NCBI GenBank assembly: GCA_016839055.1
Contig: JAEKNX010000001.1
Span: 367,693 to 431,692, forward strand
Origin: Spirochaetales bacterium
GTDB taxonomy: Bacteria > Spirochaetota > Spirochaetia > UBA9216
Length of the DNA stretch: 64,000 nucleotides
Direction: 5' to 3'
Below are positions 1 to 64,000 of the stretch, one piece after another. Below the pieces are notes generated by a model. The model searched no databases. It was not told where the DNA came from and saw only the letters and a list, made by a program, of their open reading frames with translations. The position numbers and the translations under genes are program-made. Each line of letters begins with the position of its first letter. Position 1 is the first letter of the stretch.

Positions 1-1215
1 ATAAAGATCATTTTTTCGTGCTAATTCAGAAACTTTCATGAAAGCCGAAGTCATTTTAAGATCAAGTTTACCTATAACTTCATCTTTTTCCCAGTAATAA
101 TTCATATTATTTTGAACCTGTTCGAAGTAGCTGCAAGTGACACCGCCTGCATTAGCCAGGAAATCCGGAATCAGAAAAATTCCTCTACTCTTAATCACTT
201 CGTCAGCTTCGACACTGGTTGGTCCGTTTGCGGCCTCAGCAATAATTTTTACGCTGGGTTTGATTGTTCCGACATTCTCCTTTGTTATCTGATTCTCGAG
301 AGCTGCGGGAATTAAAATATCTACGTCCTGTTCAAGCCATGATTCACCCGAGAGAATTTCATAACCTATAGCTTCTGCCTTTTCCCTGTCTATGCCTCCG
401 AACCTGTCAGAAATTCCACGCAATTCATCAAGATTTATACCAGTTTTCTTTTTGAACGAATAAGATTTTCCTTCGGCTTGATCCCAGCATGAAACACAGA
501 TTACATTGCCGCCAAGCTGGGTATACAGCTGAATGGCATATTGCGCGACATTTCCGAAACCCTGGACGCTGGCAGTCGTATTCTCCGGTAATAAATTCAG
601 TTCTTTCAGCGCTTCCCTGAGTGTAAATACCACTCCAAAGCCGGTGGCTTCTGTTCTTCCTAATGAACCACCCATGCCTACTGGTTTTCCAGTTATCATG
701 CCCGGGTATTTCGCTCCGGTAATTGTCTCATATTCATCAAGCATCCAAAGCATATGCTGACCGTTTGTCATAACATCGGGTGCTGGTACATCTCTTACGG
801 GGCCAATATCCCGGGCTAATTGTCTGACCCATCCCCGGCAGATTCGTTCCTGCTCATGAAGGCTTAAGTGGTGGGGATCACATACAACGCCACCCTTGCT
901 TCCGCCAAGAGGAATGTCAACAACGCTGCATTTCCAGGTCATCCACATCGAAAGTGCGCGTACAGTATCAATGGTCTCCAGGGGGTGAAACCTGATACCA
1001 CCCTTACCGGGACCCAAAGCATCATTGTGTTGAACCCTGAATCCGCTGAATACTTTTACTGTACCATCGTCCATTCTTATTGGAATATTTACATGATATT
1101 CCCTCATCGGAACCCTGAGCAGTTCTCTTGTTCCTGAATCCAGATTAATATGCCCGGCAATATTATCAAACTGCTGCTGGGCCGTCTTGAAAGCATTATA
1201 CGATTTGTTTTCCAT
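1..1215 (-). CDS. gdhA: Glu/Leu/Phe/Val-type glutamate dehydrogenase, 3' end cut by window edge
   Basis: I translated this frame by hand; 405 codons are open to the left edge, so the C-terminus lies outside the window. The enzyme interconverts glutamate and 2-oxoglutarate plus ammonia with NAD(P). Visible family motifs are GKGGIRFHP near residue 70, PLGGSKGG near 103 (Lys of the active site), a PAPDV segment near 145 and a Rossmann glycine motif VQGFGNVAQ near 214. Families of this type usually have about 415-425 residues, so only a few residues are missing. The ATG at 1215 follows a good GAGGTAG ribosome site. It is divergent from nothing nearby and has its own promoter. Whether glutamate is the true substrate, rather than leucine or phenylalanine, is inferred from overall similarity. 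Confidence 0.93.
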   Translation of the reverse strand, partial: MENKSYNAFKTAQQQFDNIAGHINLDSGTRELLRVPMREYHVNIPIRMDDGTVKVFSGFRVQHNDALGPGKGGIRFHPLETIDTVRALSMWMTWKCSVVDIPLGGSKGGVVCDPHHLSLHEQERICRGWVRQLARDIGPVRDVPAPDVMTNGQHMLWMLDEYETITGAKYPGMITGKPVGMGGSLGRTEATGFGVVFTLREALKELNLLPENTTASVQGFGNVAQYAIQLYTQLGGNVICVSCWDQAEGKSYSFKKKTGINLDELRGISDRFGGIDREKAEAIGYEILSGESWLEQDVDILIPAALENQITKENVGTIKPSVKIIAEAANGPTSVEADEVIKSRGIFLIPDFLANAGGVTCSYFEQVQNNMNYYWEKDEVIGKLDLKMTSAFMKVSELARKNDLY

Positions 1216-1238
1216 ATCCACTACCTCGTTATCGATAC

Positions 1239-1283
1239 AAAATACTCTACAGATAGTTTGCGTCAACATTTTGACGGTGTCAA
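1239..1283 (-). promoter_or_regulatory. Promoter of the glutamate dehydrogenase gene with inverted GTCAA half-sites
   Basis: Read on the minus strand, TTGACG (1266..1261) and TATTTT (1244..1239) are separated by 16 bases, a plausible sigma-70 promoter 25 bases ahead of the start codon. On the plus strand the -35 box belongs to a run of three half-sites, GTCAA at 1262, TTGAC at 1271 and GTCAA at 1279, forming two overlapping inverted repeats. This resembles a repressor operator, but no regulator is identified. Confidence 0.45.
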
Positions 1284-1367
1284 TGTGAAAAACGTAGAAA
1301 ACGGAATTATCAGCGCTGTATTAGAGATGTGTTTGCTGGAAATATACGAAAGACGATTAATTGAGGA

Positions 1368-2318
1368 TTAGCTGTGAAGTGCAGGCGTTTGGCCGCAGCT
1401 GCTGCATTTGCCATGTATAAGCCCTGAGCTTACAGTTGAATATCCGCTGCGTTTAATAAGAGTATTTCCGCATCCCGGGCAGATTGTATCGGTGCGGCCA
1501 CCTGCTATGTTACCTGTATAGACAAAGTTAAGCTTCTCTGAGGCTTTTTCTGCTAATTTTATAAGAGCATCAGGCCTTGTCGGGGGAACCGAATATTTAT
1601 AAGATGGATAGTAAGCTGATAGATGAAAAGGTATGTTTTTATCAATTGATGCAAGAAAGGCGGCGCTTTCACTTATCTCTGCTTCGCTGTCATTTTTCCC
1701 TGGGATAACCAGAGTAGTCACCTCAATGTGGCAGTATTTGGCTGCCTTTGTTATGAATTTTAGTACAGGCTCAAGCTTAGCTTTAAGTTCATTACGGTAA
1801 AAATCAGGATTAAAACTCTTTAGATCAATGTTTACGGCATCTGTTATCTCAAGAAGCCGCTCTGCAGGCTCAGCATTGATATAGCCATTGGTTACCAGTA
1901 CATTCTTTAACCCCAGGCTGGAGGCCTCGGCTGCGGTTTCTAATATATATTCCAGATGGACTATCGGCTCGCTGTAGGTGTATGCAATACCAAACGAGCC
2001 GCTGCCTGCGGCTGACTCAGCAAGACGGGCAGGGCTGACAGGTTTTGAAAGCGGCTTACCGAACTCTTTCGATATTCGGTAATTCTGACAGAATGGACAG
2101 CTGAGGCTGCAGCCGTAAAACCCGACTGAGAAGATGGTTTTTCCAGGATGATAATGGTAAAGGGGTTTTTTTTCCACCGGATCAGTTGATACAGCTGAGA
2201 GAACACCGTAATAAGGGAGGAAGGCCTTGCCGTTTCTGCTAGATCTTACACCGCAGATGCCGGTTTTGCCTTCGGCTATTACACAATTATTTGGACAGAC
2301 GGGACAGTTATACTGCAT
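1368..2318 (-). CDS. amrS: AmmeMemoRadiSam-system radical SAM protein (AmrS-like)
   Basis: This 316-residue protein carries a radical SAM CxxxCxxC motif (C70, C74, C77 in CSLSCPFC) after an N-terminal cysteine-rich block (CPVCPNNC, then GICGVR), the arrangement typical of AmrS proteins related to pyruvate formate-lyase activases. A C-terminal zinc-ribbon-like pair of motifs, CPGCG and CSSCG, is also present. The family is named from co-occurrence with AMMECR1 and MEMO proteins; its substrate is not known to me, and neither partner is in this window. I chose the ATG at 2318 because the conserved cysteine block starts immediately after it; an upstream in-frame start at 2363 would lie deeper inside the preceding gene. 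It overlaps the PilZ gene by 11 bases, so the two are probably cotranscribed. Confidence 0.85.
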   Translation of the reverse strand: MQYNCPVCPNNCVIAEGKTGICGVRSSRNGKAFLPYYGVLSAVSTDPVEKKPLYHYHPGKTIFSVGFYGCSLSCPFCQNYRISKEFGKPLSKPVSPARLAESAAGSGSFGIAYTYSEPIVHLEYILETAAEASSLGLKNVLVTNGYINAEPAERLLEITDAVNIDLKSFNPDFYRNELKAKLEPVLKFITKAAKYCHIEVTTLVIPGKNDSEAEISESAAFLASIDKNIPFHLSAYYPSYKYSVPPTRPDALIKLAEKASEKLNFVYTGNIAGGRTDTICPGCGNTLIKRSGYSTVSSGLIHGKCSSCGQTPALHS

Positions 2319-3051
2319 TTTGACTATCTGTATCCGGCTGATAGTTGTAAACCAGTGAATCAAGATAATCTATGAAACAGTCTCGATCGGCTTCATCAAA
2401 ATCAGAGAATCTGAAGCTTATGCTTTTGTTATTTCTTACAACCCTGACACCTACGGAGCATACGAAGTCGCCAAACCTAATCGAACAGGCGGGAATATTG
2501 GTTCCTTCCTTTATATTCGATGTCAGATGTGGACAGTCCGGTTTAAATTTGAGTCCGTCAAAAGAAAGATCCGAAACGGTTCCCGTGAGCATCGTTAAAT
2601 TCACCGGATGATTAAACAGAAATTCTACATCATCATACATTCCCCTGGTAAACCGTCTGGGACCTCGGAGGTCATTATGAACAATATAACGCGAAAGAAT
2701 GTGTTCAAGCTGAATCAGTTCTTCCTCGCTGTCGAAATTCTCCGAGATAACTCCGTTTACAGCGAGACTTCCTGCTTTTAAGGCTTCTTCATTATTGAAT
2801 GAATCCCCTTTCAGGATGACGAAAACAGATTTGTCTCTCTTGGATAGTTGCCGCATTACCTGAAGGAAGGGTTTCCAGTGCCGAGGGAAATCCTCAGCAT
2901 TGAAGAGTACGACATCAGGAGATATTTCAGACAGATTATCCATCGCTTTCAGAGGATTATTATAGGAGATGAAATCGTATCCGAGCTTCGCAAAATGTTT
3001 AAAAACAACAGCCCGTGTATCTTCTTTTGAAGTAACTAAAAGTAGTTTCAT
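2308..3051 (-). CDS. Degenerate receiver domain fused to PilZ (c-di-GMP-binding) domain
   Basis: The 247-residue protein has an N-terminal half (about 1-125) with the strand/helix pattern of a response-regulator receiver, but the phosphoacceptor position in DVVLFNAED is Asn51 instead of Asp, so it is probably not phosphorylated. The C-terminal half (about 128-235) carries both PilZ signatures, RRFTR (132-136) and DLSFDG (161-166), which normally bind cyclic di-GMP. It is therefore probably a c-di-GMP effector whose input is something other than a histidine kinase. Its start overlaps the end of the upstream gene by an ATGA, and its end overlaps amrS, forming a three-gene operon. Confidence 0.82.
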   Translation of the reverse strand: MKLLLVTSKEDTRAVVFKHFAKLGYDFISYNNPLKAMDNLSEISPDVVLFNAEDFPRHWKPFLQVMRQLSKRDKSVFVILKGDSFNNEEALKAGSLAVNGVISENFDSEEELIQLEHILSRYIVHNDLRGPRRFTRGMYDDVEFLFNHPVNLTMLTGTVSDLSFDGLKFKPDCPHLTSNIKEGTNIPACSIRFGDFVCSVGVRVVRNNKSISFRFSDFDEADRDCFIDYLDSLVYNYQPDTDSQNAV

Positions 3052-3989
3052 TCAGTCCCCAAATTCCTTACATTATAATTTGTAATATACCAGATATCGT
3101 TATCCCGGTGTAGATAATAGGTATATTCTTTGATTTCTATAAATCCTGAGTATTGAAACTTCTCTGTAACTTTTACTTCTGCCTCGTAATCGGTGTATGT
3201 TGTTCTCATTATCCGGTATTCAAGTGGAATCATCGCAATATCAGTATCGACAGTTTCACTGAGGAGCATGTTTTTGTATTTCTCAATCTCGATTATCCGG
3301 TCCTGTTGTGACAGCCTTCGGTATCTTTCGGCATTTGTCTGGCTTCGCAGGTATAGACCTTCGAGATCCAGGTACAGAAGGAATTTATTCCACTGACCTT
3401 TCCGTCTGGCGGTCAGCATGTAATTGAGGACTTCATCGGGCGGTATCGGATGTGCTTTAATAATTTCACCGGTTTCGAAATCGATGATATCCTGAATTTC
3501 AGCTGAAGCCGCCGCTGGCCTGAGGTTGAGAGTTAGATTATTGGATTTAATAAATCGCGATGATTCATTCGTATAGAGTTCAGGAAAGAATTTTGCGCTA
3601 ACTACGAAAATACCCGCTTCATTAATCTCAACAAAGTCGGAAAGATCGGTAATGATTGAATAGGTTTCGCCTGGGGCAAGACTTATTTCGCGGAAGAATA
3701 CCTGTTGATTTGTAACTCTATCCATGGTAAATTCCGTTGAATGCGGTAATGTCCTGTTACTCAGGGTTTTTACAGAAAACTCAAAATTAAAACCACGCAG
3801 TTCAGAAGATTTAAACCTGAAAGTGTCCGGACTATTATTGGTTATTTCAAGTTTTAATTGAACAGGACTATCGGTATAGTAGATTTTTTTGTCATAATAT
3901 CTAATTATAACCTCAACCTGTTGTGAGAAAACAGGAAAGATAACGGAGAAAATAAATACTAATGAAAATAGAAAGATGTTTTTCTTCAA
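3048..3989 (-). CDS. Exported protein of unknown function
   Basis: The 313-residue product begins with a clear signal peptide (MKKNIFLF, hydrophobic core, ending at PVFSQQ). The following 100 residues look like a beta-sandwich (alternating hydrophobic strands, LKLEITNNSPDTFRF), reminiscent of the BsuPI inhibitor/immunoglobulin-like fold, but I do not assign a family. The C-terminal half is mixed helix and strand and rich in Tyr. It is the first gene of an operon with the PilZ and AmrS genes (ATGA overlap) and is divergent from mfd across only 44 bases. A periplasmic or outer-envelope role is inferred from the signal peptide alone. Confidence 0.7.
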   Translation of the reverse strand: MKKNIFLFSLVFIFSVIFPVFSQQVEVIIRYYDKKIYYTDSPVQLKLEITNNSPDTFRFKSSELRGFNFEFSVKTLSNRTLPHSTEFTMDRVTNQQVFFREISLAPGETYSIITDLSDFVEINEAGIFVVSAKFFPELYTNESSRFIKSNNLTLNLRPAAASAEIQDIIDFETGEIIKAHPIPPDEVLNYMLTARRKGQWNKFLLYLDLEGLYLRSQTNAERYRRLSQQDRIIEIEKYKNMLLSETVDTDIAMIPLEYRIMRTTYTDYEAEVKVTEKFQYSGFIEIKEYTYYLHRDNDIWYITNYNVRNLGTE

Positions 3990-4033
3990 AATTACACTCC
4001 AAACAGATCTTATTATAATTTTCGGAAAAAAAG

Positions 4034-7000
4034 ATGATAAACTTATTCTTTAATACAATAAAAGAAAAAATCAAAGATTACAAACCGTTTTTAGATTTGA
4101 CAGACCATGTGCGCTCTGGAAATTTTCCAATTGAGCTTGAAGGCGCAGACGGACTCTTTAAAGCCGTGTTAATAGCCAGCCTTTCGGCTGAAACAGGACG
4201 GAATATTACTGTAGTCACTGCTGATGAGAAGGAAAGTGAAGCCTTAAGGCGTGATCTCGAGGTACTTGGTATAGAAGTTCTTTTTTTTACCGGATGGAAC
4301 AAGCAGGCATACGGCAGAAGCCAGGTACAAAGTTCCATATTCGGCAAGAGGATAGAGATTCTTTCCGAGATGCTAGCCTCAGTAAACAGTATTGTTGTAA
4401 CAACATTGCGGACATACCTAAGTCCGCTTCCGCCGCCCGAGTTTATAAGCGGAAAAATACTAAAGATATCGCTGAATGATGAAATCAATACAGCAGAACT
4501 GGAAACCGTACTTATTCAGTACGGATACATGAGGGTTCCCCGGGTAAGTGTTCACGGCGAGTTTGCATTAAGGGGAGAAGTCCTCGATGTGTATATTGCG
4601 GGGCATGAGGATCCTGTAAGGATTGTTTTCGAGTTCGATGAGGTTGAAGAAATAAAAACCTTCGATTCGCTTACGCAGAAATCCCTCGAGAAAATTAAGA
4701 AAGTTCAGATTCTTCCTGTCAAAGAGATAATCTGGAGCGATGAGCGAATCCTTGGGTTAAAGGCCCGTCTATCCAGCCGCGATTTTGGGAATACCGGAGA
4801 AATCGAGCCGCTGCTTGAGGAACTCACTGAAAAACGGGAGAACGACTATGAGGAAATCCTCTTTCCGCTCAGCTTTGACTATCAGACAAGGCTTTCTGAT
4901 TATTATCAGAAAGACGGAATCACCGTATTCAGCGGATTTGAAAATCTTTCAAGACTCTATGGACAGCTTCGTAAGGAATACAACAAGCTTTATGCCGAAA
5001 CCAAGATAACAAGCGACAAGCCCGACGGCAGTTTTTTCCCTCATCCCTCCGAGATTCTGATGGATTTAGACGAGGTTATTCAGCAGACTGGAGACAGGGT
5101 TCTTATTTCAAATATCAGGGATCCGGAAAAGAAGGATCAGAGGATCGATTTTCAATACAATGGTCCGCGGGCGTTCTTCGGAAATATATCCTACTTCAAG
5201 GAAGAGGTAAAATCTCTGCTTTCAGCGGGTTACGAAATAGGCGTTTTTGCAGAATCACATACTCAGGCCGAGAGAATTCGATATCTGCTGCAGGACATAG
5301 ATGTAACGGTTTATGACGACGGTATTTCCTCCGGTTTTTCTCTTCCTGATCTGAACTTCATGGCAATTGCCGAGGGTGAAATTTTCGGCAGACGTAAGAA
5401 ACTTGCATCCTCAATCAGGAAGGCGAAAAGCGAGGCCATAGATACCTTCGTCGATCTGAACCCGGGTGATTATGTAGTCCATATAAATTACGGTATCGGA
5501 CTCTTTAAGGGTATTGAAAGAATTACGACTAAGAAGACCGAACGTGACTATATAAAACTCGAATATTCAGACAGTGTCATTGTCTTCCTGCCGATAGAGC
5601 AGGTCAACATGATTCAGCGGTATATAGGCAATGAGGGGCGACCGCCTGTTATGGACCGCATCGGTGGAAAAGCCTGGGAAAACAGAAAGAACAAGGTGAA
5701 AAAATCGGTAGAAGATCTTGCCGATATGCTTATAGAGCTATATGCCGAACGGAAAGAGGCTATTGGTTTTTCCTTTCCTAAAGATACAGACTGGCAGATA
5801 GAGTTTGAGGCGACTTTTCCCTATCAGGAAACTGAGGATCAGCTGACTTGTATAGATGAAATTAAAAGAGACATGGAAAAGCCTACGCCGATGGACAGAC
5901 TCGTCTGCGGTGATGTGGGTTACGGAAAGACCGAGGTTGCGATGAGGGCCGCTATGAAAGCCGTCATCGGAGGCAGGCAGGTGGCCTTTCTTGCTCCGAC
6001 TACAATTCTTGCTGAACAGCATTATGAGAATTTCCTGGAACGTTTTGAGCGTTTTCCGGTGCAGATTGACATGATATCCCGCTTTGTTACAAAGAAGGAT
6101 CAAAAGAAGGTTCTCGAGCGGGCCGCCACAGGTGAAATTGATATTCTAATAGGGACGCATCGCATACTTCAGAAGGATGTGCTCTATAAACAGCTTGGAC
6201 TTCTTATTATTGATGAGGAGCAGCGTTTCGGGGTAAAAGACAAGGAAAAACTGAAGCAGCTCAAGACTAATATTGACAGTCTTGCGCTCTCTGCGACTCC
6301 GATTCCGAGGACGCTTCATATGTCGCTTCTTAAAATAAGGGATATGTCTCTTTTGAAGACGGCTCCCCACAACCGCCGGCCGATTGAGACCTTCATCCGG
6401 GAATTTGATGATAAGGTCATTGCCGATGCAATCAGACGTGAGACAAGCCGCGGCGGGCAGGTCTTTTATCTGCACAACAGGGTTGAATCACTAGAGCAGG
6501 TTCAGATATTTTTAAGCAGGGTCGTTCCTGAAATTATGGTAGAGACAGCTCATGGACAGATGGGCTCAAGTCAGCTTGAAGATGTTATGCATCGTTTCAT
6601 CCATGGGGGCTTTCAGGTTCTGATTGCTACGACTATCATAGAAAACGGTATAGACATTCCCAATGTTAATACTATTATAATAGACCGCGCCGATAACTAT
6701 GGTATTTCTCAGCTGTACCAGCTCAGAGGAAGGGTAGGTCGTTCAAACAGGGTCTCTTACGCATATCTTTTGTATCCTGACCAGCGTGCGCTCTCGGAAA
6801 TAGCAATGAAGCGGCTTCAGGTAATATCGGACTTGACCGAGCTCGGTTCAGGATTCAAGATTGCGATGAAGGATATGGAGATTCGGGGAGCGGGGAACCT
6901 GCTAGGCCGACAGCAGAGCGGAGATATAATGTCGGTAGGTTTTGATATGTATGTCAGGCTTCTCGACGAAGCGGTGTCTGAACGGTCCACTGAAAAATCC

Positions 7001-7453
7001 GAACCCAGGGCTCCGGAAGTGTTTCTTGATCTTGATTACAGTGGTTTTATTCCAGATAAATATATCAGCGAATCAGTAGAGAAGATGGAAGTTTATAAAA
7101 AAATCGCGTCGGTTCAGAATGATGAAGAACTTGCCGGTGTTAATCAGGAGCTCGAAGACCGTTACGGTCCTCTGCCGGAGGAAGTTCAGAACCTGCTGGC
7201 CATTGCTGATATTAAGGCCATGGCCAAGAAGCTTCATATCTCGAGGATAATGGAGCGTGCGGGAAGCATCAGAGTTGAGTTTGCATATATCAGAGTCATA
7301 AATCCGGATAAGGTAGCACGTCTGATTGTCGAGAGCGGGGGTAAGGTTACGATAAATCAGCAGAAAATAAATGAACTGATAATTAAAACTGAGACAATAA
7401 ACCTTATCGAGAAAGCGGAGTATCTCAGGGAACGTCTGAGCATGCTCGTTTAA
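4034..7453 (+). CDS. mfd: Transcription-repair coupling factor Mfd
   Basis: The 1139-residue protein has the normal length and domain order of Mfd, the ATP-driven translocase that removes stalled RNA polymerase and recruits UvrA. The N-terminal UvrB-like part spans about 1-400. A CarD-like RNA polymerase interaction domain begins near residue 476 (NPGDYVVHINYGIG). The helicase core shows Walker A GYGKTEVA near 630, DEEQ near 727, the SATPIPRT motif, and LRGRVGRS near 896. A C-terminal regulatory domain follows. Only a weak purine-rich ribosome site precedes the ATG. trmB follows after 24 bases and is probably cotranscribed. Confidence 0.98.
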   Translation: MINLFFNTIKEKIKDYKPFLDLTDHVRSGNFPIELEGADGLFKAVLIASLSAETGRNITVVTADEKESEALRRDLEVLGIEVLFFTGWNKQAYGRSQVQSSIFGKRIEILSEMLASVNSIVVTTLRTYLSPLPPPEFISGKILKISLNDEINTAELETVLIQYGYMRVPRVSVHGEFALRGEVLDVYIAGHEDPVRIVFEFDEVEEIKTFDSLTQKSLEKIKKVQILPVKEIIWSDERILGLKARLSSRDFGNTGEIEPLLEELTEKRENDYEEILFPLSFDYQTRLSDYYQKDGITVFSGFENLSRLYGQLRKEYNKLYAETKITSDKPDGSFFPHPSEILMDLDEVIQQTGDRVLISNIRDPEKKDQRIDFQYNGPRAFFGNISYFKEEVKSLLSAGYEIGVFAESHTQAERIRYLLQDIDVTVYDDGISSGFSLPDLNFMAIAEGEIFGRRKKLASSIRKAKSEAIDTFVDLNPGDYVVHINYGIGLFKGIERITTKKTERDYIKLEYSDSVIVFLPIEQVNMIQRYIGNEGRPPVMDRIGGKAWENRKNKVKKSVEDLADMLIELYAERKEAIGFSFPKDTDWQIEFEATFPYQETEDQLTCIDEIKRDMEKPTPMDRLVCGDVGYGKTEVAMRAAMKAVIGGRQVAFLAPTTILAEQHYENFLERFERFPVQIDMISRFVTKKDQKKVLERAATGEIDILIGTHRILQKDVLYKQLGLLIIDEEQRFGVKDKEKLKQLKTNIDSLALSATPIPRTLHMSLLKIRDMSLLKTAPHNRRPIETFIREFDDKVIADAIRRETSRGGQVFYLHNRVESLEQVQIFLSRVVPEIMVETAHGQMGSSQLEDVMHRFIHGGFQVLIATTIIENGIDIPNVNTIIIDRADNYGISQLYQLRGRVGRSNRVSYAYLLYPDQRALSEIAMKRLQVISDLTELGSGFKIAMKDMEIRGAGNLLGRQQSGDIMSVGFDMYVRLLDEAVSERSTEKSEPRAPEVFLDLDYSGFIPDKYISESVEKMEVYKKIASVQNDEELAGVNQELEDRYGPLPEEVQNLLAIADIKAMAKKLHISRIMERAGSIRVEFAYIRVINPDKVARLIVESGGKVTINQQKINELIIKTETINLIEKAEYLRERLSMLV

Positions 7454-7477
7454 TTATATAAAACGCAGGGGAAAAAA

Positions 7478-8146
7478 TTGGAATATAAGCAGAATATTAA
7501 GAGTTATGTACTCCGAGCCAGCCGGATTAGCAGCGGACAGAAACTTGCCATCGAGAAGTACTCAGAGAAACATTGCATTAAGTACAGTGGACAGAAGCTC
7601 GATATCTCTGAATATTTTTCTCATCCGCTATGTATTGAGATTGGATTCGGCATGGGGACAGCCACAGCGCAGATAGCGCATAGAAACCCGGATAAATCTT
7701 TTCTCGGAATTGAAGTCCACCTGCCGGGTATAGGCCGGCTGCTCTCGAAGATTGAGGAAGACGGAATAGGAAATCTGAAGGTTATTAACCATGACGCTGT
7801 AGAAGTAATAGAGACAATGATTCCTGAGTCATCGGTTGAGGGTTTTCATATCTTTTTTCCTGATCCCTGGCCGAAGACAAAACAACAGAAGCGGCGGCTG
7901 ATAAACCAGGAGTTTACACAGCTTCTGGTTAGTAGATTAAAAGTGGGCGGATATATATATATGGCCACGGACTGGGAACATTATGCGCAGCAGATGCTGA
8001 GAGTCCTTTCGGCGAATCAGGATCTACAGAACGAGTATGAGCTCTGGGCGGAAAAGCCTATATGGAGGCCTGAAACCGCGTTCGAGTCGAAGGGTAAGAA
8101 GAAAAACCACATCATCCGGGAATTATACTTTAAACGTGTTAAGTAA
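7478..8146 (+). CDS. trmB: tRNA (guanine-N7-)-methyltransferase
   Basis: The 222-residue protein methylates G46 of tRNAs using S-adenosylmethionine. The SAM-binding motif IEIGFGMGTA and the family hallmark FFPDPWPKTKQQKRR are both present. The start is a TTG at 7478 behind CAGGGGA; no ATG fits the conserved N-terminus. It follows mfd closely and is closed by a perfect hairpin directly overlapping its stop codon. Confidence 0.96.
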   Translation: MEYKQNIKSYVLRASRISSGQKLAIEKYSEKHCIKYSGQKLDISEYFSHPLCIEIGFGMGTATAQIAHRNPDKSFLGIEVHLPGIGRLLSKIEEDGIGNLKVINHDAVEVIETMIPESSVEGFHIFFPDPWPKTKQQKRRLINQEFTQLLVSRLKVGGYIYMATDWEHYAQQMLRVLSANQDLQNEYELWAEKPIWRPETAFESKGKKKNHIIRELYFKRVK

Positions 8147-8174
8147 AATTACAGCAGTCTTCAGCTGTAATTTT
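8145..8174 (+). terminator. Rho-independent-type hairpin after trmB
   Basis: An 11-base perfect inverted repeat (8145..8155 with 8164..8174) encloses an 8-base loop. The arms begin with AAAA and end with TTTT, so it could act in either direction; the U-tract is short. Confidence 0.7.
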
Positions 8175-8250
8175 CCGGCCGTCAAGGGGCGCCAAGGTGT
8201 TTAACTACTTGCTTTTTAAGGAATTAGTAAAACATCCATTAAAATTTTCC

Positions 8251-8280
8251 TTGCTTATATTACCAATTATGTATTATTAT
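8251..8280 (+). promoter_or_regulatory. Probable promoter of citrate synthase
   Basis: TTGCTT (8251..8256) and TATTAT (8275..8280) lie 18 bases apart, and the start codon follows 27 bases later behind an AAGAGG ribosome site. A second TATTAT at 8272 gives a less favourable 15-base spacing. Confidence 0.5.
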
Positions 8281-8306
8281 GTGGATTAGAAAATAAAGAG
8301 GATTAA

Positions 8307-9641
8307 ATGGATAAATATGTAGAAATTGCTATCAGGAACAATCAGATAAGCCCTGAGCATTATAAAAAGTATAACGTAAAACGCGGACTGCGAAATGAAG
8401 ACGGTTCCGGCGTAATAGTTGGACTAACCGAGATAGGTGATGCACACGGGTACATCATGGATGAGAGTGAAAAGATGCCGGTAGAAGGCCGCCTCAGGTA
8501 CCGGGGGATTGATGTAAGAGATCTTGTCGAAGGATATCAATTAGAAGGCCGCAGCGGGTTTGAGGAAGTAGTGTATCTGCTTTTATTCGGCCAGCTGCCT
8601 TCAAAAAAAGAATATAACTACTTTTATAAAACATTAGGTGACTTCAGGACTCTGCCCAAGAATTTTACCGAAGACATGATTTTAAATACTCCTGGAAACA
8701 ACATAATGAATAAACTCGCAAGATCCGTTCTTGCATACTACTCATTTGATGACAATCCTGAAGACAATTCAATAGAAAATGTACTCCGACAGTCAATAAT
8801 GCTTATCGCAACCTTCCCGTCAATAGTTGCGAATTCCTATCAGGCAAAGAGACATTATTTTGATGGCGAAAGCCTTTTCATTCATACCCCGGATCCTCAG
8901 CTGAATACAGCGCAGAATTTCCTTTCGATGATAAGACCGGACAGCCAATATACTTATCTCGAGGCTGAAATACTGGATTTATGTCTTGTCCTTCATGCTG
9001 AGCATGGAGGAGGAAACAATTCAGCCTTCACAATTCATGTTGTTTCTTCTACCAGTACCGATACTTATTCGACAATCGCCGCCGGAATAGGTTCTCTTAA
9101 GGGTGACAGACACGGTGGAGCAAGTATTAAAGTTCACAGGATGTTCGAAAACATTAAAGAAAATGTCAAGGACTGGTCTGATGAGAAAAGTATTAAGGAT
9201 CATCTTATAAAAATACTTCATAAAGAAGCCTTTGATAAAAGCGGCCTGATTTACGGTCTCGGTCACGCGGTATATACAATCTCCGATCCGAGAGCGGTGC
9301 TGCTTAAGAAGAAGGCTGAGATGCTTGCAAGAGAAAAAAATATGCTTGATGAGTTTCACCTCTACGAAGCTGTCGAAGCTCTCGGTGTCGAGGCATTTCA
9401 GGAATATAAGAATATTGATACTCCCATGAGCGCTAATGTGGATTTTTACTCAGGATTTGTATACAGAATGCTTAATATCCCGACAGAACTATATACTCCG
9501 ATATTCGCAATTGCCAGAATTGCCGGTTGGAGTGCTCATAGAATTGAAGAACTAGTTAAGGGCGGAAAGATCATGAGGCCGGCGTTTAAGAATGTTGCGA
9601 TAAGAAAACCTTATATCCCATTAAACGAAAGACCGGACTAA
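8307..9641 (+). CDS. gltA: Citrate synthase
   Basis: The 444-residue enzyme condenses acetyl-CoA with oxaloacetate. The three catalytic regions are visible: HAEHGGGNNS near residue 230, GLGHAVY near 317 and ANVDFYSG near 376, giving the expected His, His and Asp. The N-terminal region contains GRLRYRGIDV, the usual substrate-recognition stretch. The length and the HGGGNNS form resemble the longer citrate synthases of clostridia. It is a single-gene unit with its own promoter and terminator, close to the 2-oxoacid dehydrogenase operon that would supply acetyl-CoA. A 2-methylcitrate activity cannot be excluded from sequence alone. Confidence 0.95.
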   Translation: MDKYVEIAIRNNQISPEHYKKYNVKRGLRNEDGSGVIVGLTEIGDAHGYIMDESEKMPVEGRLRYRGIDVRDLVEGYQLEGRSGFEEVVYLLLFGQLPSKKEYNYFYKTLGDFRTLPKNFTEDMILNTPGNNIMNKLARSVLAYYSFDDNPEDNSIENVLRQSIMLIATFPSIVANSYQAKRHYFDGESLFIHTPDPQLNTAQNFLSMIRPDSQYTYLEAEILDLCLVLHAEHGGGNNSAFTIHVVSSTSTDTYSTIAAGIGSLKGDRHGGASIKVHRMFENIKENVKDWSDEKSIKDHLIKILHKEAFDKSGLIYGLGHAVYTISDPRAVLLKKKAEMLAREKNMLDEFHLYEAVEALGVEAFQEYKNIDTPMSANVDFYSGFVYRMLNIPTELYTPIFAIARIAGWSAHRIEELVKGGKIMRPAFKNVAIRKPYIPLNERPD

Positions 9642-9659
9642 TCTTTATAGAAATAATCA

Positions 9660-9688
9660 GCCCGGCATCCTCGTCCGGGCATTTTTTT
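9660..9688 (+). terminator. Rho-independent terminator of gltA
   Basis: GCCCGG (9660..9665) pairs with CCGGGC (9675..9680), followed by A and seven T residues. The T-run includes the stop codon of the convergent lipoprotein gene. Confidence 0.9.
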
Positions 9689-11129
9689 ACCGATATCTTG
9701 CTACTCTTAACCCGATTGTAGGTACTGCAAAAGTAACTATTGCAGCGGCTCTATGCCCGCATTGAGTATCTGTGGCCGCGTTTGTCCATTTGCCGCCGGG
9801 ACACATTCTGCCGCTGGATACAGCCGCGCCACGGTAATCAATCTGATCTGTAACAGGATAATTTCCGGAAAAATCCCAGCACCACTCCTGCATATTTCCC
9901 GACATATCCCAGAGATTCATGGCGCTTGAATTGTCCGTCGTACCGACAACATGTGTATGACCTCCCGCGTTGACTCCATACCAGGCGACTTTCTGTGTTG
10001 CTGCTGCATCAGAATAATCCGCGGAAGCTCCTGATGCAAAATTATATGGAGTAATTCCTCTTCCGGTCGCCGCAAAATATCTCTCTCCTTCGGTTGGGAG
10101 GCGGTAGCCGTTCGCATTCCAGTCACAGGCGGCATTATCACATGTTACGGCTGCGGCATCCCGTGAGTCTTTAATAAAGTTTCCTCCGTATGTATAGCAG
10201 GGCGTATAGCAGCACATCTGGCTGTAGGCATTGCACCAGATGAGTGCGTCCCGTGAGCTGACTGTTGTAACCGGTTCCCATTTATCGGTAGAGGGAGGTT
10301 CTCCAGCCGGATCTGTTATTGCTCCATTATCACCTTCGCAGCCTGGATTTTGAAAAGTATAACCATTAGCAATCGCCCATGAGTGCACGGTGTACCATAT
10401 TTCATAAGTAAGCTCATATCTCGCTATTTCGAAATCCGATATAGTGTGATCGAAATTGTCAGGAGTTCCGGAGGTGGCCTTCTGGTTAAATGTTCCGCCG
10501 GTTATTGTCACCATGTCACGCTTTTCAAGGTTAATCAGACTGCTGTGAATCCATCTGGCGTACAGATTAATGTTTGAAGATGGCATCGCAAAAGCTTCTC
10601 CCGGAGTATAATCTGTGCCGCTTCCATCGGCCATAGTATTCCAGCCTGAGAATGTATAACCTGTTTTAACCATATTTCCCGGAAGCGCTGCGAGTACCTC
10701 CGTGTCCGCTTCATATTCATTATCATCATCCGGAGCTGTTCCGCTGTCATAGCCGTTACCGCTGTATATCACTGAATAAGTAGGATTCAGGGTCCAGTGT
10801 GCGTATAGGAGGACATCGCTGGTTTTAATTTCAAGAGTATCACCGGCGGAATAGGATTGACCGCTGTGATCTGCCGCCGTATTCCAGGAAAAAAATGAAT
10901 ATCCGCTCTTGCTCAGCGAGCCAGAATCAAGGACCGTCGCAGTATCTCCCTCTGCATAATTTTTATCATCAATCGGAGCGTCTCCGGAGTCTGAACCATT
11001 AGTCTCGTAGCTTATACTATAAAGTGGACCGGCTGGTGGATTTACCGAATCATCACAGGAAGAGAGAAAGGTAGTAGGTACTATAATGATAAATAAAATA
11101 AGTGTCTCAATAAAAATATTTTTAAACAT
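9687..11129 (-). CDS. Lipoprotein with InlB-type repeats and a formylglycine-generating-enzyme-like domain
   Basis: The 480-residue product starts at the ATG at 11129, directly behind GGAGGTAG. It has a lipoprotein signal peptide with lipobox LSSC. Two repeats of the Listeria-Bacteroides (InlB B / Flg_new) type follow, each ending in a GYxFxxWNT...Y..G pattern and LYAHW or LYARW (about 45-200). The C-terminal domain (about 210-480) looks like the sulfatase-modifying factor/FGE fold, with GYRLPTEGERYFAA, NLWDMSGNMQEWCWD and a final IGLRVAR. True FGEs use a defined cysteine pair; several Cys are present here (MCCYTPCY, CDNAAC) but I cannot align them to the catalytic pair. Many such proteins are non-catalytic carbohydrate- or protein-binding surface proteins. 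Confidence 0.82.
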   Translation of the reverse strand: MFKNIFIETLILFIIIVPTTFLSSCDDSVNPPAGPLYSISYETNGSDSGDAPIDDKNYAEGDTATVLDSGSLSKSGYSFFSWNTAADHSGQSYSAGDTLEIKTSDVLLYAHWTLNPTYSVIYSGNGYDSGTAPDDDNEYEADTEVLAALPGNMVKTGYTFSGWNTMADGSGTDYTPGEAFAMPSSNINLYARWIHSSLINLEKRDMVTITGGTFNQKATSGTPDNFDHTISDFEIARYELTYEIWYTVHSWAIANGYTFQNPGCEGDNGAITDPAGEPPSTDKWEPVTTVSSRDALIWCNAYSQMCCYTPCYTYGGNFIKDSRDAAAVTCDNAACDWNANGYRLPTEGERYFAATGRGITPYNFASGASADYSDAAATQKVAWYGVNAGGHTHVVGTTDNSSAMNLWDMSGNMQEWCWDFSGNYPVTDQIDYRGAAVSSGRMCPGGKWTNAATDTQCGHRAAAIVTFAVPTIGLRVARYR

Positions 11130-11248
11130 GTTGCTACCTCCAGGTTTTACCTGAGAATAACTATGCAAGAATCGGACCAGGAGTTGATTGAGTTAAATAT
11201 TGATTGTTAAATGATTTATAATGAAGAATTTTATTTACCTTTACACTT

Positions 11249-11294
11249 TGTCAACTTCTGTCTTTTAGTAGTCAATCAATGTTGACTACTAAAA
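11249..11294 (-). promoter_or_regulatory. Perfect 13-bp inverted repeat next to the lipoprotein promoter
   Basis: TTTTAGTAGTCAA (11263..11275) and its exact complement (11282..11294) flank a six-base spacer. On the minus strand a TTGACA box (11254..11249) sits eight bases downstream of the repeat, with a TAAAAT box (11233..11228) after a short 15-base spacer. The repeat is well placed as an activator or repressor site for the FGE-like lipoprotein gene, or could fold as a hairpin. Confidence 0.5.
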
Positions 11295-11379
11295 TCTAAG
11301 TGAACAGCGAAAATAACAGTACAAAATGGCTTGAGATCTAATCTTCCAAAATGTCGACTGTCGGTCTGCTCAGATTAGG

Positions 11380-11486
11380 TCAACTTGTTAAAATCCCTGT
11401 AGTGGGAAGACTGCCTGGACCCTGAAGGTTAGCATGACTTCAGCCGTTTCTCCGACGGCGACCTTCAATGGAAGAGCCGAAGTTGA
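11380..11486 (+). other. Possible structured RNA element upstream of the dehydrogenase operon
   Basis: The gap between 11130 and 11564 holds no recognisable gene. TCAACTT (11380..11386) can close with AAGTTGA (11480..11486) around three small hairpins: CCC/GGG at 11395/11404, CTGAAG/CTTCAG at 11422/11438 and CCGT/ACGG at 11444/11455. GAAGGT (11424) can instead pair with ACCTTC (11461), giving a mutually exclusive fold. I recognise no known RNA family. The best promoter for the downstream gene lies after this element, so it would need its own start site. Confidence 0.3.
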
Positions 11487-11514
11487 AACAGCATAATTTA
11501 TCTCTCTAAAAAAT

Positions 11515-11543
11515 TTGACGTTTACAAACATCACGCTTATCCT
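11515..11543 (+). promoter_or_regulatory. Promoter of the flavin-split-barrel/pdh operon
   Basis: TTGACG (11515..11520) and TATCCT (11538..11543) are separated by 17 bases, 22 bases ahead of the first start codon. This is the only good promoter seen before the pdhA, pdhB and pdhC genes. Confidence 0.55.
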
Positions 11544-11564
11544 ATATACAGAGAAGGAGTGATT

Positions 11565-12014
11565 ATGAATAAAAGTGAACTAATCATCATCGCTAAGAAT
11601 ATCCTTTCTGTGTCAAAAACTGCCGTATTAGCAACAACCGGAAGTGATCAAACACCCAGAATGAGGTGGATGTCGCCGGTATTTCTGCGTAATTATGAAA
11701 ATTACATCTATGCTGTCACTTCGCAGGTGTTTAACAAGACCGGAGATATTAAAAAGAACGGCAGAGTTCAATGGATGCTTCAGACATCGTCGCTCAGCCG
11801 GATTATTACCTTTGACGGGACAATGAACATGGTGGAGAATGTTTCACTGCGTGCCGAGGTCCTAGAGGCTCTTGGTTCGCGTCTCGAAACTTTCTGGACA
11901 ATTAATAAGGATCCGTCAACTCTCATAGTCCTCGAGACTGAAATTACAAGCGGAATGCTGTTCACGCCGGTTAAAGGACAGAAGGAGCTTGTCTCATTCA
12001 ATGAGGAGTCTTGA
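11565..12014 (+). CDS. Pyridoxamine 5'-phosphate oxidase-like flavin-binding protein
   Basis: The 149-residue protein resembles the small split-barrel PNPOx-like family (general stress protein 26 type), with an ATTGSDQTPRMRWMSP strand pair near residue 23 and LIVLETEITSGMLF near the end. These proteins usually bind FMN, F420 or haem; which one is used here cannot be read. I chose the ATG at 11565, five bases after AGAAGGAG, over an upstream GTG at 11559 that overlaps that site. The pdhA start follows the stop codon by one base, so the two are translationally coupled. Confidence 0.78.
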   Translation: MNKSELIIIAKNILSVSKTAVLATTGSDQTPRMRWMSPVFLRNYENYIYAVTSQVFNKTGDIKKNGRVQWMLQTSSLSRIITFDGTMNMVENVSLRAEVLEALGSRLETFWTINKDPSTLIVLETEITSGMLFTPVKGQKELVSFNEES

Positions 12015-12015
12015 T

Positions 12016-12978
12016 ATGATCAATGATAAAAAGATATTCCTGACGCTTCTGGCGGACATGCTCCTCGTTCGAAGATTTGAAGAACTTGTAGCCCGTATGT
12101 ACGGCCTCAGAAAAATCGGCGGGTTCTGTCATCTTTATATAGGCGAGGAGGCCGTAGCCGTAGGCGCGATCTCTAGTTTAGATCTAAAAACTGATTATGT
12201 TATCGCGGCCTACAGAGACCACGGACACGCCCTTGCCTGCGGGATGGACCCGGGTGCTGTAATGGCGGAACTCTATGGGAAAGAAACCGGATGCAGCAAG
12301 GGAAAGGGCGGTTCCATGCATATGTATGATGCTGGAAAACATATGTTCGGCGGCAACGGAATTGTCGGCGGGCAGATACCGGTGGCCGCAGGCCTGGCCT
12401 TCAAAATAGCCTATCGGGAGGAAAAGGGAGTAGTCCTCTGCTTTTTCGGAGACGGGGCTATTCATCAGGGCAGTTTTCACGAAAGTGTTAATCTTGCTAA
12501 AATTTATAATTTACCAATTATTTTTATTTGTGAGAACAATCAGTACGGAATGGGTACAGATTTCAGACGTGTTTCCGCTATTGATGATTTATCCGCAATG
12601 GGGAAGTCATACGGAATAGACGGAAAGCAGGTAAACGGTATGGATGTTCTTGAAGTGTATTCGGAAGTTAAGAAACTCTCTGATGAGATTAAAAAGAAGC
12701 CCGGTCCGGGATTTCTTGAGATTAAGACTTACCGCTATAAGGGCCACTCAATGAGCGACCCGGCAAAATATCGGACCAAAGAAGAGCTTGCCGAATACCG
12801 TCAGCGAGACCCTATCGAACTTCTAAAAGTCAGGATGATTGATGCGGGACAGCTCGATGAAGCTGAGTATAAAAAGATGGATGATAAAGCAAAAAAAATC
12901 TCTCAGGATGCCGCCGATTTCGCTGAATCAAGCGCGCAGCCTGCCCTTGATGAGATATATAGCGATATATTTGCCTGA
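12016..12978 (+). CDS. pdhA: 2-oxoacid (probably pyruvate) dehydrogenase E1 component, alpha subunit
   Basis: The 320-residue protein is the thiamine-diphosphate-binding half of the E1 heterotetramer that decarboxylates a 2-oxoacid and transfers the acyl group to lipoyl-E2. The thiamine motif GDGAIHQGSFHESVN is present near residue 155, followed by FICENNQYGMGT. The conserved phosphorylation-loop-like YRYKGHSMSDPAKYR is also seen. The start ATG at 12016 has GAGGAG upstream, overlapping the end of the preceding gene. Acetoin dehydrogenase E1 is closely related, so the substrate is assigned as pyruvate from context (citrate synthase nearby). Confidence 0.92.
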   Translation: MINDKKIFLTLLADMLLVRRFEELVARMYGLRKIGGFCHLYIGEEAVAVGAISSLDLKTDYVIAAYRDHGHALACGMDPGAVMAELYGKETGCSKGKGGSMHMYDAGKHMFGGNGIVGGQIPVAAGLAFKIAYREEKGVVLCFFGDGAIHQGSFHESVNLAKIYNLPIIFICENNQYGMGTDFRRVSAIDDLSAMGKSYGIDGKQVNGMDVLEVYSEVKKLSDEIKKKPGPGFLEIKTYRYKGHSMSDPAKYRTKEELAEYRQRDPIELLKVRMIDAGQLDEAEYKKMDDKAKKISQDAADFAESSAQPALDEIYSDIFA

Positions 12979-12988
12979 GGAGGCAGAG

Positions 12989-13963
12989 ATGGAATTGACA
13001 GTCAGAGAAGCATTAAATCAGGCGATGAGCGAAGAGATGAGGCGGGATAAGGATGTTTTTCTAATTGGGGAAGAAGTAGCTCAGTATGACGGGGCCTATA
13101 AGGTCAGCCAGGGCATGCTCAAGGAGTTCGGCCCCAAGCGGGTGATAGACACACCTATTACCGAGGAGGGGTTTACCGGACTCGGGATAGGAGCAGCCAT
13201 GGCGGGGCTTCGTCCGATTGTCGAATGGATGACCCTGAATTTCTCCCTCATGGCCATCGATCAGGTAATAAACAACGCGGCTAAGACCCGCTATATGTCA
13301 GGCGGTCAGTTTGCGTTTCCAATAGTATTTCGCGGCCCAAACGGTCCGGCGGAATTTCTCGCTGCCCAGCACTCACAGGCGCTGCAATCACTTTTTGCCC
13401 ATATTCCGGGGCTTAAGGTCTGCGCGCCGTCAACCCCGGCGGACGCGAAGGGGATGCTGAAGAGCGCAATTCGGGACGATAATCCGGTAATATTTCTCGA
13501 GGCTGAGATGATGTATTCATGGAAGGGAGAAGTCCCCGACGAGGAGTATTTGGTTCGACTGGGCGAAGCGGCGGTTAGAGCAGAAGGTCAGGATGTGACT
13601 ATAGCCGGTTTTTCAAAACCCATGCGTAATATACTGGAGGCTGCCGAGGCTTTAGAGAAAAGAGGAATAAGCTGCGAGGTCATTGATATCCGTTCTATAA
13701 GACCGCTGGATGAAGAGACAATATTTAGCTCGGTCAAGAAGACAAATAGAATTGTGGTAGTCGATGAAGCCTGGCCATTTGCCAGTGTAGGCTCTCATAT
13801 AAGTCATCTTGTTACTACAAACTGTTTCGATTACCTCGATGCTCCTCCGGGACTAGTGGCAATGGAGGATGTTCCCATGCCTTATAATAGGGAGATGGAA
13901 AAACAGGTATGTATCAGCACTGATAAAATTGTAAAAGCCGCTGAGTCGGTATTATACCTTTAG
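12989..13963 (+). CDS. pdhB: 2-oxoacid (probably pyruvate) dehydrogenase E1 component, beta subunit
   Basis: This 324-residue subunit completes the E1 active site. Family features are EALNQAMSEEMRRD at the N-terminus, the VFLIGEEVAQYDGAYKVSQG stretch, DTPITEEGFTGLGIGAA near residue 55 and the C-terminal transketolase-like domain with VIDIRSIRPLD. The ATG at 12989 follows GAGGAGG by five bases, ten bases after the pdhA stop. An in-frame extension upstream to 12839 would overlap pdhA heavily and lacks the conserved start, so it was not used. Confidence 0.93.
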   Translation: MELTVREALNQAMSEEMRRDKDVFLIGEEVAQYDGAYKVSQGMLKEFGPKRVIDTPITEEGFTGLGIGAAMAGLRPIVEWMTLNFSLMAIDQVINNAAKTRYMSGGQFAFPIVFRGPNGPAEFLAAQHSQALQSLFAHIPGLKVCAPSTPADAKGMLKSAIRDDNPVIFLEAEMMYSWKGEVPDEEYLVRLGEAAVRAEGQDVTIAGFSKPMRNILEAAEALEKRGISCEVIDIRSIRPLDEETIFSSVKKTNRIVVVDEAWPFASVGSHISHLVTTNCFDYLDAPPGLVAMEDVPMPYNREMEKQVCISTDKIVKAAESVLYL

Positions 13964-13973
13964 GAGGAAGAAA

Positions 13974-15224
13974 ATGGCTGAAAAATTATATATGACTGCT
14001 CTGTCTCCTACAATGGAAAGAGGCGTAATTACCGAATGGCACAAGACTGATGGCGATGCCGTGAAAAGCGGAGATATCCTTTGTGAGGTCGAAACAGACA
14101 AGGCTGTGATGGAGTATGAGGCCGATTTTGATGCCGTTCTTTTGAAGATTATCGTGAACGCAGGGCAGAGCGCCGCAATAGGAGACACTATAGCAGTCTA
14201 TGGAGAGGCCGGTGAGGACTATTCACGGCTGATACTATCAGATGTGACAATTATCGAGGAGCCAAAAGCCGCCAAAACGGCGAGCAAAGATATAAGCGGC
14301 CTGGATGCAAAGCAGGATGAACCATCTGAACCATCGACGGAGAAAAAGAAGGCAGCCCCGGGCGGAAGGATTAAATCATCTCCTCTTGCAAGGATGATAG
14401 CAGCCGATCTTCATATCGATCTGTCTACAATAGAAGGAAGCGGGATTGACGGAAGGATTATTAAGCGCGATGTAGAGCTCTCAGCCCCCTCAGGGATTCA
14501 GCCCGAAGCCTCAGGCATATATGAACCTCCCGCCTCAATGGTGAAACCTGTGGGAGGAATGCGCGCTTCTATAGCAAAAAGACTCTCAGCCTCTATGTTT
14601 AGCGCACCTCACTATTACCTTAGCATTCAGGCTGATATGAGCACCCTAATGTCGGCAAGGAAAAATATAGTAGAGCGCAGCGGAAAGAAGGTTTCTATCA
14701 ACTCCTTTCTTATAAAGTTATCGGCCGCGGCCCTGAAAAAACACCCGGTAGTTAATTCTACCTGGGAGGGCGATAAAATAAGAGCTTTCGGCAGCGCCGA
14801 CATTGGTTTTGCCGTCGCCCTCGATGACGGACTGATTGCTCCGGTAATTAAAAACTGTGAGGCCAAAGGCATTCTATCTATCGATGAGGAATTCAAGACT
14901 CTGGCCGGAAAAGCGAAAGAAGGAAAACTTGTTCCCGCGGATTACGTCGGGGCGGGCTTTTCAATCAGCAATCTCGGCGGTTTCGGGATAGAAGAGTTTA
15001 CAGCGATAATTAATCCCCCGGGTTCGGCCATCCTTGCTGTCGGAGCAGTAATAAAGCAGCCTGTTGTATTAACTGATGAAAGCGATATGGACCTTGTTGT
15101 GGTAAAACCGATGATGAAGATGACTCTGTCCTGTGACCATCGGGTTATTGACGGAGCGGTAGGCGCTGCCTTCCTCTCAGATTTAAAACGGATGATAGAG
15201 GAGCCGATAGAAGCTCTGATGTAG
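13974..15224 (+). CDS. pdhC: 2-oxoacid dehydrogenase E2 component (dihydrolipoamide acyltransferase)
   Basis: The 416-residue E2 has one lipoyl domain (1-80; lipoyl lysine K43 in ETDKAVMEYEA), a linker, a peripheral-subunit-binding domain near 130-165 (SSPLARMIAADLHIDL...GRIIKRDV) and a catalytic acyltransferase domain ending with the active-site motif DHRVIDGA near residue 388. It lies ten bases after pdhB behind AGGAGG. No E3 (dihydrolipoamide dehydrogenase) gene follows, so E3 must be encoded elsewhere. A small decayed copy of an E2 C-terminus lies at 17842..17904. Confidence 0.94.
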   Translation: MAEKLYMTALSPTMERGVITEWHKTDGDAVKSGDILCEVETDKAVMEYEADFDAVLLKIIVNAGQSAAIGDTIAVYGEAGEDYSRLILSDVTIIEEPKAAKTASKDISGLDAKQDEPSEPSTEKKKAAPGGRIKSSPLARMIAADLHIDLSTIEGSGIDGRIIKRDVELSAPSGIQPEASGIYEPPASMVKPVGGMRASIAKRLSASMFSAPHYYLSIQADMSTLMSARKNIVERSGKKVSINSFLIKLSAAALKKHPVVNSTWEGDKIRAFGSADIGFAVALDDGLIAPVIKNCEAKGILSIDEEFKTLAGKAKEGKLVPADYVGAGFSISNLGGFGIEEFTAIINPPGSAILAVGAVIKQPVVLTDESDMDLVVVKPMMKMTLSCDHRVIDGAVGAAFLSDLKRMIEEPIEALM

Positions 15225-15254
15225 AGCTTCAATAGAATAACTGAATAAATACTC

Positions 15255-15284
15255 TTGCATTTCCGTGCTTTTACTTATTATAAT
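15255..15284 (+). promoter_or_regulatory. Strong promoter for the coaX leader
   Basis: TTGCAT (15255..15260) and a perfect TATAAT (15279..15284) are 18 bases apart. Transcription would begin near 15291, about 175 bases before coaX, leaving a long leader. Confidence 0.7.
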
Positions 15285-15290
15285 GATATC

Positions 15291-15465
15291 GCAGGCATCG
15301 ATTCCGTTGGTACGGTGACCTGTGTAAGAACAGAGGAACACTTTGAACGGACTTGATCAGGAGTCAACTGCTCCTATCTCTGGAGGACAGGTACCGTAAA
15401 TAGCATCACCCAAAGGGCGACATCCATTCTTACCATATCCAAATATTCCAAAACCGGAGGCATCA
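15291..15465 (+). ncRNA. Structured leader RNA (riboswitch-like) or small RNA ahead of coaX
   Basis: A long imperfect hairpin is evident. TACGGT (15311..15316) pairs with ACCGTA (15393..15398) and ACCTGT (15318..15323) with ACAGGT (15387..15392), forming a 12-bp helix with one bulged G. Inside it, CAGAG (15331) pairs with CTCTG (15378), and AGGAG (15359) with CTCCT (15371) around a seven-base loop. CCGT (15304) can also pair with ACGG (15312), which would disrupt the main helix and suggests a switch. No terminator T-run precedes the GGAGG ribosome site at 15456, so any control is more likely at translation. It matches none of the riboswitch, SRP, RNase P or tmRNA motifs I know. Confidence 0.5.
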
Positions 15466-16248
15466 ATGATTCTATGTCTTGATATCGGCAACAGTCAGAT
15501 TTATGGAGGAATATTCAGTGATGATGAGCTGAAATTCGATTTTCACAGAGTCACAAACGGTGCCATCTCCTCAGATGAGCTAGGTCTTTTTCTAACTTTG
15601 CTTCTTCGTGAAAACGGCTTTAATCCTGCTGATGTTACCGCGGTGGCTTACTGCTCGGTTGTTCCGGATCTGAATCCTGTTCTTGAACGCTGCTGCCTCA
15701 GATATTTTCGAACTGAGCCGTTCAGCCTTCAAGCCGGGGTTAAATCCGGGTTGAAGATACGCTACTCGAATCCTCATGAACTGGGGTCGGACATGATTGC
15801 AAACGCTATAGCTGCGGTCGATCTTTATCCGGACAGAGATCTTCTCATTTTTGATTTTGCAACCGCGACAACTGTTTGCGGAGTAAATAAAGAGGGAGAA
15901 TATCTCGGGGGAGCGCTTATGCCGGGAATAAAGATTACCATGGAAGCACTTTCGAAAAGAACTGCCCGGCTTCCTGAGGTGGAGATCATGAAACCCCGCA
16001 GAGTGTGCGGCAAATCTATTGTTGATGGAATTCAGTCCGGTCTTTATTACGGGAATTTGGGAATGGTCAAAGAATTGAAAAGCAGAATGCGGCGTGAGCT
16101 TTATCCGCAGTCCGAACCGGTTGTAATAGCCACCGGAACCTATGCGGAACTTTACGAGGATGAGGGCGTCTTTGATGACCTCATTTCCAATCTTGTTCTC
16201 CTTGGTGTCCACAAGGCGTTCCTCCTTAATAACAGGGAGGGCCTATAG
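15466..16248 (+). CDS. coaX: Type III pantothenate kinase
   Basis: The 260-residue enzyme phosphorylates pantothenate in the first committed step of CoA synthesis. It begins with [14 protein letters not shown], the DxGN phosphate-binding motif of the type III (CoaX) family in the ASKHA superfamily. Further motifs are [13 protein letters not shown] near residue 106, DFATATTVC near 130 and GGALMPGIK near 145. GGAGG precedes the ATG by five bases. pdxS follows after 31 bases, so CoA and PLP cofactor genes share a transcript that starts with the structured leader. Confidence 0.95.
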
Positions 16249-16279
16249 AGTCTGGGCTCTCTTAGAAGGAGAACGACTC

Positions 16280-17188
16280 ATGACAAACAATTCTAACTGG
16301 ACTCAAAGACAGAGCGACCGATGGAGGACAAACCTCGGACTCGCTGAGATGCTCAAAGGCGGTGTTATTATGGATGTGGTAACACCTGAGCAGGCAAAAA
16401 TTGCAGAGGACGCAGGGGCTTCGGCAGTAATGGCTCTTGAACGGGTACCGGCGGATATCCGCGTAGAGGGAGGGGTTGCAAGGATGTCGGATCCGGGGAT
16501 GATTCTCGGAATTCTGGACAGTGTTTCCATCCCTGTGATGGCTAAATGCAGAATAGGTCACATTATTGAAGCAAGGATTCTCGAAAGTCTCGGAGTTGAT
16601 TTTATTGACGAAAGTGAGGTGCTGACTCCAGCTGATGACCGGTATCATGTTGATAAAAGTGTTTTCGAGATACCCTTTGTATGCGGCTGCCGTAACCTTG
16701 GAGAAGCTCTCCGAAGAATCGGCGAGGGTGCTGTGCTGATTCGCACGAAGGGAGAAGCCGGAACAGGCGACATTGTAGAGGCTGTAAGACATATGAGAAC
16801 CCTGATGGATGACATCAGACGCATCAGCGTTATGCCACAAGACGCCCTAATGGCCGAAGCAAAAGAGATGGGCGCACCTTATGAACTAATCCTGGAAACT
16901 GCCAGGTTGGGCGCTCTGCCTGTTCCGAACTTTTCAGCGGGAGGAGTAGCTACGCCGGCCGATGCGGCTCTTATGATGCACCTTGGAGCACAGTCGGTAT
17001 TCGTCGGTTCGGGTATATTTAAATCAGGGGATCCGGAAAAACGCGCCAAGGCTATTGTCGAATCGGTTGCATATTATGATGATTATGACAGGCTCGCGAA
17101 AATTTCAGAGAATCTCGGAGAGCCAATGACCGGAATAGGGATGAATGAACTTCCGGTTGAGAAGCGGATAGCCGGGAGAGGCTGGTGA
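16280..17188 (+). CDS. pdxS: Pyridoxal 5'-phosphate synthase subunit PdxS
   Basis: The 302-residue (beta/alpha)8 lyase makes PLP from a pentose phosphate, glyceraldehyde 3-phosphate and ammonia. Conserved stretches are [38 protein letters not shown] with the catalytic lysine, and [11 protein letters not shown]. The ATG at 16280 has AAGGAG nine bases upstream and gives the normal family length; an in-frame start inside coaX was rejected. The stop overlaps the pdxT start. Confidence 0.97.
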
Positions 17189-17751
17189 GCGCGCGGCCTG
17201 TAGGAGTTCTTTCGCTTCAGGGAGCCTTTGAAAGACACAAGTCCATAATTGAGTCCCTCGGGCGGGAATGCCGGTTGATAAGAACACCCGAGCAACTGGC
17301 AGGACTCGGAGGGCTGATAATCCCCGGCGGTGAAAGTACTGTAATTGGAAAACTGATGAAAGCCGGAGGCCTTCTTTCGGCTATCAGAGATTCGGCGGCA
17401 GATGGTCTTTCAATTTTCGGTACATGCGCCGGCCTTATTCTGCTGGCAAATGAAGTTACAGGAACACCGGTTGACGGTCTTCATCTTCTTGATGTAAGGG
17501 TACAGAGAAACGGATACGGACGGCAGAAGGAAAGTTTCAACTCAAAACTGATATTCAGAAAAAATGAGATTCAGTCTGTCTTTATAAGGGCACCCAGAAT
17601 TATTGAAACGGGACCCAATGTTGAAGTAATCTGCAGGATGGATGATGAGGCTGTCCTTGTCAGGCAGGACAGAATACTTGCTGCAGCCTTTCATCCTGAA
17701 CTCACAGATGATCCCGCTGTGCATCGTTATTATGTAGAAGAATTATGTTGA
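17185..17751 (+). CDS. pdxT: Pyridoxal 5'-phosphate synthase glutaminase subunit PdxT
   Basis: The 188-residue class I glutaminase supplies ammonia to PdxS. The nucleophile is the Cys of [11 protein letters not shown] near residue 79, with the His-Glu pair in FHPELTDD near 170. [12 protein letters not shown] and [11 protein letters not shown] are family signatures. It starts with GTG at 17185, overlapping the pdxS stop by four bases (GTGA), which couples translation of the two subunits. Confidence 0.97.
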
Positions 17752-17775
17752 GACATGGTCTTAAATGAAAAATTA

Positions 17776-17808
17776 AAAAACCGGATCTTTTTGAAAGATC
17801 CGGTTTTT
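17776..17808 (+). terminator. Rho-independent terminator of the coaX-pdxS-pdxT operon
   Basis: A perfect 15-bp stem (17776..17790 with 17794..17808) encloses a three-base loop and ends in TTTTT. The A-run on the left arm makes it potentially bidirectional. Confidence 0.93.
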
Positions 17809-17841
17809 ATGTTCGCTCGGCGAAGCTATCTGCGTATAGTA

Positions 17842-17904
17842 CAAATATCTTTTCTTCCATATTTCAAACGGATGATTGAAGATCCTATTGAAGCCCTGAT
17901 ATAA
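17842..17904 (+). pseudogene. Remnant of an E2 acyltransferase C-terminus
   Basis: This frame reads QISFLPYFKRMIEDPIEALI and then a stop. It matches the last residues of the E2 at 13974..15224 (FLSDLKRMIEEPIEALM, stop), sharing KRMIE-PIEAL and the stop position. The DNA differs at many third positions, so it is not a recent copy. No start codon or upstream acyltransferase domain remains, and it lies between the pdxT terminator and the next gene. It probably marks a deleted second 2-oxoacid dehydrogenase gene or an old duplication. Confidence 0.6.
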
Positions 17905-18000
17905 AACATTAACGGGATTATGAAAAAATAATTATGAAAAAATAATTGTTGTTGCTAGCCTGAAACCGATCTAAACTAAATAAAAAGTCAGGAGAGCAGT

Positions 18001-20052
18001 ATGAAAAAACTTATATTGATTATAAGTTTGCTTTCTATTGCATCTGCAAGCTATGCCCAGAGTGAAAGTAGATTTTCCATTCACGCCACACCCCAGGCCG
18101 AAATTTCCTTGCCAACAGAATCTAATTATTTTACTACCGGAGGCGGAATTGATATTGGCCTTGATTTAAGGATGCCGTTCTGGCCTGTTCTCGGGATAAT
18201 AGGAGATTTCTCTTATTCTTATCTGCCTATCATCACCGGCGACGGTACAAATTTCCTGAAGGCCGGCGGCGGCCTGAGTTTCACCCTGCCGAGAATTGCC
18301 GGGATTTTTTCTCCGGCGCTCTTTGCTTCGGCGGGATATTATTATGGGATAATTGCTGATAACTCGGCAGCAGCCGGCGGGAATCTGTATTTTTCAGGAG
18401 GAGGCCGCCTTGGTTGGGTCTTAACCCCGAATTATAATCTCGGACTCGAGCTTAAGTATAAGGCTTACCTCGACGGACTCGGGGGCATGCTCCATCACGG
18501 TCTTAATATCGGCGTCAGCAGTTCCTTCAATTTTCATGACGCGCAGGATGTGCGGATTCAGAATATTCAGCTTCAGGAAATTTTTCCGGTACTCTATAAG
18601 TTTTACAATACAAACAGCTTCGGTAGTATAGAGATCTCCAATCCCGGAGCCGTCCCGATGGAAGATATCAAGGTCTCTGTTTTTGTCGAAAAATATATGG
18701 ATAACCCTACAATAGTTGCAGGACCGGCTTTTCTTGGCAGCGGAAAAAGCGCTGTCGTTGACCTTTTTGCTCTTTTCTCGGAAAATGTTTTAGATATAAC
18801 CGAGGCGACTATCGTTTCAGCAAACATAAAAATTGATTACACCCGGAATGAGGATGAACAGTCAACTGAGCAGGCCGTCTCACTCAGGCTGTTCGACAGG
18901 CATGCAATGACCTGGGACGATACCCGCAAGGCCGCCGCCTTTGTGAACTATAAGGATCCGGCCGTAATCGAAATCGGCAAGACTCTCAGCCGTCTTGTCA
19001 AATCAACGGTTAATGTTGTTGACGTAAATCTTTGTACCGCGGCAGCCCTTCATGAGGCCCTTGGCCTGTACGGGCTTGAATATGTAATTGACCCGACATC
19101 ACCTTTTACCGAACTCTCCGAGGATGTCCTGGCCGTAGATTTTATTCAGTTTCCTTATAATACCTTGTATTATAAATCAGGAGACTGCGATGACCTTTCT
19201 ATACTTTATACCTCAATTCTGCAGTCAGTTGGTATTGATACGGCCTTCATCACTATTCCCGGACACATCTTCATTGCCTTCGCATTAAAGCTTGATCCTG
19301 ATGAGGCGCTTAAATCCATTTCAAGCCGTGAAGATTTGATTATCCACGAAGGACGGGCCTGGGTTCCTCTTGAGATTACCATGGTGGGAACTTCATTCAT
19401 GCAGGCATGGAAGACCGGTGCGAATGAATGGAACGAATGGGAGCCTGCGGGACAGGCCGAGCTGTATCAGATGGGAGAGGCCTGGGCCGACTATGAGCCG
19501 GTAGGTTTCGGCGGGAAGGCTGAGGATATTGATTTTGTCGGAGGAGAGGATTTAACTGAAAGTTATCTGACGGAAATTAACCGCTTCATAAACCGGGAGA
19601 TATATGCTCAGAGCGCAGCTGCTGAGGAAAAGATCAACCAGCAGAAAAGGACCCCGGCCAATCTTAATAAACTCGGGACAATTTATGCGCGATACGGAAA
19701 AACAGACGACGCAATGGGATATTTCAAAGAGGCTTTGGCACTTGATGATTATTACCCTGCAATGCTGAACATGGGGAATTTGTATTTTCTTGATAATAAT
19801 CTAAACCTTGCCCTTGATTATTACCGGCAGGCTGAAAAAATTCGGCCGGAGAACGCAGTCCTGCAGCTGCAGATTTCAAGGGTTTTTAATGAACTTGGCC
19901 TCTTCGATGAATCGGCCAAGAGTTTTGAAAAAGTACGAAAGGCTAATAAGGCTCTTGCAGAGCGCTATGCATTTCTTGATGTAGCGGCAGCAAGCACCAG
20001 AGCATCGGCGAGGGATTCCTCAGATTTCATGCTCTGGCTTGAAGAGGAGTGA
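18001..20052 (+). CDS. Exported protein: barrel-like N-terminus, transglutaminase-like domain, TPR repeats
   Basis: The 683-residue product has a signal peptide ending at ASYAQ. Residues 20-180 are glycine- and aromatic-rich alternating strands (FTTGGGIDIGLDL, LKAGGGLSFTL) like an outer-membrane barrel. A transglutaminase-like domain follows at about 320-460, with GDCDDLSILYTSIL near 394 providing Cys and PGHIFIAF near 420 providing His. Two to three TPR repeats occupy about 550-650 (LGTIYARYGKTDDAMGYFKEAL, then LGLFDESAKSFEKV). The combination suggests an envelope assembly or crosslinking role, but catalysis is unproven. The stop lies one base from the end of the convergent large VWA gene. 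Confidence 0.7.
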   Translation: MKKLILIISLLSIASASYAQSESRFSIHATPQAEISLPTESNYFTTGGGIDIGLDLRMPFWPVLGIIGDFSYSYLPIITGDGTNFLKAGGGLSFTLPRIAGIFSPALFASAGYYYGIIADNSAAAGGNLYFSGGGRLGWVLTPNYNLGLELKYKAYLDGLGGMLHHGLNIGVSSSFNFHDAQDVRIQNIQLQEIFPVLYKFYNTNSFGSIEISNPGAVPMEDIKVSVFVEKYMDNPTIVAGPAFLGSGKSAVVDLFALFSENVLDITEATIVSANIKIDYTRNEDEQSTEQAVSLRLFDRHAMTWDDTRKAAAFVNYKDPAVIEIGKTLSRLVKSTVNVVDVNLCTAAALHEALGLYGLEYVIDPTSPFTELSEDVLAVDFIQFPYNTLYYKSGDCDDLSILYTSILQSVGIDTAFITIPGHIFIAFALKLDPDEALKSISSREDLIIHEGRAWVPLEITMVGTSFMQAWKTGANEWNEWEPAGQAELYQMGEAWADYEPVGFGGKAEDIDFVGGEDLTESYLTEINRFINREIYAQSAAAEEKINQQKRTPANLNKLGTIYARYGKTDDAMGYFKEALALDDYYPAMLNMGNLYFLDNNLNLALDYYRQAEKIRPENAVLQLQISRVFNELGLFDESAKSFEKVRKANKALAERYAFLDVAAASTRASARDSSDFMLWLEEE

Positions 20053-20053
20053 T

Positions 20054-23000
20054 TTAGTAAATCAGCTGGAACTTACAGACAAATCCCGCGGTAAGCTGCA
20101 GGTAAGAGTATTGTGAAACCAGAAGATAATGGTACCTTGCATTAAGATCGAGATAGAGGTGTTCCGAAATCCTCTTTTCAAAACCCAAACCTCCATTAAG
20201 CCCATAGTCAAAGCTATTTAAACCGGGGAAATAGACGCCTCCACCTCCGAGCGCATAGCCTTTGAAACCGCCCTTTGCGAGATTAATTGATTGTTTCAGA
20301 TCCAGACAGATATCGATGAAATGAAGATTCGGATTCCCGGCCGTAGATGCAAAAAGATAATCATAGTCGACAATTCCCGACAGTGTTAAATCTGGGGTGA
20401 AGGAATAACCAAAGTCAAACATTCCGCTGATTCCAGGGCCGTATGTGGTTGAGGCATATAAAGGAATCGTAGAGCCCAGCCGCATGGATGCCTGTCCCTG
20501 GTAAAACAGGGGCGCCGGTTTCTCGACATTGATAAAGTCGATGATGTTCCTTTCGGTTCTGACTTCTAATACGCTTACTCTCTTATCATCAAGGCTTATA
20601 ATAACTTTTGGATAGGTCTGAAGCTGCTGATAAGTTAGAAAAAGCTCTGCGCTATAGGTTCCGTTAAGATTGTCGGTCATCTTTTTCTGATAAGATGATG
20701 CATTATTATCTATTACAGGCGACACTGATAACGGGAAGCCAGGGCCAAGATGGTTTCCGTATTTATCTTTTGGTGTAAACTCAACATTATAATTATTCCC
20801 ATCCATCGTGCTTTCAAGAATAGTCATGAAATAATCACTGCCGCCGGAGCCGACATTGACGACATTGAACATGCTCTTTGTTATTTCCCGGCTTACAGTT
20901 TCTCCGTCTCCACCTGGTATTTCAGAGGCTATAAATCTGAAATTATAGCTGCCCGGAACTGTCGTTTCTATGAAAGAATTTGTATATATACCATCATTTG
21001 CTGTCCTGTCGTCATGACTGCCGTCGTCATAAAGCCGCAGTTCGGTAATGCTACGCCTGACAATCGGCCATGACTGCGACTCGACAAATTGAATTTTATC
21101 ATCAAGTGCAGTTACTTCATTTTCCGAACCGGGCTGATGAATTATTGAACCGAAGTCATCATATTTTTTTTTAACAAGAGTATTTGCGGCACTTGTTACC
21201 GGAATATCACATTCGACAATTACATAGGCACCGGAAACCGGCTTTTCAGTGCGTGTCAATTCGGCTGTTAATAAAACTGATTCTCCGGTATAGATATTAG
21301 AACTGCTGATGTCGGCATCCATCTTTACGCCCCCGAAAGAAGAAACCGCTGAGACTGTTTTAATAATATTACCGGCTGGAACTTTCTCTGATATTGAAAT
21401 TTCAAATATCCAGTCTCCGCCATGAATTTCAGGGGTTCTGCTGCTAAGCGGAAAAAGTAATTCGATGAATTTGTAGTAATCATCCTCCACATAGCGGATT
21501 CTGTTGCCGGCAGTGTACTTATCAATTATTGCTCCATTGGGGGCAATAAGCCTGATATTAATAGAATCTTCGGCGCCCTGCCAGAAAACTGAAAATAAAG
21601 CCTTTTTTTGGTCAGCCATGATACTGATCGGTATTGAAACCGGCGGATCTCCGCGACGCAGTTCGAGTACCGGGTCATTTACAATATCACCGCCGCCGGC
21701 ATGAACGAGTACCTGATTAAATGCCTTGAAAATTGACAGCGGAAGGTCTTCGTTGTTTTCTATAAGCGTATATGAGCCTCGGGAGATAACATCATCAGGC
21801 GTACCATCAAGCTCATCCAGCAGTGCCCTGAGAAGGATTCCGTTTACTCCCACATCATAACCTAGTGCAATAATCTGAAGCGGAAAACCATGCGCGACAG
21901 GGCTCTCGTACTGAACTATGAAGTCATCTATCCAGGGGGATCTATTCTCCTTGCCGTCTGTCAACAGTAGCATCGACTTATTCAACGTCGTGCCTGTATC
22001 AAGGATCTCCATCCCTTTTATAAGACCGCCTCCTATTGATGTCAGTCCGCTTGTTGTAATTCCCGGGATTATAGTTTCAATTACATTTTTTTTTAACTCT
22101 GGACCAAGGATGCTGAGACTAGTTTCAGGCAGGACGGGAACGAGTTGATTTATTTCGTCATCAAAAATCACAAGCCCGAAACTCTTGCCGCTGTCTGCCT
22201 TTATTAAATTTACAAAATAATCGGCCGCATCCTTCATTGCGTCAATCTTTTTCGGGGCGCCGGAACCTGGAAAAGCTGCTCCGCTCATGCTTCCCGAATG
22301 GTCCAGAACCTGGACAACGTCAAAGCTTAATCCGGTTTCCTGGGGCAGAACGGTTATGTCTCCTGTGTAATCATCCATTCCTGCCGTCGATATTTTGATT
22401 TGAGTAAGTCCGATTACTCCGCCGTGATCAAAAACAGCATTGTCTGAATCCGGGACAGGGGCAGGGGCAACCGAATGAGCCGAGCCAAGAATAGGTGTAG
22501 CCCAGGAGACATTAATAGGGCCGATGTGATTGCCATATTGATCAAAACCGACAGCATATACTTGTACAGGCGCCTCATTAACTTCTATTACGTAATGATC
22601 AATTGGAGCACCGCCTGCCTCACTTGAATCCATCAATCTTATGTTGGAGGGGGTTGAAGGATTATCAGGCAGAATTGTTATGGTGACAAAGCCTTCTCTT
22701 ACTCCGTCTGAGATTTTAATTTTGGCCCAGCCTGCAATATTGTTTCCGGGAGGGCTGAAGGTAACGTTCGTACCGGATGCTGCCGAAAGGCTTCCGGTCG
22801 CACCGCCGGTGAAAAAGCTGTCTTCGATTTCCCAATTTGCACTGAGCTGACTTATTGGATTACCGCAGGTATCTGTATTAAATGCAAATAGCGGAATGCT
22901 TGCCGTGCTGAGCGGGTGTGATGATGGGACAGATGTTCCGCTGAGGTTTGATTTGATTCCGATTTTTGAAATATCGCCTTCGATTATGCTTATTGTTCCG

Positions 23001-24091
23001 GTCGTGTCTGAAGCAGCTGTTGTATGATCGGCCATTACAATAATGTCTTGCAGACCGGACTCGCAAGATGGTTGAATTTTTGTACTGCTTCCTGTGTCAG
23101 TTGAAAGGATGGAATTAGAAAGTGGGACTGGCGCGGGAGTATATGACCAAGTGACCGACTCAGGTTTACGGTAATAGCCATTTATGTCATAACCACCAGC
23201 GAAAAGCTCCAGTTCACTGTCTATCTTTACCTGTGGGGAGGTTATTTCTACGGGCGGGTCTGAGGCATCAACTATTTTTATATGATGGAGAGGACCTGCT
23301 ACCGTAACGGATGTAATTGTATCGGTTAAAGTGTTGCATGGAGTGTCGTATGTTGCTTTAAATTCGCCTGAAGTGCCGCTGTTATTAGGTTTGAACTGAA
23401 CACTTTTTTTGTCTGCTGCAATATCAATATCATCGCTTGAGAAATCCCCTGTTATTGTCCAATCGACAGGAATGGAATCAACATAATCGGTGCCTTTATA
23501 AGCATTAGCATAAAGAGTGATAATATCTGCGGTATCGGGAATAGAATAAGAAGTAAGTGAATCTATATCGTCACCTGTTGCTGACTGGATTTTGATTGAA
23601 TCAAAAACAGTGCATGGGGCAGCCTCGACTGAAACTCCAGTATCGGATGTGCAGCCGTCGGTTTTTACTTCGATACATGTTAATTCATACTGACCGACTA
23701 ATCCGTTAATGATGAATTTCCATTCAAGAGTATCTGTTGCTCCGAATTCAGAACCCTGATTAGGATTAATTCTGAGGTAAAATCCGCCTGGATTATCAGA
23801 AGCTTTATTGTAGGATGCATAATATCCATCATCGTCCACATCAGCGTCTGTTTGTAGATACCATTTTGGGGCGGTAAATTGTCCGGATAATGCCGAATCG
23901 ACATGAAATGTTGCTGATGGTTGAGCCGGGCTGATTTCGTAGTTCAAACAGACGTTATTTACTCCAGCCCCGGATGAAATTGTAACTGTAAATGTGACTG
24001 AACCATCGTTCTGGGAAATACAGTTTATTTCTGCAAATATAGGAATAACTGCAGCTGATAGAATTATCACTATTAATAATAACTTTTTCAT
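20054..24091 (-). CDS. Very large exported protein with a VWA domain and a C-terminal barrel-like domain
   Basis: The 1345-residue product has an N-terminal signal peptide (MKKLLLIVIILSA...FAE). Residues 30-590 form a series of immunoglobulin-like beta segments (repeated ISPAQ/SVTVAG/VTILPDNP-type strand patterns). A von Willebrand factor A domain begins near residue 595 with the metal-binding motif DHSGSMSG (DxSxS) and continues through MLLLTDGKEN. A further beta region contains ADISSSNIYTGESVLLTAELTRT near 925. The last 150 residues (MRLGSTIPLYASTTYGPGI onward, ending FVCKFQLIY) have the alternating pattern and terminal aromatic residue of an outer-membrane barrel. A surface adhesin-like role is an inference. 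It is ten bases downstream of the YWTD protein gene and probably cotranscribed. Confidence 0.75.
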   Translation of the reverse strand: MKKLLLIVIILSAAVIPIFAEINCISQNDGSVTFTVTISSGAGVNNVCLNYEISPAQPSATFHVDSALSGQFTAPKWYLQTDADVDDDGYYASYNKASDNPGGFYLRINPNQGSEFGATDTLEWKFIINGLVGQYELTCIEVKTDGCTSDTGVSVEAAPCTVFDSIKIQSATGDDIDSLTSYSIPDTADIITLYANAYKGTDYVDSIPVDWTITGDFSSDDIDIAADKKSVQFKPNNSGTSGEFKATYDTPCNTLTDTITSVTVAGPLHHIKIVDASDPPVEITSPQVKIDSELELFAGGYDINGYYRKPESVTWSYTPAPVPLSNSILSTDTGSSTKIQPSCESGLQDIIVMADHTTAASDTTGTISIIEGDISKIGIKSNLSGTSVPSSHPLSTASIPLFAFNTDTCGNPISQLSANWEIEDSFFTGGATGSLSAASGTNVTFSPPGNNIAGWAKIKISDGVREGFVTITILPDNPSTPSNIRLMDSSEAGGAPIDHYVIEVNEAPVQVYAVGFDQYGNHIGPINVSWATPILGSAHSVAPAPVPDSDNAVFDHGGVIGLTQIKISTAGMDDYTGDITVLPQETGLSFDVVQVLDHSGSMSGAAFPGSGAPKKIDAMKDAADYFVNLIKADSGKSFGLVIFDDEINQLVPVLPETSLSILGPELKKNVIETIIPGITTSGLTSIGGGLIKGMEILDTGTTLNKSMLLLTDGKENRSPWIDDFIVQYESPVAHGFPLQIIALGYDVGVNGILLRALLDELDGTPDDVISRGSYTLIENNEDLPLSIFKAFNQVLVHAGGGDIVNDPVLELRRGDPPVSIPISIMADQKKALFSVFWQGAEDSINIRLIAPNGAIIDKYTAGNRIRYVEDDYYKFIELLFPLSSRTPEIHGGDWIFEISISEKVPAGNIIKTVSAVSSFGGVKMDADISSSNIYTGESVLLTAELTRTEKPVSGAYVIVECDIPVTSAANTLVKKKYDDFGSIIHQPGSENEVTALDDKIQFVESQSWPIVRRSITELRLYDDGSHDDRTANDGIYTNSFIETTVPGSYNFRFIASEIPGGDGETVSREITKSMFNVVNVGSGGSDYFMTILESTMDGNNYNVEFTPKDKYGNHLGPGFPLSVSPVIDNNASSYQKKMTDNLNGTYSAELFLTYQQLQTYPKVIISLDDKRVSVLEVRTERNIIDFINVEKPAPLFYQGQASMRLGSTIPLYASTTYGPGISGMFDFGYSFTPDLTLSGIVDYDYLFASTAGNPNLHFIDICLDLKQSINLAKGGFKGYALGGGGVYFPGLNSFDYGLNGGLGFEKRISEHLYLDLNARYHYLLVSQYSYLQLTAGFVCKFQLIY

Positions 24092-24101
24092 CTAATACCC
24101 C

Positions 24102-25703
24102 TTAATATACTTCAATTCCCCGCGGAGAACTCAAACTGCTTAAAATATCATAGGATTCAGCATCAGATCCGCTTTCCGGAGTAGTCTTTGACTTATAAAG
24201 TTTATTATTATCATTATCTATCCAATACATATATCCATCAAAATCAAGTGTTATTCCTATCGGTTCAATAACATTTCCAGATATTAGAGTAGTAAAACCG
24301 GAATCATAACTTCGTGAATTAATCTGGCAACTTCCTCGGTCAGTCCAGTAGATGATCTCATTGACATGATCTAAGGCAATATCTACAGGTTCTACTATAG
24401 AAACTGTGAATACATTGTCTCGTGCAGGTGCAGAATAGTCGCTCCTATAGATACCCGGTGTCGCCCCCTGTTCGACCCAGAAGATATCCCCGGTTGTACG
24501 ATCTACGTCTATTCCATACGGACTGTCCACACTATCAGAAGAATCAAGAATTACGAGATCGACTAGGGGGGATGATGTTGGAGGAAGACTAGATCGGGAG
24601 ATTGTATTCTGGGTTTTGTCGGTCCAGTACAGATATCGATTAGTAGAATCTATAGCAATGCCGAATGCATCACTCGATGCAGTTAAATCAAAAAGTTCAC
24701 CAATTCCGCTTCCGTCAAAATTTGAGTACATGAGCTTGTCTGACGTACTGTCTACCCAGTAGATTTTATGGTCTACAGAATCAACTGCTATCGCATATGG
24801 ATTATCAAGTCCATCACTGTCTGATAGAATTCCTGTCGCTGAACTGCCGTCAAGCTCTGCTCTGGAGATGGATTCATTGCCTGAACTTGTTTCAGTCCAG
24901 AATATCCTCGGATGTTTCACCGTGGTTCCGCCGGTAACTCCATATTCTTCAGTATTTCCGACCTCATCTGCGACAACCACGGTAACGTAGTAGGTAACAT
25001 TATCAAGGACTCCGGTAACCTTGATTGTGCTGATGTCCGTGCTCCAGTCTCCGAAAGCTGTGCCTGTGCTGACAACTTCATCACCGGTTGCACAGCTGAC
25101 GGTTGAATAATAAACCAAGTATTTTAATTTTTCCTCAGGGCTGATATCATCGCTGCCTTTTGCCCATGAGACTGTGAAGTCTTCCATGTTTAAACTGCTC
25201 AGAGTTACCGAACCGGCGCCGCCGGGGCTGGGCAGGATCGTATCATTCTTTGTTTTTGCGCTCGCCGGCTTATATGCCGAACTGTTACCTGCCTTGTCAC
25301 GCACAAGGACATTGAAATAATAATCACTGAGAATAGTAAGACCCGCAACTTCGCCCGTTGAAATATCGGCGGTCCAGCTAAGACCGATTGTTCCGTTTTT
25401 AAGCGCATTCTCGGGAGTATCAATATTATCTGATGATGAATAGATGATGCAGTATTCCAGCTCATTCTGCTCGGCAAAATCATCCTGAGCCTTTATCCAG
25501 GAAAGCTCGACTGCCGTTGCTCTGATATCGTCGAAGAAAATTGTTCTTCCTGACTCATCAAGAAAACCGGGCGGGGACGGATCATCGCTCTCCATTTTCT
25601 CATCTAAAGCCAGGGCAAGGCTGCTGTTGCATGTTGAGATAAGCGGGATGATAAGAATTATGGGTAATAAGGCCAGCAATCCTAATTTTTTTCTCTCATT
25701 CAT
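24102..25703 (-). CDS. Lipoprotein with fibronectin type III segments and a YWTD beta-propeller
   Basis: The 533-residue product has a lipoprotein-like signal peptide with STC at residues 23-25. Two fibronectin-III-like modules follow (about 45-265), each with a TAVELSWIKAQDD or DFTVSWAKGSDD strand and a YYFNVLVRDKAGN or YYVTVVVADEVGN strand. The C-terminal half (about 270-530) has at least five LDL-receptor-type YWTD blades: IYWVDS, LYWTDK, IFWVEQ, IYWTDR and MYWIDN, spaced about 43 residues apart. YWTD propellers normally mediate protein binding in extracellular proteins. It is the first gene of a two-gene operon with the VWA protein, suggesting a shared surface complex. Confidence 0.82.
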   Translation of the reverse strand: MNERKKLGLLALLPIILIIPLISTCNSSLALALDEKMESDDPSPPGFLDESGRTIFFDDIRATAVELSWIKAQDDFAEQNELEYCIIYSSSDNIDTPENALKNGTIGLSWTADISTGEVAGLTILSDYYFNVLVRDKAGNSSAYKPASAKTKNDTILPSPGGAGSVTLSSLNMEDFTVSWAKGSDDISPEEKLKYLVYYSTVSCATGDEVVSTGTAFGDWSTDISTIKVTGVLDNVTYYVTVVVADEVGNTEEYGVTGGTTVKHPRIFWTETSSGNESISRAELDGSSATGILSDSDGLDNPYAIAVDSVDHKIYWVDSTSDKLMYSNFDGSGIGELFDLTASSDAFGIAIDSTNRYLYWTDKTQNTISRSSLPPTSSPLVDLVILDSSDSVDSPYGIDVDRTTGDIFWVEQGATPGIYRSDYSAPARDNVFTVSIVEPVDIALDHVNEIIYWTDRGSCQINSRSYDSGFTTLISGNVIEPIGITLDFDGYMYWIDNDNNKLYKSKTTPESGSDAESYDILSSLSSPRGIEVY

Positions 25704-25864
25704 ACCTTACTTCCTTAATAAAGCGGATTATGAGAACTTTTTTTGGTGCCGTTGTAATAATTATCAGCAGAACTTCATATAATATGACTATAGTATATCG
25801 CAGGGCGAGTAGCGCTGTCAAAAACAATATAGTAAAAACATCCTATCTCTGATAGATTACATTC

Positions 25865-27733
25865 ATGAATCTTGTATCAGTCAAAGAACTCAGCCACACT
25901 GAGGGCGGCAGGTCCCTCTTTAACGACATTACCTTCGGTATTGATGATGACAGCCGGATAGCCCTTGTAGGCCGTAACGGCTGCGGCAAGTCAACCCTGC
26001 TTCGGCTCATAGCCGGTTCAAAGGAAGTAGAGGGGGGGGCAGTAACCCGAAACAGGGAGCTTAAATGCGCCTTCCTTGAACAGAGTCCTTCATTTAAGGG
26101 TGATGAACTCATAGCTGATTTCATTCTTGCCGGTGATTCAGAAGAAATGAGATTGATAAAAGAGTATGAGAAAGTCGCCGGTGGACACGCTAAAGACTCA
26201 GAACCTGATCTTGATGAAATGTCAAAGCTTATGAGTGAGATGGAAAGACTCGAGTGTTGGAGCCTGGAAAACAGGATACATTCAATATTAACCGAACTTG
26301 GAATATTTGATTTAACCCTCAAGATGAAAAATCTTTCGGGAGGGATGGTTAAAAAAGCGGCTATTGCCAGGACTCTCGTCCTGGATGCCAATCTTATAAT
26401 CCTGGATGAGCCGACAAATCATATTGATATAATCACCATTAACTGGCTTGAAAAATATCTTAAGAACAATAAAAAGGCGCTTCTCATTGTTACCCATGAT
26501 CGCTATTTTATGGATTCAATATGCAATAAAATATTTGAGATTGATGAAGAAAAATTGTTTATCTATGATGGGAATTATTCTGATTATCTGGGTTTTAAGG
26601 CTATGAGAACCAGTGCAAAGGAAAAAGAAGCCGATAAAATCAGCAATATCCTGAGAAATGAGGCGGAATGGATTAAGCGGGGTCCAAGGGCAAGGGCGGG
26701 AAAGGACAAGAAACGCACCGAACGTTTTTTCGATTTGATGGACAGGCGGGAGAGCGTCCGGCCCGAGTCGGCGTCCTTCGGCGTCGAGAGCAAGAGACTC
26801 GGCGGGAAAATTTTAGAAATTGAAGAGGTTTCTCATTCCTGGGGCAGCCTTGATCTGATAAAGAATTTTTCCTTCGGCTTCAAGAAAGGCGACAGGCTGG
26901 GAATTGTCGGTGCAAACGGAAGCGGAAAATCAACCCTGCTGGATATTATCTCGGGCCGACTCGTGCCGGATTCGGGAACGGTCGATATCGGTATTAATAC
27001 TAAAATCGGATACTATGATCAGCACTCGAGAGAACTCCCGAATGCGATGAAGGTTGCTGAGTATATTAAGGAAACTGCTGAGGTAATAAAGCTGAAGGAT
27101 GGGAGCACCCTGTCGCCTGCTATGTTTCTCGAACTTTTTCTCTTTCCTAAAAATCTGATGTATACTGAAATCTCCAATCTGTCGGGCGGCGAGAAGAGGA
27201 AACTCTACCTTCTAAATATGCTTCTTACTAATCCCAATTTGCTTATTTTCGATGAACCTACAAATGATTTTGATATTCAGACTCTCTCGATCCTCGAAGA
27301 TTTTCTGACTGATTTTTCAGGATGTTCAGTTATTGTTTCTCATGACCGGTTCTTTCTCGACCGCACAACGGATTTTCTGTTTATTCTCGACGGGAAGGGC
27401 GGTGTAACCGGCTTTTCCGGCGACGTAACAACCTATTATTCTGAGGAGAAAGCTGATAAAGAACCATCTGCGACCGGAAAAGAAGAGAATACCGGAAGGA
27501 AAACCCGGACTGAAAAGAAGGGGCCATCCTTCAAGGAAAAAAAAGAATTCGAGGCAATTGAAGATGAGATATCCAGACTCGAACAGCAGAAAGATAAGCT
27601 TGAGCAGTTGTTCGCGTCCCCTGATCTGGATACCGAACAGCTTTCGGCCAACACCAGAGACTATGAGAAGTTGAATCTTGAAATCGAAAAAAAATACAGC
27701 CGCTGGGAATATCTTGAATCTTTGAATAGTTGA
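25865..27733 (+). CDS. uup: ABC-F family ATPase, Uup-like
   Basis: The 622-residue protein has two ABC ATPase domains and no membrane segments. Domain 1 has Walker A GRNGCGKST near residue 38 and signature LSGGMVKKAAIA. Domain 2 has Walker A GANGSGKST near 351 and signature LSGGEKRKLYLL. Between them is the ABC-F linker, and a charged coiled coil (KKEFEAIEDEISRLEQQKDKL onward) ends the protein, as in Uup. ABC-F proteins act on ribosomes or DNA intermediates; the Uup assignment rests on the C-terminal coiled coil. No good ribosome site precedes the ATG, and it is divergent from the YWTD lipoprotein gene. Confidence 0.9.
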   Translation: MNLVSVKELSHTEGGRSLFNDITFGIDDDSRIALVGRNGCGKSTLLRLIAGSKEVEGGAVTRNRELKCAFLEQSPSFKGDELIADFILAGDSEEMRLIKEYEKVAGGHAKDSEPDLDEMSKLMSEMERLECWSLENRIHSILTELGIFDLTLKMKNLSGGMVKKAAIARTLVLDANLIILDEPTNHIDIITINWLEKYLKNNKKALLIVTHDRYFMDSICNKIFEIDEEKLFIYDGNYSDYLGFKAMRTSAKEKEADKISNILRNEAEWIKRGPRARAGKDKKRTERFFDLMDRRESVRPESASFGVESKRLGGKILEIEEVSHSWGSLDLIKNFSFGFKKGDRLGIVGANGSGKSTLLDIISGRLVPDSGTVDIGINTKIGYYDQHSRELPNAMKVAEYIKETAEVIKLKDGSTLSPAMFLELFLFPKNLMYTEISNLSGGEKRKLYLLNMLLTNPNLLIFDEPTNDFDIQTLSILEDFLTDFSGCSVIVSHDRFFLDRTTDFLFILDGKGGVTGFSGDVTTYYSEEKADKEPSATGKEENTGRKTRTEKKGPSFKEKKEFEAIEDEISRLEQQKDKLEQLFASPDLDTEQLSANTRDYEKLNLEIEKKYSRWEYLESLNS

Positions 27734-27888
27734 CTATCGATAGCAATCTTTTTGGATATCAGTTTTTATCTGAGCCAGATTGCCTTATTCATTCCGGTAG
27801 TTTTGTGTTTATGGTTTAGTTATCATGAATATCTTGAATGTCGGAATAAACTCGAAGTATTAACCAATATGAGAAAAGCGAGTATGAA

Positions 27889-28329
27889 ATGAATAATGTT
27901 GAAATAGAAAAAAAGATGTTAAGATTGGCCAAAGATTTCATAGAAAAACGTTATCCTTCGCGATGGGGTGGAGCAGCAGTTCTTCGAACTGATAAAAATA
28001 ATTATTTGATAAGTGTCGCAATTGAAACATGTAATTCTGGGGCCTCTCTTTGTATTGAAACGGGTGCAATCTGCGAAGCACATAAACTAAATGAGAGAGT
28101 AACACATTCAATTTGTTTGGTGAGAGATAATGAAATTGCCGAATTTAAAATTTTAACGCCATGTGGTATTTGCCAAGAGAGACTGATGTATTGGGGGAAT
28201 GTTAAAGTAGCAGTTACAACTGATGATAATTCCTTAAAATTTGTATCTTTAAGCGAATTACAAAGATTTCATTGGACAACCGCTTATAAAAATGAAAAAT
28301 TAGAATTTTATAGTGATGATAGAAACTGA
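27889..28329 (+). CDS. Cytidine deaminase-like zinc hydrolase
   Basis: The 146-residue protein has the two zinc signatures of the cytidine deaminase fold: CIETGAICEAH near residue 55 (C-x-E form with catalytic Glu) and PCGICQERL near 92. The order and spacing resemble small cytidine deaminases and blasticidin-S deaminase. The coding sequence is visibly richer in A/T than its neighbours and has no operon partner, which suggests horizontal acquisition. Whether it acts on cytidine, an antibiotic or a nucleotide cannot be decided from sequence. Confidence 0.82.
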   Translation: MNNVEIEKKMLRLAKDFIEKRYPSRWGGAAVLRTDKNNYLISVAIETCNSGASLCIETGAICEAHKLNERVTHSICLVRDNEIAEFKILTPCGICQERLMYWGNVKVAVTTDDNSLKFVSLSELQRFHWTTAYKNEKLEFYSDDRN

Positions 28330-28532
28330 TAAATCTCCTCTTTCATGGGCTTTACTCTGCTTTAAGTGTTGTATACTCGCAAATTATTTTTAATAAACCA
28401 TCATAAAAGTATCAGATACGATTAAATGAATTCACAAAACACTTAAACAAGAATACCGACTTTCGGGGGAATTGCAGTCAAATTCAGAATTGCGGCCTGT
28501 AAATAAATGATTATTTTTTGACAAAATATCAT

Positions 28533-28541
28533 GCTATAATG
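28533..28541 (+). promoter_or_regulatory. Extended -10 promoter ahead of the P-loop kinase gene
   Basis: TGCTATAAT is an extended -10 element with a perfect TATAAT, 70 bases before the start codon. A TTGACA lies only 11 bases upstream and is too close to be its -35 box. Confidence 0.5.
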
Positions 28542-28611
28542 ACCATCGATTTATTTTTAAAAACGCTTCAGAGACCCTGTGATATAATTTTTAACATGAG
28601 GAGAATTTGAA

Positions 28612-29337
28612 ATGAAGCAGCAATTACCTATTGTATTTCTCACCGGACGTCCTGCCGCAGGAAAAAGCGAGATCATTGATTATCTGAAAAAATGCAGCCC
28701 GAATGAGAGGCTCAGAAGGTTTCATATCGGAAACTTTATCGAGATTGATGACTTTCCCATGCTGTGGACCTGGTTTGAGGAGGACGCACTTCTGGAGCGG
28801 ATGGGCAAGCCGCGTCTGCATTCTGACAGCGAGGGTTTTTTTAAATATCCGCATCTATGGAATCTGCTCATCCAGCGTATTGATCTTGACTATAACAAAC
28901 TACTTACAGATAAACCTGGTTTTAAGGAGGAAGGCACCGCTATCCTGGAATTCGCCAGGGGAAGTGAGCACGGCGGATGGAAGACTGCCTTCGCTCATTT
29001 TTCAGATGAAGTGCTGGGCGCGGGTGCTGTCCTCTATATCGATGTCAGTTTCGACGAGTCTCTCAGGAAGAACCGGAGGAGATTTAATCCCGATAAACCG
29101 CATAGTATTCTCGAACACGGACTTCCTGATGAGAAGATGGAAAAACTCTACGGCCTTAGTGACTGGGATGAGTTCTCATCCGCGGATGAGAATTATCTTG
29201 AGATAAACGGAATTAAGGTGCCCTACGCGGTATTCGACAATAGTGATGATCTGACAACACGCGGAGGCGATGCGCTGGGGGCAAGGCTGGAAGAAGTGCT
29301 CAGTCGTTTGTGGAATAGTAGACAAGCTTGTGAGTAA
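28612..29337 (+). CDS. P-loop nucleoside/nucleotide kinase-like protein
   Basis: The 241-residue protein has a Walker A motif near its start (TGRPAAGKSE) and an overall pattern like small-molecule kinases, including the arginine-rich RKNRRRFNPDKP stretch near residue 145 that could be a lid. I do not recognise a characterised family and do not assign a substrate. GAGGAG precedes the ATG by about seven bases. The next gene starts at a GTG eight bases before this stop, so the pair is translationally coupled to an acetyltransferase-like protein. Confidence 0.65.
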   Translation: MKQQLPIVFLTGRPAAGKSEIIDYLKKCSPNERLRRFHIGNFIEIDDFPMLWTWFEEDALLERMGKPRLHSDSEGFFKYPHLWNLLIQRIDLDYNKLLTDKPGFKEEGTAILEFARGSEHGGWKTAFAHFSDEVLGAGAVLYIDVSFDESLRKNRRRFNPDKPHSILEHGLPDEKMEKLYGLSDWDEFSSADENYLEINGIKVPYAVFDNSDDLTTRGGDALGARLEEVLSRLWNSRQACE

Positions 29338-30460
29338 ACCTGATATCGAAATAAAAATCGTTAATAACAGGAGACTGCTCAGACAGTTTATCAATTTGCC
29401 CAAGAGTATTCAGGGAAATGATCCTCTCTGGATACCGCCGCTTCGGCTTCTTGAAAGGCTTGATTACATGTTTGGGAAAAATGCCGTTCTTTCCAGATCC
29501 GAACATATTCTGCTGTTAGCCTTTTTTCAGGGGAAACCGGCAGGCCGGATTATCGCCTACATCGATCCAAGGTATAATGAGTACTATAATTCATTAACAG
29601 GTTTTTTCGGCGCCTTCGAATGCGTGAATGATTCCTCTGTCTCGAAAGCTCTGTATGAGGCTGCCGAGCTCTGGTTTAAAAAGCAGGGGATGACAGCTGT
29701 TAGAGGTCCAATAGATCCGGTAGCCGAGTGCTGGGGTTTTCTTCTTGATGGTGACACCCCTCCTGTTTATATGTCGCCTCATAATCCCCTGTACTATAAT
29801 AATTTTGCCGAGAACAGCGGATACGAAAAGGCTAAAGATCTCAGCGTATATGAGGCTGACTGCGGCAATGGATACAATATGCCCGAACGGCTCACGGATT
29901 TTGCCGACAAGATCCTCTCATCCAGGCAGAACTTTACAGTACGCAGGATTGATCCTGCAAATCTGTCGGCGGAGGCGGAGCACATCCTTCGAATTCTAAA
30001 TACCGCCGTCAGCGGCAATTGGGGGTTTGTGCCGGTAGGTCTTGATGAGATGAAAGACCTTGTATCCAAGCTCAAACTGATTATTGATGAGGATGCTATC
30101 TGGTTTGTAGAGGATGACGGAGTTCCCATAGGATGCGCGCTGGGCTATCCTGACATCAATGTACTGATAAAGAAAATAGACGGAAAGCTGTTTCCCTTCG
30201 GGTTTATCAGCTTTCTTCGGGGATTAAAGAAGCTCAGAGACTATCGCCTGTGGGGACTTGCCATCATGCCCGAATATCAGGGGCTCGGTCTCGACGTTCT
30301 TCTCTATGTGAGCCTCTCACTGGCCCTTCAGCCGAAGAATGTCCGGCTTGAGGCGAATTATGTACTAGAGGACAACCTGAAAATAATCAACGCGCTTGTT
30401 AAGCTCAATCTGGACGTGATAAAGAGATACCGGGTATATGAGAAGAATCTGAGTGATTAA
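29330..30460 (+). CDS. GNAT-fold acyltransferase-like protein
   Basis: The 376-residue protein has an N-terminal PKSIQGNDPLWIPPL motif and a C-terminal half resembling the GNAT acyl-CoA-binding core (WGLAIMPEYQGLGLDVLLYVSL, near residue 305). This fits the YghO-like group of uncharacterised N-acyltransferases. I chose the GTG at 29330 because it overlaps the kinase stop by eight bases and sits just ahead of the conserved region; the ribosome site is weak. Its 3' end overlaps the convergent gene by four bases. The substrate is unknown. Confidence 0.68.
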   Translation: MSKPDIEIKIVNNRRLLRQFINLPKSIQGNDPLWIPPLRLLERLDYMFGKNAVLSRSEHILLLAFFQGKPAGRIIAYIDPRYNEYYNSLTGFFGAFECVNDSSVSKALYEAAELWFKKQGMTAVRGPIDPVAECWGFLLDGDTPPVYMSPHNPLYYNNFAENSGYEKAKDLSVYEADCGNGYNMPERLTDFADKILSSRQNFTVRRIDPANLSAEAEHILRILNTAVSGNWGFVPVGLDEMKDLVSKLKLIIDEDAIWFVEDDGVPIGCALGYPDINVLIKKIDGKLFPFGFISFLRGLKKLRDYRLWGLAIMPEYQGLGLDVLLYVSLSLALQPKNVRLEANYVLEDNLKIINALVKLNLDVIKRYRVYEKNLSD

Positions 30461-31527
30461 TCCTCTTTTTCCTCAGGACGGCCCCACCAGGAAAGTCCCG
30501 GAGCGTTAAGCGACAGCCTGTAATGTTTATTCCCTGTGTTTAAAATTCCGGGACGTTTTAACCCTTGAAGAGCCTCGACGTCAAATATTTCTTCAACCGA
30601 TGCGCGGTAATTGAGCCTTGCGTGAACGGTTCCCGTAGGCAGGTGAACCGCCGCAATGCCGGCTATCTTCGCCTTCTCGGCAATGGGCAGTAGGTGTTCG
30701 GTCGGATGATTCTGTCTTACCCTGGACAGCCCGACAAAGAGATAGTCCTCAACGAGGCACATCCCCCGTACAAAACCGTCAAGCTGAACTACAACATCAT
30801 AAGTTCCGCGTTCCGGATCAATTTTTATCAGCTCACCGGTTGCAGAAAGCAGCGCATATAACTCGCCGTTGAGAAATTTCGGCGTGTGAGGCATTCCGAG
30901 CTTTTCAAGAATTATCTCTGAGCTATCGACATGCATGAGCAGCCCGCCGAAGGGCCTCGTTCCGCGCCAGCCGGTGGGGGTGTCGGTATGGCCAAGTGAG
31001 GTTACATACTCGGGTTTATCGTTTTTGATTGCCATTCCGTTGAGGTGACAACGGTCTTCCGGAGCAAGCTCAGTTATAAACGGCGGCTTCCAGATGGGCT
31101 TGAAGCTGTAATCCTCATCAATATAGCTGAGGCAGGAAAACTGCGTATTTACCGCAAGAAGGCCGGTTTTGTCCCAGTGAAAGCCGTGAATGTTCAGCCT
31201 GCCGCAGTGATAGGTAGCGCGGGGAACATAGATGTTGTCGTAGGTATTCATCTGTCCCGGATAATTGGCCGCGAGGCTGGGATCGTTTCCGAGGATCACA
31301 ACCTCGTCCCTGGTGGCAACGGCAAGACGGCTGCCGTTTACTCCGAGAGCCATCGCAAAGTTGAAATTACGAGGCAGCTGGATAAGCTGGTTCTCATTAA
31401 GCGCACTTAAAAAGACAACCTTCCCGGCCTGATAGGTGCTTACAGCAAGCGAGATATCAAGCTGCATAAGGAGCTCGGGAAAATTCGGGGTATAGGAACA
31501 TTCAAAAGGCGCCGGTGCTTTTGCCAC
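30457..31527 (-). CDS. TIGR03032-type protein
   Basis: The 356-residue protein matches my memory of the TIGR03032 family, beta-propeller-like proteins of unknown function: STYQAGKVVFLSA near residue 30, PRNFNFAMALGV near 52, HWDKTGLLAVNTQFSCLS near 118 and GGLLMHVDS. It has no signal peptide. It is 14 bases downstream of the FG-GAP lipoprotein pair on the same strand and may belong to their transcript. No function is assigned. Confidence 0.78.
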   Translation of the reverse strand: MAKAPAPFECSYTPNFPELLMQLDISLAVSTYQAGKVVFLSALNENQLIQLPRNFNFAMALGVNGSRLAVATRDEVVILGNDPSLAANYPGQMNTYDNIYVPRATYHCGRLNIHGFHWDKTGLLAVNTQFSCLSYIDEDYSFKPIWKPPFITELAPEDRCHLNGMAIKNDKPEYVTSLGHTDTPTGWRGTRPFGGLLMHVDSSEIILEKLGMPHTPKFLNGELYALLSATGELIKIDPERGTYDVVVQLDGFVRGMCLVEDYLFVGLSRVRQNHPTEHLLPIAEKAKIAGIAAVHLPTGTVHARLNYRASVEEIFDVEALQGLKRPGILNTGNKHYRLSLNAPGLSWWGRPEEKED

Positions 31528-31541
31528 GAAGTCTCCTTAAT

Positions 31542-32741
31542 TTATAAATCAATATCAATATTCTCTATGTACAGCAGTCTGCCGTCGTTAGTTCCGGCGA
31601 TTATATCGAGGTCAGTATCGCCGTCCATGTCGCCGAAGGCTGGGAAGTATTTAAACTCGTCCGACGGAAGTACATTGAAGGCGCCGGCCTGGGCTTCGAA
31701 GACAGGAGCAGATGACGTGCCTGTGTTCAGGTAGAAGGTAACCGCCCCCGTATCATAGGTTACAACGAACATATCCTGATCGCCGTCACCGTCGATGTCG
31801 GCGAAGGAGGGGATGGGGAAGTCAAGTATATTTGAGATAATAGATGGAGCGACAAGAATGCTTTCTTCTGCGCCAGTAAAATTGCCTAAGTCTGAATCAG
31901 GGTTCTTGAGATAGATAATCTTTTTTTCACCTGCACGGCTTAATGTTGAGCTGTAGTAGAAACTCATGTAACTGGAGCCTATAATGAGATCCATATCACC
32001 GTCACCATCAAGATCGGCCAGAGTCGGTGCAAAATGAGCATAATCGGAAGATGTTAGGAGAGTAGCATCTTCAAAGCCTCCTGAATTATTACTATTCTGG
32101 ATAAAAATATTTGCGTTATTAAAAACCCTAGAAATTGGATACTGGTAATTATTGGAGGCAACGATATCAATATCATACTGACCGTCGATATCACCGACCG
32201 CAACGAACATTCCCCCGTGTACAGAACTGGAAGAAGAAATTTCCCGGGAAACTATATTACTGAATAAGCTGCCAAATGTAAAAGTCATGTCGGCATCGGC
32301 AGTATCATTTTTTAGATACATCGTCGCTTGTTTATATACACTGGAATCTACCTGCGCTTTGTAGCCGGCTATAATATCGAGATCACCATCGCTGTCTATG
32401 TCGGCAAGTGCCGGGATGAAGATGTAACTGCTGAACGAACTAAGCCCGGAAATGTTTACGCCGACCGGTGCCTTGAACGCAGGATTACCGAGCACTGTCG
32501 CGGGATCTATAGTTGTGTCGTCATCGGTTGTCCCATCGTCAGTCGTGCCGTCATCAGTCGTGCCGTCGTCGGTTCCATCATCACCCGGCGGTATCGCCTC
32601 CGGGTCACAGCTGCCCATTAGCAGAGCGAAGATTGCTATTGGAACAAGGTATTTTGCGGGTCTGAAAAAAGATCGGTATTTTTTAAATGAATCATCGGTC
32701 TCTGAGTGCAGCCTTTGGGTATGATCGACCATTGAATCCAT
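31542..32741 (-). CDS. FG-GAP/VCBS-repeat lipoprotein, copy 1
   Basis: The 399-residue product starts at an ATG with GGAGG seven bases upstream. A hydrophilic stretch of about 30 residues precedes the hydrophobic core and the lipobox LLMGSC. An Asp/Thr/Gly spacer of pentapeptide repeats (DDGTT) follows. The rest holds four or more calcium-binding FG-GAP/VCBS-type loops: DIDSDGDLDIIAG, DLDGDGDMDLIIG, DIDGDGDQDMFVV and DMDGDTDLDIIAG. These loops usually form an extracellular beta-propeller. It is a tandem paralogue of 32769..34049, with near-identical ends but a divergent middle. Confidence 0.8.
   Translation of the reverse strand: MDSMVDHTQRLHSETDDSFKKYRSFFRPAKYLVPIAIFALLMGSCDPEAIPPGDDGTDDGTTDDGTTDDGTTDDDTTIDPATVLGNPAFKAPVGVNISGLSSFSSYIFIPALADIDSDGDLDIIAGYKAQVDSSVYKQATMYLKNDTADADMTFTFGSLFSNIVSREISSSSSVHGGMFVAVGDIDGQYDIDIVASNNYQYPISRVFNNANIFIQNSNNSGGFEDATLLTSSDYAHFAPTLADLDGDGDMDLIIGSSYMSFYYSSTLSRAGEKKIIYLKNPDSDLGNFTGAEESILVAPSIISNILDFPIPSFADIDGDGDQDMFVVTYDTGAVTFYLNTGTSSAPVFEAQAGAFNVLPSDEFKYFPAFGDMDGDTDLDIIAGTNDGRLLYIENIDIDL
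32513..32582 (-). repeat. Tandem 15-bp repeats encoding a DDGTT spacer
   Basis: About five imperfect 15-base units encode the Asp/Gly/Thr spacer behind the lipobox. The sister gene carries a similar array at 33803..33860, with a different number of units. Such arrays can change length by slippage. Confidence 0.75.
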
Positions 32742-32768
32742 AATATTCCTCCACTACTAAAACATTAT

Positions 32769-34049
32769 TTATAAATCAATATCAATATTCTCTATGTACA
32801 GTAGTTCGCCGTTATTGTTGCCGACTATCACATCGATGTCAGTATCGCCGTCCATGTCGCCGAAGGCTGGGAAATATTTTACCCCGTCCGACGGAAGAAC
32901 ACTGAAGGCGCTCGCCTGGGCTTCGAAGGTAGGAGCAGATGACGTGCCTGTGTTCAGGTAGAAGGTAACCGCCCCCGTATCATAGGTTACAACGAACATA
33001 TCCTGATCGCCGTCACCGTCGATGTCGGCGAAGGAGGGGATGGGGAAATCCCTGATGTCACTGATAACTACAGGTGGCACAAGGACTGGAGAGGCCGGTT
33101 CTTCCGGATCATCAAAATTTCCTGTGCCGTCGTTAACCTGATAGATAATTCTTTTGTTTGGGCCGGAGTTATATGAATGAATACCCTTGGCAACTTCTGA
33201 GACGTAAGTATTAGCAATTCCCAGAACGAGATCAAGATCTCCGTCACCGTCGAGGTCGGCGAGAGCCAGGGCCAAGTGCTTTGAATCATTGCTGTCGCTG
33301 TAGATTGGGGTGAATAACCCGTCAGTATTTGTCTCGATGGTGTACGCAGCTTTATCTGGGTTTCCTGCTTCACCGGTCCAAAACCGGTTAGAAGCCGCGA
33401 CAATGTCGATATCCGCGTCGTCATCAATAGTGCCTGCCGCAACAAACATGCCGCCGTTAAATCTATATCCAGCTCCTCCTCCTGCATATTCAGAGGCTTT
33501 CGGGAAACCGGTCAGTTCGGATAATTCGTCGAGGGTGAAGGCTGGAACAGCGGCAGTGCCTGTTTCATTCTTTAGATATTTAATCGACTGAACATATGAA
33601 TATGAATATGAATATGAAGATGCCGAATAGTAGTTTGAATTATGCATGTGAAATCCGACTAAGAGATCCAAATCTCCGTCAGCATCAACATCGGCGAGGG
33701 CCGGAACAAATATATAATAATTGCTGACAGACAGTCCGGTAATACTTAATGGTACAGGTGCCTTGAACGCAGGATTACCGAGTACAGTCGCGGGGTCTAT
33801 AGTTGTGTCGTCATCAGTCGTCCCGTCATCGGTTGTGCCGTCATCGGTTGTGCCGTCATCTACTGGATCTGTCGGAGGATCATCACTTCCGGGAGGAGCC
33901 GCCTCCGGGTCGCAGCTTCCCATGAGAAGAGCGAATATTGCTACTGGTACAAGGTATTTTGCGGGTCTGAAGAATGTTCGGTATTTTTTAAATGAATCGT
34001 CGGTTTCTGAGTGCAGTCCTATAGTATGATCGGCGATATTTGAATCCAT
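32769..34049 (-). CDS. FG-GAP/VCBS-repeat lipoprotein, copy 2
   Basis: The 426-residue sister of the previous gene has the same layout: long hydrophilic lead, lipobox LLMGSC, DDGTT spacer and FG-GAP loops (DVDADGDLDLLVG, DLDGDGDLDLVLG, DIDGDGDQDMFVV, DMDGDTDIDVIVG). The middle (about 100-300) differs, with a Tyr/Ser run (YYSASSYSYSYSYV) not present in copy 1. It is first in the minus-strand run and starts behind GGAGG. A surface beta-propeller anchored by lipid is the likely form. Confidence 0.8.
   Translation of the reverse strand: MDSNIADHTIGLHSETDDSFKKYRTFFRPAKYLVPVAIFALLMGSCDPEAAPPGSDDPPTDPVDDGTTDDGTTDDGTTDDDTTIDPATVLGNPAFKAPVPLSITGLSVSNYYIFVPALADVDADGDLDLLVGFHMHNSNYYSASSYSYSYSYVQSIKYLKNETGTAAVPAFTLDELSELTGFPKASEYAGGGAGYRFNGGMFVAAGTIDDDADIDIVAASNRFWTGEAGNPDKAAYTIETNTDGLFTPIYSDSNDSKHLALALADLDGDGDLDLVLGIANTYVSEVAKGIHSYNSGPNKRIIYQVNDGTGNFDDPEEPASPVLVPPVVISDIRDFPIPSFADIDGDGDQDMFVVTYDTGAVTFYLNTGTSSAPTFEAQASAFSVLPSDGVKYFPAFGDMDGDTDIDVIVGNNNGELLYIENIDIDL
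32931..33047 (-). repeat. 117-bp stretch identical to 31704..31820
   Basis: I compared the two segments base by base and found them identical over 117 positions, at a constant offset of 1227 bases. They encode the same part of the C-terminal FG-GAP region of the two lipoprotein genes. Flanking sequence is similar but not identical. Confidence 0.92.
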
Positions 34050-34188
34050 AATATGCCTCCACTACTAAAACAATGTTTAATACTGAAATTAATTGTATCA
34101 CGTATACTTGATATTTTCAAAGAAAGTATTATATTAGCAGCAGTACTGAATTTGGCTGCAATCCCCCCGAATGTCGGCCCTTGCTGCT

Positions 34189-34246
34189 CCCCGATACCAT
34201 CAGAAAAAGGTTCGGAAGACCTCAATTTTTTCTGACAGGATCGGGG
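34189..34246. other. Long imperfect hairpin in the intergenic gap
   Basis: The 34050..34420 gap contains no convincing gene. It holds a hairpin: CCCCGAT (34189) with ATCGGGG (34240), TCAGAAAAA (34200) with TTTTTCTGA (34227) and GGT (34209) with ACC (34219), separated by internal loops. The right arm contains a T-run, but inside the stem, so it is not a standard terminator. It lies between the divergent lipoprotein genes. Confidence 0.4.
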
Positions 34247-34420
34247 CTCTCAGCGGCGGCATAAAAAAGCAGCCCAATTCAGAACCACTGACTTCCCGGA
34301 AGTGGGAATTAAAACTATTCAACAGGCAGCAAAGAGGAATGGTTCAGATATTTAGACATTTTAAAGATTATTCAGATGCTTTCGGAGATTAAATTTAGAA
34401 CTGCTGTTATATTAGGGCCC

Positions 34421-36847
34421 ATGGAAAAAACAATTCTTAAAATATTACTTACAGTTACTATCTTTAGTATTATTATTTCGTCCTGCGCAACCGGAGTCAT
34501 TGACTACAGTACTGCCGAAGAATCAGAGCGGTTCAGGAGGATTCTCGGGGAAGAAGCCGAGTATAATTATAACGGACTTTTTCCCGATGAGATATTCATC
34601 AAGACTAAAACCCAGACCTTCAACTCGTATTACGCCTTCCAGTTGTATAACGGGAAAATTTTCTACAAGGGAATTGACAGGGCTCCTTCTGACTGGACGA
34701 TTCTGGAACGCACCGGTCTGCCGCGAAACTTTTTAGAAATTGGATTTATAAAACCTGAGCGGATAACCGAAATATCCGCCGACTCGAATGAGCTTGCAGC
34801 GCTGTCTGATGAGGGTGTTTTTTATCATATGATGCTGACAGGCGGATTAAGTTATTCGGCCTTCAATTGGAAGCAGAAGCAGGGCTGGCCGGAGAAGACC
34901 GACTTGATTCTCGATGAGACTGTCAGGAATATGAGGGCCTGGGCTCTTGGCAGGCGGGGAAGCGAGGTTCTCTGGTATGAGGATGTCAACGGAAACCAGC
35001 ACCATTACGGGACAATTGGAATTGAAAACAGGTATTTTCTTCTCGAGGATGGTCAGGAGATCCGGATGTCCGACTCTGGGCTGCCGTCGGACTTCAGTCA
35101 TAATTTTCTGGGACCAGAGAGAGGCCGGTTTATAGCAGAATCAATTTCTGTGAGCGGCAATACAATATTTCTTATAAATGCGGCCGGGGAGATGTACACA
35201 AGGCTTGTAGATTTCGACACAGTTGGTTCTGATCCCATGTTTTTCAAGTATACCTACAATAGAAACTATAAGGACGCGCGGCCGGGCTCAGATTATGACA
35301 CAAATTTTAATTACTGGGCTCTTCCGGCCGAAGACTGGCGAAGCCAGCCGGAGATAAGGCTGCTAGGCGAGGCTGCAATTACAGACTGTATAACGATTGC
35401 TCAGAACGGCGAGGGTAACGCTGCCCGCGAGCTGCGGGTGGCGGGCCTGAATCCGGCCGGAGATCCTGGTTATTACTATAAACAGGTTTTCGATGAAAAA
35501 TGGCTCTTCAAAGAAGCGCCGCTTGAGATAGCAGGCCGGCTGCTAAGCTCCAAAACTGGAGATGAACGAAGCCGTTTGAGAGGGCCCTCTCCTGATAAAG
35601 ACTATTTCGGGAGACTATGGCGTAGCGGTAGAATGATAGAGGATATTGAGCTGAGCCTTAAAGGATTCAATATTTTTGAAGGTTCCTGTACTCTGACCGT
35701 TTCAAGGGGTACTGAAGCGCTTGATATTATTTTTCATCCTGTTGAAATGTGGTATTTCATGAAACGTAAGAGCCCGGGCCGTGACGGAAGTCCAAAGCTG
35801 TTTATGGTAACCCTGGATATTCCGGAAGAAGATATTTCAGAACTCTCACCGTCGTTTCAGGATGATATAAATGAATATTTTTCAGCTTATGATCTCGAAA
35901 CATTCAGTCTTGCCGCGGAAGCCGCTGAGGGTTGGGTGATAGTTGAATCAGCCGGTGAGGATGGGGACGGAATTGAAATGATTTTCACCGAATTCCCCGA
36001 ATCATTGGAGCTGAACCCTTCTGTGCTGCGGCAGTATTATCTGCTGAGTTCAGATGAAATAGTAGGCACCTGCTTTTCTGATGAGCTTCATGTGCAGAAT
36101 CCGGGAGAGCTGCGAGAGAGCGGCCGGGGTGTTCTTCTTGATAAGATCTACCGGAACCGTGAATTTCTTGAGGGGGTTAAAAATGCTGTATCTGAAATCA
36201 AGAGCATGGGATTCAGCTCGGAATTATCGGAGAAGACTTATTCCGGAATTGAGAACGTTCTTAACTTCACGGGCTTATACCGAATCGACTATCCGAAAAT
36301 TTATACCGTAACAATGCATTCGGGCAATATCCTCCGTAAGATATATGAATCAGCAGCAAGGAGTCAGTCGGAAAGGATCTGGATTTATGATAATATAATC
36401 ACGCATACTCAAAAAAGGATTAATTATTATGAGGCTCTTCTTGATAGCAGCTTGGTTATGCCTTCTGTTTTTGCCGAAACCCCGGCAGAATATTTTAGAA
36501 AAGCCGGTTTGGATTCTGCGGGCCAAGATGGCGGCAGTATTTTTATAGACAGAAATATAAGGATTGACACAAGCCTGATGGAAAAAATACCCGAGTTGAT
36601 GATAATCAATGCGGGTCAGAATACCGCCTTTCTGCTTGAGTTTATTAAATATGAAGAAAAAATCACTGCTTTTCTCAACGAAAAAAGCAGTGGTATGACT
36701 GAGTTGAAACTGAAGGCGAGGTTTACCCAGATTGCTGTCGGCGATAAGAGAACGCATTCAGAGGTTTATTTTATTTTTGACGGGAGAACAATCAATATAG
36801 AGGAGGAAGACGGGAGAACCTTGTTGTCTTTTGAACTTCTGCCTTGA
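34421..36847 (+). CDS. Large lipoprotein of unknown function
   Basis: The 808-residue product begins with a lipoprotein signal peptide ending in IISSC (MEKTILKILLTVTIF start). I chose the ATG at 34421, since it gives a normal signal peptide; an in-frame start at 34376 only adds residues ahead of it. The ribosome site is poor (TTAGGG). The mature part is soluble, rich in aromatic and acidic residues and without obvious repeats or catalytic motifs. I recognise no family. It is transcribed alone and converges on the potassium channel gene. Confidence 0.62.
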   Translation: MEKTILKILLTVTIFSIIISSCATGVIDYSTAEESERFRRILGEEAEYNYNGLFPDEIFIKTKTQTFNSYYAFQLYNGKIFYKGIDRAPSDWTILERTGLPRNFLEIGFIKPERITEISADSNELAALSDEGVFYHMMLTGGLSYSAFNWKQKQGWPEKTDLILDETVRNMRAWALGRRGSEVLWYEDVNGNQHHYGTIGIENRYFLLEDGQEIRMSDSGLPSDFSHNFLGPERGRFIAESISVSGNTIFLINAAGEMYTRLVDFDTVGSDPMFFKYTYNRNYKDARPGSDYDTNFNYWALPAEDWRSQPEIRLLGEAAITDCITIAQNGEGNAARELRVAGLNPAGDPGYYYKQVFDEKWLFKEAPLEIAGRLLSSKTGDERSRLRGPSPDKDYFGRLWRSGRMIEDIELSLKGFNIFEGSCTLTVSRGTEALDIIFHPVEMWYFMKRKSPGRDGSPKLFMVTLDIPEEDISELSPSFQDDINEYFSAYDLETFSLAAEAAEGWVIVESAGEDGDGIEMIFTEFPESLELNPSVLRQYYLLSSDEIVGTCFSDELHVQNPGELRESGRGVLLDKIYRNREFLEGVKNAVSEIKSMGFSSELSEKTYSGIENVLNFTGLYRIDYPKIYTVTMHSGNILRKIYESAARSQSERIWIYDNIITHTQKRINYYEALLDSSLVMPSVFAETPAEYFRKAGLDSAGQDGGSIFIDRNIRIDTSLMEKIPELMIINAGQNTAFLLEFIKYEEKITAFLNEKSSGMTELKLKARFTQIAVGDKRTHSEVYFIFDGRTINIEEEDGRTLLSFELLP

Positions 36848-36867
36848 TAAACAGGCAATCCGGCTAT

Positions 36868-37866
36868 TTACACCTGATCGGAGAAAGTCAGTTCCCGGAA
36901 TTTCTGCAGATTCTCGTCCTTTCCGAAGACTATCATCATGTCATTCGCGCTTAGCTGCATATCCGCAAGTTTTGAAGTGAAAATCCTGCTGTTTCGCTTT
37001 ATTGCCATCACACTGATGTCAAACCTGCTTCTGACTTCCGCCTCTTTTATGGATTTTCCTACAAGTTTTGAACCTGCCGAGAGAAAGATTTCCTCAATTC
37101 TGAAATTCTCGCTGTCTGATGCAAAGACCTTATCCATGTAATCAACTGCCGTTGGTTTGAGCACAGACAGGGCCATACGCGTTCCGCCGATTCGTTCAGG
37201 ATTAATAACCCTGTCGGCTCCGGCTTTTCGCAGTTTTGACTCACTCTGCACCTTTTCCGCGCTTGAGGTTATAAGTATTCCGGGATTAAGCTCCCGGGCC
37301 GTTATTATTATAAGGACATTTTCTGCGTCAGTTCTTGCGGTTATCAGCCCCTCGGCCTTCTCAATACCGGCTCTTAGGAGGACGTCGTCTTCACAAGGGT
37401 CTCCTATCACGATGCTGTATTTATCAATAAAGGGTTCGGCGATGGTTTCATCGGGCTCAATCAGGACGAAATCCTTTTTTTCCTGGAGCATCTTGTCTAT
37501 AACTATGAGAGTCATTGTATCGAGTCCGCAGATAATTATATGGCGGCTTAAACGCTTGATTTTCTTTTCCATTCGTCTGCTCCGTTTCTGGGTGGAAATA
37601 TTCATCTCAACCATCAGGCTGATTATCTGACCCATGAAATAAGTAAATAACACTATACATAGAGGTACAAGAACCATGGCGAATATTCTTCCGCCTTCAG
37701 TAACAGGGATGAGATCTCCGTATCCGATTGTTAGGACTGTTGTGATAGTCATCCAGATGGCTTCAAAGAGATCGATATTCTCGAAGTATGAAAAACCGAA
37801 TACTGCAGTCAGCAGCAGTATTAAGAGGAATACCGGCGGTAGTAAGGTTCTGATAAATCTATGCAC
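36868..37866 (-). CDS. Potassium channel with RCK (TrkA-N/TrkA-C) regulatory domain
   Basis: The 332-residue protein has two transmembrane helices flanking a pore loop with selectivity filter TIGYGD (about 45-52), a basic linker (KRSRRMEKKIKRLSRH), a Rossmann-like TrkA-N domain (HIIICGLDTMT, near 108) and a C-terminal TrkA-C segment (VGKSIKEAEVRSRFDISVMAI). This is the layout of MthK/YugO-like ligand-gated K+ channels. It is probably in the inner membrane. The glycine motif is GLDTMT rather than the GxGxxG of nucleotide-binding RCK domains, so its ligand may be an ion or something else. Confidence 0.9.
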   Translation of the reverse strand: MHRFIRTLLPPVFLLILLLTAVFGFSYFENIDLFEAIWMTITTVLTIGYGDLIPVTEGGRIFAMVLVPLCIVLFTYFMGQIISLMVEMNISTQKRSRRMEKKIKRLSRHIIICGLDTMTLIVIDKMLQEKKDFVLIEPDETIAEPFIDKYSIVIGDPCEDDVLLRAGIEKAEGLITARTDAENVLIIITARELNPGILITSSAEKVQSESKLRKAGADRVINPERIGGTRMALSVLKPTAVDYMDKVFASDSENFRIEEIFLSAGSKLVGKSIKEAEVRSRFDISVMAIKRNSRIFTSKLADMQLSANDMMIVFGKDENLQKFRELTFSDQV

Positions 37867-37969
37867 TTAATAATATTATTTTATTATTCAGAAAATGTAC
37901 AGCAAAGGAAGTGAATTCAGTTATTCGCAGACGCCGGGAATGCGGAATCTGCGGATAACTGCTTTGGAT

Positions 37970-38860
37970 TTATTCGAAAACTACTCCGAATGTTTCGAGA
38001 ATTTTTTCAGTCGTGTAAGAGGTAAGCAGTACCGGATAACCGTTCTGAGAACTCCTTGCCGGATATCCTTCCGCGGTTTCGGGCCAGACTTCCAGGAGGA
38101 CATTCCCTTCGGTAGTCTGTATATCTATTGTCCAGCTGAACCCGGAAGCCGGGAGGCTTTCGAGAAAGCCTGTGCATCTGAGCGGCGAGAGCATGGGGAT
38201 GGCCGCCTTTATACTGCTGTCCACCTCGTCATCTCTACCCTCGGCGTGCCAGATTCCGGAGCCGTCCTTAAACATAGTCATCACTCTATCATCGGTTTTC
38301 ATCGACATTTTCAGAATTCCGTCCCGGGGAACGCTCAGAATCTGTTTCTCGCGCATGGCGCTCTTCTGTCCGCCGAATCTCGACGGAAGATCGCCTCTTA
38401 CAGAGTAGATGTTTTTATTTCCTGGAAACATAACATAGGTATATATTCCTGAGGAGGAAACCTTGCCGACATAGATTTCCCGCTGCAATTCGCTGCCGCT
38501 GAATATTTTAACGGTGAACTTCTGAGTCTCATCAAGGTTGTATTTGCTCAAGGCCCCGGAGGAGGAGATGAGATCAGCCGGTTTTAGATTCGCAACGGCC
38601 GAGGTTATTGTTTTCAGCATTGACTGGTTGGCAATCCATCCTTCAGGATTGATGAGCCAGGCTTCATCCTGCCTTGTGAAATCGAGGCTCGTGTCAGGTC
38701 CCTCTATCGTGATGTGGTCGATACTCTCTGAATCAACCTGCTGCAATACAGGAAGCTCGTAATTTATATTTCCTGCGGTTCTATAAATTATATAGAGCAG
38801 TAGAACGGCGGCGATAGCCGCGAGAATGATCAGCTCTCTCCAGGTCTTTAGTTTATTCAT
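37970..38860 (-). CDS. DUF4340 domain-containing membrane-anchored protein
   Basis: The 296-residue protein has one N-terminal transmembrane helix (LIILAAIAAVLLLYIIY) and a soluble beta-rich body with the DUF4340 pattern (ITIEGPDTSLDFTRQDEAWLI, then WHAEG near 200). I chose the ATG at 38860, five to six bases after GGAGG, which overlaps the end of the GldG-like gene by eight bases. In other genomes this family follows GldG-like proteins in ABC export operons. It probably forms the last periplasmic component of the complex encoded here. Confidence 0.75.
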   Translation of the reverse strand: MNKLKTWRELIILAAIAAVLLLYIIYRTAGNINYELPVLQQVDSESIDHITIEGPDTSLDFTRQDEAWLINPEGWIANQSMLKTITSAVANLKPADLISSSGALSKYNLDETQKFTVKIFSGSELQREIYVGKVSSSGIYTYVMFPGNKNIYSVRGDLPSRFGGQKSAMREKQILSVPRDGILKMSMKTDDRVMTMFKDGSGIWHAEGRDDEVDSSIKAAIPMLSPLRCTGFLESLPASGFSWTIDIQTTEGNVLLEVWPETAEGYPARSSQNGYPVLLTSYTTEKILETFGVVFE

Positions 38861-40991
38861 TTTCATCCTCCAGGAACATTGCTGCGATTTTTTTCTGTCT
38901 GGATACCCATCTGAACCAGACAAGGAGGCCTGCGAGAATAACAAGGATTGGTATTACTACGATATTAAATGTTTTTAACAAAGTTTTTACCACCGGGCTT
39001 GTTTCATCAAGCGGATTATAGCTAAGGCCCTTCTTGCGCATTACCGAAAAATCACCCTTCCCGTTGAGTTCATCGAGAATGTTCATTACCATGATGGAGT
39101 TCGTTGACGTTCCGTTTTTATCCACGAGGCTGTCCGAGAGGGTGAAAGATGAGCCGAAGACGAAGAGCTTCCCTTCATCTGTTGAACTAATCATATTCTC
39201 CTGTCTGGATAATTCATCCATTCCAAACTGAAGATTATCTACCGGCGCCTCGGTGCCTTCTTCAGGCTGCGGCCGGGATGGAATATTTTTATCAGCGAAG
39301 TAACTCGTGAAGCTGCCTTCAAGAACCGCGGCCAGAGGATAGCTCTGTTTATCCTCGGCGGAGGCGGGCGGGAAGATCATCATCGGGTTGTACAGGTTTA
39401 TCTTCTCCGGTTCATCGGCAAGCCATGAGTCGTCGGATGAGGAGAAAAGTACTTCTGCTCTTCGTCCTTCGGGAAGATTTTCACTGATTTTCACAGGAGA
39501 GCTGTTGAGCATGATGAGTCCCTTGATTCCGTCAAGATAGGGCAGGCCGGAGTTAATTTTTCCGGGCTTAATCTCTGGTGCGAAATAAACAGGAATATCC
39601 ATTATGCCTTCCGCGCTCTGCTGCTGCTGATGGAAACAGTTTTCATCGTAGACGAAAGACTTCTCGACTGTTACTCCGTAATGTTCGAGGAGTTTCTCAA
39701 GGCCGGTGTTGCGCGGAATGTAGACAGGAGCCTGTTGCTGCTGTCCCTGCTGCGGCTGGGGAATGTATTCCATATATCCGTCCATGAAGACGGCAATATT
39801 ACCGCCTTTCATGAGAAACTGATCTATTTGATAGAGTTCCCATTCATTAAAGGGAGTAAAAGGCTGCGGCCGGGCAATAATCATCGAACCGACATCATCC
39901 GGAATGGATCCTTCTGTGATTGAAACCGGTTGAACGGCATATCTTTCGGACGCGAGAGTTAAAAAGGCTGAAACAGTGGGTTCACCATACTGCGCTCTGC
40001 CGTCTGAGTACATCTGAATTGTCCCGTGATCAGCTAGCCAGGCAATCTTGTTGCCGACTCCGATGATTTTCTCTATCACGCCGTTCAGCTCATTTTCCAG
40101 CTGTATCGGGTCCTGAATGGAATATCCAAACAGTCCCTTATTAAGTACATCGAAGCTGGTGAAAGTCTCGCCATACTCGAGGACCGCCGAGGCATAGGCC
40201 TCCTGGAGAGCCCCTTTTTCATCCCGGTAACTGAACGGCTTGAAGCCGTAGTCTGCCGCTTCCGCTCCGGCGGCTGCATCTTTGTCGGTATCGAACCACT
40301 CGAAATCAATCCGGTTGTAGTTCATCCTGTTGAGGGAGTCGACAGTTGCTGTAAGCTTTTCCGGATAAGTTCGAAGGTCATCTGAAACACCGAAGAGAGA
40401 GGAAGAAAGGTAGAGCTTCATGCTTATATTCTCTTCAAGAGACAGCAGTTTGCTGGTTTTCTCCTGAATGCTTGTGACAGCTGAGGTGATAAGGTATTCG
40501 ATGTTTTCAGACGGGTTTATAACCGGGATGGTCTCAACCATATCGGCATGTATAAATACCGCGCCCATATAGGCCGATATGAGTTTTATCTCACTGTTAT
40601 CGACCTTCTGAATCTGAATGGGATTTATTCCGTAGCTCTTAGCATCGGCCTCTATTTCGGCCGCGGCGGCGGACTGGGCGCCGGCTGCTGTCTTGACTGT
40701 GTAGACGTAATAATTAAAATTACGGTTTCCTGCGAGAGAATATTCTTCAAGGCTGTCCTTGATATTCTGCTCGAGATTATTATAGGGATAGGGAAGATTC
40801 TCTGAGATGTAAAATTTTACAGTCAGGGGTTCTTCAAGATTTCCTGCCATTTTTCGGCTTACGTCGGTCAATGAGTAGGCATTGTTCGAGGTGAGATCAA
40901 TTCTGAAAAATACTGTCTGAAGCGCAATATTTAATAGCACAATAACTAATGCATAAAGCGCGAACCTTAATAATTCTTTCTTTTTAATCAT
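38853..40991 (-). CDS. GldG-family ABC-associated membrane protein
   Basis: The 712-residue protein has an N-terminal helix (LLRFALYALVIVLLNIAL), a large extracytoplasmic GldG-like region (SNNAYSLTDVSRKMAGNL near 33; IAWLADHGT near 320) and a C-terminal helix (IVVIPILVILAGLLVWF) followed by a basic tail. A glutamine-rich insertion (PQPQQGQQQQAP) lies near residue 412. GldG is known from Bacteroidetes gliding motility, but related proteins occur in many bacteria in ABC operons of unknown cargo. It sits seven bases after the permease gene. Confidence 0.82.
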   Translation of the reverse strand: MIKKKELLRFALYALVIVLLNIALQTVFFRIDLTSNNAYSLTDVSRKMAGNLEEPLTVKFYISENLPYPYNNLEQNIKDSLEEYSLAGNRNFNYYVYTVKTAAGAQSAAAAEIEADAKSYGINPIQIQKVDNSEIKLISAYMGAVFIHADMVETIPVINPSENIEYLITSAVTSIQEKTSKLLSLEENISMKLYLSSSLFGVSDDLRTYPEKLTATVDSLNRMNYNRIDFEWFDTDKDAAAGAEAADYGFKPFSYRDEKGALQEAYASAVLEYGETFTSFDVLNKGLFGYSIQDPIQLENELNGVIEKIIGVGNKIAWLADHGTIQMYSDGRAQYGEPTVSAFLTLASERYAVQPVSITEGSIPDDVGSMIIARPQPFTPFNEWELYQIDQFLMKGGNIAVFMDGYMEYIPQPQQGQQQQAPVYIPRNTGLEKLLEHYGVTVEKSFVYDENCFHQQQQSAEGIMDIPVYFAPEIKPGKINSGLPYLDGIKGLIMLNSSPVKISENLPEGRRAEVLFSSSDDSWLADEPEKINLYNPMMIFPPASAEDKQSYPLAAVLEGSFTSYFADKNIPSRPQPEEGTEAPVDNLQFGMDELSRQENMISSTDEGKLFVFGSSFTLSDSLVDKNGTSTNSIMVMNILDELNGKGDFSVMRKKGLSYNPLDETSPVVKTLLKTFNIVVIPILVILAGLLVWFRWVSRQKKIAAMFLEDENE

Positions 40992-40998
40992 GGGGCAC

Positions 40999-41709
40999 CT
41001 ATTCTTTTTCCTGATTGAGAAGCCATGAGCCGTAGAGGGCCATGAAGATCACAGAGACAAAATATACCAGATCGCGGGAATCAATTATTCCCTTCGATAC
41101 GTTTGTAAAATGATATGCCGTCCCGATACGGGAGAGTACGCCGGCTAATCCCGAGGGCAGTACCCAGATTAGCTGGTCTATCAGCGATAACACAACACAG
41201 ACGGCGGCACTCAGAATAAATGCAACAATCTGATTCCTCGTTGCCGATGATGCGAGAATGCCAATAGCACAGTAGGCGCCGGCCATCAGAAGCGCTCCGA
41301 TATACCCGCCGATTACCGGACCCCAGTCAAGTTCACCAATAAAGCTTATTGAGAGTGCATAGGCCAGGGTTGGAACGAGCATCAGGGCAATGAAGGCCAG
41401 GGCTGAGAGAAACTTTCCTCCGACTATGTCAGCCGAGGTGAGAGGCTGGGTTTTCAGCATCTCAAAAGAGCCGGTACTGTACTCTTCTGAAAAAAGCCGC
41501 ATTGTTACGGCGGGAATAGTGAATGAGAAGAGCAGCGGCATCAGGTTGAAAAAGCTTCTCATGTCTGCCCGTCCGGCCAGGAAGAAGGTTGAGAAGAAAA
41601 ACCATCCTGTCAGAGCCAGATATATCGTAATTACGATGTATGCCGACGGAGAAACGAGAAAGGCCTTCAGTTCCCGTTTGAAGACGGTGTTCACAGATTG
41701 AAGTCTCAT
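40999..41709 (-). CDS. ABC-2 type permease (GldF-like)
   Basis: The 236-residue protein has about six transmembrane helices and the N-terminal FKRELKAFLVSPSAYIVI pattern of GldF/NosY-like ABC-2 permeases, with EEYSTGSFEMLKTQPL near residue 75. It overlaps the ATPase stop by one base (TAATG), so the two are coupled. It should form the transmembrane core of the transporter with the neighbouring ATPase. Confidence 0.87.
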   Translation of the reverse strand: MRLQSVNTVFKRELKAFLVSPSAYIVITIYLALTGWFFFSTFFLAGRADMRSFFNLMPLLFSFTIPAVTMRLFSEEYSTGSFEMLKTQPLTSADIVGGKFLSALAFIALMLVPTLAYALSISFIGELDWGPVIGGYIGALLMAGAYCAIGILASSATRNQIVAFILSAAVCVVLSLIDQLIWVLPSGLAGVLSRIGTAYHFTNVSKGIIDSRDLVYFVSVIFMALYGSWLLNQEKE

Positions 41710-42638
41710 TATACCGCCTCCCTGGTAAGTTCCCTGAAAATGTTTTCGAGGGTCTGTCTCTGTAGATTCATCTCGAGCATGATCAGGTCTGTTTGTTTAA
41801 TCATTCTATATATGTCTTCTCTTTTATCGTTCTCAGAACCGATAATTACCAGAAGTCCGTCTTTGTTGTCGGCAAGTTCAAGTATTTCAAGTCCTTCTGC
41901 CGCTCTGAAGAGCTTTCGGATTTTATCTTCGCTCCCGCCCTTGAGCAGCAGCTGTATTCTCTGTTCAGTCTTGCCGCCCGTTCTGAGCATTTCGGTTGAA
42001 CCGTCCGCGGCAATCGAACCTTTGTTGATTATCACCACCCGGCTGCAGACCGCTTCGGCCTCACTCAGGATGTGGGTGGAAAAAATTACGGTTTTTTCTT
42101 TTCCTATCTCTCTGATTATCGAGCGGATCTCGGCAATCTGGTTGGGGTCGAGTCCTGAGGTCGGTTCGTCGAGTACAAGGATTTCAGGATCATCCATTAG
42201 GGCTTGAGCAAGCCCCACTCGCTGTTTATAACCCTTTGACAGGCTTCGTACAGGACGGTGCATTACCTCACTGATACCGCATAGCCCGGCGAGTTCTTTA
42301 ATTCTTTCAGTTTTATAAGGCTTTTTTATTCCTCTGAGATCGGCAATGTAGTTAAGGTAGTCCCATACGAGCATCTCCGTATAAAGAGGTGCTGATTCCG
42401 GCAGATAGCCTATCATCTTCTTCACCTCGGTAGAGTGTTCTGTTACATCGAGTCCTTTTACCTTAATCTGTCCGGAAGTAGGTTTAATGTAGCCTGTCAG
42501 TATTCGCAGTGTTGTGCTTTTTCCGGCACCGTTTGGCCCCAATAGGCCGATCACCTGGCCACGTGGGATCTTAATACTGATACTGTTCAGGGCTCTGGTT
42601 TCACCATAATCCTTTACAAGATTTTCAATACTTATCAT
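41709..42638 (-). CDS. ABC transporter ATP-binding protein (GldA-like)
   Basis: The 309-residue ATPase has Walker A GPNGAGKSTT near residue 36, signature LSKGYKQRVGLAQAL near 132, Walker B ILVLDEPTSGLDP and the H-loop FSTHILSE. The C-terminal extension (about 220-309) is typical of ATPases paired with ABC-2 permeases. It is first in a four-gene operon with the permease, GldG-like and DUF4340 proteins. A decayed copy of its 5' end lies at 43107..43160. Confidence 0.92.
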   Translation of the reverse strand: MISIENLVKDYGETRALNSISIKIPRGQVIGLLGPNGAGKSTTLRILTGYIKPTSGQIKVKGLDVTEHSTEVKKMIGYLPESAPLYTEMLVWDYLNYIADLRGIKKPYKTERIKELAGLCGISEVMHRPVRSLSKGYKQRVGLAQALMDDPEILVLDEPTSGLDPNQIAEIRSIIREIGKEKTVIFSTHILSEAEAVCSRVVIINKGSIAADGSTEMLRTGGKTEQRIQLLLKGGSEDKIRKLFRAAEGLEILELADNKDGLLVIIGSENDKREDIYRMIKQTDLIMLEMNLQRQTLENIFRELTREAV

Positions 42639-42770
42639 TCTAAGCCTCTTATTGTAGATAGTAATTTGTTTTAATCAGAAAAAAATTTACTTTCGATTCG
42701 GATTTTAATCAATAGTTAATTGAAAAAATTATGTAAATTGATTTTGCCGCAGAGGGCCACACATGGTGGT

Positions 42771-42977
42771 TTAGATAAACCTTCCTGGAGATACTTGAAA
42801 GATTTCAGATAGTTTGTGAGCGGTTGCCTTACTGATTCCTCTTGAACCGGTTTCCATTGCGGAAATATTCTCTTTAACCATCCCTAGCTTTAATGCGAGT
42901 TCAGACTGACTTAAACCGGCTCTCTTTCTGTAGCGTTTGAGAATTCCTCCCGGAGTATATCTTGATGACGAAGTAAA
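42771..42977 (-). pseudogene. Remnant of an XRE-type helix-turn-helix (antitoxin-like) gene
   Basis: This frame of 68 codons, ending in TAA, encodes TPGGILKRYRKRAGLSQSEL, then LALKLGMVKENISAMETGS and a C-terminal SEIFQVSPGRFI, a classical Cro/CI helix-turn-helix of the kind found in HigA-like antitoxins. The frame is closed upstream by a TAA at 42978 and contains no ATG, GTG or TTG ahead of the domain, so the 5' end is missing or frameshifted. No toxin gene is visible next to it. Confidence 0.68.
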
Positions 42978-43106
42978 TTACGATGAGATTAATTTTCTCG
43001 AAAAGTTTATAGCCGAACAGAAGTTCTCGCTTTCGGGCTTATCCACGCAGCGTAGTTAATAAGATTCATTTAGATCTGGAGAGCAGGGCGGGGAATTCCA
43101 ATATTG

Positions 43107-43160
43107 AACAGTTCAGGGCTCTGGTTGTATCATAATCCTTTATGAGATTTTCAATACATA
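43107..43160 (-). pseudogene. Duplicated, decayed 5' end of an ABC ATPase gene
   Basis: Read on the minus strand this encodes CIENLIKDYDTTRALN, matching SIENLVKDYGETRALN at the start of the intact GldA-like ATPase (42638..42570). The DNA is also closely similar (for example TTCAGGGCTCTGGTT and GATTTTCAATAC shared on the plus strand). The fragment lacks a usable start and diverges after about 20 codons. It abuts the 3' end of the hydrolase gene. Confidence 0.75.
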
Positions 43161-43165
43161 TCTAA

Positions 43166-44215
43166 CTATCTAAGCAGTTCTTCTTTTTGTTCATTGCTTA
43201 GAATTCTGTCTTCGTTTGATTCATATATCTGAATGCGATTATCACGAAGTAAATCTTTTGCAAAGCCATCATCGAGATCAGCAAGGGCTCTGCTGTCTGC
43301 AATAGTAAGGATATCTCCGTCTGTGAGGTTGTACATCAGATAGGAAGTGCTCAAAGTTATATCAATAGGAATAGTGTATTCATTGAGCATTTCTCCGTGG
43401 CTTAGAGGCTGAGTTGCGCGCTGTTGGATAAATAAATTAACTCTGTCTGATAAGTTTGCAAGATTAACCGATTGCTCGACAGGTACAAGTGTATCCTGCG
43501 GGGCATGGATAAGCAGGAAATCAGTTTCGAGATTTTCAACTATATAATCATGGCTCCATTTACTGAAATTACCATTGGTAGCAGTCTCAATTCTTGCCTT
43601 GTAGGGATTAAAAAAAGTTTCTCCGGTGCTGATTGTCCAGTTATACCAGCTTTCCATGTCGCTTGGAGGATAATATGCAACACCGACAATTGGCTTTAGG
43701 GTTGATTTAACAGCGCCGTATATTGCTTCAAAACCGCCCCATGAACTACCGCTGATGCCGATTTTATCTGTTTTTTTCGATAGAAAATCAATACCTGCGG
43801 TAATATCATCAATATCGTTCTGTATGTCTCCTCCGGAATAAAATCTTGCAAAAACATTCAGAACAGGAAAGCCGTTGATTATGTAAATCATACTGCTTTC
43901 AAGCATTTCATCGACAGATACAGGATTACTTTGAATAGAGTCGATTTCTTCTCCTGTCCAATTGATGGCAATATAGGGTCGTGTTAACAGTACAGATTCC
44001 GTTTTTTCACCCGGAAAATAAACTGCATATGAAGGAGCAGTCTTCCCTGTCAGTCGAAGCAGCTGATAGGAATACCGGGAGCCATCTTTTAATACTACTA
44101 CTCCATCTTTTATTACCAGCTGAGAATTAGCATATTCAGGGTAACAGGAGGATGTAACAGATAAAAGGATCAGGATAAATGTAATTTTAATTATGACTTT
44201 TATAAAGTTATTCAT
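43166..44215 (-). CDS. Lipoprotein alpha/beta hydrolase (prolyl-oligopeptidase-like)
   Basis: The 349-residue product has a lipoprotein signal peptide ending VTSSC. The catalytic triad of a serine hydrolase is visible: nucleophile elbow GISGSSWGGFEAIYG near residue 155, Asp in HAPQDTLVP near 240 and His in LSHGEML near 273. This arrangement fits the S9 peptidase/acyl-hydrolase group. The C-terminal 70 residues are acidic and extra. The substrate is unknown. It ends directly beside the ABC-gene fragment, in an otherwise decayed patch. Confidence 0.8.
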   Translation of the reverse strand: MNNFIKVIIKITFILILLSVTSSCYPEYANSQLVIKDGVVVLKDGSRYSYQLLRLTGKTAPSYAVYFPGEKTESVLLTRPYIAINWTGEEIDSIQSNPVSVDEMLESSMIYIINGFPVLNVFARFYSGGDIQNDIDDITAGIDFLSKKTDKIGISGSSWGGFEAIYGAVKSTLKPIVGVAYYPPSDMESWYNWTISTGETFFNPYKARIETATNGNFSKWSHDYIVENLETDFLLIHAPQDTLVPVEQSVNLANLSDRVNLFIQQRATQPLSHGEMLNEYTIPIDITLSTSYLMYNLTDGDILTIADSRALADLDDGFAKDLLRDNRIQIYESNEDRILSNEQKEELLR

Positions 44216-44278
44216 ACGATTATATTATCCTGTTTCTGTGGTGATTTCCATATATAAAAAACAAAGCAGCGGTACTGC

Positions 44279-44316
44279 AAAAAAAACTCCTCCGGATAAT
44301 TAATCCCGGAGGAGTT
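44279..44316 (-). terminator. Rho-independent terminator of the sugar transport operon
   Basis: On the minus strand, an 11-bp perfect stem (44316..44306 with 44295..44285) is followed by a run of eight T residues, 24 bases after the permease stop. Confidence 0.94.
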
Positions 44317-44339
44317 GTGGGGATAAGAAAAAAGTACTG

Positions 44340-45284
44340 TTATCTGGATTTTTTCTTATTCAGCTGGTCGAATAGTACTGCAAAAACAATCAGGCCGCCG
44401 ACTGTGATGTCGAGGATGAAGGGGTTGATGCCAAGGAGGTTTCCGCCGTTTCTGATTGCCGCGATTATTACCGTACCTAGAACGGTTCCGAGAATAGTGC
44501 CAACGGCCCCGCTCATGGAAGCACCGCCGACTACTACCGCCGCGATAACGTCGAGCTCATAACCTGTTCCGGAGGTTGGTACGCCGTTTCCAAGACGTGC
44601 TGTCATCAGAATCCCTGCGACCGCGGAGGTGAATGCACCGAAGGCATAGATACCATAAATATTTTTACCGATTTTAATACCGGAAAGACGAGCTGCTTCT
44701 TCATTGGAGCCTATTGCGTAGACGTTGCGGCCAAAAACGGTATATTTTGCAATTATAAATCCAACTATAACTATGAGGGCCCAGATCCATACCATTCCCG
44801 GTATTCCAAGGAATTTGGCGACTGCAAAGTGTTTGAACTCAGACGGAAGTCCTGAAATTTTTCTGGCTCCGGATATGAGCATGACGGCCCCGCGGACCAT
44901 TGTCATGCCGCCGAGGGTGGCAATGAAGGCGGGAACGCTTCCTTTATGAATCAGAATACCCATGAGTACGCCAAGTACTGTGCCGGCAAGGAGTGCAAGA
45001 GCTATTGCGAGGGGAATAGGCAGTCCCGCTTTCATCATCATTGCCGAGAGAACGCTGCTGAACGCAAGAACCGAGCCTACAGACAGGTCGATTCCGCCTG
45101 AAAGAATAACGAAGGTCATACCAATTGCCATGACGCCTATTATTGATGTCTGCCGAAGCAGATTCATTATATTGTTGTACGACAGAAATCTATGTGACGC
45201 GATGCTGAGAACAGCTATCAAAAGCACAAGAATGATAACAAGGTTTCTCTCAGGAAACTGAGATCCCTTTAATTTTTTCAACAT
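44340..45284 (-). CDS. RbsC-like sugar ABC transporter permease
   Basis: The 314-residue protein has about eight to ten hydrophobic helices and the family motifs GGIDLSVGSVLAFSS near residue 63 and GVPTSGTGYELDVIAAVVVGG near 235, which mark the ribose/galactose/xylose permease group (BPD_transp_2). It imports a sugar together with the ATPase twelve bases upstream. The sugar is not identifiable from the permease alone. Confidence 0.92.
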   Translation of the reverse strand: MLKKLKGSQFPERNLVIILVLLIAVLSIASHRFLSYNNIMNLLRQTSIIGVMAIGMTFVILSGGIDLSVGSVLAFSSVLSAMMMKAGLPIPLAIALALLAGTVLGVLMGILIHKGSVPAFIATLGGMTMVRGAVMLISGARKISGLPSEFKHFAVAKFLGIPGMVWIWALIVIVGFIIAKYTVFGRNVYAIGSNEEAARLSGIKIGKNIYGIYAFGAFTSAVAGILMTARLGNGVPTSGTGYELDVIAAVVVGGASMSGAVGTILGTVLGTVIIAAIRNGGNLLGINPFILDITVGGLIVFAVLFDQLNKKKSR

Positions 45285-45296
45285 TGGTTTATTCTC

Positions 45297-46799
45297 CTAT
45301 TTTATAAGCCCCGAAGCCAGTTTGAGTAATTTTTCTTCACTGTAATCACCCCGGTTTAAGATTCCGGTTTGTTTTCCTTCATGAATAACCATAATTCTGT
45401 CCGCAATACCGATGATTTCCGGCAGATAGGATGATATCATTATTACAGCATTGCCTTTTGCCAGTAGCTGTTCGAGAAGTATATATATTTCTGATTTAGC
45501 GCCTACATCAATACCCACTGTGGGCTCATCAAATATGAAGATCTTACTCTGCCGACAGAGCCATTTACCAATGACGACCTTCTGCTGGTTGCCTCCGCTG
45601 AGGTTTACGACTTTCTGCTTTTCGCTGGGTGTTTTAATTTTCATGTCATCAATTTGTTTAAGCGAACGTTCTTTTTCTCTCTTGAGATTAATAAACCCTA
45701 ATTTTGAAATATCATTATATGAAGCCATGTTTATATTGTTTTCAACAGTGGTGTCGAGTGTCAGGCCTTCATGTTTTCTGTCTTCAGGAAGAAGACCTAT
45801 TCCATGTTTTATAGCTTCAGCCGGATTTGCAATGGTTACTTTATTATTATATAGGTAGATTTCTCCGGAATCAAATGAGTCGGCTCCAAAGAGCGCTCTG
45901 ACAATCTCGGTTCTGCCTGAGCCCACAAGGCCGAATATTCCGAATACTTCACCCTTGCGAATACTGAAATTTATGTTTTCAAAAGCACCCTTTCTTGTAA
46001 GGCCTTCGACGCGAAGGGCCTCTTCTTTCGGTTCAAAGTGTTTAATATTATACATATCTTCTATAGTGCGACCGACCATCTTAGAGATTAAATCATCTTC
46101 ATTTGTTTCAGACACAGGTATAGTTGTGATCAATTGTCCGTCTTTCATTACCGAGACAACATCGCAGAGTTCAAATATTTCTTCCAGACGATGCGAAATA
46201 TATATACATGCAACGCCTTCGTTTTTTAATCTGCGTATGATAGTAAATAATTCGTCAACTTCTTCATTTGCAAGAAGAGCCGTTGGTTCATCAAAAATTA
46301 TAATTTTACTGTGTTCAAAATATTTCTTGGCAATAATTACCATTTCCTGCTGGGCGGCAGACAGCTGCCTGACTACCTTTTTAGCATCAACGATTATATT
46401 AAGTTCGTCCAGAACAGCCTGTGTCTGGGTGATCATCTTTTTCCAGTTGACCAGCCCCGCCTTTGTAAGCGGCAATCTGCCGAGGAAAAAGTTTTCGGCA
46501 ACCGTAAGATGTCTTGCAATTGTGACATCCTGATAAACAGCGCTTAAGCCGTAGGTCGCGGCATCGATGGGATTTCGAATTTCAACCTTATTTCCGGCTA
46601 TATATATTTCACCGCCGTTTTTTTGGTGAACACCCATCAGAATTTTAATCAGAGTGGATTTCCCCGCTCCGTTTTCACCGACTATGGCATGAACTTCCCC
46701 GGCTTTTATGCTGATGCTGACATCCGTCAACGCCTTTACTCCCGGAAATTCTTTGCTGATATTTTCCATTCGGATAATTTCATCGAAGTTCTGCTTCAA
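45297..46799 (-). CDS. RbsA/MglA-like sugar ABC transporter ATPase
   Basis: The 500-residue protein has two ATPase domains. Domain 1 has Walker A GENGAGKSTLIK near residue 38 and a signature LSAAQQEMVIIAKK; domain 2 has the degenerate P-loop GLVGSGRTEIV near 290 and signature LSGGNQQKVVIGKW. This doublet is standard for the ribose/galactose family. It is separated from the binding-protein gene by a 70-base gap holding a hairpin, which probably lowers its expression relative to that protein. Confidence 0.93.
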   Translation of the reverse strand: MKQNFDEIIRMENISKEFPGVKALTDVSISIKAGEVHAIVGENGAGKSTLIKILMGVHQKNGGEIYIAGNKVEIRNPIDAATYGLSAVYQDVTIARHLTVAENFFLGRLPLTKAGLVNWKKMITQTQAVLDELNIIVDAKKVVRQLSAAQQEMVIIAKKYFEHSKIIIFDEPTALLANEEVDELFTIIRRLKNEGVACIYISHRLEEIFELCDVVSVMKDGQLITTIPVSETNEDDLISKMVGRTIEDMYNIKHFEPKEEALRVEGLTRKGAFENINFSIRKGEVFGIFGLVGSGRTEIVRALFGADSFDSGEIYLYNNKVTIANPAEAIKHGIGLLPEDRKHEGLTLDTTVENNINMASYNDISKLGFINLKREKERSLKQIDDMKIKTPSEKQKVVNLSGGNQQKVVIGKWLCRQSKIFIFDEPTVGIDVGAKSEIYILLEQLLAKGNAVIMISSYLPEIIGIADRIMVIHEGKQTGILNRGDYSEEKLLKLASGLIK

Positions 46800-46827
46800 A
46801 AAATGCTCCTTTGTCTTTCCGTAATAG

Positions 46828-46863
46828 AGAAAACCGCGCTGAGGTTAATCAGCCCGGTTTTCT
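46828..46863 (-). promoter_or_regulatory. Intercistronic hairpin between binding-protein and ATPase genes
   Basis: AGAAAACCG (46828..46836) pairs with CGGTTTTCT (46855..46863), then after a single C-C mismatch GCTGA (46838) pairs with TCAGC (46849) around a six-base loop. There is no long T-run after it. It is likely a partial terminator or an RNA-stabilising structure. Confidence 0.65.
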
Positions 46864-46869
46864 GCTCTA

Positions 46870-47814
46870 TTAAAGATCTTCTTTTTTAGTAACTTTTACA
46901 CCGGTATCAACAAACTTAGGGAGTGTTTCACCACTGAGAGCCTTGATTGCGTATGCACAGCCTGAGTAACCCATGTTAAACTGGTCCTGGATGATAAGAG
47001 CCTTGATAACACCATCACGGAGGGCGATGATTTCATCTTCATCATCATCAAAAGCGATTACCATAATCTTGTCGGAAAGTCCAGCCTGCTCTATAGCCTT
47101 TGCAACACCGTCGCCAGTGTGGTTGTTATCAGCATAGATACCGATCAGGTCATCATAGGTTGTGATAAGGTCTTCTGCAGTCATAAGTGACTTTGCAATG
47201 TCGTTATCAACATAGCGGGGATCAAGGATTTTGATGTCCGGAGCGAGGATCCTGAGCTGGTCGATGAAACCGCCGTCTCTTTCGATTATTGTATCAACAC
47301 CGGCAACAGCTGCAACTATTGCAACAGTACCTTTTTTAGCTATACCGTATTTGTCAAAGAAGGCAACCATTGCGTCAGCGGCAAGTTTTCCGCCGAGAAC
47401 ATTGTCAGTTGCGAGGTGGCTTGTTACATCTGCCGGAATTTTGGTATCAACCGTGATAACAGGAATTCCCAGGCTGAGTGCATTCTTAACTGCCGGAACT
47501 GCGCCTTCGCCCGCGTTTGTCGCGATAACGATAGCATCGGGTCTGCTCTCAACTACGTTTTCGAGGATTCCGATAGCTTCTTCTACGTCCGCTTCTGAAG
47601 CCGGACCATAAACAGTTACATTTACATCTGCGTTGTCAGCGGCGAATGCTTTTCCACCTTCAATAACCTTCTGCCAGAAACCTGAGTCAGTTGCCTTGAT
47701 TATAAGAGCAATCTGAGTTTTCCCGCTGTCCGCAGCTGTGTCCTGCTGTCCGCCTGCAAAAACAGGAATTACCATCAGTGCCATTAAAACAATTAGTAGG
47801 GTAATCTTTTTCAT
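46870..47814 (-). CDS. RbsB-like periplasmic sugar-binding protein
   Basis: The 314-residue protein has a signal peptide ending FAGGQQD, a form often seen in spirochaete binding proteins. The mature part follows the periplasmic-binding-protein type 1 fold (IALIIKATDSGFWQKVIEGG at the start; PDAIVIATNAGEGAVPAVK near 95; GIYADNNHTGDGVAKAI near 222). It would deliver a sugar or similar polar molecule to the permease pair. It starts ten bases after the lacI-type gene. Confidence 0.92.
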   Translation of the reverse strand: MKKITLLIVLMALMVIPVFAGGQQDTAADSGKTQIALIIKATDSGFWQKVIEGGKAFAADNADVNVTVYGPASEADVEEAIGILENVVESRPDAIVIATNAGEGAVPAVKNALSLGIPVITVDTKIPADVTSHLATDNVLGGKLAADAMVAFFDKYGIAKKGTVAIVAAVAGVDTIIERDGGFIDQLRILAPDIKILDPRYVDNDIAKSLMTAEDLITTYDDLIGIYADNNHTGDGVAKAIEQAGLSDKIMVIAFDDDEDEIIALRDGVIKALIIQDQFNMGYSGCAYAIKALSGETLPKFVDTGVKVTKKEDL

Positions 47815-47824
47815 GTTAGTCTCC

Positions 47825-48868
47825 TTATTTTTTTAGATCTGATACCAGATCGTTTTTAATATTTTTAATAGACTGAGTTATCTTCAGCCTTGTTTTTAAT
47901 TCAATGTTAACCGCCTTGTATTCCCTCTGCGGATTTCTCATTCGCTCAAGCAGCAGTTCCGCTGCATATTTGCCAATTTCGGAAAGCGGCTGAATAATGC
48001 TGGAAAATTCCGGCTTAATATATGTGACATAATCATGATTAGGAAATCCCGATATTTCATCAAAAACTATAATCGAGAGGTCTTCCGGGATGTTCAGGTT
48101 TCTCTTGAGTCTTACCTTGAGGGCACCAATGCCGACATAGATATTAGAACAGAAAAGAAGGGTAGGAGGATCCGGGAGATCGATCATCTTCTCGATAGCC
48201 TCCTCAGGATTGTCCGCAGGAAGAACTAGTTTAGTGAAATATTCATCTTTTATCGGCAGCCTGCAATCTTTAAGAGCCTTCTTTACGCCCTTTATGCGCT
48301 CACCATCGGTATAAAAATGGCCGTACACAGCGCCGATTTTATGATGACCAAGTTTGATGCAGTCACCTATAGCACGGTAAGAAGCGTTGAAGTTGTCTAC
48401 CGTGATACTGTCACAGCTGAATCCGGCAATGAGGCGGTCGAGCATGATAACCGGAAGGCCGTTGTCGAGACAGGTTTTAATATGTTCGGATCTGGTATTC
48501 GATGTTGCTATCACAATACCGTCTACAAGTTTATCCGAAAGAATTCGAAGCTGATTTATCTCTTTTCCCTTTTCATTGCCATAGTCGGAAAGAATTACAT
48601 GATAACCGTGTTCGAGCATGCAGTGTTCGAATTCCTTTATGATTGGCGGGAAAAACGAGTCTGTAATATCAGGAATAATGACGCCTACTGAAAAAGTTTT
48701 GCTCGACTTCAGGCCGCTTGCAATTGGATTCAGCTTGTAATCAAGTTTCTTGACAGCCTCCTCAATTTTTCTTCGGTTTTCTTCGGTGACTGTCATTCCC
48801 CGGAGAAAACGCGAAATTGTTGATTTTGAGACACCTGATTCTTTTTCCACGTCAATTATCGTTGCCAA
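47825..48868 (-). CDS. LacI-family transcriptional regulator
   Basis: The 347-residue regulator has the LacI helix-turn-helix at residues 1-50 (IIDVEKESGVSKSTISRFL, then hinge LNPIASGLKSSKT) and a periplasmic-binding-like sensor domain, probably recognising the same sugar as the transporter. It is the first gene of the operon it likely controls. Its promoter and a palindromic operator lie just upstream, so it should repress itself and the transport genes until the ligand appears. Confidence 0.94.
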   Translation of the reverse strand: MATIIDVEKESGVSKSTISRFLRGMTVTEENRRKIEEAVKKLDYKLNPIASGLKSSKTFSVGVIIPDITDSFFPPIIKEFEHCMLEHGYHVILSDYGNEKGKEINQLRILSDKLVDGIVIATSNTRSEHIKTCLDNGLPVIMLDRLIAGFSCDSITVDNFNASYRAIGDCIKLGHHKIGAVYGHFYTDGERIKGVKKALKDCRLPIKDEYFTKLVLPADNPEEAIEKMIDLPDPPTLLFCSNIYVGIGALKVRLKRNLNIPEDLSIIVFDEISGFPNHDYVTYIKPEFSSIIQPLSEIGKYAAELLLERMRNPQREYKAVNIELKTRLKITQSIKNIKNDLVSDLKK

Positions 48869-48881
48869 AATACTTCCCTTG

Positions 48882-48897
48882 GTGAGAACGTTCTCAC
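48882..48897. promoter_or_regulatory. LacI-type operator
   Basis: GTGAGAACGTTCTCAC is a perfect 16-base palindrome with the central CG typical of LacI/GalR operators. It sits just downstream of the predicted transcription start of the lacI gene and 13 bases before its start codon. Confidence 0.9.
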
Positions 48898-48905
48898 TTG
48901 AAGTC

Positions 48906-48934
48906 AGTATAAGACGACTTTATTTATCTGTAAA
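48906..48934 (-). promoter_or_regulatory. Promoter of the lacI-rbsBAC-type operon
   Basis: On the minus strand, TTTACA (48934..48929) and TATACT (48911..48906) are separated by exactly 17 bases. Transcription would start about where the palindromic operator begins. Confidence 0.78.
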
Positions 48935-49040
48935 GAGAAAAGTTTATAAGTATGGAATAATTTTATTAATCAGAGAAGATATGATGTGTTTACACATTAG
49001 GAAATTGATTTATTTTAAACATATAAAATAATTGACTAAA

Positions 49041-50150
49041 TCAGATAAATTCTCGAAAATAATCATCATACTTTGCTGCCATCAGTTCCCAATTGTATTT
49101 CGCATAGATCTCTGAGAAAGTTTCAAGAGGACCGCGGGAGGCTGTCCTTATCAGTCCTGCAAGTTTTTTGAGAAAATCAGATCTGCCGCTGTAAAGAATT
49201 CTGTCACGGTGTTCGTTCGGAACTAGTTCAGGATAACTGAGCCTGTCCGGAAGAAGAGGGTGGCATCCCGCCCATGCGGCTTCGACGACGGATATTCCGA
49301 AATTTTCCTGAATTGATGTGCTGACTGCTATGTCGGACTTCTTGAGCCAGCTGAAGTATTCTGATTTATCATCACAGAAGCCGTATTGGAGAATCCTGTT
49401 TCCGTAATACTTTTTCGCGGCGAGAAATGATTCCGGTTTAGCATGGAAATTTTCTCCGAGTAGAACGAGATTGAAGGGCACTTCGATTCCTTCTGCTTTG
49501 AGTATCCGGTCAGCTTCCCCGAGGACGCCGAAAAAGATCTCGGGACATTTGTCAAATTCCCACCTGTGATTCCACACAATAACCGGGGTATGCCCGCCGG
49601 TATTTATTCGGGCAGGAAGCGGACGTTCGATGGGGAAATTACATCCGGGATAGATAACGCTGGCTTTTGATTTAATCCTGTCAACTACCCAGAACGGTTT
49701 GTATTCCGGCATCTTTTTAATAAACCCCGGCATGCTTCCTGTGAAACTGTTTAGATGTGAATAGGAGTTAAAAAGCAGGCTGTCCGCGGCCAGCGCTGTT
49801 GTAATATCGGTAAAACCGAACTGGAAATCCATCTTCTCGCCTTCGGCTAGCGGATAGGATAGTTGATTCTCGTGAAAGTATACGACTGATGGGGGACATT
49901 TTGAGCCCCAGAGCATCTTTAAATCAGAAAGACTCATCATGTCGGAGGTGAAAAGAAGGTCCCACCCTGACGGATCTTTTATCTGTTCCGCAAAATGGAG
50001 GGCGGCACCTCTCATCCTCCATTTCCAGTAACGGGCGGGAAGAGTGAACAGATCAATATCATGCCGGCTGTTTTTTATTAAACCGTCGGCAAAGTCTTTA
50101 TGTGAACCGCCGTAAAATGGCTCGAGAAATAGTATTTTTAGTTTGTCCAT
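49041..50150 (-). CDS. tRNA-queuosine mannosyltransferase-like glycosyltransferase (DUF3524)
   Basis: The 369-residue protein starts ILFLEPFYGGSHKDFADGL and contains ARYWKWRMRGAALHFAE and VVYFHENQLSYPL, all hallmarks of the DUF3524 N-terminal domain. As I recall it, the human homologue (GTDC1/QTMAN) mannosylates queuosine in tRNA-Asp. The C-terminal half is a GT-B glycosyltransferase domain (VIWNHRWEFDKCPEIFF near 195; SIQENFGISVVEAAWAGCHP near 292 with the nucleotide-sugar-binding Glu). I chose the ATG at 50150, which starts just before the conserved region; the ribosome site is weak. It is divergent from the phosphohexomutase. Activity on queuosine in this organism is inferred. Confidence 0.85.
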   Translation of the reverse strand: MDKLKILFLEPFYGGSHKDFADGLIKNSRHDIDLFTLPARYWKWRMRGAALHFAEQIKDPSGWDLLFTSDMMSLSDLKMLWGSKCPPSVVYFHENQLSYPLAEGEKMDFQFGFTDITTALAADSLLFNSYSHLNSFTGSMPGFIKKMPEYKPFWVVDRIKSKASVIYPGCNFPIERPLPARINTGGHTPVIVWNHRWEFDKCPEIFFGVLGEADRILKAEGIEVPFNLVLLGENFHAKPESFLAAKKYYGNRILQYGFCDDKSEYFSWLKKSDIAVSTSIQENFGISVVEAAWAGCHPLLPDRLSYPELVPNEHRDRILYSGRSDFLKKLAGLIRTASRGPLETFSEIYAKYNWELMAAKYDDYFREFI

Positions 50151-50267
50151 ATCAACTAATATTCTTTTTTTAAGGCATAAAATCAAGCCTGAGTAATATC
50201 AGCTTGTATGTATTGAGCCTGTTTTCTATAATATAAGAGGCAAAGTAGTAAATTACAGGAGCAGGTT

Positions 50268-52007
50268 ATGGATTTGGATATTATAAAAGAGAAAGCCGCA
50301 GAATACCTCGGTTTTGAAGAAAACGACTTTTTCAGGAGTGAACTGACTGAGGTTCTTGAAAACGGAACTGCCGAAGAGTTGTCAGACAGGTTTTATACAG
50401 AGCTTAGTTTCGGCACCGGCGGCCTTCGCGGCATTATAGGCGGAGGCTACAACAGGATGAACCCCTATACTGTCCGAAAGGCTACGCAGGGACTATCCGA
50501 TTATATTAAAAAGAATGTCAGCGGCGGAAGTGTTGTTATTGCCTACGATTCAAGAAATTATTCAGATCTCTTTGCGAGGGAAGCTGCGCTTAACTTATGC
50601 GCAAATAAAATTAAGGTATGGCTCTTCACCTCTCTCAGGCCTACGCCCGAGCTCTCCTATGCGGTTCGTGAATTAGGAGCTACCGCCGGAATCGTGGTTA
50701 CTGCCAGTCACAATCCGCCTGAATACAACGGATACAAGGTTTACTGGTCTGATGGCGGTCAGATTACGCCGCCGCATGACGCAGGAATTATTGAGATGGT
50801 AAAGAACGTCAGAACACCCGAAAAGGCCATGACGGAACTGGAGGCTATCCGTTCCGGCCTGCTTGTCTATATTGATAAGGAAATTGATGATAAGTATGTC
50901 TCAATGGTGAAAAAATATTTTCTTAACCCCGCTCTTGTCAAGGAGAAGGGCAAGAATCTGAAGGTAGTATATACTCCTCTTCATGGAACCGGAACAATGC
51001 TTGTCGAGAGAATACTCGGTGAACTCGGCATAGAGGTTCTCACTGTGCCTGAGCAGCGTGAGCCAGACGGAAACTTCCCGACAGTAGACTATCCTAATCC
51101 GGAAGAAGCATCTGCAATGCGAATGGCGCTTGAACTTGGCAAGAAACATGGAGCGAACCTCGTGCTAGGTACTGACCCTGACGCCGACAGACTCGGAATA
51201 GCTGTTCCGGATGAAAACGGTGAATTTGTTCTTGTTACGGGTAATCAGCTGGGCTGCCTCCTTGGCGATTATATATTCTCCGAACTCCAGAAGCAGGGAA
51301 AGATGCCGGACAAACCTGTCCTTGTGAAAACCATTGTTACGACGGAGCTGCAGCGACTTATTGGAAACAGTTACGGCGCAGAAGTCGTAGATGTACTCAC
51401 CGGATTCAAATACATCGGTGAAAAGATGAAAGAATTTGAGTCGACCGGCCAGAACTATGTATTCGGGGGCGAAGAGAGTTATGGGTATCTTGTTGAGACC
51501 GAGGTCAGAGACAAGGATGCGGTATCCGCCGCTGTTCTTACCGCCGAGATGGCACTTGTGAATATGAACCGAGGCATGAGTCTTATAGATCATCTGAATG
51601 ATATCTATAAAAGATTCGGATATTTTGAGGAAATTCTCATTTCAAAGACCTTTAAGGGACAAAGCGGTCTTGAAAAGATTGGGGGACTGATGACCAGGCT
51701 GCGGGAGAATTCGCCGGAATCCATTGGCGGCAGCCGTGTGGCAATTATCCGTGACTTCGGCAGGGGAGTCGAAAAAGAAATCCCATCAGGAAATGAGTCG
51801 AGGATAGAACTTCCTTCATCGAATGTTCTTCAGTTTGTTTTGGATGATAAGACGATTATAACCGCAAGGCCTTCCGGAACAGAACCGAAGATTAAATTTT
51901 ATGCGTCATGCAGGGCTGAAAAAGGTACCGACCATGCTTCATCTGTAGCGGATGTTAAAGGTAGGCTGAATAGAATAACCGAAGATGTAGAGCGCCTCTG
52001 CACTTAA
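50268..52007 (+). CDS. pgm: Phosphoglucomutase/phosphomannomutase
   Basis: The 579-residue enzyme interconverts hexose 1- and 6-phosphates. It has the catalytic serine loop TASHNPPEYNGYKVYW near residue 146, the metal-binding DPDADRLGIA near 305, the sugar-binding GGEESYGYL near 400 and the phosphate-binding RPSGTEPKIKFY near 535. The length fits the PgcA/PGM2 type of the alpha-phosphohexomutases. GGAGCAGG precedes the ATG. A hairpin without a clear T-run follows the stop (CTCCGGC 52016 with GCCGGAG 52048). Confidence 0.95.
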   Translation: MDLDIIKEKAAEYLGFEENDFFRSELTEVLENGTAEELSDRFYTELSFGTGGLRGIIGGGYNRMNPYTVRKATQGLSDYIKKNVSGGSVVIAYDSRNYSDLFAREAALNLCANKIKVWLFTSLRPTPELSYAVRELGATAGIVVTASHNPPEYNGYKVYWSDGGQITPPHDAGIIEMVKNVRTPEKAMTELEAIRSGLLVYIDKEIDDKYVSMVKKYFLNPALVKEKGKNLKVVYTPLHGTGTMLVERILGELGIEVLTVPEQREPDGNFPTVDYPNPEEASAMRMALELGKKHGANLVLGTDPDADRLGIAVPDENGEFVLVTGNQLGCLLGDYIFSELQKQGKMPDKPVLVKTIVTTELQRLIGNSYGAEVVDVLTGFKYIGEKMKEFESTGQNYVFGGEESYGYLVETEVRDKDAVSAAVLTAEMALVNMNRGMSLIDHLNDIYKRFGYFEEILISKTFKGQSGLEKIGGLMTRLRENSPESIGGSRVAIIRDFGRGVEKEIPSGNESRIELPSSNVLQFVLDDKTIITARPSGTEPKIKFYASCRAEKGTDHASSVADVKGRLNRITEDVERLCT

Positions 52008-52076
52008 TCATCTTTCTCCGGCAAGCTCCTTATGCCTTTTAAAGCTCGCCGGAGGAAGTCTGTGGTTGTATTGTTG

Positions 52077-52373
52077 TTAGTTCCAGACTCGCTTGTTTTT
52101 AAGGGCGTAGGTGTCGGCGAGTATCTCCCTTATACTGGCTTCGTCAAGGATGCCGCGGTCAAGCTGATCCTGAAGTTCTTCAATATATTGTTCCTCCATG
52201 TTGTGGAGCTTGTCTGATAATCTGCCGCTCCAGATGAGCTGGATTAGATCTTTCATTTCCTCCGAGTAACTCAGCAGTTCCTGAGCTGTTATACAGGATT
52301 TATACCACCTGATGTCGTCAATTTCGAGATCGTATTCTTTTAGTAGCTTCACTACGGAAATTTTCTTATTCAT
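52077..52373 (-). CDS. Small protein of unknown function
   Basis: The 98-residue, acidic, helix-rich protein (VVKLLKEYDLEIDDIRWY start; HNMEEQYIEELQDQLDRG near residue 60) matches nothing I recognise. An ATG at 52373 is preferred over a TTG two codons upstream. There is no strong ribosome site. It converges on pgm. Confidence 0.6.
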   Translation of the reverse strand: MNKKISVVKLLKEYDLEIDDIRWYKSCITAQELLSYSEEMKDLIQLIWSGRLSDKLHNMEEQYIEELQDQLDRGILDEASIREILADTYALKNKRVWN

Positions 52374-52556
52374 ACGCAAATACTAATAATTTTTAATCTA
52401 ATCGTAAAGCGGTTATGGAAAAATAACTGTGCAATAAAAAACTAATGTATATTTTAGATATTCCGATCTTGTAAATAAGGAGTTCTTTCAATAAAACAAG
52501 GGTTTTCATTAACCGGTTGTTGGAATTTCATCTATAAACCTGATGGAGGGCTGTAA

Positions 52557-52772
52557 ATGGTTCAATACAGAATAAAAAGCAGCAAGGAGATTAATAATTA
52601 TCTCAACATCCTTGGTGAGAGAAATGATGGTTTCGATGTTCTTATTATTAATGAAAATAATGAGTACAGAAGAGAAATTAAGGATTTTCTCAGCAAGGAA
52701 CTCTTTGAAACCTGTCTTAGAACAGGCTATCTAATAAAGTTGGAAGCGGATCAGAATTTGATGACCGCATGA
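52557..52772 (+). CDS. Small protein of unknown function
   Basis: This 71-residue protein starts at an ATG nine bases after GGAGGG. It has a mixed alpha/beta pattern (FDVLIINENNEYRREIKDFL), no membrane segment and no recognised motif. A good terminator follows. Its well-formed ribosome site and terminator argue that it is a real gene. Confidence 0.6.
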   Translation: MVQYRIKSSKEINNYLNILGERNDGFDVLIINENNEYRREIKDFLSKELFETCLRTGYLIKLEADQNLMTA

Positions 52773-52802
52773 CGGACGCCTGAAGAGGTTTCCTATTGAA
52801 AT

Positions 52803-52833
52803 AGCCTGAACTTTATTGTTCAGGCTTATTTTT
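52803..52833 (+). terminator. Rho-independent terminator after the small gene
   Basis: AGCCTGAA (52803..52810) pairs with TTCAGGCT (52819..52826) around an eight-base loop and is followed by TATTTTTTT. Its loop and right arm contain the end of the convergent small gene. Confidence 0.88.
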
Positions 52834-53004
52834 TTCATCTGCCATTGAAAGGTATATTTTTTCGATTTTTTTAATTTTACTATTAATAGCACTGACTTTC
52901 TCCGGATCCAGGGTTGTTCTCGAAACCGCTCTTAACTTCTCAATTTCAATAATCAGTTCCTCTTTCTCGTTTTTCGACAATTGGCACCTCACCTTACTGA
53001 ACAT
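52813..53004 (-). CDS. Small charged coiled-coil protein of unknown function
   Basis: The 63-residue frame is Lys/Glu-rich and helical (KNEKEELIIEIEKLRAVS, then INSKIKKIEKIYLS). I see no family. The start is uncertain: the ATG at 53004 has a weak AGGAC upstream, while a TTG at 52980 has a better GAGGTG. It converges with the previous gene over the shared terminator. Confidence 0.45.
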   Translation of the reverse strand: MFSKVRCQLSKNEKEELIIEIEKLRAVSRTTLDPEKVSAINSKIKKIEKIYLSMADEKNKPEQ

Positions 53005-53185
53005 CTTGTATTGTCCTGCTATTAATTATAGTTTTTTTAGGGTCGAAAGCAAATTGAAACATAAACATTTGTAATATAGCTGAGCCTGCTAATGATAATT
53101 ATGGGGGCGTTCACCCTGCAGCGGCTTTTACTGGAAGCAGGGATTTTTTAACCGCCCTTAAGTTGGGAAATATTACTAAGTTCTA

Positions 53186-53214
53186 TTGACAAGAATATGT
53201 GATTTTGTTATAAA
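53186..53214 (+). promoter_or_regulatory. Promoter of the tRNA-Gly gene
   Basis: A perfect TTGACA (53186..53191) and TATAAA (53209..53214) are 17 bases apart, ending 13 bases before the mature tRNA. Confidence 0.88.
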
Positions 53215-53227
53215 TCAAACATCAATT

Positions 53228-53299
<72 letters not shown>

Positions 53300-53340
53300 C
53301 AATTTGATCGTAACCGCAAGAGCGGTTCTTAATATAGAGC

Positions 53341-53365
53341 GGCATCCGTACGGATGCCTTTTTTT
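53341..53365 (+). terminator. Rho-independent terminator after tRNA-Gly
   Basis: GGCATCCG (53341..53348) pairs with CGGATGCC (53351..53358), followed by a run of seven T residues. Confidence 0.92.
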
Positions 53366-53422
53366 GTTCCAAATTGCAATTCCGGCTCGCTGCCGGTATT
53401 GCTTAATAGAGAAGGGGTAATT

Positions 53423-53668
53423 ATGGGAATCAGGGGCGAATTATTTACTTGTAAGGCTACAACATCCGGCGGAAAACGAACTTACTTTTTTAACGTCAAG
53501 GAGAACAGGCAGGGCGATCTGTTTCTGAATGTTGTAGAAAGCAAGGAACACGGCGGAACAGGGTTTGAACGTCATTCCATTGTAATCTTTGAAGAAGATA
53601 TGGATCTTTTCACGAGAGAGATTCAGAAGTCGCTTGATTATATTCGAGAAAACGGTAAGGGACATTAA
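53423..53668 (+). CDS. bpuR: PUR-domain nucleic-acid-binding protein (BpuR/DUF3276)
   Basis: The 81-residue protein contains KRTYFFNVKENRQGDLFLN and ERHSIVIFEEDMDLF, the PUR-domain core as in the Borrelia burgdorferi protein BpuR, which binds single-stranded DNA and RNA and regulates expression of itself and virulence genes. The ATG at 53423 follows GAAGGGG and gives the expected length. It may be a post-transcriptional or transcriptional regulator here too; that is inference. Its 3' end overlaps the convergent rnhB gene by 59 bases. Confidence 0.9.
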   Translation: MGIRGELFTCKATTSGGKRTYFFNVKENRQGDLFLNVVESKEHGGTGFERHSIVIFEEDMDLFTREIQKSLDYIRENGKGH

Positions 53669-54203
53669 AACTTTTTCGCTGTATCGGAGAAAGCCCGTGC
53701 TGCCAGCATAGTTCAGCGTGTCTGCGGGTAGGATATCCTTTATGCTTGTCAAACTCCCACCGGGGTTCAAGCCATGAATAACGGATCATCCACCTGTCAC
53801 GCGCTGTCTTTGCCAGGATGGACGCCGCCATTATGCAGTGTTCTGATGCGTCACCCCTTATTATTGCCCTTGCCTCACATTCTAATTCAGGAATAAACTT
53901 ACCGTCGACTAAATATAATTCAGGCTTAATTGTCAGCTGCGCTGCCGCTCTCTTCATGGCTAAAAGACTCGCGTTGTGAATGTTTATCTCGTCAATTTCG
54001 GCAGGCCAGACCCAGCCTAGGCCGTATGAAACAGCCTCTTCCATTATTATCTCGGATGCAGCAGTTCGTTTCTTCTCGGAAAGTTTTTTTGAGTCATTGA
54101 GTATCGAGGTGTCAAAATCCTCTGGCAGAATAACCGCCGCTGCGGTTACCGGTCCCGCGAGGGGGCCTCTGCCTGCTTCATCAATTCCGGCTGTAATAGT
54201 CAT
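53610..54203 (-). CDS. rnhB: Ribonuclease HII
   Basis: The 197-residue enzyme removes ribonucleotides from DNA and RNA of RNA-DNA hybrids. The four active-site acidic positions are recognisable in AGIDEAGRGPLAGP (Asp, Glu), LVDGKF (Asp) and AKTARDRWM (Asp), and NDSKKLSEKKR is also present. The ATG at 54203 starts right before the conserved motif; an in-frame upstream extension overlaps the smc leader and was rejected. The C-terminal 20 codons lie antisense to the end of bpuR. Confidence 0.96.
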   Translation of the reverse strand: MTITAGIDEAGRGPLAGPVTAAAVILPEDFDTSILNDSKKLSEKKRTAASEIIMEEAVSYGLGWVWPAEIDEINIHNASLLAMKRAAAQLTIKPELYLVDGKFIPELECEARAIIRGDASEHCIMAASILAKTARDRWMIRYSWLEPRWEFDKHKGYPTRRHAELCWQHGLSPIQRKSFNVPYRFLEYNQATSESLS

Positions 54204-54336
54204 AGCTTCAATATAGCATAAACTTCGCCGGCTTTCTAAGTTAAAGTTTGGATTGTTAAACGACACAGTCTGTCTATTCATTTTCACCTTTTGTGTGTTA
54301 GAATACTTGAAAATATTGCAATATAATGGAGCGGCT

Positions 54337-57147
54337 GTGTTTTTAAAAAGCGTAGAGATTTTTGGATTTAAATCATTTGCAGATAGAGTATCAATTGAAT
54401 TTAGTGAAGGCATTTCCGCCCTGCTCGGGCCTAACGGATGCGGAAAGAGTAATGTAGTAGACGCCATAAAATGGGTTTTAGGTGAGCAGTCCTCGAAGGC
54501 CCTCAGGGCTGAAAAGATGGAAGATGTTATCTTCAACGGCACCGAGACGAGAAAGGCTCTTAATGTCGCGGAAGTTACCCTGCTGATATCAAATGATCAG
54601 GGAATTCTTGAACTCGATATTCCCGAAATAGCAATCAAACGCAGATTGTATCGATCTGGTGACAGTGAATATTTTATCAACAATGCTCAGGTGAAGCTCA
54701 AAGAGCTGCGGGAACTGTTTTTTGATACCGGTATAGGCAAAACTGCATATTCCATAATGGAGCAGGGGAAGATTGACCAGATTCTCTCGAATAAACCTGA
54801 AGAAAGACGGTATCTTTTTGAAGAGGCCGCCGGAATTACAAAATACAAGGTCAGAGGTGCTGAAGCTGAACGTAAGCTGAGCCGTACCGAAGAGAATATG
54901 AGACAGGTTGAGAGCATTCTCAGTGAGGTTAAACGTTCTCATGACAGCCTGAAAGTCCAGTCTGAAAAAACAGTTAAGTACAGGGAGCTGAAGAAGCTTG
55001 TTTTTGAGCTTGAACTGGATATGCAGCTGCTTAAGCTGCGCGGTTTAATGGCCTCCTCGAGTTCGGCAGAAGATAAGCTGAAATCGAAGGAAGAAACCAG
55101 GCAGAGCCTTACCGATGAAATTGATAATATAAATGAATCTCTCGAAGAGAACCTCGATCTTGTTAACAACATGGAGTCGGACCTCATTGAGAGTCAGAAG
55201 AAACTCTATGGAATAGATCTTGAGAAATCCGGGAAGGATAGTCAAGAGAGGATGCTCAAGGAGCGCCGGGTAGAGATTCAGAAACAGGCTGAAGCCTGCG
55301 TCGTAAAAGAAGAGAATCTTAAAAAGAAAATTGATGATATAAACAAGCAGATCGAGGATAGAAACAACGAGCTTGAAGAGTCGGCGATTAGGGTTAAGGA
55401 AACCGAGAAGAATATCATTGGCTTTGAAAAGAATATTGAGACTGCCGCGAACAGGATTGATGAGAACGATAAGCAGATTACCGCCTCTGAGCTCAAGGCT
55501 GATGAGGGTGAGGCCCTACAGACGGAGCTGCAGGATGAACTCCGGGATATTACCGACGATATCGTGAATCAGCTTGATACAAGACTGAAGGAGACTGGAT
55601 ACTCTCTGACAGAGAGACAGGATGCTGAGAAGAAGGTCTTGGAACTTCTCGGGAAATTTCAGATTCAGCATGACGGCAAGAAGCAACTGTTTGAAGATGC
55701 TAAGCAGACATCGGCGGGAGAAGGCGCAAAGCGGCTGATAGACTCAGCCGGTGACTTTTTTAATGATTCTATTGGGAAGATAGAAGAAATAAAAACAGCT
55801 TTCATTAGTTACAAGGATACAATTCCCACCTTCATCGATGAATTTCTCGCTCCCGAAGGAATCATAGTCCGGAAACGTGACATTGATTACCGAATTGAAG
55901 AGAACCGCCAGATGATTCAGTCCATGCGCGAAAAAGCTAAATCTCTGAGAGAAGAAAACAAGAAGCTCACGGTACGAATTGAAGAGTATCGGAAAACTCT
56001 CGAAGAGCTCAAGATGACAAAGGTCAGGATGGAAACCCGTCTGAAGGCTGTTGCCGAAGCAGTAAGGCTATTGGAACGCGACCTTCATGATCAGCAGAAT
56101 CTTGTTCTCGAAAATCAAAACGATCTTGAATCCTTTAATTCGAGGCTTGAGAATATTGAACAGCAGCTTAAAGGGATAGAGTCTGAAAAGGCGGCGCTGA
56201 AAAAGGAAGAGGAAAAGCTTCAGAAGGAGCTTTCCAGACTCGAAAACGGCATATCAAAGCGAAATGTCGACATGAAGAGCCGCGAGAAGCAGTTGAAGGT
56301 CAAGATGGAAAATCTTGGGAAACTTCATCAACAGATAGAATCTATTCATATTGAAATATCAACCATCGATGTTGAGATAAAAAATGTCTATGACAACTTC
56401 AGGGATCGGCATTCACGAGATCTTTCCGATTATGATTCCAAGATTTATGAGCTTCCAGGAGAAGTTAAGGATTATCGAGATCAGCTGGTCCTGAAGAAAG
56501 ATCAGCTGAAAGCTCTTGGCTCAGTGAATCTGATGGCTCCTGAAGAATATGAGGAAATTAAGGAGCGCTATGATTTCCTTAATAACCAGATAGACGACCT
56601 TAATCAGGCTCTGGAAGATTTGAAGAAGATTACCGAGCAGATAAGGACAGAATCAACCGAGCTGTTTATCGAGACTTATAATAAGATACGTAAGAATTTT
56701 CATATTATGTTCAGGAGAATGTTCGGAGGCGGACGAGCTGAGCTCAGACTTGTTGATCCGGATAATGTTCTTACTTCTGGAATTGAGATATATGCCCAGC
56801 CTCCCGGAAAAAAACTCGAGAATATTGCTCTGCTCTCGGGTGGAGAGCGTTCACTAACCGCGGTAGGAATGCTCTTTGCTACCTACATGGTAAAACCTTC
56901 ACCATTCTGTATCCTTGATGAGATTGACGCTGCGCTCGATGAGGCAAATGTCGGAAGGTTTGTAAGCACACTGATGGAGTTCGGCAAGAGCTCGCAGTTT
57001 ATCGTGATAACGCATAATAAGAAAACGGTTGCCGGAGCGGGAGCGCTTCTTGGTGTGACTATGGAGGAATCCGGGATCTCAAAGGCTGTTTCGATAAGGA
57101 TTAGTAACTCCGGAACTATTCAGGCTGAAGAGAAGGCTGAAGTTTAA
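54337..57147 (+). CDS. smc: Chromosome segregation protein SMC, short form
   Basis: The 936-residue protein has an N-terminal ATPase half (GPNGCGKSN at 31-39) and a C-terminal half with signature LLSGGERSLTAVGMLFA and Walker B PFCILDEIDAALDEANVGRF. Long coiled coils (about 160-390 and 530-760) join them. Typical SMCs have 1150-1200 residues with a conserved hinge of about 150-200. Here the coils are shortened and the centre (about 395-510) is a helical segment lacking the glycine-rich hinge motifs. The start is GTG at 54337, behind TGGAG. The next gene overlaps the stop by one base. Confidence 0.92.
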   Translation: MFLKSVEIFGFKSFADRVSIEFSEGISALLGPNGCGKSNVVDAIKWVLGEQSSKALRAEKMEDVIFNGTETRKALNVAEVTLLISNDQGILELDIPEIAIKRRLYRSGDSEYFINNAQVKLKELRELFFDTGIGKTAYSIMEQGKIDQILSNKPEERRYLFEEAAGITKYKVRGAEAERKLSRTEENMRQVESILSEVKRSHDSLKVQSEKTVKYRELKKLVFELELDMQLLKLRGLMASSSSAEDKLKSKEETRQSLTDEIDNINESLEENLDLVNNMESDLIESQKKLYGIDLEKSGKDSQERMLKERRVEIQKQAEACVVKEENLKKKIDDINKQIEDRNNELEESAIRVKETEKNIIGFEKNIETAANRIDENDKQITASELKADEGEALQTELQDELRDITDDIVNQLDTRLKETGYSLTERQDAEKKVLELLGKFQIQHDGKKQLFEDAKQTSAGEGAKRLIDSAGDFFNDSIGKIEEIKTAFISYKDTIPTFIDEFLAPEGIIVRKRDIDYRIEENRQMIQSMREKAKSLREENKKLTVRIEEYRKTLEELKMTKVRMETRLKAVAEAVRLLERDLHDQQNLVLENQNDLESFNSRLENIEQQLKGIESEKAALKKEEEKLQKELSRLENGISKRNVDMKSREKQLKVKMENLGKLHQQIESIHIEISTIDVEIKNVYDNFRDRHSRDLSDYDSKIYELPGEVKDYRDQLVLKKDQLKALGSVNLMAPEEYEEIKERYDFLNNQIDDLNQALEDLKKITEQIRTESTELFIETYNKIRKNFHIMFRRMFGGGRAELRLVDPDNVLTSGIEIYAQPPGKKLENIALLSGGERSLTAVGMLFATYMVKPSPFCILDEIDAALDEANVGRFVSTLMEFGKSSQFIVITHNKKTVAGAGALLGVTMEESGISKAVSIRISNSGTIQAEEKAEV

Positions 57148-57590
57148 TGAAGATGCCTTTTCGCCTTCCGTTTCGTTTGCCGAAATTAAATCTTGATTTT
57201 TTTAATTTCAGCAGGAGGGAGTTAAGGATTGTGGCGGCGATATTTGGTTCGATTATCGTTGCCGCCGTGATAATAACTGTCATGGTCGGCGCCCGACGCG
57301 GAAGTGATGAGCCAAACCGGAACACTGCAGAGTCAGGCGACTTTTATTCGCAGATGGCTACTGGCGAGAGTTCCATGCTGACGCAGAAGCCGTTTCTTTT
57401 TGATTTTATTATTTATGAAGACCGAATGGAAGAAAGTTTTACCGAGACAATTAGATTCCGGGAAGTTCTTGATTCCTGGTCAAGCGAGATGGTCGAACAA
57501 TTCTGGACTGATCCTAAGATAATCGCCGTTGATTTGATGGAGATGGAATCGCAGAAGGTTATTAAGGATATTTTCGCGGATGTTAAATAA
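57147..57590 (+). CDS. Single-pass membrane protein of unknown function
   Basis: The 147-residue protein has a basic lead (about 1-25), one transmembrane helix (IVAAIFGSIIVAAVIITVMV, near 28-47) and an acidic outside domain with no recognised motif (FDFIIYEDRMEESFTE near 84). It overlaps smc by one base (TAATG) and the next lipoprotein gene by 11 bases, so it is part of a tight operon. Confidence 0.62.
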   Translation: MKMPFRLPFRLPKLNLDFFNFSRRELRIVAAIFGSIIVAAVIITVMVGARRGSDEPNRNTAESGDFYSQMATGESSMLTQKPFLFDFIIYEDRMEESFTETIRFREVLDSWSSEMVEQFWTDPKIIAVDLMEMESQKVIKDIFADVK

Positions 57591-58848
57591 GCATCTGCCG
57601 CGTCTGATTTTAATATTTATATCACTTATAATAGTTTTAACTGCCTCCTGTGTTACTCCAAATAGTGAACCCGCCGGGTCTTCTCCGCCTGTCGAATACG
57701 AAAACCCCGTTAGTGTTGAGCCGTCTCCGGCAGAAAAACAGGAAGAGCCGCAAATAACCCTTCGGCTCCTATCCTTCGAATCTGACCTTACGGCCATTGG
57801 TATCCCTTTGAGGGCTGTAGAGATGGTCCTCGGTAGGAAGTGCGCTCTCCCGGTGCCTCCAAGGCGTAAGAGCGCGTCTGTTCGTCCTGAGAGGAAGCCG
57901 GAACCGCTTCCTAAAAGCGGCTTGGAGTCTTGTGAAGCGGTAACCGAACTTGTGCCCGAATCCGAAGTTGTCGTTGCTGAATCTTTTCTGTCTGTTGTTT
58001 TAGGGAAGGAGGTCTCCCCTGAAGCTGAGCACGAGGTTGAGCCTGATTCCGAACCTGAGCCTGATTCCGAACCTACGGAAAGGGTTGTGGTAACGGCGGC
58101 ACGATCGCCTCAGGCGGAATCTCCATCGGGAGCTGAGAGGGCAGAAAAAGAACAGCCGCCAGTTTATGAGGAAATGACAACCGAGGCGGGAGAAGTCCTG
58201 ATAATTACCCTCGATGGAGAGGGGTGGATTCTCCAGGGAATTATGACAGAAGAGGGCGATGAAACTGATGATCTGAGATTCAATAATAGGGAGTATCGCA
58301 GCGGGAAAACGGTTTTCAGTTTTTACACCTTCTATGAGAATGTCTTTGTAATCTCATTCAGGCTGATAAATTATTCGACCGGTAGCGTTAATGAAAGAAC
58401 GATAAAGGTTGTAGCGGGCACGCCTTCTGGCTCTTTAGCCGAGGTAGCCTCAGAGGAGAATCTGTCTGAGGCTGAGATTTCGGAAGACGGGAGCCGCTCA
58501 GGGGCCGCCATCTCGGCTGAAGAGGCTAGGGATGAACAAAAAGAAGTTGAAATACCCAGGGATGCCCCAGGCATAGTTAAATATGCTGAAGATCTGAAGG
58601 CCGAAGGAAGGTGCCGAGACGCGGAGAAGGTTCTTGAGGAGAGTCTTGAAGCGATGGGCTGGATGGATCTCGACAGGCTGTATTACAGCCTCGCTGAGTT
58701 ATATCAGGACTGTCCCGAGCTTCGCGATGAACGAAGGGCGGTAAGATATTATCAGCTTATTGTAGATTATTATCCAGTAAGTAATTACTGGAAAATATCG
58801 AAAGAGCGTATTAAATATCTCGAACGGTATTTCATTCATATCAGATAG
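57580..58848 (+). CDS. Lipoprotein with acidic repeat linker and TPR-like C-terminus
   Basis: The 422-residue product has a lipoprotein signal peptide ending LTASC. A long Glu/Pro/Ser linker (about 25-190) includes an exact 18-base tandem duplication near 58038 (PDSEPE repeat). A beta-rich domain follows at about 195-280 (LIITLDGEGWILQGIM; SGKTVFSFYTFYENVFVISF). The C-terminus has TPR-like helices (KAEGRCRDAEKVLEESLEAM; YYSLAELYQDCPELRD). No function is assigned; the context with an unknown membrane protein suggests an envelope complex. Confidence 0.68.
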   Translation: MLNKHLPRLILIFISLIIVLTASCVTPNSEPAGSSPPVEYENPVSVEPSPAEKQEEPQITLRLLSFESDLTAIGIPLRAVEMVLGRKCALPVPPRRKSASVRPERKPEPLPKSGLESCEAVTELVPESEVVVAESFLSVVLGKEVSPEAEHEVEPDSEPEPDSEPTERVVVTAARSPQAESPSGAERAEKEQPPVYEEMTTEAGEVLIITLDGEGWILQGIMTEEGDETDDLRFNNREYRSGKTVFSFYTFYENVFVISFRLINYSTGSVNERTIKVVAGTPSGSLAEVASEENLSEAEISEDGSRSGAAISAEEARDEQKEVEIPRDAPGIVKYAEDLKAEGRCRDAEKVLEESLEAMGWMDLDRLYYSLAELYQDCPELRDERRAVRYYQLIVDYYPVSNYWKISKERIKYLERYFIHIR

Positions 58849-58915
58849 CCTGCTCATGTTGACATTCAGGCAGGTTTCAGGGTATAACAACTCCAAAAAT
58901 CAGAGGAAATAGGTA

Positions 58916-60247
58916 ATGCTGGATAAAATATCGATTAAATTTAATGACATCTTCAGACAGATTTCCGGCAATGCGTCTATCTCTGAAAAGAATATTGAAG
59001 AGGCCGTTGAGCAGATTAAGCTGGCTCTTCTTGAGGCTGATGTTAACCTCAGGGTTGTCCGCAGGTTTGTGAACCATACCATCACTGAAGCCAAGGGTGA
59101 AAAAGTACTCAAGGCTGTTAATCCAGGTCAGCAGTTTATCAAGATTGTTCATGACAGAATGGTTGCTTTGCTTGGTGATGAAAAACAAGACCTCGAACTT
59201 AAAGGACCTGACACCGAATCGGTTATTCTGATAATGGGTCTTCAGGGCTCAGGTAAGACGACTACTGCCGCCAAGCTTGCTAAAAAGCTTAAAAAGGACG
59301 GACGCAGACCGCTTCTGGTAGCAGCCGACCTTGTGAGACCGGCCGCGGTTAAACAGCTCCATATTCTCGGTGAGCAGATCGGAGTCGAAGTATATAGCGA
59401 GGATACAAAAGATCCTCTTAAAGTAGTTAAGAATGCACTTAAGAAAGCTAAAAAAGAGCAGTTTAATACAGTTATTCTTGATACAGCCGGACGTATGCAT
59501 GTAGATACCGAGCTGATGAAGGAACTAAAGGCTGTTGTGGCACTGGCAAAGCCTGACGAAACGCTGCTTGTAGCCGATGCTATGACCGGACAGCATGCTG
59601 TCGAGATTGCAAAAGAATTTGACGAGGCCATTGGAATCAGCGGTGTCATTCTGAGTAAGTTTGACTCGGACGCAAGGGGCGGCGCTGCGCTTTCGCTGAA
59701 AACAATTACCGGTAAGCCTATCAAGTTTATTGGAACGGGTGAAAAGCTCGAAGATCTCGAGCAGTTTTATCCAGACAGAATGGCAAGCAGAATCCTCGGA
59801 ATGGGAGATGTTGTCAGTCTAGTCGAAAAAGCCCAGGAGACCATTGAGGCCAGCGATGCAAAGAAGCTTGAAGAGAAGATGGCGAAGGCCACCTTTACCC
59901 TTGAAGACTATCTTGAGCAGTTTCAGCGGATAAAGAAAATGGGAAGTATCAAGTCTCTCATTGATATGGTGCCGGGTGCGGCAGGTCAGATAAGTGAAGA
60001 TGATATAGATGAAAAAGAGATGACTCGGGAGGAAGCAATAATCTTCTCGATGACTATACAGGAAAGGCGAAATCATCGTATAATAGGGCCTTCCAGACGG
60101 AAGCGTATCGCAAAAGGCAGCGGTACTAACGTATATGAGGTCAATCGTCTTCTGAAAAAGTTCGACAAGATGCGGCTTATGATGAAGAAGGTGACGAAAA
60201 ACAAGAAATACCAGGCCAAACTGATGAATCAGTTTGGGGGTGCATGA
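58916..60247 (+). CDS. ffh: Signal recognition particle GTPase
   Basis: The 443-residue protein binds 4.5S RNA and nascent signal sequences and delivers them to FtsY. The N domain (1-100), G domain with P-loop GLQGSGKTTTAAKLA near residue 107, DTAGRMHVD near 190 and SKFDSDARGG near 245, and the Met-rich M domain (about 300-443) are all present. It leads the ffh-rpsP-khpA-rimM-trmD-rplS cluster conserved across bacteria. Confidence 0.98.
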   Translation: MLDKISIKFNDIFRQISGNASISEKNIEEAVEQIKLALLEADVNLRVVRRFVNHTITEAKGEKVLKAVNPGQQFIKIVHDRMVALLGDEKQDLELKGPDTESVILIMGLQGSGKTTTAAKLAKKLKKDGRRPLLVAADLVRPAAVKQLHILGEQIGVEVYSEDTKDPLKVVKNALKKAKKEQFNTVILDTAGRMHVDTELMKELKAVVALAKPDETLLVADAMTGQHAVEIAKEFDEAIGISGVILSKFDSDARGGAALSLKTITGKPIKFIGTGEKLEDLEQFYPDRMASRILGMGDVVSLVEKAQETIEASDAKKLEEKMAKATFTLEDYLEQFQRIKKMGSIKSLIDMVPGAAGQISEDDIDEKEMTREEAIIFSMTIQERRNHRIIGPSRRKRIAKGSGTNVYEVNRLLKKFDKMRLMMKKVTKNKKYQAKLMNQFGGA

Positions 60248-60268
60248 TAAATCATACAGGAGGCTCGC

Positions 60269-60520
60269 GTGAGCACGAAGATCAGACTGAAAAGATTCGG
60301 TACAAAAAAAAGACCTTACTACAGAATTGTTGTAATGGATTCAAGAACTGCCAGAGACGGAAGAGCAATTGAAGAGGTCGGCTTTTACCATCCAATCGAG
60401 ATAGAGGAAAAGCAGCTGAATCTTAAAGAAGACAGAATAAAAGAATGGCTCGAGAAAGGCGCCAGACCTACTGATACTGTTAAGAAATTGTTTAATAAAA
60501 GCAATATCTTTATTAAATAA
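60269..60520 (+). CDS. rpsP: 30S ribosomal protein S16
   Basis: The 83-residue protein (KIRLKRFGTKKRPYYRIVV near the start) is typical S16. It starts with GTG at 60269 behind AGGAGG, 21 bases after ffh. Confidence 0.98.
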   Translation: MSTKIRLKRFGTKKRPYYRIVVMDSRTARDGRAIEEVGFYHPIEIEEKQLNLKEDRIKEWLEKGARPTDTVKKLFNKSNIFIK

Positions 60521-60544
60521 CCAGCTCAGGCCAAGGAGAATAAG

Positions 60545-60778
60545 GTGGAGAAAGACCTTGTTGAATATATAGCAAAATCTCTGGTAGATGAACCGTCTGA
60601 AGTTGTAGTTAATATGATTGAGGGTGAGAAGTCTACCATTCTAGAATTAAAAGTTGCGCAGGATGATATCGGGAAGGTTATTGGTAAGCACGGCAGAATA
60701 GCCAAGGCTGTCAGGACAATCCTAAGCGCATCGGCGACAAAGACCGGAAAAAGGATTGTCCTGGAAATCCTTGATTAA
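60545..60778 (+). CDS. khpA: KH-domain RNA-binding protein KhpA
   Basis: The 77-residue protein has the single KH domain with GxxG loop VIGKHGRIAKAVRTIL. It forms a global RNA chaperone with KhpB in other bacteria. It starts with GTG behind AAGGAG, and its stop overlaps the rimM start by one base (TAATG). Confidence 0.95.
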   Translation: MEKDLVEYIAKSLVDEPSEVVVNMIEGEKSTILELKVAQDDIGKVIGKHGRIAKAVRTILSASATKTGKRIVLEILD

Positions 60779-61284
60779 TGGCAAAGATAACGATAGGAAA
60801 GGTTCGTACATCGGTTGGTGTACGAGGATATTTTAAGGTTCTTAGTTTTTCCGGAGAGGAGCAGCACTTCAGGAAAATGATAGGACGCGATTTAGAGTTC
60901 AGGCTTAAAGAGCAGAGCCGCTTTTATTCGGTTGAAGACATTAAGATGAGCGGTACGAACCTTACGATGAAAGTAACAGGAATAGACAGTCCTGAAGACG
61001 CCAGGAAGTTGTCCGGCTCGGAAATTATAACAGAACGGGTTAATGCTTCCACTCTTAAAAATGGTGAGTTTTACAATGTCGATCTTTGCGGTTGTAAAAT
61101 GGTCACCCTGGACGGTCGGACGGTAGGCACGGTTAAGTCTGTCTGTGAAAATGCTGTGGCGGACATACTTGAAGTTGAAACTGATGACGGAATAAGACTG
61201 ATTCCGTTTAAGGATATGTATATCGGCAATGTTGATATTAAGGCCGGGATTATTGAGCTTATTGAGGAATGGCTTCTGCAATGA
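60778..61284 (+). CDS. rimM: Ribosome maturation factor RimM
   Basis: The 168-residue protein helps 30S assembly by binding S19. It has the N-terminal GKVRTSVGVRGYFKV barrel and the C-terminal PRC-barrel (NVDLCGCKMVTLDGRTVGTV; IRLIPFKDMYIGNVD). It overlaps trmD by four bases. Confidence 0.95.
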   Translation: MAKITIGKVRTSVGVRGYFKVLSFSGEEQHFRKMIGRDLEFRLKEQSRFYSVEDIKMSGTNLTMKVTGIDSPEDARKLSGSEIITERVNASTLKNGEFYNVDLCGCKMVTLDGRTVGTVKSVCENAVADILEVETDDGIRLIPFKDMYIGNVDIKAGIIELIEEWLLQ

Positions 61285-62006
61285 AGTTCACAGTTCTCAG
61301 TCTCTTTCCTGAAATACTTCAGGGTTTTTTTGATAGCTCAATAATGGCGAAGGCTGTCGAGAAGGGAACTGTCGAGTATGAACTCGTGAATATCCGGGAT
61401 TATGCTTTCGACAAGCATAAGACCTGTGATGACGCTCCTTACGGAGGCGGCGCGGGCATGGTAATGAAACCGGAACCGGTTGCCCTTACCCTTGATGCAG
61501 TCGGAGCGGCAGACAAAAAAACGATTTATATGACGCCTTCGGGCAGGCTGTTTAATCAGGCTATAGCCGAAGAACTTGCGTCTGAAAAAGAAATTGTTAT
61601 CCTCTGCGGCCGCTATGAAGGGGTTGATCAGAGGGTAATTGATGCTTATATTGATAGCGAGATTTCGATAGGTGATTATGTGCTCTCTTCGGGCGAGACA
61701 GCCTCTCTTGTAGTTATTGATGCTGTTTATCGTCTTCTTGACGGAGTTATAAACAGTGAGTCTCTCGAAGAGGAAAGCTTTTCGACGGGACTTCTTGAGT
61801 ATCCGCATTATACGCGGCCTGAAACATTTCGAGGAATGAAAGTTCCGGAGATATTGTTGTCGGGTCACCACGCAAACATTCAGAAATGGAGACGTGGAAA
61901 AAGTCTGGAAAAGACTAAAAAAAATAGACCTGAGTTATTGGCCAAAGCCGAAATCTCAGAAAAAGAAATAGAGATTATAGGTGAAATTGAAAAGTCGGGA
62001 GACTAG
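61281..62006 (+). CDS. trmD: tRNA (guanine-N1-)-methyltransferase
   Basis: The 241-residue SPOUT enzyme methylates G37. The trefoil-knot motifs [15 protein letters not shown] and [10 protein letters not shown] and the loop [20 protein letters not shown] are present. The ATG at 61281 overlaps the rimM stop (ATGA) and is the conserved start; an in-frame ATG at 61269 lies four codons upstream. Confidence 0.97.
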
Positions 62007-62017
62007 GGGGGACAGCG

Positions 62018-62374
62018 ATGGACTTTGTTAAAGCAATCGAAGCAGAACAGATGAAGGAAGAAATAGCCGATTTTAATATTGGTGATACAGTAAAGGTACA
62101 TTACAAGATCGTCGAGGGACAGACTGAGAGAGTTCAGGTGTATGAAGGCCTTGTACTAGCATTGAATAATACCAGTTCAAGAAAAACTGTTACTGTAAGA
62201 AAAATATCCTACGGTGTGGGTGTCGAGAGGATTTTTCCTTTAAACTCACCCAAGATTGAACGAATCGAAGTAGTAAGAAGAGGACGTGTAAGACGTGCAA
62301 AACTTTACTATATCAGAGACCGTGTGGGTAAATCAGCAAAGGTTAAAGAGCTTATCAGGAGAAAAGAAAAATAA
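62018..62374 (+). CDS. rplS: 50S ribosomal protein L19
   Basis: The 118-residue protein ([45 protein letters not shown]) is L19. It ends three bases before the FliK-like gene, which is unusual company for a ribosomal protein operon. Confidence 0.98.
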
Positions 62375-62377
62375 GCT

Positions 62378-63286
62378 TTGAGAATAGCCTCTTTAGGTGT
62401 TAATAAAAATCTCATTGTAAAATCCGGACTGGGAAAAGTTCAGTCCGGAGATATTTTATCAATTAAAATTATTGAAAACAGTAAGGGCCGCATTAAAGCA
62501 TCCATTCAAGGCAGGATTGTTTTAGTAAAAAGCAGCAGTAATCTCATCGCGGGGCAAACACTCAGGGTTAAGGCCGTCTGGAAGGGAGAAGCTCTCATCT
62601 TGAAACAAACCGGTGCCGCAAATCCATTTAAGACAATTGTTAATGAACTCAATCTTCCCCAGGATGCTGTCGTGCTCAATTTCTTTCGAACAGCCGCAAG
62701 AGCCGGACTGGTCCTGAAAGGCGACATTTTGAAAATCATTCAGAGATTCCTGCGGAACCGGAAAAAACTCGGTGCTGAAGAAGCAGGAGCCGCTGTAGAG
62801 CTGTTAAAGAAGGGTCTCTATCCTGAGGATATGATAAATTTCATAAGCGGAGACGGTCAATCTGACAGTGAGGATGAGAAGAAGAAGCTGCTTTTTAATC
62901 ATCTTCAGGACAGTAATGATATTTGGATTATTGTGCCATTCAAATTCAAATATGACAGCCGGCAGCTTGAGGGCAGCATCAGGCTAAAGAAACGTAGACC
63001 GCATAATAAAACTGAAAAAGCGGTAATCGCTGTTCAAGTTGAAGGCAATAGACTTTTTTTTGTAATTGATCGGTTTGACTCGGAAACACGAAAGCTGTAT
63101 ATTCTGTCGGAAGGCAGTTTGAGCCGCAAAGAGATAAGCAGAATTAAAAACGGACTAACCGAAATTCTTGGTAACATGAGAGTCGAAATTGACGATAATA
63201 TAAGTGAAAACTGCTTTCAAGACGGAAGTTTTGACGGCTTTTCACTAAGTGGTGAAACTAATTTCTGTATTGAGGAAATTGTATGA
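62378..63286 (+). CDS. FliK-like (flagellar hook-length-control type) protein
   Basis: The 302-residue protein starts at TTG 62378, three bases after rplS. It begins with an OB-like beta region (GDILSIKIIENSKGRIKASI), has a helical middle and ends with a domain (about 195-300) with the beta-hairpin pattern seen in FliK C-termini (GSIRLKKRRP, then AVIAVQVEGNRLFFVIDRF). The next gene encodes an FlhB-like tail, the usual FliK partner, which supports the call. Bacillus has a comparable FliK-like/FlhB-like pair (ylqG, ylqH) near rplS. The assignment is tentative. Confidence 0.6.
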   Translation: MRIASLGVNKNLIVKSGLGKVQSGDILSIKIIENSKGRIKASIQGRIVLVKSSSNLIAGQTLRVKAVWKGEALILKQTGAANPFKTIVNELNLPQDAVVLNFFRTAARAGLVLKGDILKIIQRFLRNRKKLGAEEAGAAVELLKKGLYPEDMINFISGDGQSDSEDEKKKLLFNHLQDSNDIWIIVPFKFKYDSRQLEGSIRLKKRRPHNKTEKAVIAVQVEGNRLFFVIDRFDSETRKLYILSEGSLSRKEISRIKNGLTEILGNMRVEIDDNISENCFQDGSFDGFSLSGETNFCIEEIV

Positions 63287-63561
63287 GCTCGGAAGTCAAT
63301 AAAGACGGAAAAGTTGACAAGGTTGTTGTTCTCAAATATTTGAAATCACTGCCTGCGCCATTTATTGTGTGCAAGGGGAAGAGAAATCTTGCTCAGAGGA
63401 TAAAGAAAATCGCAGAGGAGAATAATGTAGAAATAATCAGAGAGGATGAGCTTGTTGAGCGGTTGTATGAGTTTGAGCAGGGTGACTTAATTACCGAGGA
63501 ACTCTACGAGATAACTGCCGGAATCCTGTCTTTTGTTTATTCCCTGCAGGAAGAAAAATGA
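63283..63561 (+). CDS. FlhB C-terminal-domain-like protein (FlhX/YlqH type)
   Basis: The 92-residue protein resembles the cytoplasmic domain of FlhB/YscU (VVVLKYLKSLPAPFIVCKGK, then IAEENNVEIIREDELVERLY), without the NPTH autocleavage sequence or membrane segments. Such short FlhB-like proteins can affect export-substrate switching. It overlaps the FliK-like stop by four bases (ATGA) and the next gene by four. Confidence 0.82.
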   Translation: MSSEVNKDGKVDKVVVLKYLKSLPAPFIVCKGKRNLAQRIKKIAEENNVEIIREDELVERLYEFEQGDLITEELYEITAGILSFVYSLQEEK

Positions 63562-64000
63562 AAATAATACCGGTTGAAGAATTGAAAGCAGGTATAAAAT
63601 ATGATAAACCCGTCTATGTCGACGGAGAAAATCTCCTTGTACCAGAGGGCGTGGAAATACGCCAGAAAGATATTGAAAGACTCATTAAATGGGGTGTTGA
63701 TAAAGTAAGCACTGAAGGTGAACCTGTAAGTGAATCTGCATCTTCCGGCGGAGGAAGCCTGATTGGAATAGGTGTTTCTGATTTGCTGGCTAAGCATTAT
63801 GAGAAAGCTGTATCTGGAATGGACGGATTTTTCAGTGACTGCCGAAAAGGGATTAGCCTGAATAATTCGGATGTTGAGGATCTTATGAATGATTTCTATC
63901 CTCACATACTCAGTAACGCCGATGATTCACTCATATTAACAACGATGAAGAAAATGGGAACAGATGTTCTATCCCAGCCGGCGGTAAACTGTTTGATTCT
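63558..64000 (+). CDS. HD-GYP-type phosphodiesterase, N-terminal part (cut by window edge)
   Basis: I translated 147 codons by hand; the frame runs off the right edge. It begins KIIPVEELKAGIKYDKPVYV, followed by LLVPEGVEIRQKDIERLIKW, the N-terminal module usually found ahead of HD-GYP domains. The catalytic domain would lie outside the window, so c-di-GMP hydrolysis is a prediction. The start overlaps the FlhB-like stop by four bases (ATGA). Confidence 0.7.
   Translation, partial: MKIIPVEELKAGIKYDKPVYVDGENLLVPEGVEIRQKDIERLIKWGVDKVSTEGEPVSESASSGGGSLIGIGVSDLLAKHYEKAVSGMDGFFSDCRKGISLNNSDVEDLMNDFYPHILSNADDSLILTTMKKMGTDVLSQPAVNCLI

Follow-up and report, generated by a model that had tools for sequence, protein, structure and literature searches.

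The 64,000-nucleotide stretch of DNA analysed here, which we call the window, carries coaX, pdxS and pdxT on its forward strand. coaX (15466-16248) encodes a type III pantothenate kinase (Pfam PF03309, 1.8e-60; NCBIfam NF009855 above cut-off), pdxS (16280-17188, start codon by inference) the lyase subunit of PLP synthase (PF01680, 8.9e-103; NF003215 and TIGR00343 above cut-off) and pdxT (17185-17751) its glutaminase subunit (PF01174, 4.1e-51; TIGR03800 above cut-off). A likely Shine–Dalgarno sequence of coaX, GGAGG, lies on the same strand at 15456-15460. Further upstream is a forward-strand sigma-70-type promoter (15255-15284), in which a perfect −10 box (TATAAT, 15279-15284) follows TTGCAT (15255-15260) after an 18-nt spacer. 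The −35 box matches at only three of six positions, which explains why the promoter is absent from the list of the automated scan. From this sequence, transcripts are expected to begin near 15291, about 175 nt upstream of coaX, as a preliminary description of this DNA had placed it; the promoter proposed there is present, with a weak −35 box. Reading by eye, we observed a similar TTGNNN...TANNNT layout just upstream of the first hairpin in many relatives. The leader is immediately preceded, on its own strand, by genes resembling those for the E1 alpha, E1 beta and E2 components of pyruvate dehydrogenase (11989-15224), a CoA-consuming complex. The genome also has a second coaX, 30% identical, at a locus common to its genus mates (G000:C15:100631-101326, L005); a copy of the window-type coaX was not detectable in the genus mates. 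This genome may have acquired the window operon, or selectively retained it.

The leader contains two hairpins on the forward strand, P1 (15292-15322) and P2 (15348-15396), which are built alike: reading inwards, the outer stem is followed by a 3'-side bulged A and a 5-bp helix, which a 5'-side bulged A separates from a short inner stem. P1 consists of the outer stem CAGG/CCTG, the 5-bp helix CATCG/CGGTG between bulged A15301 and A15318, an inner stem and a GTTG loop. P2 reads CGG ACTTG (A15356) TC ... GGA CAGGT (A15393) CCG. The length of its loop varies among relatives, and in the window sequence and fold indicate an extra inserted hairpin, AGGAG-TCAACTG-CTCCT (15359-15375, forward strand). 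The 3' side of the loop carries a Shine–Dalgarno-like GGAGG (15382-15386, forward strand); comparison of its placement identifies it as the ribosome-binding site of the gene in most relatives, whereas P2 of the window has no start codon behind it.

The preliminary description called this leader strongly structured, a claim to which folding energy lends no backing. The 175-nt leader folds at −44.5 kcal/mol, compared with −41.5 ± 3.8 kcal/mol for shuffled sequences (z = −0.81), and 41 of 200 shuffles were as good. The minimum-energy fold of 15291-15465 includes P1 and P2, without the long base proposed earlier. Single-sequence evidence by itself would be a weak case; the importance of the fold rests on covariation, not on stability.

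Relatives of the leader and covariation of its hairpins

A search of genus and family DNA for similarity to the leader returned only the window itself, and the closest coaX genes within the genus represent a different paralogue that lacks the motif. We gathered coaX loci across the phylum and then read their upstream regions, many of which hold GACTTGATCC..GGAGGACAGGTACTATG; the window counterpart is GGACTTGATC...GGAGGACAGGTACC. The motif CTTGAT..GGACAGGTRC was found in about 80 Spirochaetia relatives. A pattern search matched 64 of 297 genomes of the class and, within two families, 15 of 26 and 68 of 245, whereas a reversed control pattern gave few or no matches (0 in the 26-genome family set and 2 in the 245-genome set). 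Thirteen of 95 pattern matches stood at unrelated genes and were dropped as chance, leaving 82 loci. The genes downstream are panB, coaX, DUF2520 (PanG-like) genes and flavoprotein genes of the CoaBC/CoaC kind, labels that were taken at most loci from the first 46 residues and confirmed with Pfam for one example of each kind; about 40 relatives stand upstream of panB (PF02548). Four genomes have coaX-pdxS-pdxT behind a tandem hairpin leader, namely that of the window, G031 (L228), G508 (L229) and G446 (L086).

We aligned 43 leaders, including that of the window, after shortening the linker to 12 nt (alignment A1), and the tandem pair of hairpins was present in all of them. RNAalifold, run on the 43 sequences without an input structure, returned exactly P1 and P2 with their bulged A's, and 12 of the 21 pairs showed compensatory changes. 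Across the alignment 92.8% of the cells were paired, and there were 168 double-change cells compared with 49.3 ± 5.6 after shuffling (none of 500 shuffles was as high), a count that kinship among the sequences somewhat inflates. The check that had been proposed for this leader, covariation in related spirochaetes, thus came out positive. The covariation score was 0.484, and sliding the partners lowered it to 0.114 or less. Double changes occurred in 11 of the 12 pairs of the P1 helix, whose 5-bp part uses many different pair types among relatives, and of the 82 loci 59 have A-U and 19 have G-C as the outer pair of P2. The P1 positions were picked by pairing score, whereas P2 required no such choice. 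When the P1 search was repeated on dinucleotide-shuffled upstream DNA, a score of at least 9 was reached in 1.5% of shuffled compared with 63% of real sequences, and the P1 score of the window was reached by none of 1,000 shuffles (p < 0.001).

The A's at alignment columns 10, 29, 54 and 91 are invariant throughout A1, with a 5-bp helix between them in both hairpins; for P1 this invariance is partly by construction, because its candidates had to carry them. Sequence conservation in P1 is largely confined to the bulged A's and one C-G pair. The P2 core CUUGAU..GGACAGGUAC is nearly invariant, part of it having been selected for by the pattern search. By inspection, the middle helix of P1 has 4 bp instead of 5 in the coaX-pdxST leaders of G031, G508 and G446. 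Two coaX-pdxST leaders outside A1 (L016 and L056) have G at column 91, the equivalent of A15393. A DUF2520-type leader (L082, G010:C278:135-209) has a P1 nearly identical to that of the window and a likely start codon inside its P2 loop (CTTGATCCTATGGGACAGGTACC). A kink-turn reading of P1 was dropped, as the bulged-A register gave compensatory pairs throughout.

A covariance model, R1, built on the 43 sequences with the window as one of them, scored 15292-15397 at 35.0 bits, the sole credible site in the window and in the genome. The flanks examined of the two panB genes of this genome held no R1-type leader. A search of 393 genomes of the phylum, with strict filters that lose weak matches, gave no R1 match outside the class.

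A probable divergent variant of the pan RNA

The preliminary description knew of no well-established riboswitch for CoA, pantothenate or PLP, but an RNA element is on record at such genes: the pan motif (Rfam RF01749) was described by Weinberg et al. 2010 (PMC2864571) from three phyla, with Spirochaetota unmentioned in the text. Rfam scans gave the window no credible match, RF01749 being absent at E ≤ 10, so the identification was made through relatives. RF01749 matched L138 over its full length at 22.3 bits and five of 20 leaders at 21.4-29.3 bits (model positions 1-92). When 4,227 Rfam families were scanned, RF01749 accounted for five of eight matches; the E-values count all 4,227 families, and pan-only E-values would be some 4,000 times smaller. 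The RF01749 register agreed with ours for P2 in all matched leaders and for P1 in L138, L238, L239 and, roughly, L243. In the reverse test, R1 recovered L170, L172, L173 and L174, classical pan hairpins that RF01749 detects in the class, with E-values of 0.002-0.03. The gene context also fits: panB in the relatives is in keeping with the panB, panC and panD genes that follow pan RNAs, and coaX-pdxST in the window takes up the step after pantothenate. The window leader is very likely a divergent tandem pan RNA of the RF01749 type. No tandem relative tested attains the RF01749 gathering score of 36.2 bits, and the class assignment is therefore to a divergent variant; the RNA class is not new, and the leader is not a curated Rfam member.

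Single classical pan hairpins stand upstream of ecfA-ecfT-ecfS-coaX operons (PF12822, PF02361 and ECF ATPases) at L169-L174 and L221-L226. Their position suggests that the ECF S component (PF12822) behind them imports pantothenate or a precursor.

Competing folds, signal and alternative explanations

Within the window leader, 15312-15323 can pair with 15387-15397 (both forward strand) in a competing helix of 11 pairs and a bulged G (−16.9 kcal/mol) that is mutually exclusive with P1 and P2. Mononucleotide shuffles of both strands reach this energy at a frequency of 0.0006. The helix corresponds to the 12-bp base of the preliminary description, which is present in this form although the conserved structure consists instead of two short covarying hairpins. 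The small CCGT-TGGT-ACGG hairpin described with it is the tip of P1, and its mutual exclusion with the long base holds. The same strands pair at −10.9, −10.9 and −7.8 kcal/mol in three other coaX-pdxST leaders, compared with a mean of −3.6 in 52 other leaders, and in the whole family we found no conservation (mean −3.86, against −3.68 with swapped partners). When the coaX start is included the competing fold is slightly favoured (−47.8 versus −45.6, a gap of about 2 kcal/mol), and the predicted probability of the helix flips with the 3' end chosen. Because it is strong mainly in coaX-pdxST leaders, the competing helix may be their switch, and the predicted folds make a two-state switch in this branch plausible. 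A pairing of NGU[N]AYC (P1) with GUACN (P2) as a family fold was dropped when a partner-swap control was not significant, and the 5' strand of P1 showed no above-chance pairing with the coaX start region (P = 0.11).

In 57 of the 82 loci no more than 12 nt separate the end of P2 from the start codon, and the loop and inner stem of P2 hold the Shine–Dalgarno sequence; in 18 further loci a start codon comes close after P2 and the gene starts later, usually behind a very short ORF. Most relatives combine a Shine–Dalgarno sequence in P2 with an immediately following start codon, which makes feedback on translation by a signal from late in the CoA pathway the most likely mode of control; the folded P2 should block initiation. 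This mechanism is not directly transferable to the window, as no start codon follows P2 there. The coaX-pdxST leaders have a separate ribosome-binding site for the gene downstream of P2, and control would for that reason probably run through the competing helix joining the 3' strands of P1 and P2. Eight Treponema-type coaX leaders (L028, L029, L035, L131, L158 and L160-L162) have a conserved 5-codon ORF directly after P2, 60-200 nt upstream of coaX, in the versions MTHQT*, MTLQT*, MTHKT*, MTIQT* and MTTLT*; L125 and L130 have a 7-codon ORF overlapping the coaX start (ATGA). Such short ORFs may couple P2 opening to coaX translation.

Except for pdxST, the associated genes serve pantothenate synthesis, its conversion to CoA or, by inference, its uptake. 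Since the regulon spans the ECF uptake operon, panB, DUF2520, coaBC/coaC and coaX, a pathway-wide signal such as CoA is easier to reconcile with it than a single early intermediate, and we favour as the common signal a late pathway product, CoA for example, or a protein that detects it. PLP, one of the ligands suggested earlier, is unlikely, most relatives preceding panB, coaBC/coaC or DUF2520 genes. We consider it probable that the tandem pan RNA with which the coaX-pdxS-pdxT mRNA begins acts in cis as a feedback element within the pantothenate/CoA regulon. An abundant signal would stabilise P1 and P2, and in most relatives the folded P2 would then hide the Shine–Dalgarno sequence directly upstream of the start codon and turn translation off; our confidence in these particulars of signal, direction and switching is evenly divided. 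Part of the riboswitch logic first proposed survives, with a structured cis-acting leader, CoA and pantothenate genes, covarying pairs and mutually exclusive folds, but without the long hairpin as conserved structure.

What binds the hairpins is a separate matter from their identity as pan RNA. Weinberg et al. 2010 (PMC2864571) proposed a dimeric protein for pan because the motif consists of simple tandem hairpins. The two subunits of an RNA-binding repressor responsive to CoA or pantothenate would each occupy one hairpin, a reading that contests only a metabolite as the signal. It is a serious contender that falls somewhat short of being probable: one hairpin alone stands upstream of the ecf operons and P1 shows scant conservation, but we identified no candidate regulator gene in the present analysis, and the near-invariance of the P2 core, partly a product of pattern selection, also argues against it. 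In the literature searched, neither a ligand nor a binding protein has been described for pan RNA since 2010, and we found no established CoA or pantothenate riboswitch; CoA and pyridoxal phosphate have been named as missing riboswitch ligands (Breaker 2022, PMC9971707). More speculatively, the spirochaetal pan RNAs could be a natural CoA (or phosphopantetheine) riboswitch, with the coaX-pdxST branch using the same aptamer and a second switch that pairs the 3' strands of the hairpins, thereby co-regulating PLP synthesis with CoA; we consider this rather unlikely. The spirochaetal leaders would be useful for deorphaning pan RNA, and those with the ribosome-binding site inside P2 are compact natural constructs suited to binding tests.

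It is improbable that a new riboswitch class works here through the long hairpin with its 12-bp base. The stability of this hairpin, the pairing of its strands in other coaX-pdxST leaders and its slight advantage with the coaX start included count in its favour, but it is unconserved in the rest of the family, excludes both covarying hairpins and swings in predicted probability with the chosen 3' end. The leader's own promoter and its length near 180 nt would suit an independent small RNA or another 6S RNA, yet about 80 relatives stand directly upstream of pan/coa genes and often contain their ribosome-binding sites, and the automated scan found nothing resembling a terminator between leader and coaX. 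A 6S match, named earlier as a possible refutation, was absent at the leader in Rfam scans (RF00013), the genuine 6S RNA of the genome lying at G000:C33:276469-276647 (63 bits), which excludes 6S; we regard an independent small RNA as very unlikely. Chance structure in an ordinary untranslated leader fits the single-sequence shuffle result but is refuted by the covariation and shuffle controls, and its probability is negligible. The leader is real and very probably regulatory.

Among known RNAs, 6S RNA (RF00013) resembles the transcribed leader in length and differs in the points just given. SAM-II and preQ1 are metabolite riboswitches with translational control. Judged by predicted fold, most relatives resemble them as short elements whose 3' arm carries the Shine–Dalgarno sequence directly upstream of the start codon, but the spirochaetal leaders are tandem hairpins only, and no pseudoknot was found in them. 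The closest likeness is to pan RNA, with which the leaders share the tandem hairpins found in most of its members, a stem broken by two conserved bulged A's into outer (3 bp), middle (5 bp) and inner (2-3 bp) parts, the P2 core GAUC...GGAC.GG.AC and a position upstream of pantothenate genes. They differ from RF01749 in scoring below the Rfam threshold, in the P2 middle helix (ACUUG/CAGGU, where the Rfam consensus has CCUGG/CCGGG), in the extra P2-loop insert of the window and in a gene set that includes coaX, coaBC/coaC, DUF2520 and coaX-pdxST besides panB.
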